Positions 1-34,580 of a DNA stretch of 34,580 bases are shown here, one piece after another. Position numbers and translations under genes: made by a program. Position 1 is the stretch's first letter, and each line of letters starts with the position of its first letter. The stretch lies in the IMG/VR virus record IMGVR_UViG_3300043446_005158, positions 1 to 34,580 of that record; one strand, given 5' to 3'. The notes below the pieces were generated by a model. The model was not told the origin of the DNA. It saw only the letters and a program-made list of their open reading frames with translations, and made no database searches. The DNA comes from a virus.

Positions 1-929
1 ATCGAGAGCGAGTGAAAATCGAAACAAGTTTGGAGCACGTTCAAAAACTGATTCAAAATATCAACCCAGTAACCCACAGAATCCATAGCTTCTACAACCA
101 AGTAGGTGCCAACAGTGGAAGATTTACGTGCGCCGGGGCGACCAAGACCGCAAAAACCAAAGTAAAAACGACATTCGCGGTGAACCTGCAGCAAGTCCCG
201 CGATCGAAATCGTTCCGAGAATCTTTTGTAGCATCTCCCGGATACAAGTTGATAATTGCGGATTACTCGCAAATGGAACTCCGTTTGCTTGCAGAGCTTG
301 CCGACATCCCGCAAATGCAAGAAGCATACAACACGGATATAGATCTGCACACACTGACAGCAAGTTTAGTGAACGACTGTGACATATCTGAAGTAACAAA
401 ACAACAGAGGCAGATGGCAAAAGGGGCTAACTTCGGGTTTATCTATGGAATTGGGTTCAGAAAGTTCAAAACTTACGCAGCGGCATCCTTCGGTGTGCAA
501 CTGAGCCTATCTGAGAGCAAGATACTACACAGCAAGTTCCACAGTGCGTACCCACGTCTAAGGGAATGGCATCGTCAGCGCGGTGCTCTGGTTCAAGATG
601 GCTGGTGTTACACCAGGACCGCTTTAGGACGGCGCAGGCTGCTGTCGTATGACGATGCTCGCATGACCATCGCGGCTAATACGCTAATCCAAGGCACAGG
701 TGCGGATATTTTGAAAGTAGCGCTTGGCGAACTAAACGAATACCTGAATGATGACGTGCGTCTGATCGCAGTCGTGCACGACGAATGCGTATTAGAAGTA
801 AAAGAAGGGCTAGAGAATTACTGGAAGGATAAGCTTGCAGAAATCATGGTTAACGCTGGTGCCTCTGTATTCCATAAAACCAGATTGGTGGCAGAACCCG
901 GCATAGGCGATGACTGGTCAGCGAAGTAA
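1..929 (+). CDS. polA: DNA polymerase I (family A), C-terminal part; 5' end outside window
   Basis: Replicative phage DNA polymerase. The frame is open to the left window edge, so the exonuclease part and true start are missing; the GTG at 12 is only the first in-window start-type codon. Counting from that codon, motif A (DYSQMELR) has its metal-binding Asp at residue 84. Motif B (RQMAKGANFGFIYG, 133-146) keeps the R, K, F and Y of the O-helix, and motif C (VVHDE) is at 254-258. These are the palm and fingers signatures of family A enzymes. The residue matching E. coli Phe762 is Phe141. Between GRF (36-38) and NLQQ (58-61) there are about 14 more residues than in E. coli Pol I. It heads a + strand replication block. 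Identification is near certain. Confidence 0.97.
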   Translation, partial: RERVKIETSLEHVQKLIQNINPVTHRIHSFYNQVGANSGRFTCAGATKTAKTKVKTTFAVNLQQVPRSKSFRESFVASPGYKLIIADYSQMELRLLAELADIPQMQEAYNTDIDLHTLTASLVNDCDISEVTKQQRQMAKGANFGFIYGIGFRKFKTYAAASFGVQLSLSESKILHSKFHSAYPRLREWHRQRGALVQDGWCYTRTALGRRRLLSYDDARMTIAANTLIQGTGADILKVALGELNEYLNDDVRLIAVVHDECVLEVKEGLENYWKDKLAEIMVNAGASVFHKTRLVAEPGIGDDWSAK

Positions 930-953
930 AGTTTCCGCAGAACACCACCTCAA

Positions 954-1442
954 ATGGACTTAGTAAAAATCCCACGTGGTCCGGAGAAAGAGATTTTCAC
1001 CATCAGATCCGGCGACCAGTACTTCGCTTTCATCACAGGGGAGGAGGACATCTTTCTAATAGACGAAGCTTTCGAATCGCCTTTAGTCGCGAGTAATAAA
1101 GCCAGGGCTCTCAAGCGCCAGCACAAAATTCAAGTAAATCTAAAAAAGACAAAGAAACCTAATATCAAGAGTAAACTTCAGCCAAAATGTGTCTTATACA
1201 CTGAGGCTGAAGTGGCCAAGCTGACGCACCTACGGTTTCGTGAGACTTGGTTGATCTGCGCACCGAAAGGTGGTTATGTAGCTAATGTCATGCAAAATAA
1301 AAAAGTAGTAGAATACACAGACACTATGGAAAACGCGAAAGCCTTTACGACATACGAAAGTGCTTCCGATTACGTTAAAACCTTAGATATGGTTGTGAAA
1401 AAAGGGCACAATCTAAGAAGGTGTTTCACTAGGACAGATTGA
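954..1442 (+). CDS. Hypothetical protein, 162 aa, lysine-rich middle
   Basis: I do not recognise this family. It begins with ATG 24 bases after the polymerase stop and reads in the same direction, so it is probably co-transcribed. The N-terminal 60 residues look like a compact acidic domain with aromatic beta-type segments. A basic linker follows (roughly 68-93, many K and R), and then a C-terminal half of mixed alpha/beta character ending in a basic tail. No membrane segment or known motif is visible. The basic linker beside replication genes would suit nucleic acid contact, but that is inference. Coding status rests on length, position and the absence of a competing frame. Confidence 0.75.
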   Translation: MDLVKIPRGPEKEIFTIRSGDQYFAFITGEEDIFLIDEAFESPLVASNKARALKRQHKIQVNLKKTKKPNIKSKLQPKCVLYTEAEVAKLTHLRFRETWLICAPKGGYVANVMQNKKVVEYTDTMENAKAFTTYESASDYVKTLDMVVKKGHNLRRCFTRTD

Positions 1443-1484
1443 CTCGATCCGAGTTAATATTTAAACATACGAAGTAAGCCTAAA

Positions 1485-2321
1485 ATGCGCCGTCGATTTG
1501 CGGGCCAAGCTATCGAAGGCTCGGGTGCTAATCCTTCGGATACCCTGGCGACGGTCACCGAAGCACTAAAAATAGCTCTTAAAAGCTCCAGAGGCGGTCG
1601 ATTAGGTGCCGGGACAGAAGAAGAACGAGTGGAGGGGGCGAGCGCCGTTCCGGCAATTGCCACGGGGCAGCCCACAGTGGCATCTCCTGCCGCAGCGGCA
1701 GCTCCTGCGATGGATATCGCTAAATTACGCTCGGCTTTAGGCATCGACGAACTGATGTCTTCGCTAAAGACCGCAGGAACCCAAACGGAAACTCCAGAAT
1801 TCAAAATGCCAGAATTCGAGATGCCTCAATTCGAGGCTCCGGACTGGCAGTCGATGATGCCTGATTTTGAAAGCCTGATCAAGCAATACATGCCGCAACA
1901 GAACACGGAAAGCACGAGTGAGAACACAACGGCGGGGGACCAAACGACAGGAACTCAGCCTGTCGCAGCATCTCAGAAACCGGTTGGGACAAAGGTTAAC
2001 GTTGGGGGCAAAACCTACAACTTGAGTCGAGCAGGCGGGGTAGGTTTAGGAGGGCAAGACATTAAAAACATGCAGAAGTTAGGGTTCACCAAATCTCAAA
2101 TATCTAAAGCAGCGGCACAAGCAACAACAGCGGGTGCAAGAATCTCTACAGGCGCCAAAAACCTATTAGGAAAAATGCAGCCGGCCAAAAAACAGCCTTC
2201 CACGCAGGCAAAATCTACTGCTAAGAACATTACCGGATCAGCGCGCCAAGCGATAGCGCGAACCGCGGCAAGGCCAGCGGCAAAGCCAGCGGCAAGTAAA
2301 GCATCCCGCGGTAAAAAGTAA
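1485..2321 (+). CDS. Low-complexity Ala/Lys-rich protein, paralogue of the next gene
   Basis: Function unknown. 278 residues with two ordered islands in otherwise low-complexity sequence. The first is LRSALGIDELMSSL, near residues 80-94. The second, near 170-210, starts with KVNVGGKTYNL and ends with GFTKSQISKAA. Between them lie short repeats of the form (F/P)EMP (residues 104-117) and a Ser/Thr/Gln-rich stretch. The C-terminus is Ala/Lys/Arg-rich, ending in SRGKK, and could bind nucleic acid or act as a flexible tail. Both islands recur in the same order in the protein starting at 2334, so the two genes are a tandem duplication that has diverged. The start ATG follows an AT-rich leader. Virion-associated or DNA-binding roles are both possible. 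Confidence 0.8.
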   Translation: MRRRFAGQAIEGSGANPSDTLATVTEALKIALKSSRGGRLGAGTEEERVEGASAVPAIATGQPTVASPAAAAAPAMDIAKLRSALGIDELMSSLKTAGTQTETPEFKMPEFEMPQFEAPDWQSMMPDFESLIKQYMPQQNTESTSENTTAGDQTTGTQPVAASQKPVGTKVNVGGKTYNLSRAGGVGLGGQDIKNMQKLGFTKSQISKAAAQATTAGARISTGAKNLLGKMQPAKKQPSTQAKSTAKNITGSARQAIARTAARPAAKPAASKASRGKK

Positions 2322-2333
2322 GAAATACGATCG

Positions 2334-3524
<1,191 letters not shown>

Positions 3525-3548
3525 TAAGCTGCCTAAAAAGAGCCCAGC

Positions 3549-4127
3549 ATGCTTATCAAAGATAAATACGTGCTGTCTCTGATAAAAGAGACCAAAAGAC
3601 TAAATCTACAAATAACGGCACAAGACAGTGGGCACGCACAGGCGCAAGCAGGAGATATCTCACGTTCGTTAGGGGCGGAAAAATACAACCTTAATTACAG
3701 CAACTGCGAAGAAGATTTACTATCAAAACTATTTAGAGATCTCGCTGAGAACAATTTCACCCACGGTGAATGCCGCGAGTGGGAAGGAACGTTTACGAAC
3801 AACGTTCCGTGTACATACGTCTTGGGGTCCAGGCACTACATAAGAACAATAATCTTGAAATACTTAGATATCCCCAAAGACGGCGTCACAGCAAAACCTA
3901 AATGTCTGTGTAAGAAATGTATAAATCCATATCATTTCACCTACGTCCAAGGCAAAAACGAGAAAATCTCATGCGGCGACAGGAAATTGGTAGTAGCCTA
4001 CCGGAGCCAAGGTGTCGGGATCCCCCAGATAGCCGCGGCTCTCAACGTCCACCGATCGACTATTTACAGACAACTAAGCAATGAACTTGTTTCTAATGGG
4101 CCTGAAAGTCACCGCAACGGCGGATGA
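3549..4127 (+). CDS. HNH-derived zinc-binding protein with C-terminal HTH, catalytic His missing
   Basis: Probable DNA-binding protein. Residues 75-133 follow the layout of HNH_3-type homing endonucleases: CxxW-like CREWEG at 75-80, a basic strand-helix segment, then C119, C121, C124 and INPYH (125-129). In active members a His lies seven residues before the second zinc Cys (as in the HNH protein at 30903: LHRCGNRRCCNPEH). Here that position is Pro117, so nuclease activity looks lost. Residues 156-176 (GIPQIAAALNVHRSTIYRQL) form a resolvase-like HTH. Two further proteins in this window (23332 and 24631) share the same degenerate CxNPYH motif. The 3' end overlaps the SSB-like gene by up to 47 bases, which suggests translational coupling. 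A regulator is more likely than a nuclease; this is inference. Confidence 0.75.
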   Translation: MLIKDKYVLSLIKETKRLNLQITAQDSGHAQAQAGDISRSLGAEKYNLNYSNCEEDLLSKLFRDLAENNFTHGECREWEGTFTNNVPCTYVLGSRHYIRTIILKYLDIPKDGVTAKPKCLCKKCINPYHFTYVQGKNEKISCGDRKLVVAYRSQGVGIPQIAAALNVHRSTIYRQLSNELVSNGPESHRNGG

Positions 4128-4725
4128 CAACGACGGCATTGTGAACGTCTTAGCTGAAGCGCTTCCCTCGAACGACAAAAGAGTTGAAACCAAATTCCAA
4201 CTCCTGCAACAATCGAATCACTACGTCGGGAAATTACTTAAAAAATTGGAAGTAGGACAAACCGTGTTAGCGATGGGTCCTACTAAACCGACAATCGATG
4301 GTGTGCTTAAGATGCAACCCATGCTGATTGTCACAGAAGATAATTTCGAGGATCTTCTCGCTATTAACGTCTTCATGGCCACGGGGGGTCTCGGTCCGAA
4401 AGCCGACGAAGTCGAGCTCTCAGACACAACCGTAACCAATCGTTCACTTGCGTGGCAAACAGAAGAAAACGAAACCGCTTGGTTTAAAATGACAGCTTGG
4501 GGTGAGCTGTCTAAACAACTCGCCGAGCTTGCACCAGGCACACCCACTATCGCGGTAGGCAAGGTTTCGACGAGTGAAAAGGATGATAGGAATTATCTTA
4601 ACTACACAGTAGATAAGATCCTCTATCTCCCCAAATCCTCTAAGCAAACGCCAAAAAAAGCTGTTGATCCCGAAAAGGGTAAAGTGGCTGCTGCTGCTAT
4701 TGGTTCTATCGATTTCTCCCTCTGA
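4081..4725 (+). CDS. Single-stranded DNA-binding protein-like (OB fold)
   Basis: Likely coats single-stranded DNA at the phage fork. The C-terminal half (about 96-190) has SSB-type order: an INVFMATGGLG opening strand, then TVTNRSLAWQ, then the W-F-K-M-TAWGELSKQLAEL segment matching the WF(R/K)xxxxGKLAE region of SSBs. VGKVSTSEK and a final strand before a Lys-rich linker follow. The N-terminal half (about 30-90) may be a second, divergent OB fold. The protein ends AIGSIDFSL, a short acidic-hydrophobic tip loosely like SSB tails, though the classic DDDIPF is absent. ATG 4081 overlaps the upstream gene by 47 bases; ATG 4096 is an alternative. Position between polymerase and primase-helicase fits. 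Homology is by pattern only. Confidence 0.6.
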   Translation: MNLFLMGLKVTATADDNDGIVNVLAEALPSNDKRVETKFQLLQQSNHYVGKLLKKLEVGQTVLAMGPTKPTIDGVLKMQPMLIVTEDNFEDLLAINVFMATGGLGPKADEVELSDTTVTNRSLAWQTEENETAWFKMTAWGELSKQLAELAPGTPTIAVGKVSTSEKDDRNYLNYTVDKILYLPKSSKQTPKKAVDPEKGKVAAAAIGSIDFSL

Positions 4726-4738
4726 TTAACTACTAACC

Positions 4739-5554
4739 ATGGTCTTCATCGCTGGTCAATTTTCCCAAGACGAAATTCTGTGTAACGTACCGCCGCACAC
4801 ACTTCGTATTGATCTCCAGGCCCGACGCTGGAAGTCCGACGTCGACCCGGATTCTGCCATTGTCGATCGAAACGACAACGGTATTCCAATCGAGTTTGTT
4901 TTAGTCGGATTCACTCCGTACTTTGGCAACCTCGGTATGCGCAATCAAGAAGAATTCTTGCGCATCGCATACATCGGAGTGAGCCCAAATCACAGGTTGC
5001 TTCCGCCCCGTTGCGTCACGACCTCAATGATTTCGGGTAAATCTTCGCAAAAGAACTTCATTAGTTATTTCCAAACTCTCTACAACAATCGAATTAACTG
5101 CGCATCAGTCATTACCACGACGAAATTCGTGACTCGCAGCTTCAATGAGCGCGATCCCATGACCGGTGCTGACGGCGCGAAAATCAACTTCAACGCTCTC
5201 GAATTCTCGGATCGACCGCCATCAAATGATGAAGAAACAAAGTTGATTGAGGATATCAACAGCTGGCTTGTCGATAAGGGAGGGAATCTATGCGCATCCG
5301 CATTGAAGTCCCATATCCCTGGCTCCGATTTAGTGGAACTACCCCTGGGGGCGGATCACACCGAGATCAAAGCTCGATTCGCCGCTGAGAGAGGAACCCC
5401 TCCAGAGCGCTCATTTGCTAGCGCGGCGCCAGCGAAGGCTTTGAAAGCTGCGGAAGCAGAAGAAAAAGTCGAAAATGAGCCGCCTAGCGCCAAAGCAAAA
5501 AAACCAATCGAGCTAACCGCAGAGCAAGCCAAAGCTCTGGGGATCGATTTTTAA
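4739..5554 (+). CDS. Conserved-looking hypothetical replication-block protein, 271 aa
   Basis: I do not recognise the family. ATG sits in CCATGG, 13 bases after the SSB-like stop. Residues 1-190 look like a globular beta-rich domain (for example IEFVLVGFTPYFGN near 50 and SVITTTKFVTRSF near 120). After that comes an Ala/Glu/Lys-rich flexible stretch (about 225-262) and the C-terminal tip TAEQAKALGIDF. The IDF ending resembles the IDFSL ending of the preceding SSB-like protein, so both may present a short hydrophobic tip to a partner; this is speculative. A hairpin terminator follows immediately, marking the end of this transcription unit. Role inferred only from context. Confidence 0.8.
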   Translation: MVFIAGQFSQDEILCNVPPHTLRIDLQARRWKSDVDPDSAIVDRNDNGIPIEFVLVGFTPYFGNLGMRNQEEFLRIAYIGVSPNHRLLPPRCVTTSMISGKSSQKNFISYFQTLYNNRINCASVITTTKFVTRSFNERDPMTGADGAKINFNALEFSDRPPSNDEETKLIEDINSWLVDKGGNLCASALKSHIPGSDLVELPLGADHTEIKARFAAERGTPPERSFASAAPAKALKAAEAEEKVENEPPSAKAKKPIELTAEQAKALGIDF

Positions 5555-5581
5555 GCTAGAGTTATCTGAGCCAAGGTAAAG

Positions 5582-5606
5582 AGCGGTCTAACGGCCGCTT
5601 TTTTTT
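5582..5606 (+). terminator. Rho-independent terminator
   Basis: A 7-bp stem (AGCGGTC / GGCCGCT, one G-T pair) closes a TAAC loop at 5582-5599 and is followed by an uninterrupted T tract (5599-5606). It lies 27 bases after the stop at 5554 and ends the first + strand replication unit. It also meets the 3' end of the minus-strand gene 5605-5853. Confidence 0.85.
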
Positions 5607-5853
5607 ATTCTTCTAAGAGGGTCGGGTGCGCAACCTCTTTTGGAGAGAGCAACTCATCAAAAGCAGGAAGAATAACCCCATTCCTTGCGCACCAAGAAAC
5701 TAGACGAGAGAATAAACTGTTCCTAACTAAATACTGTTTATGCACAGATTCAAAAACCACTTTCATTTGCTCTCGATCAAGCTTGGCGAAATCTTCGCAA
5801 ACTCGTTTGTGTAAAAACTCCTGCTCTGTATTAAGCCATTCCAGATTTAACAT
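5605..5853 (-). CDS. NblA-like phycobilisome degradation protein (putative)
   Basis: NblA proteins are about 55-65 residue helical adaptors that bind phycobiliproteins and hand them to a Clp protease, dismantling the antenna. This 82-residue protein carries an NblA-like series: LNTEQEF (7-13), then R and ED, AKLDREQM (23-30), and a helix ending KQYLVRNSLFSRLV (39-52). These match the family patterns LSLEQEF, LSREE and (K/R)xNLIxxLL. About 30 extra C-terminal residues (SWCARNGVILPAF onward) are unusual for the family. It is the only minus-strand gene inside the replication block, a typical placement for an independently acquired cargo gene, with its own upstream AT-rich region. Some freshwater cyanophages are known to carry nblA. 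Assignment is by eye and could be wrong; the alternative is an unrelated small helical protein. Confidence 0.5.
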   Translation of the reverse strand: MLNLEWLNTEQEFLHKRVCEDFAKLDREQMKVVFESVHKQYLVRNSLFSRLVSWCARNGVILPAFDELLSPKEVAHPTLLEE

Positions 5854-5876
5854 AATCTACAGAATGCACTAACGTC

Positions 5877-5882
5877 ATAATA
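5877..5882 (-). promoter_or_regulatory. Possible -10 element for the NblA-like gene
   Basis: Read on the minus strand the bases are TATTAT, a good -10 match about 24 bases upstream of the start codon at 5853. No convincing -35 is visible. Upstream, the + strand holds a direct repeat ACCGGA-TAG-ACCGGA (5892-5906) that could be an operator shared by the two divergent genes. Confidence 0.3.
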
Positions 5883-5945
5883 GGCAGCATTTACCGGATA
5901 GACCGGAAATTTTGGTTAAACTCTGACAGCTCGAAACCCAGACCA

Positions 5946-6488
5946 ATGGCAGACTCCTTCTATCAGCTCCCAAACGGCGTCACCCACGCGCTGATAAAGC
6001 ACAGTTTCATCACAGGCTCAGTTCTAGTCCCATTCGATCCGCTGTCGATATTGAGCGACCAGCTCAGACGTCACAACTTTAACGTCGTCGAGAACAAGGA
6101 CGAAACAAACCTGATGGATCCTGTCTGGTGGGTCGGCCAGAAAGAAAAAAAGTTTGATTGGGTCATAGCAGCAACAACAGGTTTAGGAGACTACACAGAG
6201 TATATACTTGAATACGGTATTCAGATTGCAACACAAGGTATAGCCGTTCTAGATAGGCTGTCGTTCATAGAACCAGTAGCCAAACGTAAAAGCTTTCTGT
6301 TAGCAAACAAGATCAGCAATATGATTGTTCTCAATCCACGTCCTAAATTCCGAGCCATCGGTTCCACGCGGGATTCCGTCACCAGCTGCTGGTTTGTTTT
6401 CCAACGCCCTGAGCAGTGGCACGACGGAACTCAGATAACCTTTGGTCTGGACTGGGACCGTGTCGACCCTCTGCCCTCTTTAACATGA
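5946..6488 (+). CDS. DNA methyltransferase-like protein lacking the catalytic motif
   Basis: The architecture recalls phage adenine methyltransferases of the class I SAM fold. A motif-I-like strand and turn VLVPFDPLSIL (26-36) is followed by a strand NVVEN near 46-50. FDWVIAATT (70-78) sits where active enzymes have FDWIVxNPP(Y/F). After that come IAVLDRLSFIEPVAKR (about 99-114) and a final WFVFQRP strand. The NPPY/DPPY tetrad is absent (AATT instead), so methyl transfer to adenine is unlikely unless a different residue substitutes. It overlaps the next gene by ATGA (6485-6488). It could be a methyl-transfer-dead DNA-binding remnant or an unrelated Rossmann protein. Identification is moderate because it rests on pattern order only. 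Confidence 0.5.
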   Translation: MADSFYQLPNGVTHALIKHSFITGSVLVPFDPLSILSDQLRRHNFNVVENKDETNLMDPVWWVGQKEKKFDWVIAATTGLGDYTEYILEYGIQIATQGIAVLDRLSFIEPVAKRKSFLLANKISNMIVLNPRPKFRAIGSTRDSVTSCWFVFQRPEQWHDGTQITFGLDWDRVDPLPSLT

Positions 6489-6850
6489 CAATGACTCGCC
6501 GCCAAAAGTTCGACAAATTTCAACGAGATGTTCTGGATCAACTCACAAAAACAAATACACTTCTCGAAAAAATTACAGCCCTATTGGTATCAGAACAACT
6601 CCTCCAGGAGTGCGTCTCACCTGAGGGAACCGCTAGATCTGCCTCTGAGTGCGCGGAGATTATTACCGACTCTTATTGCGCAGGTCTTTGCCTCGCCGAA
6701 GAGCTGAGCAGCCGTAACAGGGATTTTAATTACCAAAAATCTGAATTCTTTTTGGATTCCGATGAAGACGAAAGCACTGAGCAGGACCAGAATGAAGACG
6801 ATGACGATGATGAAGATACAGACTCTCGACCGTTTCAGATGTCGTTCTAA
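6485..6850 (+). CDS. Small protein with acidic C-terminal tail
   Basis: Function unknown. The start chosen is the ATG at 6485, which overlaps the upstream stop as ATGA, giving 121 residues; the frame extends 69 bases further upstream inside the previous gene. The N-terminal 45 residues are basic and helical (RRQKFDKFQRDVLDQL, then LLEKITALLVSEQLL), suggesting a coiled coil. A Cys-containing middle (ECAEIITDSYCAGLCLAEEL) follows. The tail is strongly acidic (about 95-113, mostly D and E) and ends SRPFQMSF. An acidic tail with a terminal aromatic in a replication operon resembles partner-recruiting tails of SSB-like proteins, but no OB fold is evident. Confidence 0.7.
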   Translation: MTMTRRQKFDKFQRDVLDQLTKTNTLLEKITALLVSEQLLQECVSPEGTARSASECAEIITDSYCAGLCLAEELSSRNRDFNYQKSEFFLDSDEDESTEQDQNEDDDDDEDTDSRPFQMSF

Positions 6851-6888
6851 AATCAAATAGTAAACTAAAGGTTAATCGACACAAAAAT

Positions 6889-7665
6889 GTGTCCCAAACC
6901 AGAGTTACGCTAAACGGCCTGAGGCACTACAACTGCGCAGGAGTACCCAAACCTCTTCCATCCGTTACAAGTGTCCTATCGGCCACGCAGACGGAGGAAA
7001 CGCGTAAAAAACTAGCGCACTGGAATCTAATGAATCCTGGTGCGCTAGAAAACGCTGCTGCGCGGGGTTCCTTCATCCACAACGCTGTAGAGAACTACAT
7101 CAGAGGGCTAGCTGTACACCCTGCGGATGATGTTCTCGCATACTGGAAAGGTATGCCGGAAAAATTGGATGAACTTCTGGACGAAGGAACCGTTCTATGG
7201 AGTGAGAAGCCGTACAACCAACCTCAGTGGTCTAGGTATGTAGGAGAAGACGGTATCGGCAGGATCCATTACTATGACGAAAATACAGGTCACGGATACG
7301 CCGGTTGCTGTGACATCATTTATAGAGATGTAAATGGAGAAATTATTCTCGGCGACTTTAAAACTTCAGTAGGTCCCTACTCAGCTAACTTCCCAAAAGC
7401 AAAAGATAACCTTCCAGATAACGTCAAAAAATCCTTAATAAGTGGAGTCTTTAAACTAAAGAAAACGCAACTACAATTAGCTGCTTACACACTGGCAGCG
7501 GAAACTTGTCTAGACATAAAAATAGACAAGACCCAGATAATCGTATCGACTCCACTGCCAGAGTACCCCGTTCAAGTTTTCACTTTTAGTAGAGCACAAG
7601 TCGAAAAACACGTTGAACAATGGCTGCAGGTTTTGCGGCAATTTTATGAATCTGCCAATAAGTGA
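6889..7665 (+). CDS. PD-(D/E)XK nuclease (Cas4/RecB-like exonuclease family)
   Basis: Predicted DNA exonuclease for recombination or replication. Motifs in order: GSFIHNAVENY (His about 65), GYAGCCDIIY (Asp about 142), ILGDFKTS (the D-x-K catalytic core, about 153-160), and QLQLAAYTLA (about 201-210), the QxxxY motif of RecB/Cas4-like nucleases. Length (258 aa) suits a stand-alone phage enzyme. The start is the GTG at 6889, inside ATGTG; the overlapping ATG at 6887 opens a different frame that stops after eight codons. No iron-sulphur cysteine cluster typical of Cas4 is evident. It lies between the small acidic-tail protein and the primase-helicase, so it belongs with replication and recombination. 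Confidence 0.85.
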   Translation: MSQTRVTLNGLRHYNCAGVPKPLPSVTSVLSATQTEETRKKLAHWNLMNPGALENAAARGSFIHNAVENYIRGLAVHPADDVLAYWKGMPEKLDELLDEGTVLWSEKPYNQPQWSRYVGEDGIGRIHYYDENTGHGYAGCCDIIYRDVNGEIILGDFKTSVGPYSANFPKAKDNLPDNVKKSLISGVFKLKKTQLQLAAYTLAAETCLDIKIDKTQIIVSTPLPEYPVQVFTFSRAQVEKHVEQWLQVLRQFYESANK

Positions 7666-7721
7666 AACACCTTCTTAAGGGCGCCTTCCACTGCGCTGCA
7701 AGGGGTTTCGTGGCAGAATGA

Positions 7722-7735
7722 CCTGACGTCAGGAG
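7722..7735 (+). promoter_or_regulatory. Palindrome overlapping Shine-Dalgarno of the primase-helicase gene
   Basis: CCTGACGTCAGG (7722-7733) is a perfect 12-bp palindrome. The AGGAG Shine-Dalgarno (7731-7735) overlaps its right arm, three bases before ATG 7739. Just upstream, TGGCAGAAT (7711-7719) looks like an extended -10. A protein or RNA hairpin on this site would block translation start. The same CCTG-N4-CAGG pattern recurs at 18439-18450. Confidence 0.45.
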
Positions 7736-7738
7736 ACC

Positions 7739-10507
7739 ATGGACTTTTTCTTCTCAATCAACTACGCAGTCTCTGAATACGTCAACCCTGCGACGGGCAA
7801 GATCGCGGCGGGGGGCAACTTCGCCGCTTTCAACAACAACTGGCTTCCCCAAGAAAAGGACATCGCGGCGCTAGCTGATGCCGTCACCACGCAGCAGGCT
7901 GGCTTGTGTGCCTGGCACCTTGTCGATGGGCGAAGACGCGAGGGCAATACCGGTGCAATCAAAGCCGGTTTGATCATCATTGACATCGACAACCAAGCAG
8001 ATGGGAAAGATAAAGACGGCAACAAGATACAAAAGCAAGAACTGGACGTAGCTCAGGCACTAGAGCTAAATATCTGTAATAAATATCTGAGTCTCGCCTA
8101 CCTGTCGCCGTCTCATACAGAGACTTGGCCCAGGTTTCGTTTGGTGTTTGGTTTAGAAAAACCAATCATCGACGCTGGGTTCTACCAGTGGTTTACCAGG
8201 CACATTGCGCAACAAATACCAGGATCAGACAGGCGTGCTACCCAAGCCGTCAATTTATTTTACGGCGGAAAGGGAACTTCTAGCTTACTGGTCGTCACAG
8301 ATAAATTCATACCGGCATCTAAGATTGATGAGGCATACGCTGTGTATGCCACGCTGCCTCCTCCGGAAGAGGCGGTACGGGATGCGGAGCAGCACTTAAA
8401 CACGCAGCAATCGCCGGAGGGGGTTGACCTCGAACGCCTGGTCAGCAGCACAGTCCGGTCGATGCTGGACGGCGAAGAAGTTGAAGACCGCTCCTTTGCG
8501 CTGGCGATTGCCCTCAAGGAAATCATCGGCTGGAGCAACTGGCTGAACGCTCAGGGCATCGCGACACGCGAACAGCCCTTGACAACCGCACACCGGGTGT
8601 TCGAGAATGTCTACGAATACGACCCTGTGCTGGATGGCAAATTCAACCGGATCCTGAACAGCATCACAGATCCTGAAACGCTGCAGCCCGCTGTGGTCAT
8701 GGCGTCAGACGACGGATCTCTAGCTGCCTGGAAAAGACTTAAAAGCACTCACCGAGAAATTTTCGAAGCAAAGTGTACGGACAATGTACGTACAGAAATC
8801 GCGTCGAAAAAACCAAAGCCCGCCAACTCCGTACTTACTTTCGACGACTTAGTTCGAGAGATGGATACGAAACCGGCAACAACACCAACATCAACATCTA
8901 CACCCCCTGATCCCATGGCCTCCACGCCGTCGACTCCGGCTCAGCTGGTTCAGCTGCAGCAAGGAAACCGTCAATTTTCTGAGAACGATGTCGCAGATAT
9001 CATCGTCAATAATTACGGTAATGAATTTCTGTTTGACTCTTCCCTGGATGAGTTTTTCACATACGACGTAGACGAAGGCATCTGGTACGTACAAGATGAA
9101 CAGCACATCAAACGAAGGATTATAAAAACACTAGATACATTTGTCGCTGCGGGTGTGATGCCGCGCTACAGCGCATCGACCGTTAGCTCGGTTTTCCAGA
9201 TCCTCAAAGGTAAGCTGCTCAAGTCTGTGAACGGTGGCCGGGTGTCCATCTGGAGCAGCAGCAAAGGCCAGATCCCCTTTAAAAACGGTGTCCTAGACGG
9301 AAACTCGATGGGATTCCAGGAAGGCAGCCAGAAAGAGCTCTATCTACGCAGCAAGCTCGCGTTTCCGTACGACAAAGCCGCTCAGTGTCCGAACTTCCAC
9401 GCGTGGTTGGACTCCTGCATCGGGCAGGACAAAAAGATCATTATTCGGGCGTTTTGCCGTGCGCTTCTGACGGGGTACACCACGGGGGAGCGTTTCCTCC
9501 ACCTCGTCGGTCCTGGTGGGACAGGTAAATCAACAATGCAGCAGCTGTTGATCGCACTAGCTGGGTTCTCCGGTACTCACACCAGTAACCTGGAAACGAT
9601 CGAAACAAATAAGTTTGAATGCTACAACCTAATTGGCAAGAAACTTCTGCTACTTACAGATGAAGCTAACTTTAACAAACGCTTGGATGTTCTAAAAAAG
9701 ATTACGTCCGCATCAGATACGCTGAGAGCTGAACGTAAGTATGGTAAAGAAGTAATTAACTTCAAGCCAGAAGTACTGGTATGTATCGCATCTAACGAGC
9801 ATATCAGCTCCTCGGACATCAGCAGCGGTCTAGAGCGTCGCCGCCTAACGATCATCATGGACAAGGTCGTACCGGCGTCCCAGCGGCGCGACCTTCTGAA
9901 CGTATACGCAGATCGACTAGAGGGCGACCTTGTCCCCGAGCTGAGCGGTGTGGTCTCCTGGGCTCTCGATATGCCCTTCGATGAAATGCGCGACGTGCTG
10001 GCTAACCCCGTCAAGCACGTGCCTTCGCTCAACGCGACCAACCTTGAAGCGCTGATCTTCAATAATCCTTATGTAGCTTGGCTAGCGGAATGCACGATGT
10101 ACGCTCCTAATAGCCACGGGTTGATTGGAGCTGGTGCTTTCAGACCCAACACGGACGAGGCTGAGAAAGGTATGTTCGTTAAAAACGCATACACAGAATT
10201 GTATGCGAGCTACGTCAATTTCTGCAAATCAAACGGATACAAACACTCAGCCAAACCCCGCTTCGTTGACCGATTGAAAGAAACCATTAGGAACGTGCTC
10301 AAGGTCGAGGGTGTTGGGCCTAAGTTTGTGAATGGCAAAGCCGTATTCACCGGACTACGATTGAAGCCGTACGACCCCTCGACCGATCGAGCGGCGGCCG
10401 GTTCAAACCGCTTACCGTCTCCGGTCGAGTGGGCTTCTAACCCTGACAGTGCTCTCTGGAAACCGGCCTTCGAAGCTCATGATCAAATCCCCGTCGAGTC
10501 TGCTTAA
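7739..10507 (+). CDS. Primase-helicase: AEP-type primase plus SF3/D5 helicase
   Basis: A single 922-residue protein for priming and unwinding. The N-terminal region looks like an archaeo-eukaryotic primase: IIIDIDN with metal-binding D82 and D84, then LSPSH (S123-H126) and an RFRLVFGL strand, and NLFYGGKG near 172-179. A linker rich in Pro/Thr/Ser (about 380-400) separates the helicase. In the helicase, GPGGTGKST (591-599) is the Walker A loop, LLLLTDEAN (D641-E642) is Walker B, and VCIASNEH (N686) is the SF3 motif C sensor. The arginine-rich RRRLTIIMD segment follows. The layout matches phage and plasmid D5-like primase-helicases. AGGAG precedes the ATG. The last 29 bases overlap the next gene. 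Confidence is high for the helicase, good for the primase. Confidence 0.92.
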   Translation: MDFFFSINYAVSEYVNPATGKIAAGGNFAAFNNNWLPQEKDIAALADAVTTQQAGLCAWHLVDGRRREGNTGAIKAGLIIIDIDNQADGKDKDGNKIQKQELDVAQALELNICNKYLSLAYLSPSHTETWPRFRLVFGLEKPIIDAGFYQWFTRHIAQQIPGSDRRATQAVNLFYGGKGTSSLLVVTDKFIPASKIDEAYAVYATLPPPEEAVRDAEQHLNTQQSPEGVDLERLVSSTVRSMLDGEEVEDRSFALAIALKEIIGWSNWLNAQGIATREQPLTTAHRVFENVYEYDPVLDGKFNRILNSITDPETLQPAVVMASDDGSLAAWKRLKSTHREIFEAKCTDNVRTEIASKKPKPANSVLTFDDLVREMDTKPATTPTSTSTPPDPMASTPSTPAQLVQLQQGNRQFSENDVADIIVNNYGNEFLFDSSLDEFFTYDVDEGIWYVQDEQHIKRRIIKTLDTFVAAGVMPRYSASTVSSVFQILKGKLLKSVNGGRVSIWSSSKGQIPFKNGVLDGNSMGFQEGSQKELYLRSKLAFPYDKAAQCPNFHAWLDSCIGQDKKIIIRAFCRALLTGYTTGERFLHLVGPGGTGKSTMQQLLIALAGFSGTHTSNLETIETNKFECYNLIGKKLLLLTDEANFNKRLDVLKKITSASDTLRAERKYGKEVINFKPEVLVCIASNEHISSSDISSGLERRRLTIIMDKVVPASQRRDLLNVYADRLEGDLVPELSGVVSWALDMPFDEMRDVLANPVKHVPSLNATNLEALIFNNPYVAWLAECTMYAPNSHGLIGAGAFRPNTDEAEKGMFVKNAYTELYASYVNFCKSNGYKHSAKPRFVDRLKETIRNVLKVEGVGPKFVNGKAVFTGLRLKPYDPSTDRAAAGSNRLPSPVEWASNPDSALWKPAFEAHDQIPVESA

Positions 10508-11072
10508 CGGCGCAACCTTGCTGTTCGGCGGTGTGCTGACCTTCACCGTTGCTCTCGTTCAGCCTGCCCACCTGTCCACGGCGATTGCCGCTGCGGGTGG
10601 GTTGCTGGCTGGAGCCGCATCAGCAAGCGAATTAACAAGGAAACAAAAAGAAGATCGAGCGGAAAGCTTGAGAGTCGCTCAGAAATTCACAGCTCTCTAC
10701 ACAAAAAATATGGGGATGCTGGTTCCCCAAGAGCTTGCTTTTGAAACAGGCGTAGACCTAGAGCGGATCGAAACCTTTCTGGAATCCCTGGCCGAAAACC
10801 AAGGGGGACAAAAGGTCTCGACAGAGGCGGGTACGTTTTACAAGTTCCCGCATCCGGAGAACGTGCTAGATCAACTTACAGCTAACGCCACGGCGTGGGC
10901 ACGCAATCAAGCCGAAGCTTTAGTCGCCGAAAACACGACTCTCAAGCAACAGGTGGCGACAATGCAGAGCATCCTCATGCAGATGCCCGCAATGCCTAAG
11001 CCGCAAGCGCCGATGGTTCCCAAAAAAGAAAATGCCCAAGAATCCGTAGATCCCTGGACAAAACTGCTATAG
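10479..11072 (+). CDS. Membrane-anchored winged-helix-like protein with coiled coil
   Basis: Unrecognised family. ATG 10479 is preferred (197 aa, 29-base overlap with the primase-helicase); a GTG at 10449 would add ten residues. The N-terminus has two closely spaced hydrophobic segments (about 8-24 and 32-48, rich in Leu, Val, Ala, Gly), predicted to form a membrane hairpin. After a charged patch (TRKQKEDRAESLR) comes a helical region resembling a winged helix: KNMGMLVPQELAFETGVDLERIETFLESL, followed by beta residues around TFYKFPHP. Residues about 135-170 form a helix with heptad character (WARNQAEALVAENTTLKQQV), then a Pro/Met-rich tail. Co-translation with the primase-helicase suggests a role in tethering replication to membranes; this is inference. 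Confidence 0.7.
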   Translation: MIKSPSSLLNGATLLFGGVLTFTVALVQPAHLSTAIAAAGGLLAGAASASELTRKQKEDRAESLRVAQKFTALYTKNMGMLVPQELAFETGVDLERIETFLESLAENQGGQKVSTEAGTFYKFPHPENVLDQLTANATAWARNQAEALVAENTTLKQQVATMQSILMQMPAMPKPQAPMVPKKENAQESVDPWTKLL

Positions 11073-11089
11073 TTAAAGAACGCGCGAAG

Positions 11090-11127
11090 GCGAAGAAGCT
11101 GGGGCCATAAACCCCGGCTTTCGCTTT
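11090..11127 (+). terminator. Strong hairpin between convergent genes
   Basis: AAGCTGGGG / CCCCGGCTT pairs over 9 bp (one T-G) around loop CCATAAA (11096-11120). Outer GCGA/TCGC pairs add four more bp across a two-base bulge (11090-11093 with 11121-11124). Only three T follow on the + strand, so it is a weak-tail terminator. It separates the + strand replication unit from minus-strand thyX, whose stop overlaps its edge. Confidence 0.6.
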
Positions 11128-11848
11128 AAGGAGCTAACCGCGCTTTATGTAAGCGAGACTTTTCGTACCAGGCTGCGATTTCAGGCGCCCACGCGGTGAA
11201 GTGCGGCCACATCAGATCGCATAGATTGCGAATCTCTTCCTGAGCATCGAGCTTGCTGCGCAGATCCATGAAGTGAAGGAAGGAGCGCATGCTGAACGTG
11301 ACGACAAAGTGCTGCCGGAAATCAAAGGGCAGAATGCCTCGCGCGTGCTCTTCCGCGTGCCCCAGATAGCGAACCATATGGCAATAACGCTGAGCAGCGG
11401 CTTTACAGATAACTAGATCTTCGCTGCGATGCTCCTCGGTGTAGGTATATTTTTTTCCTTGGCGGTCGGAATAAGTACCTACAGGGCGCAAATAAAAAAC
11501 GTCTTCCAGATCAACCAAACCGTCCGCAGCTTGGCAAATACGATTGCCCGTGTAGCGCATCGACTGAACATCGAATGATACGGCCACGCGGTGCGTGCGC
11601 GCCTGCTGCATCACGGAGTGAGGAAAAAAGCCGCAGCTGAATGTGATGGACGGGTGCTCTAGCGGACCGTAATGCCCGCGCTCTCCGGCAAGCAAACGCT
11701 TAGTAATGACTTCCCCCGCCTTGGACTCACCCGGCGGGTCTTCCGAAAAAACGTAAGTTTCTGAATAATCTTGATGGAGTGCAAACCAAACGAGAGTCTG
11801 CGGGTGTGCTGTTTGGTTCAGCACATCCACCCTGAATTTAGGATCCAC
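11126..11848 (-). CDS. thyX: FAD-dependent thymidylate synthase ThyX
   Basis: Makes dTMP from dUMP using methylene-tetrahydrofolate and reduced FAD, supplying thymidine nucleotides for phage replication. The 240-residue length is usual. The signature segment is QQARTHRVAVSFDVQSMRYT (81-100), the form I know from picocyanobacterial ThyX, with one more residue than the textbook RHRxxSxNxxSxR spacing. Upstream, RGHYGPLEHPSITFS (57-71) is the conserved substrate-binding region containing the H-P pair. ILPFDFRQHFVVTFSMRSFLHFMDLR (about 171-196) matches the conserved C-terminal helix that ends in the R-S-L region. The start is GTG at 11848; no clear Shine-Dalgarno. A phage copy on the opposite strand to the polymerase block is common. 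Confidence 0.95.
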   Translation of the reverse strand: MDPKFRVDVLNQTAHPQTLVWFALHQDYSETYVFSEDPPGESKAGEVITKRLLAGERGHYGPLEHPSITFSCGFFPHSVMQQARTHRVAVSFDVQSMRYTGNRICQAADGLVDLEDVFYLRPVGTYSDRQGKKYTYTEEHRSEDLVICKAAAQRYCHMVRYLGHAEEHARGILPFDFRQHFVVTFSMRSFLHFMDLRSKLDAQEEIRNLCDLMWPHFTAWAPEIAAWYEKSRLHKARLAP

Positions 11849-11857
11849 GGGGTGTGA

Positions 11858-11992
11858 TCAGGATTTTGGAAAAGCTTCCTGATACCGAAGCCGACGTGTG
11901 ATCTCGGATGGGGTGGTCCCAGCCAAGCGCACAGCGTCGAGGTTCAGGCGCTGCCCGGCCATCCTAATCGGAAAGTCGTTGTTGTGATACAT
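11858..11992 (-). CDS. Small 44-aa basic protein, coupled to the upstream gene
   Basis: An uninterrupted 44-codon frame fills the gap before thyX. It starts with ATG 11992-11990 sharing one base with the preceding TGA (TGATG), the coupling typical of this genome. It begins MYHNNDFPIRMAGQRLNLD and continues with TPSEITRRLRYQEAFPKS, giving a helical, basic small protein without cysteines or membrane segments. TPSEITRRLRYQ could be a helix pair for nucleic acid or protein contact. Function unknown. Support is the coupled start and the lack of other content in this interval. Confidence 0.55.
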   Translation of the reverse strand: MYHNNDFPIRMAGQRLNLDAVRLAGTTPSEITRRLRYQEAFPKS

Positions 11993-12489
11993 CAGATGTT
12001 ACCTGCTTTTTTAGCTTTAGCTAAAGTCATCAGATTATTCATAGTGTTGTGTGTATTTAACGCATAATCCGTAGGAACCGCCCGAGTATTAAGGAAGTTT
12101 TGCTTAGCCAAAAGCAAAAGCTCCTGTTGCATACGCAGGCGTTCTTCCGGTTTGTTCTGCGCGGCAGACATCAGATATTGAGTCTGACTCATGTCGTCGG
12201 CGCTATCGGGCGCAGCTACAACGCGGGGGTTGTAACCAGCAACGCCCATCGGGTAGTGACTGGTCTTGATATTCCCCGGAGCGTACTCAACAGCTTGAAC
12301 CGGAGGGCGCACATAAACACCGCGATCGTGCTCAAGCTGAGCTGCCACGCGGGTCGGAACGTCCAGAGTTGTGACGCGGCGCAGGCTTAGATCAGGTTCC
12401 CGGTTGTACCCAAGCAGACCAGGCGGAAATTGCATCTGAGGCATAGCCTCGGGCTGCTTGCCTGTACCAGTCCCCGGAACAATCGCCAT
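11992..12489 (-). CDS. Hypothetical protein, 165 aa, possibly virion-associated
   Basis: Not recognised. Starts with ATG overlapping the upstream HNH stop as TAATG. It is Pro/Gly-rich at the N-terminus (GTGTGKQPEA, then MQFPPGLLGYNREPDLS) with two similar GYN motifs (LLGYNRE near 26 and VAGYNPR near 83). The C-terminal 65 residues are helical (EERLRMQQELLLLAKQNFL, then NNLMTLAKAKKAGNI). The extended N-terminus plus helical C-terminus is common in phage structural or assembly proteins, and it sits upstream of small coupled genes in a minus-strand unit. No catalytic motif seen. Confidence 0.75.
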   Translation of the reverse strand: MAIVPGTGTGKQPEAMPQMQFPPGLLGYNREPDLSLRRVTTLDVPTRVAAQLEHDRGVYVRPPVQAVEYAPGNIKTSHYPMGVAGYNPRVVAAPDSADDMSQTQYLMSAAQNKPEERLRMQQELLLLAKQNFLNTRAVPTDYALNTHNTMNNLMTLAKAKKAGNI

Positions 12490-12719
12490 TACTGATCTCG
12501 CCGATTCGCAGTCCTACTCCTAATTCTAAGATTATCAGGTGAATTATCTAACGGGTTTTTGTTCTTATGGTCAACTTCTTTGCCGTCCCCTTTTGAGACG
12601 CGGCCATTCTTCTCCATCATTCGCCGAGCCTTGTTGCGAGCAGCACGGCGTTTCTTTTGTGCTTCAGTTGCATGAAAGGTATCATATTCTCTTCTATAAT
12701 CTCTACTTGTCGTGCTCAT
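12489..12719 (-). CDS. Small HNH nuclease-like protein
   Basis: 76 residues. A basic N-terminus (RDYRREYDTFHATEAQKKRRAARNKARR) is followed by KEVDHKNKNPLDNSPDNLRIRSRTANRRDQ. The D-H pair (about 49-50), the Asn and the NLR segment form the compact HNH core seen in small phage nucleases: DH supplies the general base, and the N and the later polar residue position the metal. Members of this type often lie near packaging genes and can nick DNA during packaging, or act as mobile elements. No terminase is in view here, so the role is open. Overlaps the next gene as TAATG. Short but a clear motif. Confidence 0.8.
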   Translation of the reverse strand: MSTTSRDYRREYDTFHATEAQKKRRAARNKARRMMEKNGRVSKGDGKEVDHKNKNPLDNSPDNLRIRSRTANRRDQ

Positions 12720-12742
12720 ACAATATTCAAAGCTGACCTATT

Positions 12743-13279
12743 TTAAATCAATTCCGGAAAGTTTAAATCTTCCGGGAAACGCCCCGCTTGAACCGCAGCC
12801 TTATCCCAGACAAGAGCAGCTTCTAAAGCAGTTTCGTAATACCCTAAAAATTTAAGACCCTCGGGTGTCCCTAACCGAGCTAACCATTTATCGTCGCGTC
12901 GAAAATAGGAAACACCTTTATACCCAGATCGTCCTGTAGGACGTTTGTTATGGGCATTGCTTGATTGAGTCTTCAGCGCCAAATTTTCAATCGTGTTGTT
13001 ATGTCCATTTCGATCTATGTGATCTATTTGAAAATTTTCAGGTATTAGACCATTCTGTAACGTCCAGACTACATGATGACAGTAGTAGTATATTCCTTTA
13101 TACCTAACAGAATAATATTTAAGCTGTTTGCCGCCTGCAGAATTTTTCTTTTTCGGTACTCCTTTTGTCTGAATAAGCCATACAATACCGGAATCTCGCG
13201 GAACATATCCCCACAGGGAGGGAGCGTTTTCCGCTAACCAAAGTGCTGTGTTGCGATCAAGAAAAGAACCGCGAGGCAT
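12743..13279 (-). CDS. HNH homing endonuclease with AP2-like DNA-binding domain
   Basis: A free-standing homing-type endonuclease, 178 aa. The central HNH part runs from the YCHHVVWTLQNG segment (about 67-78) to FQIDHIDRNGHNNTIENL (about 83-100), containing the D-H and N residues of the active site. A C-terminal AP2/ERF-like domain follows (about 117-165): SGYKGVSYFRRDDKWLARLG, LKFLGYYET, then an AALVWDKAA helix. HNH plus AP2 is an established combination in phages. The first 60 residues (WGYVPRDSGIVWL) may form an extra recognition part. The gene is more AT-rich than its neighbours, as expected for a mobile endonuclease. It separates two otherwise compact minus-strand groups. Confidence 0.9.
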   Translation of the reverse strand: MPRGSFLDRNTALWLAENAPSLWGYVPRDSGIVWLIQTKGVPKKKNSAGGKQLKYYSVRYKGIYYYCHHVVWTLQNGLIPENFQIDHIDRNGHNNTIENLALKTQSSNAHNKRPTGRSGYKGVSYFRRDDKWLARLGTPEGLKFLGYYETALEAALVWDKAAVQAGRFPEDLNFPELI

Positions 13280-13310
13280 GCGAGTCGAAAATAATTAAAT
13301 TACAAAACGC

Positions 13311-13529
13311 TCAGGGCTCTACCTTTTTGAACACCAGCTCTTTCTCGAAGAACTTATCACGCATACTCCACGCGATATCGTCCTTAAACTGCTGCCACAA
13401 ACCGGTGTATAAACCGTTGTCCGGCTTATATAGGTCATACAAAAACTCAAGAAAGTCTGCCTTCTTTTGTTCTTCCTTAACGTCCCAAGTATCTAAAACT
13501 TTTTGCCAGTCGAATCCCTTGAAGGTCAT
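13311..13529 (-). CDS. Hypothetical protein, 72 aa
   Basis: Unrecognised small protein in the endolysin operon. The start chosen is ATG 13529, overlapping the upstream stop as ATGA; six extra codons upstream are possible. The sequence is rich in aromatics and charged residues (GFDWQKVLDTWDVKEEQKKADFL, then LYTGLWQQFKDDIAWSM and FFEKELVFKKVEP), and probably all-helical. No signal peptide or membrane span. Position downstream of the lysozyme gene suggests a lysis or assembly accessory, without further support. Confidence 0.65.
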   Translation of the reverse strand: MTFKGFDWQKVLDTWDVKEEQKKADFLEFLYDLYKPDNGLYTGLWQQFKDDIAWSMRDKFFEKELVFKKVEP

Positions 13530-13711
13530 AGCGGCTGAAGCCAACACTCCAACAGGTTGGCGATAAGGGCGGCTCTGTAGCTTAACATTCGAGCCATTTC
13601 TCTGGTTATCAAATCTCCGAGGGGAGACTCTTCTTCATCCCAGCTAAAGGTTTTGGCGGAAGCACGCAGATCTGCGCAGCGTGCGATGTTATCCCAATCA
13701 ATTGAGTTCAT
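13526..13711 (-). CDS. Hypothetical protein, 61 aa
   Basis: Unrecognised. Overlaps the endolysin stop as ATGA (13708-13711) and the next gene as ATGA (13526-13529), so the three are translationally coupled. The N-terminus is acidic (MNSIDWDNIARCADLRASA, then FSWDEEESPLGDL); the C-terminal third is an Ala/Leu-rich helix (MLSYRAALIANLLECWLQPL) that is amphipathic rather than a clear membrane span. It may be a small regulatory or lysis-accessory protein; nothing specific can be shown. Confidence 0.65.
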   Translation of the reverse strand: MNSIDWDNIARCADLRASAKTFSWDEEESPLGDLITREMARMLSYRAALIANLLECWLQPL

Positions 13712-14946
13712 TTGAAAGCTCGAATAGCCCAGCCGCTCCCAGGGCCTTCCACGAGGAAGCGGGGGCCTAGGTTCTTCTTAGAGTAAAGCAGCCCTTTGCC
13801 GTTGGTGGAAACGTAACCGCCGTTAACAAGGTCTAACTCGCCGAAGGGATCGTTCACAACGTACCTTGTATTGTCCTCGTTGCGACCGACAATCACGATC
13901 CAGTGACCACCGCCTGTAGGAGCGCTGACAGGTCCGTGATGAAGAATACCAATAGGAACAGGGATACCGCGCACCAACTGGGAATCGATATCACTCCAAC
14001 CGAAGTCCTGGCAAAACTCAGCTTTCAACCCGTAAGAAGAGAGCGCAGAAAGCTGAGCGGCAGCAGACGTTGTATCTCCGTACTTGTATACAGTTTTAAT
14101 GTACTGATCGTCTCCAGAAATACTGTTGGGTTTGAGAAATTTTAAAAGCATGGCGCAACTGCTGGAGAAGCAAGTGCGCAGAGGGTCTGTTTGATTATCC
14201 CGCTGGCTGTAATAGGGAACCGAAAGAACTAAGGGCTGAGGGTGAGTTACCGTCTCGTCTTCGACTGGAGCGGGGTCATTGATGATTTTGAAATCATTGG
14301 GCCACATCCACCACGAGCGGTCAGGCTGAGCCTCCAGAGTCAGCTTGTAGTGCTTCTCGCCGGGAACCATCGTGATGGCCTGCCAGCGGTGTGCTGAGCC
14401 CTTAGGGACGAAAAGCTTTTGTTCGGCCGCCAGGTCAGAGGCTTGCTTGGGCTCCCGCTTTAGCCAGGTGTCCCGCTGGGCAAGGATAGAAGCAGACAAG
14501 AGCGGATGCAAAACCTTGGTTAAAAATAGCTCGCGCTCAGCTTCTCGGCGATTTTTTAAGCCTTCGATAACCTTTCCGTCGACTTTAGTCCAACGGAGAA
14601 ACTCAGATGCGACAACAGATGCCTCAGCACCATCGTTCAGTAAACGTAAAAGGGTAGACCCTTTGAAAGCTCCTATACCTACGTTGTAAGAAAAGCTGAC
14701 CAGAGCATCAAATTGATTTTGATTGACCGAAACCCTAAGAAGGTTATGGACGCCGTCAGCAAACTTGTTGACACTCTCCTGAAGCCACGTGTCGGCTTGG
14801 GCTTGAGTGATTGTTAGTTTAGGGCCGACGTGAGGACCAGTCGTACCCCAGCCAATTGTCCAGACGCCGCCAATATCTTGATAAGAAGTTAGCTCACAAC
14901 CCTCAAAACGCTTGATTAAATCAAGACCTTTGGCGGAAACGTTCAC
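13708..14946 (-). CDS. Two-domain endolysin: GH24 lysozyme plus C39-like cysteine peptidase
   Basis: Cell-wall lytic enzyme, 412 aa. Residues 5-145 are a T4/lambdoid-type GH24 muramidase. RFEGCELTSYQD gives catalytic Glu15 and Asp24, with Thr30 in GGVWTIGWG, in the usual E-8-D-5-T spacing; the SFSYNVG and LKNRREAE segments also fit. A middle region (about 165-225) containing KLFVPKGSAHRW and WWMWPNDFK may bind the wall. Residues about 238-400 resemble Peptidase_C39_2: SVPYYSQ (Gln248), CFSSSCAMLLKFL (Cys259), GGGHWIVIVG (His348) and VVNDPFGE (Asp366), a plausible Cys-His-Asp set. No signal peptide, so a holin is required; one is suggested at 16071. Fusion of lysozyme with a C39-type domain is uncommon in my knowledge. 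Confidence 0.88.
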   Translation of the reverse strand: MNVSAKGLDLIKRFEGCELTSYQDIGGVWTIGWGTTGPHVGPKLTITQAQADTWLQESVNKFADGVHNLLRVSVNQNQFDALVSFSYNVGIGAFKGSTLLRLLNDGAEASVVASEFLRWTKVDGKVIEGLKNRREAERELFLTKVLHPLLSASILAQRDTWLKREPKQASDLAAEQKLFVPKGSAHRWQAITMVPGEKHYKLTLEAQPDRSWWMWPNDFKIINDPAPVEDETVTHPQPLVLSVPYYSQRDNQTDPLRTCFSSSCAMLLKFLKPNSISGDDQYIKTVYKYGDTTSAAAQLSALSSYGLKAEFCQDFGWSDIDSQLVRGIPVPIGILHHGPVSAPTGGGHWIVIVGRNEDNTRYVVNDPFGELDLVNGGYVSTNGKGLLYSKKNLGPRFLVEGPGSGWAIRAFK

Positions 14947-15380
14947 TGAACTTGAACATCAATGCCGATCCGATACTCAGAACCGGAACGGCCTTTCAAC
15001 TGAATATAGGCGTAATAAGCACCGCTGCTGGCAATTCGCTGCTGAGTAACAGTACTGTTCCGGCTGCTGAACTTGGAGGGAGAAGCAGTCATCACCTCCT
15101 CCCCGCTCGAATCCAAAATAATGACATCACCGCAGCTGTTCTGATCTCGAATATCAACCTGCAGGATGCCGGTAGCGTTTACGGTCAGAGGGTAATAATC
15201 AGATATCCCGTAAGAACCATCAGCAGCGTATGTACGGCTGGAAGAATCAACGACAACCACGCCGCTGGCGTCGAGAATACGGCGCTGATCGAAATGCGTC
15301 GATCCTGTACGGCGCGAGGCGTCGGTCAGACCGCTATTGACTACAGTATTTAGCTCAAGGTTCTTAGTGAACTGAGACAC
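14943..15380 (-). CDS. Beta-rich secreted or virion-type protein, PPC-like domain
   Basis: 145 aa; overlaps the endolysin start by ATGA (14943-14946), so it leads this minus-strand operon. The first 30 residues contain short polar motifs and RTGSTHFDQRRILD. The rest is beta-strand rich with Ser/Thr and alternating hydrophobics: YYPLTVNATGILQVDIRD, GDVIILDSSG, and a final SSGAYYAYIQLKGRSGSEYRIGI. The last part has the shape of bacterial pre-peptidase C-terminal (PPC) domains, which are carbohydrate-binding-like beta sandwiches. It could be a virion surface protein or a wall-targeting partner of the endolysin. No signal peptide is evident. Fold assignment is tentative. Confidence 0.7.
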   Translation of the reverse strand: MSQFTKNLELNTVVNSGLTDASRRTGSTHFDQRRILDASGVVVVDSSSRTYAADGSYGISDYYPLTVNATGILQVDIRDQNSCGDVIILDSSGEEVMTASPSKFSSRNSTVTQQRIASSGAYYAYIQLKGRSGSEYRIGIDVQVQ

Positions 15381-15471
15381 GATCTGTCCGCCGTTTACAC
15401 ACAGTTTAGTAGAAATTTAAGCATGTAACGAGAGTGCCGACCTTTAAAATTTAAATAGCTAAACCAAGTAG

Positions 15472-15741
15472 ATGGGTCCGGAAGCTTTAGTCGCTGCTGC
15501 GGCAACGGTGCTTGGTTTCCTTACATGGTCGCACCAACAACGGCAGAGTGTCATTAACGATCGTTTCAACTCGATCAAAAAACGACTAGAGGATGTCGAA
15601 AATAAGGTCGGAGAAATCCCGGCTATATACGCCATGAAATCCGAATTAAATGCGGGATTATTAGATATTCGAGATCGTCTAAATCATATTAACGATAAGT
15701 TAGATCAATTAATACTGAGCAGGATCAATGAAAAAAACTAA
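15472..15741 (+). CDS. Small membrane protein with coiled coil, lysis accessory candidate
   Basis: 89 aa. The N-terminus (GPEALVAAAATVLGFLTWS) is a short hydrophobic anchor of about 17 residues. It is followed by a long charged helix with heptad pattern: INDRFNSIKKRLEDVENKVGEI, then LLDIRDRLNHINDKLDQLIL. One N-terminal span plus coiled coil is the layout of small phage inner-membrane lysis accessories (XhlA-like or i-spanin-like), and the gene sits next to the endolysin operon and the holin candidate. The ATG is in AT-rich leader sequence (15443-15471) that may include the promoter for this + strand group. Role inferred. Confidence 0.7.
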   Translation: MGPEALVAAAATVLGFLTWSHQQRQSVINDRFNSIKKRLEDVENKVGEIPAIYAMKSELNAGLLDIRDRLNHINDKLDQLILSRINEKN

Positions 15742-16042
15742 CTACAACTTTTGGCTAGCAATTTGCTACGAAATAACTAAAGCATTAACAGAACACTTTA
15801 AAGGTTTAAGAAACAATAAAATAATAAGAATGATATTGATATACTGCAAACACGATTGGGTATTGTGGCGGATTGAATCGGCACTGGCAGATGTCGATAA
15901 ACAAATAGAACAACTGCATAGAGACTGGGATAAAGCAGAAAAACCAAAGAGCAAATATTACGAATTACCTCCAGATGGTTCTAAAGCTCAGCAGTTACTA
16001 GGGGGTGAAATGGGCATCCGCAGTAACCATATAAAAGAGTGA
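15728..16042 (+). CDS. Hypothetical protein, 104 aa
   Basis: Overlaps the previous gene by 14 bases and is likely co-translated. It opens MKKTNYNFWLAICYEITKAL and has an aromatic hydrophobic stretch IIRMILIYCKHDWVLW (about 33-48). An acidic/basic helix IESALADVDKQIEQLHRDWD and a Pro/Gly-rich tail (PPDGSKAQQLLGGEMG) follow. The hydrophobic stretch is marginal as a membrane segment. The gene is AT-rich compared with its neighbours. It stands between two predicted membrane proteins, so a lysis-related role is possible. The family is unknown to me. Confidence 0.65.
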   Translation: MKKTNYNFWLAICYEITKALTEHFKGLRNNKIIRMILIYCKHDWVLWRIESALADVDKQIEQLHRDWDKAEKPKSKYYELPPDGSKAQQLLGGEMGIRSNHIKE

Positions 16043-16070
16043 GTAAACTTAAAAAAGAGTCTCAATAACC

Positions 16071-16247
16071 ATGGACGACTTACTGAGTAACGTTAAAAGT
16101 CTGGTTGAAATCCTCATCGCCATCCACGGGGTGGCTTTGTTGATCGTCAACTTGACGCCGACTCAAAAAGATAACGAAGCAGTGGCTAAGTACTACCGAG
16201 TGGTAGAAATCCTGGCCGGCATCGTCACGCGGCTGGCAAAGGACTGA
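16071..16247 (+). CDS. Holin-like small membrane protein, 58 aa
   Basis: ATG in CCATGG at 16071, 58 codons. The sequence begins MDDLLSNVKSLVEILIAIHG, continues with a hydrophobic segment (VALLIVNLTPT), then a charged turn (QKDNEAVAKYY) and RVVEILAGIVTRLAKD. The pattern VxxNLTPTxxDxxxxxxYxxxExLAG is one I associate with a small family of proteins annotated as putative holins in phages and cyanobacteria. One hydrophobic segment and a charged C-terminus would allow membrane permeabilisation that releases the endolysin encoded nearby. The 3' end overlaps the convergent HNH gene by 23 bases. AAAAAAGAGT upstream may act as a weak ribosome site. Good codon structure; role by resemblance. Confidence 0.65.
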   Translation: MDDLLSNVKSLVEILIAIHGVALLIVNLTPTQKDNEAVAKYYRVVEILAGIVTRLAKD

Positions 16248-16620
16248 TCGCCGGTTCAAGCAAAGGGATTCGGCAGAGCTCCGTATACTCTTGGGCAGAT
16301 TCGACGGTCTCATGACTGTCGTTTACCCACTTAAGGATTCTGCTTTCGCGCTCAGGGGTCCAGAACTCTTGGGCGCGATACCAAGAGAACCAAGGTAAAT
16401 CAGACTTAGCTAGGTTACAGCAGGCGCAGGACGCAATAAGATTACTGCGGGCTGTTGTGCCACCACGGGCTTTCGGCACGACGTGATCTAGAGTATCAGG
16501 ATTGGAACGTCCGCAATAAGCACAAGCCTGCCAAGCGTCAAAAATATCTCGTCGGAACCTCTTTCTGGCTTTACTCCGCTGTAAACACTTGAGTTCAAAC
16601 ACATAATCTTGTTCGCCCAC
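16225..16620 (-). CDS. HNH endonuclease (zinc-ribbon type)
   Basis: 131 aa. The core CAYCGRSNPDTLDHVVPKARGG is followed by NLIASCACCNLAKSD. Two CxxC zinc pairs (about 33-36 and 65-68) flank the DH (about 44-45) and the Asn of the HNH fold. This is the McrA-like HNH type, very common as free-standing genes in cyanobacteria and their phages. A basic N-terminus (LQRSKARKRFRRDIF) precedes it, and a Pro-rich C-terminus (PLLEPAISPLPAA) follows. GTG start at 16620; no Shine-Dalgarno is obvious. Convergent and slightly overlapping with the holin candidate. It may be a homing nuclease or act in packaging or DNA repair. Confidence 0.9.
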   Translation of the reverse strand: MGEQDYVFELKCLQRSKARKRFRRDIFDAWQACAYCGRSNPDTLDHVVPKARGGTTARSNLIASCACCNLAKSDLPWFSWYRAQEFWTPERESRILKWVNDSHETVESAQEYTELCRIPLLEPAISPLPAA

Positions 16621-16663
16621 TCAATGTGTGCGGCTCAGAACAAGTTTAGCTAAATGAACAAAG

Positions 16664-17023
16664 TCAAACTTGAATTAAATCGGGCAAATATCGATCAAGA
16701 GTGAGAATGTGCTTAGAGGCCGCTTCAAAAGTTTCAGCCAAAAACAAACAAGCCAGCTCAGGATCCGTTGTATCCCCGCAGGTAAACACATCGACGGCGG
16801 CGTATCCGTGCTCGGGCCACGTGTGGATCGAAATGTGAGACTCGGCGAGCAGCGCAAAACCGGTGACGCCCTGAGGGGTGAACGGATGGGTTCGGATATC
16901 AATTAAAGTCGCATGGGATACGCGGGCGGCCTCAGCCAAAGCATCGCGAATGAAAGCTTCGTCGTTAAGTTTTTGCGCAGAGGCGCGGTAAAGCTCCAGA
17001 ACACAATGCTTGCCGCAGCCCAT
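16664..17023 (-). CDS. speD: S-adenosylmethionine decarboxylase proenzyme
   Basis: Host-derived metabolic gene: decarboxylates S-adenosylmethionine to supply the aminopropyl group for spermidine. The 119-residue length is right for the bacterial proenzyme. LLAESHISIHTWPE places the self-cleavage site at Glu61-Ser62 (Ser62 becomes the pyruvoyl group), with His67 and Cys82 (DVFTCGD) at the spacing known for the Thermotoga enzyme (63, 68, 83). The ATG begins MGCGKHCVLELY, typical of the family. speD is known in some T4-like marine cyanophages; polyamines help neutralise packaged DNA. It stands alone here without other polyamine genes, next to an HNH gene and divergent from a glycosyltransferase, which suggests insertion as single-gene cargo. 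Confidence 0.95.
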   Translation of the reverse strand: MGCGKHCVLELYRASAQKLNDEAFIRDALAEAARVSHATLIDIRTHPFTPQGVTGFALLAESHISIHTWPEHGYAAVDVFTCGDTTDPELACLFLAETFEAASKHILTLDRYLPDLIQV

Positions 17024-17102
17024 CTAACGCACCCAAACTGTTTCAATTGTAGTGCGGTTTACTGGCATAGCAGCTAAAGTCCATAGCGGCTCACAAAAAG
17101 TC

Positions 17103-17978
17103 ATGGTTAAACCCAGAGTGCAATGGTTGACAGAAGATCACTCGTTGTGGGAAATAGACTGGTTACGGTTTTTATTTAAACCAGTTCAAGATTATATAGA
17201 AGTTGAATTTGAAAAGGATAAAATAAAAACAGACAAAAACACTGTGTTGATATGTAATCATTCAGTGCCGTATAGAGATGTTTTAACTAGACTGAGGCAA
17301 AGAGGAAAAAAATATGCAATCGTTCTATTGAGCGACGAAAATCTTATAGAGCCTTGCGAGTGGCTCCACGACCCTCATTGTGTGGGGCTGATGAGAAATT
17401 ATATAAATCCCATGTTATTAGGGCATCCCAAAGTGTCGATATTTGGGCTTGGTTATAAAATTGGTTTAGTTAAAAAATTAGAAATAAAAGAAAAACGCGA
17501 GTTGGCGTGGTCGTTCGCAGGAACCCCGCACAAAGATCGAGCAACTGTTATAGAGAAATTTAAGGAGTTAGAACCCTATAGAGTGCACACTTGCAGCGGT
17601 TTTAACGCAGCAGATGGGCTCAGTACAAAAGAATACGCAGAGTTACTAAAAAACAGTAAGTACGCACTTTGTCCCCCAGGGCAAGACAGTATGGATTCGT
17701 TTAGACTTTACGAAGCACTGGAGGCGGGTTGTATACCTGTGTGTTTAAAAAATACGGGTTATTGGCACGTACATCCCTCTTATTGGCATGGGGTATTTTA
17801 CGGAGAGTCCACGCTTCCTTTTGTGTGCGAAAATACCTGGGAAGATTGTTTAAATCTCATAAAGCAAATAGAAAAGGAAGATCTATACGAAGAAATTCAA
17901 GACGAATGTAAAGTATTTTGGGATAAATGGAAAACTGCCTGGCAGCACCAAACGGTTCAGCTAGTTCAGAAGTTGTAG
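17103..17978 (+). CDS. Exostosin-like glycosyltransferase
   Basis: 291 aa from ATG 17103 (the frame opens earlier at a GTG at 17052, but those residues look unlike the family). The region AWSFAGTPHKDRATVIEKF (about 140-158) and KNSKYALCPPGQDSMDSFRLYEALEAG (about 200-226), then CIPVCLKN, match the GT47/exostosin pattern: sugar-nucleotide-binding SFxG, then P-x-G...S.RlyEal..G.iPv. A cytosolic enzyme transferring a sugar to a phage or host acceptor is likely. The gene is clearly AT-richer than the surrounding sequence and stands alone on the + strand, which suggests recent acquisition. Possible targets are a virion glycan or the host surface polysaccharide; the sequence does not decide. Confidence 0.8.
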   Translation: MVKPRVQWLTEDHSLWEIDWLRFLFKPVQDYIEVEFEKDKIKTDKNTVLICNHSVPYRDVLTRLRQRGKKYAIVLLSDENLIEPCEWLHDPHCVGLMRNYINPMLLGHPKVSIFGLGYKIGLVKKLEIKEKRELAWSFAGTPHKDRATVIEKFKELEPYRVHTCSGFNAADGLSTKEYAELLKNSKYALCPPGQDSMDSFRLYEALEAGCIPVCLKNTGYWHVHPSYWHGVFYGESTLPFVCENTWEDCLNLIKQIEKEDLYEEIQDECKVFWDKWKTAWQHQTVQLVQKL

Positions 17979-17987
17979 TGAAGGTGA

Positions 17988-18167
17988 CTACTCGGCTTCA
18001 AGCTCATCAGCGATGACAAGAAGCTGCAGTCTGTCTCGTTTGCAGTACAACGCAGCAGCTCGCAGGGCGGCGGCGGTGACCCACTGAACGTGACGACGCG
18101 GGGCGTAGTCCATTTCTCGGTATGCGGCATCTAGCACCGCCTGTGCAGCGGGGGAAAGTTTAGTCAT
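17988..18167 (-). CDS. Small helical protein, paralogue of the next upstream gene
   Basis: 59 aa from ATG 18167, which overlaps the stop of the gene upstream as ATGA; a longer reading from 18218 would run into that gene. The order is KLSPAAQAVLDAA, then VTAAALRAAALY, then LQLLVIADELEAE. The neighbour 18164-18397 has the same three segments, so they arose by tandem duplication. I know similar 60-80 residue proteins as scattered multi-copy ORFs in picocyanobacteria and their phages. Function unknown; the Ala-rich helices suggest a small helical bundle that could oligomerise with its paralogue. Confidence 0.7.
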   Translation of the reverse strand: MTKLSPAAQAVLDAAYREMDYAPRRHVQWVTAAALRAAALYCKRDRLQLLVIADELEAE

Positions 18168-18397
18168 TGGTTTTCTAGTTCGGCAGCGATGGCGAGGAGT
18201 TCGTCGCGCACTTTGCATCGATTACGGATGGCGGCAAGTGACAGCGATCCCTCGTCGATGTCGTCTGGCTCCGGCGCAACCTGATCCGCAGCAGCTCGCA
18301 GGGCGGCGGCAACGATTTTGTGCAAATCGGTGGGGTGAATGCAATCATCTTCAGCTGCATCCAGTACCGCCTGCGCGGCGGAGGAAAGTTCGGACAT
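18164..18397 (-). CDS. Small helical protein, tandem paralogue
   Basis: 77 aa. ELSSAAQAVLDAAEDD, IVAAALRAAADQV, and RDELLAIAAELENQ define the family, shared with 17988-18167. A longer insert (APEPDDIDEGSLSLAAIRNRCKV) separates the second and third segments. It begins a two-gene minus-strand unit; the region upstream (18398-18595) holds inverted and direct repeats that may control it. Function unknown. Confidence that it is expressed comes from the paralogue, the ATGA coupling and recurrence of the family in cyanophages from general knowledge. Confidence 0.75.
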   Translation of the reverse strand: MSELSSAAQAVLDAAEDDCIHPTDLHKIVAAALRAAADQVAPEPDDIDEGSLSLAAIRNRCKVRDELLAIAAELENQ

Positions 18398-18431
18398 GGA
18401 AGTTGAGACGGGTCGTGAGGGGCAAGTATTA

Positions 18432-18469
18432 GCTGATACCTGTTTTCAGGTAATACATGCTGATACCTG
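18432..18469. promoter_or_regulatory. Operator-like repeats upstream of the small paralogue pair
   Basis: TACCTG-TTTT-CAGGTA is a perfect 6-bp inverted repeat (18437-18452) and contains CCTG-N4-CAGG, as does the palindrome at 7722. GCTGATACCTG occurs twice (18432-18442 and 18459-18469), 27 bases apart, so the second copy supplies a further half-site. On the minus strand this lies about 35-70 bases upstream of the start at 18397. A dimeric repressor site is a reasonable reading. No gene spans it. Confidence 0.45.
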
Positions 18470-18510
18470 CCGTGTGCTACAGTGCTGGGGCTGATCAGAA
18501 ACCAGCAAAG

Positions 18511-18566
18511 CGACTGGAGTGAGATCCAGTTGCAAGGGCGGTGGGGGTGACATCCTGCCGCTTTTT
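18511..18566 (+). terminator. Two hairpins ending in a T tract; possible end of a small RNA
   Basis: First hairpin: CGACTGGA / TCCAGTTG, 8 bp around GTGAGA (18511-18532). Second: GCGG...CCGC extended by G-T pairs (18538-18561), followed by TTTTT (18562-18566). No + strand gene ends here: the nearest genes on both sides run leftward. The terminator-like end could therefore close a short + strand transcript begun near 18470-18490, where TGCTACAGT resembles an extended -10. This is a structural reading only; 18398-18595 holds no ORF of note. Confidence 0.4.
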
Positions 18567-18595
18567 AATGGGATGAGCGACCCCTAGGTTTGCGT

Positions 18596-18919
18596 CTACT
18601 CATTGAGTCCTGGGTGATTACGGTAGCCCTCAAGCAGATCTTTTAATTTCTGCGCTTGTTCAGGCGTCCACTGCGGTAAGTCACTAAGATCTAGGACTTT
18701 TGATGACTGGTGTTTAGCCGACTCCAAAGCCTCAATCCGGCTCGCAAGAGCCAGAATATTTTTGCTGGTTTCGACGATGTGCTTGTGAGCCGCAGCTTCC
18801 AGTGTCTCGACCCTGGCGCGGAGTTCAAGGATGCAAGCATCACTGGCACCTACAACGGAACTTCTAACCCAGTCTTCACACTGTGCCCACTGCTCGGGGG
18901 TTGCTTTGTAGTCAGTCAT
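18596..18919 (-). CDS. Small cyanophage-type coiled-coil protein
   Basis: 107 aa from ATG 18919; the frame is open a further 13 codons upstream inside the previous gene. It begins MTDYKATPEQWAQCEDW and continues ACILELRARVETLEA, a helix with heptad pattern. Another helix (ILALASRIEALESA) and a C-terminal WTPEQAQKLKDLLEGY follow. I associate this TPEQWA plus ELRARVExLEA pattern with small ORFs found repeatedly in picocyanobacterial phages; no function is established to my knowledge. Overlaps the upstream broken gene by eight bases, part of the same minus-strand run. Confidence 0.75.
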   Translation of the reverse strand: MTDYKATPEQWAQCEDWVRSSVVGASDACILELRARVETLEAAAHKHIVETSKNILALASRIEALESAKHQSSKVLDLSDLPQWTPEQAQKLKDLLEGYRNHPGLNE

Positions 18920-19375
18920 CGAGTAGCTCCAATACGCGGCGGATGATGGAAAAATCATTGATGTCCCAAGAAGGATCCTCTGCTTTATCCAGAAGATCTA
19001 GCGCCTGCTCGTTGTCGGGAAGTTGTTCAAGGGCGCGGAGGATGTTCGTTATTTTGAACCCCATGCCGTGATTAGCGAGATCAGCGATCAAACTATCGAG
19101 GTCTTCCAGCGCCTGCTCCTTCAAGCTCGGCGGTTTGGGGCGGCGATAGTTATAGAACTCGGTTACATCCTCTTCTTCCCATGCAGCGCACTGTTTGAGG
19201 TAGTTGCCACAAGCCAAAAGCCAAAAGCCAAAAGCTCCTGGTCGGCACCCCATTGGGCGGCTTGAGTAGCAATGTGGCGCTCGTAGGCATTGTTGACGGC
19301 AGCGTTCGCAGGGGCAGACCTTCTCCACTGCTGCACTAGCTCCGGCGGTGGGGTGATGGGATGTTGTTGTGTCAT
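18912..19375 (-). pseudogene. Small cyanophage-type gene split by heptanucleotide repeat expansion
   Basis: Two frames belong together. From ATG 19375 the protein reads MTQQHPITPPPELVQQWRRS through WGADQELLA, then runs in the wrong frame to a stop at 19163. The downstream frame continues CGNYLKQCAAWEEEDVTEF, RRPKPPSLKEQALEDLDSL and onward to 18912. The break falls exactly in three copies of AGCCAAA (19212-19232). Removing two copies (14 bases) joins the halves as ADQELLACGNYLKQCAAW, matching the DQELEACCxWL layout I recall for this family. One extra copy would also restore the frame. So this is either a pseudogene or a slippage-switched gene. The restored product would be about 150 residues with a helical C-terminal region; function unknown. 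Confidence 0.75.
19212..19232. repeat. Heptanucleotide tandem repeat (AGCCAAA)3 inside a coding region
   Basis: Three perfect copies of AGCCAAA followed by a partial AGC. Seven is not a multiple of three, so each gain or loss moves the reading frame of the minus-strand gene 18912-19375. The present three copies leave it out of frame; one or four copies would leave it in frame. Confidence 0.95.
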
Positions 19376-19398
19376 GGGTAATTAGTGGTAATGGTTAC

Positions 19399-19614
19399 TC
19401 AGTTCGGCCAAGCTTCATCAGCTTTCTGAAGCAGGTAGGCAACAAAGCGCTCCACCTCTTCGCGGCTTTCAAAAACTTCCGTGTAGTGCGGATCCTCGTT
19501 GTTAGCCAGTTTTACAACGCCATCTCGAACCCACGCGGAATGCTTCTCCATGTGGTTCTCGCGCTGCTCAAGCCATTCGGTAGGCGTGAGCTTGGGATAA
19601 AGTTCTTGGGTCAT
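19399..19614 (-). CDS. Small hypothetical protein, 71 aa
   Basis: Start ATG 19614 gives MTQELYPKLTPTEWLEQRENH; a frame extension to 19686 would add 24 low-quality residues. The rest (VRDGVVKLANNEDPHYTEVF, then SREEVERFVAYLLQKADEAWPN) suggests a small alpha/beta domain with a C-terminal helix. It is the first gene of the minus-strand run of small ORFs (19614 to 17988). No motif identifies a function. The intergenic stretch upstream contains a hairpin that ends the fibre gene transcript. Confidence 0.65.
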   Translation of the reverse strand: MTQELYPKLTPTEWLEQRENHMEKHSAWVRDGVVKLANNEDPHYTEVFESREEVERFVAYLLQKADEAWPN

Positions 19615-19706
19615 GGTCTCCAGGGGATCGTGGCCAGGGCAGGGTGTTGACGCACGCTTGCCCACCAACCCTACCACGCAGGTCAAGGAATTCGCCCAAG
19701 CACACC

Positions 19707-19730
19707 AAAGCCCCCGGTTTCCCAGGGGCT
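19707..19730 (-). terminator. GNRA-loop hairpin terminator after the S74 fibre gene
   Basis: On the minus strand AGCCCCTGG / CCGGGGGCT pairs over 9 bp (one T-G) around a GAAA tetraloop, followed by only a short T run. It lies about 80 bases downstream of the stop at 19810, so it likely ends the tail-fibre transcript and insulates the small-ORF group. Confidence 0.65.
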
Positions 19731-19809
19731 CGGCTACCTCGGCAGTCTTGGCGAATCCGCGACCGCTGATCGGTTCAGTATAGCAAGCTAGACATCGAGG
19801 AGAGTAGGA

Positions 19810-20826
19810 CTACGAGGCTTTGAGAGCTGCTACTTCAGATTCCAGGGTTTCAATGCGTCCGATAGCTTCCTGCAATGCAGCAGTCAACAACGGCACCAGC
19901 TTGGATTGGTCAATTCCTTGGTACACCGGATTGCCATCAGCATCCACTTCATCCTTGGTGCCAGTCACGCACTCAGGGACAACAGCTTGTGCTTCGTGAG
20001 CGATGAAACCATCAACTGTGGTATCGGGATCTGCGATGAAATTGAATCGGTGGACGGGGATTTGTTGAAGGCGATCAATCGCGCCAGTTAGCGAGACAAC
20101 GTTTTCCTTGAGGCGGTAGTCGGAAGATGTGTTGTAAGCAACAGCGGAGCCGGTGCCTGTTATGCTCCCAATAATTGTATTTGCATTATTAGCAAATCTT
20201 ACAAAGCTAGCGTTAAAGCCTGACCCGGCTCTGTCATGCCTACAGCTAAGGCAAACATTGTCGCCAATGCTCTGGTAATACAAAGCTAGAGACCCTCTGT
20301 CTCCGTTGTTGCCAATAAATACATTGCAATTAGTATCGCTTCCTCCAGCTAGGCCAAATGGAGTAGACGTGCCAACTAACAGCCTTGAACTGCTATCAAT
20401 TCGCGCAGCTTCTGTTCCTGTGGGACCAAACGTTATTGCAGTAGGCGACGCCTCAAAGATTGTAGACCCACCACGATTGCGGACTCTAAAGGTTGTATTG
20501 TCATTACTGGTTGAACTAAGGCGACCAACAGTGACAACAGAACTTGTGCTAGCTGTAGAAACTGTAAGATCACCAGCGGTGACATTGCCGCCAACCGCGC
20601 CAACTTCTAGCGTTGCGCCAGGGCCAGTAGTGCCAATCCCTACACGGTTATTCGAAGCATCAACATAAAAAGTACCGCTATCAATATTTACATTTCCAGA
20701 ACTATCGCTAACAATTACCTGACCTCCGTTTGTCGTGGGCAGAATAATAGTGTTGTTACCTGCAGCACTGGCGGCTTGAAGTTCGGTATATCCGCTAGTG
20801 GCACCCGTTAAACGAATCTTACCCAT
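19810..20826 (-). CDS. Tail fibre or spike with C-terminal S74 intramolecular chaperone
   Basis: 338 aa from ATG 20826 (a TTG at 20832 would add two residues). The N-terminal two thirds are repetitive beta sequence (GATSGYTEL, NNRVGIGTTGPGATLEVG, SSSRLLVGTSTPFGLAGG), as in trimeric fibres. The C-terminal ~110 residues are a Peptidase_S74 / intramolecular chaperone domain. NTSSDYRLKENVVSL contains the catalytic Ser and Lys, followed by HRFNFI, DGFIAHEAQAVVPE, VDADGNPVYQGIDQSKLVPLL and a final coiled helix. The family trimerises the fibre and then cuts itself off. It probably contributes to host attachment. A good -10 (TATAAT) lies about 46 bases upstream, and GGAG sits before the ATG. Confidence 0.92.
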   Translation of the reverse strand: MGKIRLTGATSGYTELQAASAAGNNTIILPTTNGGQVIVSDSSGNVNIDSGTFYVDASNNRVGIGTTGPGATLEVGAVGGNVTAGDLTVSTASTSSVVTVGRLSSTSNDNTTFRVRNRGGSTIFEASPTAITFGPTGTEAARIDSSSRLLVGTSTPFGLAGGSDTNCNVFIGNNGDRGSLALYYQSIGDNVCLSCRHDRAGSGFNASFVRFANNANTIIGSITGTGSAVAYNTSSDYRLKENVVSLTGAIDRLQQIPVHRFNFIADPDTTVDGFIAHEAQAVVPECVTGTKDEVDADGNPVYQGIDQSKLVPLLTAALQEAIGRIETLESEVAALKAS

Positions 20827-20871
20827 GGTCAATAAACTCCGTTTTGGGGCCGAATGAGTTCGCTAAAAGTC

Positions 20872-20877
20872 ATTATA
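20872..20877 (-). promoter_or_regulatory. -10 element TATAAT upstream of the S74 fibre gene
   Basis: Perfect TATAAT on the minus strand within TTTTATAATG, in an AT-rich gap (20833-20923) between two structural genes. No good -35 at 17 bases is visible, so recognition may depend on an alternative or phage-modified sigma factor. Confidence 0.5.
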
Positions 20878-20923
20878 AAATACGCAACTCACTAATTAAA
20901 CAATTTCGATAAAACCGCCGACA

Positions 20924-21313
20924 TCAAATGGGATTACGAACAAAAACAGGTGGTTGGATTTCAACGCCCACGCTGGTCGTTGACGTACTCCGTCCGACGT
21001 TAGTGAGAAATGCACCAAACAGTGCTGTGCTATGTAGCTCAACCGCCCAGCCGCTGTAAGAAACCAGCTGACCCGAAGTTAAGATAGATAAAAAGCGATA
21101 GTCGCCGGGTGTTAGGCCGGAAAAACTGGAATAAACAGCATCAGACTGTACACGCACAAGAGAACCAGGCGCGCCGTTATCGATAGCTACGCCGGCAACG
21201 GAAGCTTGCGTGTAATTACTCGCATTAGCTTTATATAAAAAACCAGAAGCCGTCACATAAACGGCTTGACCGGCCGAGATGGATTCGCCAGCTCTAAAAC
21301 TTGTCGTAGCCAT
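20924..21313 (-). CDS. Small beta-rich virion surface-type protein
   Basis: 129 aa beginning MATTSFRAGESISAGQAVYV. The pattern GESISAGQAVYVTASGFLYKA, VAGVAIDNGAPGSLVRV and GDYRFLSILTSGQLV recalls small beta-barrel decoration or capsid-cement proteins and repeats found in phage fibres, where such GQAVYV...A...aiGia...G..v.v sequences occur. The C-terminus (TSVGVEIQPPVFVRN) resembles the end of fibre modules. It sits among fibre genes on the minus strand. It could decorate the capsid or be a short fibre segment. Confidence 0.7.
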   Translation of the reverse strand: MATTSFRAGESISAGQAVYVTASGFLYKANASNYTQASVAGVAIDNGAPGSLVRVQSDAVYSSFSGLTPGDYRFLSILTSGQLVSYSGWAVELHSTALFGAFLTNVGRSTSTTSVGVEIQPPVFVRNPI

Positions 21314-21337
21314 CTCGACCTTACAGATAATTACAGT

Positions 21338-21466
21338 TTAGCCCTTACCCTGACCGCGATAGCGCTTCTTGCCGCGACGTTTAGGCCGAGAAAGGACGCT
21401 ACACCCGATCGAAGTGGTCTTGGGCTTGGACTCAATCTTGTTCAGAACGCCTTTAGGTTTAGCCAT
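21338..21466 (-). CDS. Small highly basic protein, 42 aa
   Basis: Starts ATG 21466, MAKPKGVLNKIESKPKTTS, then IGCSVLSRPKRRGKKRYRGQGKG. Sixteen of 42 residues are Lys or Arg. It fills the gap between two structural genes on the same strand, with normal codon structure. A strongly basic tail suggests binding to nucleic acid or to an acidic virion partner. Similar short basic ORFs occur next to fibre genes in other cyanophages as far as I recall. Function unknown. Confidence 0.6.
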   Translation of the reverse strand: MAKPKGVLNKIESKPKTTSIGCSVLSRPKRRGKKRYRGQGKG

Positions 21467-21491
21467 GGGCAGCTAAAAATGCGATCAGAGT

Positions 21492-22346
21492 CTAAGTGGT
21501 AATCCAGGAACTGCCGTTCCAAACCTTAAGTGTGTTATCTGCCGTTGAATACCATCCAGCGCCTTCAGTAGCAGGAGCTGGTGCGGTAGATCCGTACGCA
21601 AACGACCGGGAGGGGCCGCTTTCGTACCAACCCGACGTCACAGCGTCGTAAACGAACAAGTTGCCGACAAGAGTGTTGAACCAAACAGCGCCGTCCCGAG
21701 GGGGCGCGTTAAGGCCAGCCCCCGACGGCGGAAGCTCCCCTTTAAGGACGAAGGCTTCACTATTGGTCTGATACCACGCAGGATCGGACACCCCGTTGCC
21801 GCTGGCGTACACGAATAGACGACCCTGATTCGTGTCAAACCAAAGGTCCCCATTTGCGGTAGGCGTCGCCGGATTGCCGGATACAGTCACCCCGCCGCCG
21901 GTACGCAGCGCATTAAAGCGAGTGCCGCCGTCAGATAAGTAAAGACCAGAACCTGCGGTGTAGATAATACCGGAAGCACTAGTGACGCTGGCGTTAACCT
22001 CTACGTAACTGCCGCTATAAGTGATATAAACACCAGAACCGCCAACAATAGCGCTGTTAATAAGAGTGACGTCACCGCTAGTAGTTGTGTAAATACCAGA
22101 ACCAGCGGCGATATTTGCACCCCCGCCTTGAATGCCGCTTATAGTCGTGTTAAGATCTTCTAGCGCACGTACAATACCCTCGAAATTCCAAGGGTATCCT
22201 ACGGCGCACCTGGAGTAGCTAGTTGTTCCCACGACTCCAGAAATAGTAAGGAAAAGATCGTCGATGACCTCCACGATGCCGCGGAAGTTATGCTCATGCA
22301 GAGCGCGATATGTACTTCCGTGAGTGGGGCAAGGAGCTAGGGTCAT
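21492..22346 (-). CDS. Tail fibre protein with internal repeats
   Basis: 284 aa. The N-terminus contains a duplicated unit: NFRGIVEVIDDLFLTISGV (about 20-38) and NFEGIVRALEDLNTTISGI (about 54-72), helical and possibly trimerising or tail-docking. The middle holds GSG(I/V/L)Y repeats (GSGIYTTTSG, GSGVYITYSG, GSGLYLSDGG). The C-terminal ~130 residues contain three W-(F/Y)-x-T...L-x-V-(Y/W) units: LWFDTNQGRLFVYAS, VWFNTLVGNLFVYDA and GWYSTADNTLKVWNG. Such repeats are typical of fibre shafts ending in small carbohydrate-facing domains. No S74 domain here. The strongest Shine-Dalgarno, AGGAGG, lies unusually far (19 bases) upstream of the ATG. Confidence 0.85.
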   Translation of the reverse strand: MTLAPCPTHGSTYRALHEHNFRGIVEVIDDLFLTISGVVGTTSYSRCAVGYPWNFEGIVRALEDLNTTISGIQGGGANIAAGSGIYTTTSGDVTLINSAIVGGSGVYITYSGSYVEVNASVTSASGIIYTAGSGLYLSDGGTRFNALRTGGGVTVSGNPATPTANGDLWFDTNQGRLFVYASGNGVSDPAWYQTNSEAFVLKGELPPSGAGLNAPPRDGAVWFNTLVGNLFVYDAVTSGWYESGPSRSFAYGSTAPAPATEGAGWYSTADNTLKVWNGSSWITT

Positions 22347-22355
22347 CGAGAAAGT

Positions 22356-22371
22356 TTACATCTAGCCTCCT
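22356..22371 (-). promoter_or_regulatory. Strong Shine-Dalgarno facing an ATG-TAA start-stop element
   Basis: On the minus strand AGGAGG (22371-22366) is followed by CTAG and then ATGTAA (22361-22356), a start codon directly followed by a stop. The fibre gene's own ATG is ten bases further on (22346). Ribosomes loaded at this site could re-initiate at the fibre gene. Confidence 0.4.
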
Positions 22372-22410
22372 AATCTCGATTCTACATCCTGCAAGGACTA
22401 AGATCGGATA

Positions 22411-22773
22411 TTAAATTGATTTTACTCCCGGTGTAAGGCGAACTGGTGCGTTTTTCCTATGCCGAGCTGAAACACGTTTAACAGCCGAGATCGAGATATT
22501 CAAAATCTCAGAAACCTTGCGGCAGCTGTGACCTGCGTCCAGCAAGTTACAAACTTCTTTTGCCCTCCAGGTGTTCATACACCGGTTATCGATTCGGCGA
22601 CGCAGTTCTTTTAACTGAGTGTCATTAACGCCCGAATGTAAAATCTGGCGGACACGTTCAGCGCTGATTTTAAAGAGGGCGGCCAGTTCACGGTACGACT
22701 TGCCCTCCATATACATCTCATAAAGCTGTTGGAATCGATACTCGCGCTGAGCTTCGGTCAGGGTCTCTGACAT
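22411..22773 (-). CDS. Double helix-turn-helix DNA-binding protein
   Basis: 120 aa with two HTH units. The first (about 26-48) is GKSYRELAALFKISAERVRQIL, close to sigma-factor region 4 / Trp-repressor-type HTHs. The second (about 79-103) is GHSCRKVSEILNISISAVKRVS, of the resolvase/LuxR-like type. In between lies a basic stretch (LKELRRRIDNR). Likely a phage transcription regulator. It is the first gene leftward of the AT-rich control region apart from a small ORF, opposite the rightward regulator-rich operon, a position like that of a switch protein. Ends in RLTPGVKSI. Function inferred from the motif; targets unknown. Confidence 0.8.
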   Translation of the reverse strand: MSETLTEAQREYRFQQLYEMYMEGKSYRELAALFKISAERVRQILHSGVNDTQLKELRRRIDNRCMNTWRAKEVCNLLDAGHSCRKVSEILNISISAVKRVSARHRKNAPVRLTPGVKSI

Positions 22774-22805
22774 TTTAAAAATTTAAGTTGATGTGAATGT
22801 GAATC

Positions 22806-22979
22806 CTACCCCCTACGTGTGCGCGCGTCAAGGGCAGGGTGCTGAAAACCCTCCTCAGCGAGCTGCCAGGCGGGTATGTTCCATTCTAAAGCACGTCGAC
22901 GGCACTCAGCCCAAAATTCGGCATCAGGGCTCTCATTCGCAGGAGAAGGCAGGTCAGTCAAAGTCGTCACAGGGAACAC
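22806..22979 (-). CDS. Small protein, 57 aa, leftward from the control region
   Basis: GTG 22979 (or GTG 22970, three codons later) opens a frame with a convincing protein pattern: TTLTDLPSPANESPDAEFW, AECRRRALEWNIPAWQLAEEG, then FQHPALDARTRRG. The acidic, Pro-rich start followed by an amphipathic helix and a Trp-containing turn is like small ORFs I associate with picocyanobacterial phages. A + strand frame covers the same bases (22793-23086) but reads as low-complexity basic sequence and is considered the shadow. Function unknown. Confidence 0.5.
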   Translation of the reverse strand: MFPVTTLTDLPSPANESPDAEFWAECRRRALEWNIPAWQLAEEGFQHPALDARTRRG

Positions 22980-23331
22980 CTAAGGTGTGTTATGCACAAA
23001 TATTAACAGACAACCTTAAGAATTACCAAAAACACCGGAACCCACGCTGGATTCGTGCTCGACTGACCGGAAAAAAAAGTTTTTAAGGAGGTCGATATAA
23101 CGTGAATTGCGTGTCTGCGGAGATTTATAAATATATTTAAAATTAAATTAGGTAATAGTATGCGTACGCGACCGACACCCTAATTAAATAACGTAACTAA
23201 GCCGCTAAGCCGAGACTCAAGTGCGACAGGCAAGTTGCGTTAAGTAGCCCTCTTAAGAGAAAAAGTAATTAGAAGGGTCAAGGTTCACCGTGCTATCCTT
23301 GGGTGAACACCGTGCAACTTGGTGTACGTCT
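22980..23331. promoter_or_regulatory. AT-rich divergent control region
   Basis: About 350 bases without a convincing gene between leftward and rightward units. It is AT-rich around 23120-23200 (runs of ATATTTAAAATTAAATTAG). It holds palindromes GCGTACGC (about 23163-23170) and CTCTTAAGAG (23250-23259), and an A8 tract. At the right end lie an inverted repeat GTTCACC (23283-23289) / GGTGAAC (23302-23308) and a direct repeat CACCGTGC (23286 and 23308, 22 bases apart). This is just ahead of ATG 23332 and covers an alternative GTG at 23290. The arrangement is that of operators around early promoters. Confidence 0.5.
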
Positions 23332-23991
23332 ATGTTCAACCCCATACTGGTCTCAGTGCTGGGCTTACTGGTCCAAACGCCGGTTGAGCCCTCCAAAGGC
23401 CCAATCTCAAAGCTCTACACCTTGGACTCATTCCAAGTCGTCGAGCGCGGCGATGTCTCGAGTCTGGACTGCAAATGCGGCCGCCACGAAACCATCCACG
23501 TGGCGACAAGCGACCTAGAACGGTCCCACCCCGTCCTCGGGGTCTACGCCTGTCCGATCTGCCTAGAGGAGCTGCGGGCCGCCCGTAGCCCATCGGATAA
23601 GGTCGCCGTCTGGTTCAAGCAGAATCGGTTGGCCTTGACGCCCGATCAGCACATTTATCTGCCTTGTACCTTTGCCCGTCTTGTCGATTCTACAGATAAG
23701 ACAATTATGAGACCAAGGCGATTCGTGTATGCCAAATTCCACAACGTCGCTCTCTCTGATGCCGATAAAATTCTGACAACCTGCGGAGATCCAGAATGTG
23801 TTAATCCGTATCACATGATGCTGACCGCAAGCCCAGCTACTAAAGTCACACCTGAAATGCGAGAGGACGTCAAAACATGGGTGGCCCGCAAGATACGAAA
23901 CAAAACCATTCAGGAAATGCTGAAATCGAAATACAACAGGGACTTGTCGCTTCGAAAGATCACGAATATAAAAAAATCTGTGCTTGCATAA
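23332..23991 (+). CDS. HNH-derived zinc protein, catalytic His missing (second copy)
   Basis: 219 aa from ATG 23332 (the GTG at 23290 lies inside operator-like repeats). The N-terminal part has possible zinc ligands: DCKCGRHETIH (about 46-56) and YACPIC (about 72-77). The second half follows the degenerate HNH layout: LPCTFARL, basic strands RRFVYAKFHNV, then LTTCGDPECVNPYHM. The position of the catalytic His before CGDPEC is Thr, so cleavage is unlikely. A C-terminal helical part (MREDVKTWVARKIRNKTIQEML, then LSLRKITNIKKSV) resembles an HTH. It shares the CxNPYH motif with the proteins at 3549 and 24631. First gene of the rightward operon from the control region, so probably a regulator; this is inference. 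Confidence 0.75.
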   Translation: MFNPILVSVLGLLVQTPVEPSKGPISKLYTLDSFQVVERGDVSSLDCKCGRHETIHVATSDLERSHPVLGVYACPICLEELRAARSPSDKVAVWFKQNRLALTPDQHIYLPCTFARLVDSTDKTIMRPRRFVYAKFHNVALSDADKILTTCGDPECVNPYHMMLTASPATKVTPEMREDVKTWVARKIRNKTIQEMLKSKYNRDLSLRKITNIKKSVLA

Positions 23992-24209
23992 GGCATTACG
24001 GAGATTTAATCGGTCTGCTAGCATCAGACCAACCGTTGTCTACAGCAGACCTAATCGGAAATCTCGGAGCTTCTAAACTCAAAATCTTACGAGATTTAAA
24101 TCGACTCATTAAGTACGATTTGGTCATCAAAATTTCATTTGAACACCACGTGCTGTATTGCGTCAACGGCCGTTTCAACACTCTGATTAAGCAAATTTTA
24201 GAATTATGA
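23877..24209 (+). CDS. Winged-helix DNA-binding protein
   Basis: 110 aa; the only canonical start in frame is ATG 23877, 115 bases inside the previous gene, so the first 35 residues have constrained composition and the start is uncertain. Residues about 42-105 form a winged-helix pattern: IGLLASDQPLSTADLIGNLG (helices 1-2), ASKLKILRDLNRLIKYDLV (recognition helix), then wing strands IKISFEHHVLYCVN, and a final helix FNTLIKQILEL. This resembles small phage or archaeal-like transcription regulators. The stop overlaps the next gene as ATGA (24206-24209). Likely a regulator acting with the adjacent zinc proteins. Confidence 0.7.
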   Translation: MGGPQDTKQNHSGNAEIEIQQGLVASKDHEYKKICACIRHYGDLIGLLASDQPLSTADLIGNLGASKLKILRDLNRLIKYDLVIKISFEHHVLYCVNGRFNTLIKQILEL

Positions 24210-24634
24210 CCACTGCTACGCCTATTAAGCCCAGCCTCTGGGACGCTAAATACGTTATCGAGAATCTCCCTGCGTGGATCTACTCCGATAACAAGCAACC
24301 TGAATCTATCGAAGAGTGCAAAGCTAAAATTTCATCCACGGAGTACACAATCCGAGATATCGAGCTTCAAATCGAGATTCGCGAGCTGGAGCTAAAGACT
24401 GGAAGCAGTCGGCACAACAGCAGTTTTGAGTTTGATCGCTGGAAAACGCAAGCTCTGCGGGCGAAACAGACACACCTTTATCTTCTTAACGCCCATAAGT
24501 ACTGGTTGATGCTGAACGAAAGCAAAACAACCGAAACGTCAGAAAAAGATATTCGTAAAACTGTGGAAAAGCTCATTGAACTGTTGATCGAAGAGCCTGA
24601 TGATTTCGTTACTCAGCTTGAAAGCCTGCTGTGA
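24206..24634 (+). CDS. Hypothetical coiled-coil protein
   Basis: 142 aa, coupled by ATGA to the winged-helix gene and by GTGA to the next. After a short N-terminal region (PSLWDAKYVIENLPAWIYSD) comes a long helix (ECKAKISSTEYTIRDIELQIEIRELELKT, about 38-66) with heptads. A second helix (WKTQALRAKQTHLYLLNAHKYWLML, about 79-103) and a third (DIRKTVEKLIELLIEEPDDFV) follow. No catalytic motif. The operon neighbours are DNA-binding proteins, so it may bridge or dimerise them; unproven. Confidence 0.7.
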   Translation: MTTATPIKPSLWDAKYVIENLPAWIYSDNKQPESIEECKAKISSTEYTIRDIELQIEIRELELKTGSSRHNSSFEFDRWKTQALRAKQTHLYLLNAHKYWLMLNESKTTETSEKDIRKTVEKLIELLIEEPDDFVTQLESLL

Positions 24635-25056
24635 CCTGCATAAAAAATGAGTCTCACAAAAAGACTGACACAGTTTGCCAAGACTGTCTTAAAGAAATTG
24701 ATCTAGATCCGGTATTTCCGTGTCTAGATGACATAAAACCTGAATTGAGAGCTGTTCTCACTCAACTGACTCTTCAGAATCAAGACCTTTACGAGTGTTG
24801 GAAATCATCGTTTACGCACTTGAGATTAGAAGGTAAGAGATTAAAAATCGCAAATGTTTACTACGCTTTCTTTAAAGCTGATATCGGTAACAACACTCTG
24901 AAACGAACCTGCGGAACTATCGGATGCGTAAATCCTTATCACCACAGATCACGCTTCGAGGCGTCCGACATAAGACAAAGGGTCAGAAGCGGATTTAACA
25001 ACAAATTAAAATTTGTAGAAGATTTATCTAATGCAGAATGGATGAGACTACCTTAG
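24631..25056 (+). CDS. HNH-derived zinc protein, catalytic His missing (third copy)
   Basis: 141 aa, GTG start overlapping the previous stop (GTGA, 24631-24634). An N-terminal CxxC (TVCQDCLKEIDLD, about 16-19) and a second block fit the window's degenerate HNH family: ECWKSSFTHLRLEGKRLKIANVYYAFF, then LKRTCGTIGCVNPYHH. The His that would act as general base is replaced by Arg two positions before the TC. The CVNPYH signature is shared with 3549 and 23332. The C-terminus (EASDIRQRVRSGFNNKLKFVEDL) is basic-helical. A DNA-binding, non-cutting role is likely from the missing residue. It is the last of three proteins of this kind and ends the first coupled part of the operon. Confidence 0.75.
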   Translation: MTCIKNESHKKTDTVCQDCLKEIDLDPVFPCLDDIKPELRAVLTQLTLQNQDLYECWKSSFTHLRLEGKRLKIANVYYAFFKADIGNNTLKRTCGTIGCVNPYHHRSRFEASDIRQRVRSGFNNKLKFVEDLSNAEWMRLP

Positions 25057-25196
25057 ACTCAACTCGCTGCGTCTGGTAAGAACGGCCCTTACGCAGTATC
25101 TTGGGAGGTAGTCGTAGTTTTTGTCGTTTCCTACGACTTGTAAACGAACCGCATTGCCGGGTACCCGGTGATGGGGCGGCCTCCCTACCATTTCCC
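25057..25196 (+). promoter_or_regulatory. Structured leader upstream of the HTH gene at 25197
   Basis: 140 bases with no gene but several inverted repeats. AGTCGTAG / CTACGACT (25113-25139 region) encloses a T-rich loop. A shorter GTAAG / CTTAC hairpin lies near 25077-25095. A perfect palindrome CCGGGTACCCGG is at 25157-25168. These could form leader RNA structure or operators controlling the following genes. No known riboswitch class was recognised. Confidence 0.4.
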
Positions 25197-25532
25197 ATGA
25201 CTCTCGACATCACAAAAGATCTTAAAAAACTGATTGAAGTCCTCACCAACATCGACACCAGTCTTCAAATTATTTCAAATGCAAAAGCAAACAAGGTCAC
25301 CACAGCGTTTGTTAGTAAAAAAGCTATTGCTTCGAGGCTCAACGTCGCTCCTGTGGTTATCGATAAACTTATTCATACTGGCATTGCAAGCGGCGGTACT
25401 GCTGGTTTGGTTGAAGGCCGTCATTACTGCAAGCTTGACCCGGCGGAAACCAATACCTCCGCATTCCTCTTTGATGCGACTAAAGTCTTGGAATCAGCGT
25501 GGCAGAACTTCACCAACTATCAAAATGGCTAA
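25197..25532 (+). CDS. Small HTH-type DNA-binding protein
   Basis: 111 aa from ATG 25197, after the structured leader; upstream codons in frame lie in the hairpin region and are not chosen. TLDITKDLKKLIEVLTNIDTSLQIISNA is a helical N-terminus. VTTAFVSKKAIASRLNVAPVVIDKLIHTG (about 39-67) looks like an HTH of the MerR/excisionase type. GLVEGRHYCKLDPAE and a short C-terminal helix follow. It may bind operators in this operon. It overlaps the next gene by eight bases. Family not named with certainty. Confidence 0.65.
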   Translation: MTLDITKDLKKLIEVLTNIDTSLQIISNAKANKVTTAFVSKKAIASRLNVAPVVIDKLIHTGIASGGTAGLVEGRHYCKLDPAETNTSAFLFDATKVLESAWQNFTNYQNG

Positions 25533-25947
25533 CTCCAAAGAACGCGACAAACTTGCTAAAGATCTGTTCGGTAAGTCAGAAGTAAAGAACCGTATCGGTC
25601 TTAATACGGCCAAAATGATAACAGGGGACATCGTGACCCTGTATCAAGAATTTCGGAAGGCATCCGGCGCGGGAGCTCTGTGCTTCAATCCCGCTAAGCC
25701 AGATCAAAGCGTGTACATGACAGTAGCGGACTTAAAAACGGATATGGCGTTAGCAGAAGAAATGTGTGACGCGGATACAGCAAAGTTTTTATCGGAAGCT
25801 ATCGGTCTTGTTCAGAAAGTAGGGAGTAAAGAGGATAAAGCTTTGGTCCTCTTAGCCTCTCGATACGGGATAAGTGCCCACGTGATCGATTTAGACGAAG
25901 CAAATTCTCGACTCGACGGGATCGCTGATGCCGCAAGTCGCGACTGA
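25525..25947 (+). CDS. Hypothetical protein, 140 aa
   Basis: Starts MANSKERDKLAKDLFGKSEVK at ATG 25525, overlapping the previous stop by eight bases; a longer frame to 25234 lies in the shadow of the HTH gene. The sequence is largely helical: LNTAKMITGDIVTLYQEFRKASG, then MTVADLKTDMALAEEM, then DTAKFLSEAIGLVQKVG and EDKALVLLASRYGISAHVID. No motif recognised. Overlaps the methyltransferase-like gene by 20 bases, so it belongs to the same transcript and may be translated in fixed ratio with it. Confidence 0.7.
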   Translation: MANSKERDKLAKDLFGKSEVKNRIGLNTAKMITGDIVTLYQEFRKASGAGALCFNPAKPDQSVYMTVADLKTDMALAEEMCDADTAKFLSEAIGLVQKVGSKEDKALVLLASRYGISAHVIDLDEANSRLDGIADAASRD

Positions 25948-26506
25948 TTTCGTCTCTCCGCCAGACGTAATCGGAATCACATCTGCGTTTTTCGGAGGCC
26001 GCGTCGAGTTAGACCCGGCTTCCAGCAAATCCGCGAACACTTTAATAAACGCAGATCGTTATTTCACTGCGGAAGATAACGGTCTTCGGCAAAAGTGGGA
26101 AGCTAAAAACGTATATTTATATCCGCCCAGGGACAGCCTGACTTACGACGAACAACCGCCCGATTCCAGCGTTTTCCGCAGAAAAAAGCGTTTCGTCAAG
26201 TCAGCTCAACGCGTGTGGTTGGAGGAGTGCTATCGGCAGTATCTAAGAAACAATTTTGAGGAAGCCATTATCTTTCTAACCTCGACAGAAGTTGCATTAA
26301 TAACCACGCAGAAGATCGGTTTAGACCTTCCTATGTGTGTTTTAAAAGAGAAACCTGTGCTTCACTTAGATACGCCAGATCTTCCAAAAATAACTAACAC
26401 ACGATGTTACGGATTTATCTTATATATGCCTGAATCAACTAAACCAGAAAAAAGAGTCAGGGACTTTATTGAATTCTATAGTCCTCTGGGGCGCGTATAT
26501 TACTGA
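25928..26506 (+). CDS. Phage Dam-like N6-adenine methyltransferase fold with altered catalytic motif
   Basis: 192 aa. The N-terminus matches phage Dam (DNA_N6-adenine methyltransferase) architecture: FVSPPDVIGITSAFFGGRVELDPASSKSANTLI (8-40), with LDPAS as the SAM-binding region, then RYFTAEDNGLRQKW (44-57) and NVYLYPPRDS (61-70). In active relatives the last motif reads xNPPYxx; here it is YPPR, lacking the Asn and Tyr. The rest (WLEECYRQYLRNN, EAIIFLTSTEVALITT, RCYGFILYMP) follows the usual order. So it may not methylate adenine, or it has changed specificity. Last gene of the rightward operon; its end overlaps the convergent gene by 41 bases. Confidence 0.75.
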   Translation: MPQVATDFVSPPDVIGITSAFFGGRVELDPASSKSANTLINADRYFTAEDNGLRQKWEAKNVYLYPPRDSLTYDEQPPDSSVFRRKKRFVKSAQRVWLEECYRQYLRNNFEEAIIFLTSTEVALITTQKIGLDLPMCVLKEKPVLHLDTPDLPKITNTRCYGFILYMPESTKPEKRVRDFIEFYSPLGRVYY

Positions 26507-26771
26507 GAAAACGTGCGGTCCCGAAATTGTCATTCGGGCCGTAAGCATCTCGCTCAGCAAATCCGAGACCCACGGGGGTGGATTTAGATTTACCTGAGAG
26601 CCTTTCTCTCTCTAAGCGTTGACGCCGTTCGCTCGGGCCTTCCGACCAGACCTTACCGGCCATACGAATAACATCGCGGCTTCGATAGCGGTAATCGTGT
26701 TTCGCAAAAGGAGCTTCGCTGTGAAACCTGACCTTTCGTTCGTGTTTTGACTCTTTTATGTCGTCAGACAT
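26466..26771 (-). CDS. Small basic hypothetical protein
   Basis: 101 aa beginning MSDDIKESKHERKVRFHSEAP, with a strongly basic middle (RSRDVIRMAGKVWSEGPSERRQRLERERLSGK). The C-terminal half is aromatic and acidic and ends NIRAPEDYRIQ. The start overlaps the upstream gene by eight bases; the end overlaps the convergent Dam-like gene by 41 bases. Probably a virion-associated or assembly protein from its place at the end of a minus-strand structural unit. No recognised domain. Confidence 0.65.
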   Translation of the reverse strand: MSDDIKESKHERKVRFHSEAPFAKHDYRYRSRDVIRMAGKVWSEGPSERRQRLERERLSGKSKSTPVGLGFAERDAYGPNDNFGTARFLSNIRAPEDYRIQ

Positions 26772-27297
26772 TGTATGTATATAGTTGCTTCATGGATTCC
26801 ACGTCGCTCGTAACTGTAGGCGGATTACTCGCGTAGGACATAAACGTCTGATTAAGCAGATTATTAAAGGCAGGATCTTCCGCTATTTTTTGGAACTGTG
26901 TGATGGGTGCAGATAACGCTGCGTATAACCGAGCACTTCCGGCTTGACTTGCTTGGTTCAGTCGATTGGTGTAATCGCTCAAACTCGAAGACAACATACC
27001 TGCAAACCGTTTTGCTGATTGTGAAGCAAGTAAGTTCGGATCGTATTGAGCTAATTGTCGACTGTACTGGCTGCCGATATCACCGATCGTCTTGTAAAAA
27101 TCTTGCGAAAGTTGCGTAGTGGCCTTCTTAGGCCCCATCGGAGCCAGGTTGCTTATAGCTTGTTGTTGTTTATTCGCTCGTTTTTTTAATCTCTGATTTT
27201 GACGCCGTAAAGCAACGATAGTCCGCTTCTGAATATCGCGTGCGGTATTTACTGAAGCTTGAGCACGCTCAGCAGGACTAGGACCGAATAAACCCAT
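26764..27297 (-). CDS. Putative virion-associated helical protein
   Basis: 177 aa. Starts ATG overlapping the transglycosylase stop as TAATG. The N-terminus ([20 protein letters not shown]) resembles starts of phage internal or head-to-tail proteins. Basic helix (RRQNQRLKKRANKQQQAISN) and Gln/Ser-rich helices follow (YSRQLAQYDPNLLASQSAKRF, then LSDYTNRLNQASQAG). No membrane segment. Position after the transglycosylase fits an ejection or internal virion protein; support is contextual. Confidence 0.65.
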   Translation of the reverse strand: MGLFGPSPAERAQASVNTARDIQKRTIVALRRQNQRLKKRANKQQQAISNLAPMGPKKATTQLSQDFYKTIGDIGSQYSRQLAQYDPNLLASQSAKRFAGMLSSSLSDYTNRLNQASQAGSARLYAALSAPITQFQKIAEDPAFNNLLNQTFMSYASNPPTVTSDVESMKQLYTYNV

Positions 27298-28616
27298 TAT
27301 CCGAAAGGTGCTTGGCCTCGCTTAATTCTACCAGCAACAATATCTCTTATCCGCAGGATTTCTGGGCTAGCTGTAGAAGCTCCGGGATCAAAGAAGTCCA
27401 TAGAAATGTGAGGACCCGTAGCGCGACCTGTAGTCCCTTGTAAACCAAGAGGCGTGCCCGCCGCTAAACGCATACCGGGCTTTAGATTCGGATTGATTTC
27501 GTTAAAGTGAGCAATCAAGGTGTCGAAAGGTTTACCCTCAGGAGTAACACCTCGAAGCTCAACATAGTTACCGTACCCACGGCCGCCTGGACCTCGATTA
27601 GCGGCGTTAGGTTCGCGAACGACTTTTAAAACCTGAGCATTAAAAGGCGTCGCAAACATCGCGTTAGCCCCTCCCGCAAGCGCAAAATCCAAGCCAGGTT
27701 CGCCCGTGGCATCGACGGCAGAGGTGACAACAGCATTCGGATACGAAATACCTCCGCCAGTTTTAGCAAAACCTTGACCCGGTTTAGCCCCTGTCTGGGT
27801 ATTAACACCAGCAGCTTGCGCCGTCTGACTCACGGCCACGTCGTTGAGTGTTCGTTCAATCTGAGAAGCCTCTGCGTTATATGCCGTCTGCTGCTGCCTG
27901 AGCTCCAAGATGTTTTTAGCTAATGTTGATGGATCTAAACCTACTTGCTGCGTCGATTCGGCTAGCTTGCTGATCGACTGCGACTCCAGAACATCCGCTT
28001 CATCCTCGTAGCCGGCATCCGCCAATTCAGCGGCACGGTTTTGGAGCTGTATAGCTTCGGCTGCGCTGGTTGGTGTCCCCAAACCTTCGACAGCTGAACG
28101 CAGCAGCAGACCTTTCAAAGCGCCGCGAAGGTCGAATCGGGGAAGTTGAATGCGTTGCGCGGCATTAGCAGGAGCTGGAACAGGGGCTGGAGTTTGCGCC
28201 GGGCCGCGGGGAGCCATCATGCCCCCCGTAGGAACAGCGGTCCCGCCTAAAATTTTGGTTACGTAATTTCTCGTCTCTTTAAAAGGCGGAATACCCCCGT
28301 ATCTTTCCACGTTGCCGGGGCCTGCGTTATACGCAGCCAGAGCTTTGGGATACGACCCGAAACGTTTTAATTGCTGACTGAGGTACCTAGCACTTCCTGT
28401 TATGTTTTGAACCGGGTCTGACGGATCAGACACACCAAGGCCCCGAGCAGTCGCAGGCATCAACTGACCCAGTCCTTGCGCTCCGGCAGGACTAACAGCG
28501 GCGGGGTTCCACCCAGACTCTGTAGTTATAAGGCGCTCAAAAATAGCCGGATTAACACCAAAATCACGGGCTTTTTGCCTAGCGATTTGCTTAAGTTGCT
28601 CTGTGGTGTACGGCAT
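27297..28616 (-). CDS. Virion lytic transglycosylase with degenerate M23-like domain
   Basis: 439 aa. Residues about 10-125 are a soluble lytic transglycosylase (SLT) domain: [20 protein letters not shown] with catalytic Glu33, [14 protein letters not shown], and [15 protein letters not shown] Pro/Ala linker and helical region (about 130-280) follow. Residues about 295-420 follow the M23 LytM layout ([41 protein letters not shown]). However, the HxGxD motif reads EPGLD, and the HxH motif reads HIS. Two zinc ligands are therefore changed, and peptidase activity is doubtful. Such proteins usually ride in the virion and open the cell wall during DNA entry. Confidence in the transglycosylase is high. 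Confidence 0.88.
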
Positions 28617-28685
28617 GTTTTAAATTGTCGCCTAGAAGATGAGAACCGCAGGGATATGATCCGCTAATTTTAGTTTAATCTTTGC

Positions 28686-28940
28686 TCAACTTTCTTTCAG
28701 TTCTTCGTCATCAAATAACTTCATATTTGTATCCACGGCGATACCTACTTCGGCCATTACGGTTTTGTACGCCCTTTCTCGGCAAATCAACTTAAACACT
28801 TTATCCCAGAGATAATTATCGCGATCCTTACTATGCAATGTGTGAGCTTTAGTACGAATGCGTGTAAGTACGAACTCGTCTTCTAGCGTCAAACCGCAGG
28901 CTAAGTTCCCTGTGTGCTCCGAATCACGCTTGGAGGCCAT
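28686..28940 (-). CDS. Small helical protein, weakly NblA-like
   Basis: 84 aa. After a variable start (MASKRDSEHTGNLACG) it reads LTLEDEFVLTRIRTKAHTL, then KDRDNYLWDKVFKLICRERAYKTVMAEVG. The opening LTLEDEF followed by R and a second amphipathic helix with basic residues recalls NblA's LSLEQEF plus K/R-N-L-I helix, and the product at 5605-5853. The central similarity is poor and the terminal part differs, so I do not assign a function. It stands alone with AT-rich flanks, as accessory genes do. Confidence 0.55.
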   Translation of the reverse strand: MASKRDSEHTGNLACGLTLEDEFVLTRIRTKAHTLHSKDRDNYLWDKVFKLICRERAYKTVMAEVGIAVDTNMKLFDDEELKES

Positions 28941-29050
28941 GTGCCGGCTGCCGATACTCAGAGTCTAACTCCCAGTATCTCCGTATCACATTATTTCGAA
29001 AAATAGAAGCTTTCGTTATGCGCTATAAATAAAATGGAAACACATTGTAC

Positions 29051-29299
29051 TCACCATGACTTACAACTCCAGTAACCCGGAGTCAATTTGCTCTTCTTCT
29101 CGTCACAGCTATGACGCGAACGAAAAGCTCGGCGTCGATCTGGTTCGTTACTACGGTTTTCCATATCGGGATCACCAAAGCGCACTAAACGCACAGTGTC
29201 CCCTTCCTTGGCTGCCACGGAGAATTCTTTACCGCTCTGAACGTCTCGTTTGGGGACGTTGTAGTTTTTAAAAATTTCCCCAGCGATACGAATAGCCAT
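29051..29299 (-). CDS. Conserved phage-type basic protein, 82 aa
   Basis: Start ATG 29299 gives MAIRIAGEIFKNYNVPKRDV; a longer frame to 29353 is not needed. The C-terminal part VRFGDPDMENRSNEPDRR, AFRSRHSCDEKKSKLTPG, YWSCKSW follows a motif (FGDPxM...P..R..FraRH.Cd......yWsCkxW) that I recall in phage proteins next to structural genes; role uncertain, perhaps assembly. Two Cys plus His may bind metal. The + strand frame on the same bases is a shadow. Start codons here and of a 21-codon + frame form CATATG. Function open. Confidence 0.7.
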   Translation of the reverse strand: MAIRIAGEIFKNYNVPKRDVQSGKEFSVAAKEGDTVRLVRFGDPDMENRSNEPDRRRAFRSRHSCDEKKSKLTPGYWSCKSW

Positions 29300-29448
29300 A
29301 TGGACACAGAATCTAACAATATTGTAAATACTACAACGCTTCACACAGCTCAACAGAAACCTTAAGAGTACATGAACTCCTCCACACAGGACTACGCAGA
29401 GCAGAAAAAGCTCTATAGTGTCCTCTGTAATTCATCTTCTATATCGTC

Positions 29449-29715
29449 ATGCCTGACGACAAGAATCTTCTGACAATCGCAGAGACCGCTGAATTCCTGA
29501 ACTGCAGCTCTGGTTTTGTGCGCAAACGTATTGCTCTGACTGAGTCCAACCAACCCGGCGGATGGCCCAAGCAAATCTTCGTGAATTTGCAGCCTAATGG
29601 CGCCAAATCTCTGTATCGCGTGAATAAAAACGCACTCGAGGAGTACCTGAAGACTTCATCCGCCGCTAAAGTGGAAACTGCAGAGCCCGCACCTGCGGCT
29701 GCTTGCTCTTTCTGA
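29449..29715 (+). CDS. Excisionase-like HTH protein
   Basis: 88 aa. LTIAETAEFLNCSSGFVRKRIAL (8-30) is an HTH_17/MerR-type DNA-binding motif as in excisionases, followed by GGWPKQIFVNLQPNGAKSLYRVNKNALEEYLK, the usual wing and closing helix. The tail is Ala/Pro-rich. It probably binds DNA as a regulator or recombination directionality factor, but no integrase is seen in the window. It precedes the Dps-like gene by ten bases, so the two may be co-transcribed. TATAGT near 29411 is a candidate -10. Confidence 0.8.
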   Translation: MPDDKNLLTIAETAEFLNCSSGFVRKRIALTESNQPGGWPKQIFVNLQPNGAKSLYRVNKNALEEYLKTSSAAKVETAEPAPAAACSF

Positions 29716-29725
29716 TAACGAAAAA

Positions 29726-30265
29726 ATGACGTTCTCCGGTTCTTTCAGCACCACGTCTGCGCCGCAAGAGGCTCCTGAGCAGATGTTTGAAGAGCCGGAG
29801 ACGGGGGATGAGGAGAACAAGGCATCAGTCGAGGATTTAATTTCTGGACTGGTGTCTTTATCTTCTTATTTACATCAACTTTATGTTCAAAGCCATTTAC
29901 TCCATCTGAACGTCGAAGGTCCTCTGTTTCTACCGATTCATGAGTTCCTAAAAGAACAGTACGGAGCGCATATCGAGCAATTCGACCAGATCGCCGAATT
30001 CGTGCGCACAATGGATTTTCTAATGCCTATGTGTGAGCGCGGTTTGTTGAGCGCTTACAAAGGCTTTAAACATGTAAAAGCTTATGAAACCCGCGAAGGG
30101 CTTACTGTTTATCTGAAAAATCTAGAAACGTGTGGAATGACTTCCAAAGATCTGCAAAAGATTGCAAAGGAAGTCGATGCTCCGGATATTGAGAACTATT
30201 TGGCGGAACTTGTGGGGATGATGTTCAAGGCTTCGTGGTTCCTCAAGAGCACTTTGCGTCCTTAA
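29726..30265 (+). CDS. Dps-like ferritin superfamily protein
   Basis: 179 aa. Dps proteins form 12-mers that oxidise iron with hydrogen peroxide and store it, protecting DNA. The core SHLLHLNVEGPLFLPIHEFL (57-74), then YGAHIEQFDQIAEFVR (79-94), follows the Dps ferroxidase motif. His60, His72, Asp87 and Glu91 have exactly the spacing of E. coli H51, H63, D78 and E82 (12, 15, 4). Helix 1 (DLISGLVSLSSYLHQLYVQ) precedes them, and helices follow to MFKASWFLKSTLRP. An acidic N-terminal extension (about 1-34) replaces the Lys-rich DNA-binding tail of E. coli Dps. A virus-encoded Dps would shield phage DNA or handle iron during infection; the function is inferred. The last four bases overlap the convergent fibre gene. 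Confidence 0.85.
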   Translation: MTFSGSFSTTSAPQEAPEQMFEEPETGDEENKASVEDLISGLVSLSSYLHQLYVQSHLLHLNVEGPLFLPIHEFLKEQYGAHIEQFDQIAEFVRTMDFLMPMCERGLLSAYKGFKHVKAYETREGLTVYLKNLETCGMTSKDLQKIAKEVDAPDIENYLAELVGMMFKASWFLKSTLRP

Positions 30266-30873
30266 ACAAGGAGCCAAGTATCGGTGGCTCGAACGTACAG
30301 ACCGGCTGCAAAAACACCAGACGGCTGAACCTGATAAATCAGAGTTCCGGACGGGTTTAGAACGGGATTAGGAAGTCCGCTCAAAACCACCGTGGAACTC
30401 TGAATGGCTCCAGAAGCTAAAATTGCTCCAGAAGCTAAAGTTGCTGTATTCGAAAACAAAGCACCCGAAGCCAGAATCGTTCCAGAAGAAAGGGTAGCTG
30501 TAGAAGCCTGAGTCGCAAAGGTAGCTGTAGTTGCTGTGGTTGCAGTAGTAGCTGAATCCGCAAAGCCGGCACCTACCTTTTGCCAGGCGCCGCCAGTCCA
30601 GACTTTTAAGTAATAACTTCCTGTCGAACTATCTGTCCACAGCTCACCAACGGAGTTTCCGGCTAAACCAACAGGCGTGGAATTAGGTGCAGTTGTTCCG
30701 TAGTGCGAAGGACCGAGTTTTCGGATGCTACCCGCAGAGTCTTCGAAATATAGACCCGGATCTGCAGCGCCTACGGCGATAGCAAGTTCGCCGTTCTGAA
30801 CAACGCTAGTTTGAGGACGATCGGAAGACTGACCTGATCGTTTTAGGAGAAGGATAACGGGTGTTGACGTCAT
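30262..30873 (-). CDS. Tail fibre-type protein with Ala/Ser/Thr repeats
   Basis: 203 aa. The N-terminus VILLLKRSGQSSDRPQTSVV, QNGELAIAVGAADPGLYFED and GSIRKLGP follows the layout of phage fibre N-terminal domains (the major tropism determinant N-terminal family). ELWTDSSTGSYYLKVWTGGAW is a W-x-T...VW unit like those in the fibre at 21492. A repetitive stretch (about 110-165) is built from TATTAT(T/A) and (L/I)ASGA(L/I) units. The C-terminal part (PSGVFAAGLYVRATDTWLLV) is short. Likely a fibre shaft or adaptor. Convergent with the Dps-like gene. Confidence 0.75.
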   Translation of the reverse strand: MTSTPVILLLKRSGQSSDRPQTSVVQNGELAIAVGAADPGLYFEDSAGSIRKLGPSHYGTTAPNSTPVGLAGNSVGELWTDSSTGSYYLKVWTGGAWQKVGAGFADSATTATTATTATFATQASTATLSSGTILASGALFSNTATLASGAILASGAIQSSTVVLSGLPNPVLNPSGTLIYQVQPSGVFAAGLYVRATDTWLLV

Positions 30874-30902
30874 GCTTTAATGGGGCAGTTGTACTAAAGC
30901 TA

Positions 30903-31385
30903 ATGAACCATCCTCAAGGTGTTTGGGAGTACTTTGTAAATTCTGTAGACATAAAATCACCTGATAAATGCTGGGATTGGAAAAAAAGCACAGCTTCCTC
31001 CGGTTATGGTAACTGGTATTGGAAGAAAAAAGCAGGAGGTGCGCATAGGGAATCTTTTAAGCTGTTTTGTGCGTTCGACCCTAAACTTTATGTTCTCCAC
31101 AGGTGTGGAAATAGGAGATGCTGCAACCCAGAGCACTTATATGTTGGAACACAGAAAGAAAACACGTTAGATACAAAAAAACACGGAACGTACGCTCCGC
31201 CTCCTTATAAACGAGGGGAAGACGTAGGAACCAGCAAATTGACAAAAGAACAAGTTTATAGAATTAAAGTAGAACTTAAACACAATACAAAATCTTTAAA
31301 ACAGTTAGCAGAACAATATGGCGTAACAATCCAGTGTATATATTTAATAAAAACAGAAAAAAATTGGAGATGGCTGAAAGTATGA
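30903..31385 (+). CDS. HNH homing endonuclease with C-terminal HTH
   Basis: 160 aa from ATG 30903 (a longer frame from 30861 overlaps the fibre start). The HNH_3 fold is intact: CWDWKKSTASSGYGNWYW, then AHRESFKLF and YVLHRCGNRRCCNPEHLYVG, with catalytic His, zinc Cys residues and the N-P-x-H ending. KLTKEQVYRIKVELKHN with SLKQLAEQYGVTIQCIYLI forms the C-terminal HTH that reads DNA. The gene is far more AT-rich than its neighbours. Its stop touches the convergent stop of the large virion protein (31385/31386). Features are those of a mobile endonuclease. It gives the intact reference for the degenerate HNH trio. Confidence 0.92.
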   Translation: MNHPQGVWEYFVNSVDIKSPDKCWDWKKSTASSGYGNWYWKKKAGGAHRESFKLFCAFDPKLYVLHRCGNRRCCNPEHLYVGTQKENTLDTKKHGTYAPPPYKRGEDVGTSKLTKEQVYRIKVELKHNTKSLKQLAEQYGVTIQCIYLIKTEKNWRWLKV

Positions 31386-32966
31386 TCAAACAAAACAAGA
31401 ATAAAAAATATCAGTAAGTAAAAATAAGATAAAAACAAATACACCACCATTAATTAAAGAAGGGAAACCAGCCGGAGGAACTACAACCCCATTCAAATAC
31501 TGACCGCCATCAAACACGTTTGTAGGTTGATTAACCAGAACACCGTTTGCATATGTCCCGCCATCATACGTCCCGACAACAAAAGATGCGGGATCGAAAG
31601 GGTTGAACTCATCGATCGTAAACATCTCGAAACTTGCGCCCTGCAAAGTATTCGGTCCCGATAAATCTCCGGCATTGAGCGTCTTTGTCATCATGTTGTA
31701 CATATCCGGGTACATCATGTGCGTCGGCATATCGTCCTTAGCCGGGCTATATCGCTGCCACCAGACCAAATCTTTCTCACGCTTCAGAAATGTGGTCTGT
31801 CGTTCTAATTCTTTTTCGAAATACTCTCTGTAATACTCGTTCAGAGGTTCGTCTGTTGGTTGCGGTAACCACGGTCCGGTGACTACGCCTTGATCGTATG
31901 CGCGCTGGAGATCCCACATTGCGGCGTAAATATGCTTACACCACTTTGGTTGGTAGTAGAAAAAGTTAGGATCCGAGTATGTCGCTTCAGAAAAACTAGG
32001 GATATTGTATATCTGATTAATATAAATAAAACCAAATGTTCTAACGAAACCAGGGTTATCAGACGAAGGCACAACACGAGGCGATCCGTCAACACCCGCG
32101 TCAAAATAACCAGGATCAAAGTTCTGCGGGCGTGTACGCGGATACTTACGGCGAATTGACGCGTCGTACAGATTAAAATTTTCGCGAGCTAAAAAGTCGG
32201 AACAGGTACACTGAGACCGCATCTCCGTTGTCAGATATTCTCCAACCGCCGGAGGCCCGGTGGCGGGGATGGCTAATGTATTTTCATCGACAACGGCCCA
32301 GCTTGTGTTATCTGTATGAGATAAAAACAAAGTATTGAATATAGGAGCATATGACGGAGTTACAGGCACATTATCGATGCCCACGGCTGTGACCGTGTAG
32401 TTGTTAAATCCGTACTGTTTATCTGTACCGTCTGCGTTGAATCTATTAGATAAAACTTCGCCAGTAAAGAAAGAAATAGGAGCCCCAAAAGTGGAGCTTA
32501 GTTTCACGGCATACGTGTTTGCGTCGTAATCTGTTACAGAAACAATCGAGTAACCAAAGTTCAAGAAATTAAACGAATCCCGAGGGCGAATGCCAACCAT
32601 GTGCATACGCATATCCGTCCGCGTGGTCGGATACATGAAACACATACCGGGTAGAAACACACCCAGTCCAGGAGTACCGGATACAAAATACTTAAATGAA
32701 TAAGTTAAACCTCCGTACGCTTGCTGAGAATACATACTCAGCTCATACCCGCGGCGCCAACGAACCCAAAGCGATGCGTAGTCGTACTCGCTTGTAAGAC
32801 TAAAATCTTTGGTATTTAAAGCTGGCCTAAAGCGACGTTTAAACGGTAACGGAGAATTGAGCTCCTTGATGTTGTCGGAGCCCTTTACTGTCTTCGGTAA
32901 CTCAGCAGGATTTGTAGCCTTGAAAGACTTGAAGTTAAAATCGTCTGACCCGCGTCTACGTGACAC
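31386..32966 (-). CDS. Large virion-type protein with SWIM zinc-finger motif
   Basis: 526 aa, probably structural. The first 60 residues are basic and extended. A beta-rich domain follows (about 60-240; TYSFKYFVSG, VGIRPRDSF, IVSVTDYDAN). C253 and C255 (CTCSDFLARENF) pair with C343 and H345 (WCKHIYAAMWDLQ) in the order CxC...CxH of SWIM fingers, with about 87 residues inserted between. Then a helical, charged region (YYREYFEKELERQTTFLKRE) and C-terminal Gly repeats (VGTYDGGTYANGV, NVFDGGQYLNGV, and SLINGGVF). The final 20 residues (VFILFLLTDIFYSCFV) are hydrophobic and AT-rich in coding. It starts three bases after the neighbouring gene's stop. Confidence 0.75.
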   Translation of the reverse strand: MSRRRGSDDFNFKSFKATNPAELPKTVKGSDNIKELNSPLPFKRRFRPALNTKDFSLTSEYDYASLWVRWRRGYELSMYSQQAYGGLTYSFKYFVSGTPGLGVFLPGMCFMYPTTRTDMRMHMVGIRPRDSFNFLNFGYSIVSVTDYDANTYAVKLSSTFGAPISFFTGEVLSNRFNADGTDKQYGFNNYTVTAVGIDNVPVTPSYAPIFNTLFLSHTDNTSWAVVDENTLAIPATGPPAVGEYLTTEMRSQCTCSDFLARENFNLYDASIRRKYPRTRPQNFDPGYFDAGVDGSPRVVPSSDNPGFVRTFGFIYINQIYNIPSFSEATYSDPNFFYYQPKWCKHIYAAMWDLQRAYDQGVVTGPWLPQPTDEPLNEYYREYFEKELERQTTFLKREKDLVWWQRYSPAKDDMPTHMMYPDMYNMMTKTLNAGDLSGPNTLQGASFEMFTIDEFNPFDPASFVVGTYDGGTYANGVLVNQPTNVFDGGQYLNGVVVPPAGFPSLINGGVFVFILFLLTDIFYSCFV

Positions 32967-32969
32967 AGT

Positions 32970-33524
32970 TCAATAGAATCCTCCCTGAGCAAATACAGTA
33001 ATACCGGATGGACTCAAACCGCCAGATACCGCTGTGCTTCCGGTACCGATATATCCCACGGCGAGGATGTATCCCTTTTCGAGGTAAATACCTTCGGATT
33101 TGCCGATCTGAATGGGAGCGAGAAGGTTAGTATCGCCCACTTGCGGGGTGGGAGCGTTGCAGGCAAACAGTTGGACGCTCTGAGGAATACCGCGAGTCGA
33201 GCCGCTAAGACCAACCTCAACACGACCAACCATTAACGCAGCTGACGTAGAAGGAGCGGCTTGGTTAGGTGCGTAAACATAAAGACCCAGATCAACAGAC
33301 CGTCGACCGCTGTTGTCGGGGTAGCCTTCGTTGCTGACAATGGTGATATCCTCTACCAGGGCGGCATCTTCCGAAGGAAGATCACCTACCCGAACTAACT
33401 GAATCAAATCAGTCAGATTTGGGTTAGTGGGGTTGCAGGTCCCTGTCGCGCTAGTGATCCGAGCGCCCCGTAAAAAAGGGCGGTCGATAAGACAGGGTTG
33501 TTTGTTAGTGCTAGTAGAGGCCAT
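32970..33524 (-). CDS. Virion structural-type protein, beta-rich
   Basis: 184 aa. Beta-strand rich with Gly, Ser, Thr and alternating hydrophobics: FLRGARITSATGTCN, LTDLIQLVRVGDLPSEDAAL, SVDLGLYVYAPN, ALMVGRVEVGL and GYILAVGYIGTGSTAVSGGL. No membrane span, signal peptide or catalytic motif. The pattern is like phage capsid-decoration or tail proteins. It is followed at once by the SWIM-containing protein, so the two probably act in the same substructure. Not assigned to a known family. Confidence 0.75.
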   Translation of the reverse strand: MASTSTNKQPCLIDRPFLRGARITSATGTCNPTNPNLTDLIQLVRVGDLPSEDAALVEDITIVSNEGYPDNSGRRSVDLGLYVYAPNQAAPSTSAALMVGRVEVGLSGSTRGIPQSVQLFACNAPTPQVGDTNLLAPIQIGKSEGIYLEKGYILAVGYIGTGSTAVSGGLSPSGITVFAQGGFY

Positions 33525-33566
33525 TAGATGCGCTCAGTGTGCGGAATAATTGTGCTGATCTTAAAC

Positions 33567-33983
33567 TCAAATCATGAGTTTGTCGGTATCCTTTTCATCT
33601 GTCTTTAACTGAAACGAGATAATTCCAGCGTCATTTAAGGTTCGCAGCGCTTTAGCTACCGAAGACTCTTCGCTCTCGTCCTTATCCCCAGTTTTATCCT
33701 GAAAATAAGTCGATATGAGTTGACCTGCCATCGGCATGTCACCACGTGCAGCTGCTATGCCTGCGCTTACCTGGCCCAGAAAATCTCTCACTTTCTTACC
33801 CCAACCGGGCTGGGCTCCAGGCTGCGTGGGACTCGGAGCGGAAGGTCCGCCCAAGTTCTGAAGGTTAATGTCGAGAACATTACCTAAATCAGGGCGAAAA
33901 CCCTCGTAATTAATCCCCGTAGGAGCTTTGAACTCATAACCCTTCACGGTAGGAGGGTTAAGGTAGAAGTCGGCAGCAGACAT
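33567..33983 (-). CDS. Hypothetical virion-type protein with acidic C-terminal region
   Basis: 138 aa. The start is ATG 33983, set by a strong GAGGAG Shine-Dalgarno six bases upstream; the frame is open for six more codons but without a standard start. N-terminus SAADFYLNPPTVKGYEFKAP, Pro/Gln-rich middle (GGPSAPSPTQPGAQPGWGKK), an Ala/Gly helix (VSAGIAAARGDMPMAGQLIS) and an acidic helix (DKDESEESSVAKALRTLNDAG). Extended Pro-rich linkers are common in virion or scaffold-associated proteins. Family unknown. Confidence 0.75.
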   Translation of the reverse strand: MSAADFYLNPPTVKGYEFKAPTGINYEGFRPDLGNVLDINLQNLGGPSAPSPTQPGAQPGWGKKVRDFLGQVSAGIAAARGDMPMAGQLISTYFQDKTGDKDESEESSVAKALRTLNDAGIISFQLKTDEKDTDKLMI

Positions 33984-33989
33984 TTTTTT

Positions 33990-33995
33990 CTCCTC
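33990..33995 (-). promoter_or_regulatory. Shine-Dalgarno GAGGAG deciding the start at 33983
   Basis: On the minus strand GAGGAG precedes ATG by six A residues, an ideal spacing. Most genes in this window lack such a clear site, so this one probably is well translated. Confidence 0.75.
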
Positions 33996-33997
33996 AA

Positions 33998-34580
33998 TCA
34001 AGCGAAGGGAACAGCGGGTATAGAACCGCCCGAGGGAATAAATCGCCCACCAAGGGGTACATAATTAACCTTAGGGCGGATAAGAGGACGAGTAGCGTCC
34101 TCGATATCTGAAGCACCGGCCGATTTATCTATGGCTTCAGCTGCGTACGCAGCATTCCCGGCTGCGTTTTTGATAGGATCATCGCCCATTTGGGAGCCGA
34201 TAGACGCAGTGGTCGGCTGAGGCATCTGTTGAGATAAATCAGGTCGTGCTTTAGCTCGCTGAAGCATCTCATAAGCCAGAGTGGGGTTCTTCGCAGCCCA
34301 AACAGGAGTTTGTGGGGCCACGCCGGGAAGGGCAGAGACATCCCGAATAATTTGGTTGAGAACCTCAGGCTGCGATACGTAGTCTTGACGTTGCTGATAA
34401 TACTTAGCGATCGGTGCGTTGGGATCAGGACTAGGAGCAGCGATGGGTGCGCGCGGAGCGCCAGGAGCTGCGCCACCTCCGCGACGAACAGCTTGTAATG
34501 CGTTTGCGCGTGCTTGCCGATATTCGCTATCGCCGCCGTCCTGGGTAATAACAACCTGACCGCTGCCGGCCTGCCCGGTG
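33998..34580 (-). CDS. Ala/Pro-rich virion-type protein, 5' end outside window
   Basis: The frame has no stop from 33998 to the right edge of the window, so the gene continues beyond it; GTG 34321 is only an internal codon. The visible 193 codons include a repetitive Ala/Pro/Gly linker (about AVRRGGGAAPGAPRAPIAAP), helical stretches (IAKYYQQRQDYVSQPEVLNQ, then NPTLAYEMLQRAKARPDLSQ) and a Gly/Pro end (VPLGGRFIPSGGSIPAVPFA). Such long Ala/Pro-rich regions occur in virion or internal proteins. Function cannot be assigned from this part. Its stop lies just upstream of the GAGGAG-led gene. Confidence 0.8.
   Translation of the reverse strand, partial: TGQAGSGQVVITQDGGDSEYRQARANALQAVRRGGGAAPGAPRAPIAAPSPDPNAPIAKYYQQRQDYVSQPEVLNQIIRDVSALPGVAPQTPVWAAKNPTLAYEMLQRAKARPDLSQQMPQPTTASIGSQMGDDPIKNAAGNAAYAAEAIDKSAGASDIEDATRPLIRPKVNYVPLGGRFIPSGGSIPAVPFA

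Follow-up and report, generated by a model that had tools for sequence, protein, structure and literature searches.

A Dps-family miniferritin gene from a virus-only clade with a consistently altered ferroxidase centre

The virus record analysed here, a stretch of 34,580 bases to which we refer in its whole length as the window, holds at 29726–30265 (+) an ATG-started open reading frame of 179 amino acids, and this is a genuine gene, maintained by selection, whose product is a miniferritin of the Dps family. On the sequences compared, its relatives form a large virus-only branch of Dps that is set apart from the bacterial Dps. A branch of this kind, whose ferroxidase centre is altered throughout and which has a conserved HTH partner, appears to be new so far as our searches reach. 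Our preferred reading, to which we give a probability of roughly 55%, is that these proteins make up a subfamily of Dps peculiar to phages, in which the ferroxidase centre between subunits is modified, and that they probably sequester Fe(II) as a safeguard against Fenton damage.

The gene, its fold and its viral clade

The identification of the gene product as a phage-encoded Dps-type ferritin, which an earlier note had made from the letters alone, was borne out by profile, PDB and structure searches. The protein matched PF00210 (Ferritin) at 6e-10 with 39.6 bits (40 bits on repeat) against a Pfam gathering cut-off of 24.5, and, at 8.3e-26, phrog_3636, a PHROG family that carries the annotation 'DNA binding protein'; the curated cut-offs of the NCBIfam Dps equivalogs were missed (NF052461, 24.9 of 300 bits; NF041388, 22.2 of 170; NF006975, 22.0 of 114). 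The top PDB matches were Dps-family chains, 8ff9 at 2e-8 for a single-sequence query and 3kwo at 5e-13 for a profile query. The four-helix ferritin bundle on which the same note had staked its reading was also predicted: the AlphaFold (AF2) monomer, with a mean pLDDT of 81.5 and values below 50 for residues 1–29, has helices at 35–62, 68–94, 104–110, 122–149 and 153–177, i.e., four long helices and a short BC helix, and a short helix between B and C is described as a Dps trait (PMC11150526). The model matched 2c41 (Thermosynechococcus elongatus Dps) with a VIA Z of 20.6 and an rmsd of 1.7 over 145 residues, and Dps made up most of the 50 rows of structure matches listed, a list from which the absence of a fold family excludes none. 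Dps-like or mini-bacterioferritin chains scored nearly level with Dps (2vzb, Z 19.6; 9qq5, Z 19.2), so the fold match cannot fix the type of iron site. In BFVD, a stretch in each of three phage proteins annotated 'prohead protease' (A0A6J7WPK9, A0A6J7XDU5 and A0A6J7WIS1, of 763, 333 and 432 aa) matches the Dps model, and these are possible fusions of Dps with a capsid protease.

Selection on the gene was evident from its relatives. Seven comparisons with proteins of 71–90% identity placed dS at or near saturation and dN between 0.06 and 0.22, and in the three of them for which whole-gene dS could be estimated dN/dS was 0.029, 0.038 and 0.041. The gene is under strong purifying selection.

The clade was assembled from a profile-guided scan of viral contigs that gave 502 candidate stretches and 359 relatives, 80 of which were fetched, together with 40 loci from a first scan. 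These 120 loci held 73 different proteins, many contigs being present twice; with L041 and L111 (shorter than 150 aa) removed first, 48 were kept at below 93% identity, and the window and Synechococcus phage S-EIV1 complete the 50 phage rows used throughout. In the tree, the 50 phage rows lie on one side of a branch of length 3.85 with support of 100/100, and 86 bacterial Dps on the other. The root is a midpoint and the end branch of the bacterial row L191 is longer still, at 4.5, so the tree shows separation and gives no dated origin. No close bacterial relative was found in two scans of genome contigs: the first gave 145 candidate stretches and not one relative, and the second, whose patterns also admitted bacterial Dps, gave at least 589 stretches and at least 450 relatives, the best 80 of which were 23–31% identical, with one at 41% over residues 34–102. 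A recent acquisition of the phage Dps from a host was considered and is not supported, the best 80 bacterial relatives being distant and the viral rows splitting off with full support. Among records above 45 kb that were reached via primase or terminase, eight of ten carry Dps, the two without it being G020 (82 kb) and G067 (49 kb). When records of any size are counted, Dps was found in 5 of 27 primase-reached records and in 7 of 14 terminase-reached ones, the 14 being those above 20 kb among 80. Since these virus records are all classed as linear and are often fragments, the absence of Dps from any one of them proves little.

The ferroxidase centre and the N-terminal tail

The segment that would form the ferroxidase centre, residues 57–91 (29894–29998, +), was tabulated against that of the 86 bacterial Dps at His57, His60, Leu61, His72, Lys76, His82, Asp87 and Glu91. 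His60, His72, Asp87 and Glu91 do stand where the earlier note had placed them, and His72 to Asp87 aligns to known Dps without a gap. The His, His, Asp and Glu of an intersubunit centre are present by sequence position. At these four sites and at that of His57 the residue is the same in every one of the 50 phage rows and the 86 bacterial rows. The alignment of the phage rows (A2), at a mean column identity of about 55%, has 25 invariant columns, so the invariance of the ligands says little by itself. In HP-NAP, the equivalents of His60, His72, Asp87 and Glu91 bind metal, and in the apo protein that of His57, His22, makes a salt bridge to Asp52 (PMC4192664).

The motif had been called complete, and that did not hold. 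The fifth position, four residues after the second His (Asp67 in E. coli, Glu41 in HP-NAP), is where canonical centres carry the site-B acid; here it is Lys76 (codon at 29951–29953, +), and the Trp next to the first His is replaced by Leu61. Among the 50 phage rows, 43 have Lys at position 76, three have Gly, two Asn, one Gln and one Arg, with an acidic residue in none, and position 61 is Leu in 47, Phe in two and Ile in one; the bacterial rows have Glu (78) or Met (8) at 76 and Trp at 61 in all 86, counts for Glu and Trp that are specific to a biased panel (80 genome-contig Dps obtained via two short patterns, and 6 of 267 plasmid records). The phage rows without Lys at 76 are S-EIV1, L037 and L053 with Gly, L076 and L095 with Asn, L114 with Gln and L118 with Arg. 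At position 92 the bacterial rows all have Arg, and every phage row has Phe, Leu or Tyr. Cys103 (30032–30034), immediately ahead of the BC helix, occurs in each of the 50 phage rows and in none of the 86 bacterial ones, and it may have a role in redox chemistry or in a disulfide. The description of the iron-oxidising centre as intact can be kept in part: the four core ligands are there, whereas all 50 rows lack the Trp and the site-B acid.

The literature on canonical and noncanonical centres bears on what such a change might mean. Position 67 is normally Glu or Asp and acts at site B through water in canonical centres (PMC6675082), Lys48, Asp67 and Asp78 have been assigned to the low-affinity site in Dps of E. 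coli (PMC9140674), and a role in HP-NAP has been described for the conserved Trp beside the first His (PMC4192664). Loss of the site-B acid need not kill the centre, since NpDps4, with Asn at 67, still oxidises Fe(II): the relevant passages of PMC6675082 report two Fe bound and oxidation with O2, and no evidence for the use of H2O2. Two further types of centre were considered and rejected. The buried bacterioferritin-type centre of DpsL (ExxH, helices B and D; the ligand set is that of PaDpsL, PMC11150526) does not fit, the window protein having no E..H pattern and L096 and S-EIV1 one each, and the cyanobacterial His-type centre, in which His replaces Asp78, is ruled out by Asp87 in 50 of 50 rows. 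Among the papers listed by searches of the open-licence literature, none dealt with the iron site of the viral Dps clade. In the relevant text of two candidates DP stands for decoration protein (PMC12796354) and DPS for a sequencing method (PMC7368026), so neither was relevant, and the part of PMC9611531 that concerns a Pithovirus ferritin-like protein gave no lead.

The N-terminal tail (residues 1–35; 29726–29830, +) is mostly of low pLDDT and has a net charge of -7, with one Lys/Arg against eight Asp/Glu. The tail of E. coli Dps is Lys/Arg-rich and coats DNA, and the earlier note had an acidic tail in its place; this is true of the window protein and of the 45 of 50 clade rows with a negative tail, but the tail is slightly basic (+1 to +3) in S-EIV1 and in all but one of the other five members of its tree group. 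The Lys/Arg-rich tail of DNA-coating Dps of the E. coli type was not found, and DNA coating through a basic tail is unlikely in the branch of the window. The first seven residues (MTFSGSF-like) are more conserved than what follows, the mean share of the commonest residue being 0.63 for residues 1–7, 0.34 for 8–33 and 0.72 for 36–179. No such start was seen among the other ATG-started open reading frames of at least 50 aa in the window, in L121 (a locus with a 99% identical Dps) or in the fetched pieces of S-EIV1.

The HTH partner, the neighbouring genes and the phage lineage

The adjoining HTH gene that had been pointed out is indeed directly upstream: the first gene of an HTH-dps pair, at 29449–29715 (+), encodes an 88-aa HTH_17/MerR-like DNA-binding protein and ends 10 bases before the dps start. 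The same arrangement is found in 42 of 48 loci, with a gap of 1–11 bases (69 in one), and the six loci without an upstream HTH gene are five of the S-EIV1 group (of which L039 has 830 bases upstream) and L118 (107 bases upstream). No HTH gene lies within 2.5 kb upstream of the S-EIV1 Dps. When loci were instead found through the HTH protein, in two scans whose contigs overlap (one kept 80 of its 139 relatives, the other 80 of 131), 158 of the 159 fetched had Dps in the available DNA. In G020, the tail-gene neighbour ends at 966 and an HTH gene with a 67% identical product follows at 980–1243 on the other strand, with no Dps between the two or elsewhere in the record. Dps must there have been lost or never gained without disturbance of its neighbours, and the HTH gene also occurs apart from Dps.

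The label of excisionase is another matter. That the protein has an HTH stands, but the label draws on an HTH_17 match (5e-5) that at 23.9 bits is under the 27-bit Pfam cut-off and on a PHROG excisionase match with an E of 0.009. The AF2 model (mean pLDDT 73.4) has weak fold matches, all with scores below 8, to BldC (Z 6.9) and Pukovnik Xis (6.6) and to terminase-small-subunit-like structures (7lw0, Z 6.6; 1j9i, Z 4.5). Integrase (PF00589) was found in one of 18 hand-picked large relatives and resolvase (PF00239) in none of 19, the window itself being a fragment. Because both are nearly absent from the large relatives, the protein is better seen as a regulator than as an excisionase: excision is unlikely to be its job, and control of transcription, perhaps of its own unit, is the most likely one. 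Sigma-70-like promoters numbered zero in 28600–31400, where shuffling led us to expect 3.5.

On either side of the pair are genes on the opposite strand. Upstream of the HTH gene is a divergent neighbour at 29051–29353 (-) of family F13 (phrog_7595, 2e-16, function unassigned), called in 31 of 50 loci, and downstream is a convergent minor-tail-protein-like gene at 30262–30873 (-) (phrog_356, 6e-19), of family F1, which is present in 43 of 50 loci and has a stop that overlaps that of dps (TTAA, 30262–30265). The HTH-dps unit is thereby transcribed against its structural neighbours, and in L121 a major-head-like gene lies about 8 kb further on. An HNH endonuclease gene at 30861–31385 (+) (phrog_1872, 2e-25) sits between two genes of the tail block; its family is present in 9 of 50 loci, and it is missing from the same place in L121 despite the near-identity of the two Dps, so it is likely a mobile insertion. 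Also near the Dps unit, at 27297–28616 (-), SLT transglycosylase and M23 peptidase domains are joined in one 439-aa protein.

The isolated phage S-EIV1 is a relative of the window: 15 window open reading frames have a tblastn match in it, two of them overlapping on opposite strands. With the window Dps as query, S-EIV1 was the sole match among 50,697 phage records (E ≤0.01), at 51% identity, and a query with a second clade member returned S-EIV1 alone again. A match to the S-EIV1 terminase was found in 30 of 42 records, nearly all of which had been picked for carrying Dps. This kinship makes the light-driven, i.e., cyanobacterial, host suggested in the earlier note plausible, but psbA was found in none of 19 large related records, S-EIV1 included; by analogy with S-EIV1 the host is probably a cyanobacterium. 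No paper in the open-licence literature was found to bring S-EIV1 and ferritin together.

Several other genes of the lineage deserve mention in their own right. A gene for S-adenosylmethionine decarboxylase at 16664–17023 (-) of the window (PF02675, 5e-39) is also present in S-EIV1 and is a possible polyamine gene of the lineage, and at 13708–14946 (-) a single protein of 412 aa combines phage lysozyme and C39-like cysteine peptidase domains. The TerL genes of S-EIV1 (L151:15081–17618, 846 aa) and G043 (L157:1501–4032) contain an intein (Pfam Intein_splicing, 1.4e-11 and 1.8e-12), and that of G040 (L160) has a LAGLIDADG-type insert, its match breaking at a different place, at about query residues 80–100; in G003 and other relatives of the window the terminase is uninterrupted and about 506–513 aa long. 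The S-EIV1 gene directly after Dps (AHV82152, L042:20477–21943) is annotated as a sulfate adenylyltransferase, an annotation that looks doubtful because the product matches no Pfam (E ≤0.05) or NCBIfam (E ≤1) family.

Proposed function and comparison with known Dps

On the preferred reading of a modified but working centre, the protein would assemble as a 12-mer, and the shell would take up Fe(II), which would bind where the two subunits of a dimer meet, chiefly at site A. The bound Fe(II) would then be oxidised and stored, and Fenton damage to the phage DNA or the infected cell would be lowered. With a non-acidic residue at site B and no switching Trp, the centre is unlikely to be a canonical di-iron site tuned to H2O2, and its rate or its preference for an oxidant would be expected to differ from the canonical. 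It speaks against an altered, working centre that turnover could be abolished if Lys76 blocks site B; moreover, S-EIV1 and its relatives carry a Dps without the upstream HTH gene, and G020 shows that Dps is dispensable.

The four core ligands, and the fact that Dps came out best in the profile, PDB and structure searches, would suit equally an ordinary canonical Dps, i.e., a host-derived auxiliary stress gene that works like Dps of E. coli or Listeria, and loss of the acid alone is also seen in cells, position 76 being Met in 8 of 86 bacterial Dps and Gln in PDB 5lbh. We think this unlikely, as Lys, Gly, Asn, Gln or Arg at 76, Leu, Phe or Ile at 61, the loss of Arg92 and the gain of Cys103 are each seen in 50 of 50 rows, the best 80 bacterial loci are no nearer than 23–31% identity (apart from the one at 41% over residues 34–102), and the viral branch is 3.85 long. 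The opposite extreme, a centre that is dead, would leave a structural shell that binds DNA or another partner, or stores another metal, without iron oxidation. The joint disappearance of the site-B acid and the Trp agrees with it, and a Deinococcus Dps is reported to bind DNA without ferroxidase residues (PMC9820295); drift would however be expected in a dead centre, and the four ligands and His57 have changed in none of 50 rows that average about 55% column identity, an argument that is weakened by the invariance of other columns. A dead centre seems to us very unlikely.

The detection of a Dps-family protein with purified virions of phage Privateer (PMC7881722) makes a role in the virion a rival that has to be weighed: a dodecamer in the capsid might guard the packaged DNA or deliver an iron sink, with catalysis perhaps secondary. 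The position of the gene between tail- and lysis-type genes, with the major-head-like gene of L121 some 8 kb off, is in keeping with this, as are the BFVD 'prohead protease' phage proteins that match the Dps model and the conserved N-terminal heptapeptide, which on its variable linker could be a docking signal. The precedent is an uneasy one, however, since contaminants are possible in purified virions, and the Privateer Dps, which lies beside thioredoxin, nucleotide and replication genes, differs at the clade-diagnostic positions, is not found by a search with the window protein and is outside the tree set. In addition, Dps and HTH run against the neighbouring structural genes, and a packaging or virion protein is on balance unlikely. 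A bolder variant, in which the Lys76 amine at site B would tune a mononuclear site-A ferroxidase using O2 or another oxidant, and the shells would be docked to or packed in the virion via the N-terminal peptide, is decidedly unlikely; were it true, an iron-handling nanocage would be part of the phage infection apparatus.

The broader relevance of the modified-centre subfamily that we prefer is that one lineage has kept Dps through deep divergence with its iron site changed alike in every member compared. Whether a virus brings its own iron or peroxide chemistry, and how far a Dps centre can change and still work, are thus testable, e.g., with the natural variants at position 76 (Lys, Gly, Asn, Gln and Arg) that are known from sequence and with S-EIV1, an isolated phage that has a member of the clade.

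In fold, the window protein is like Dps of Listeria, HP-NAP, Bacillus MrgA and Thermosynechococcus Dps (VIA Z 18.6–20.6), with which it has the His, His, Asp and Glu ligands in common, and E. coli Dps is matched by sequence profile at 4e-5. Canonical Dps have Asp or Glu at 67 and Trp by the first His, in contrast to the Lys, the Leu and the acidic tail found here. The noncanonical centres of the cyanobacterial His-type proteins NpDps4 and TeDpsA offer a closer parallel at one position, NpDps4 having Asn at 67 and so likewise no acid; it also has His78 in place of Asp (PMC6675082), whereas the phage clade keeps Asp87. Structures of Dps of this type are matched by the AF2 model with a Z of 19.5 (5hjf), 19.3 (5hjh) and 19.2 (2vxx).

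Dps in phages as such is already known and widespread, and the S-EIV1 gene (AHV82153, in KJ410740) was already annotated 'DNA-binding ferritin-like protein'. Its product is of the same clade and has the same core ligands, at 51% identity over 87% of the query, but differs in having Gly at 76, a slightly basic, proline-rich tail and other neighbours. Two bacterial Dps queries matched 168 and 211 phage records, lists that overlap, that include cyanophage S-SRM01 and that also hold duplicate accessions and short phage-named records looking like host DNA; the phage Dps genes found were mostly annotated as DNA-binding or hypothetical proteins. In S-SRM01, Dps (L274:2528–2962) has Gly at 76 and Trp for His at 57, another noncanonical centre, and its other residues differ, so it falls outside the clade. 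Eight Dps hand-picked from these matches (S-SRM01, Privateer, Salmonella 7-11, Iacchus, Evy, BUCT695, EK010 and BS162P1) all have the His, His, Asp and Glu ligands, but, unlike the clade, all eight keep the Trp and seven have an acid at 76, S-SRM01 being the exception. The change in the iron site is therefore a property of this clade and not of phage Dps in general.
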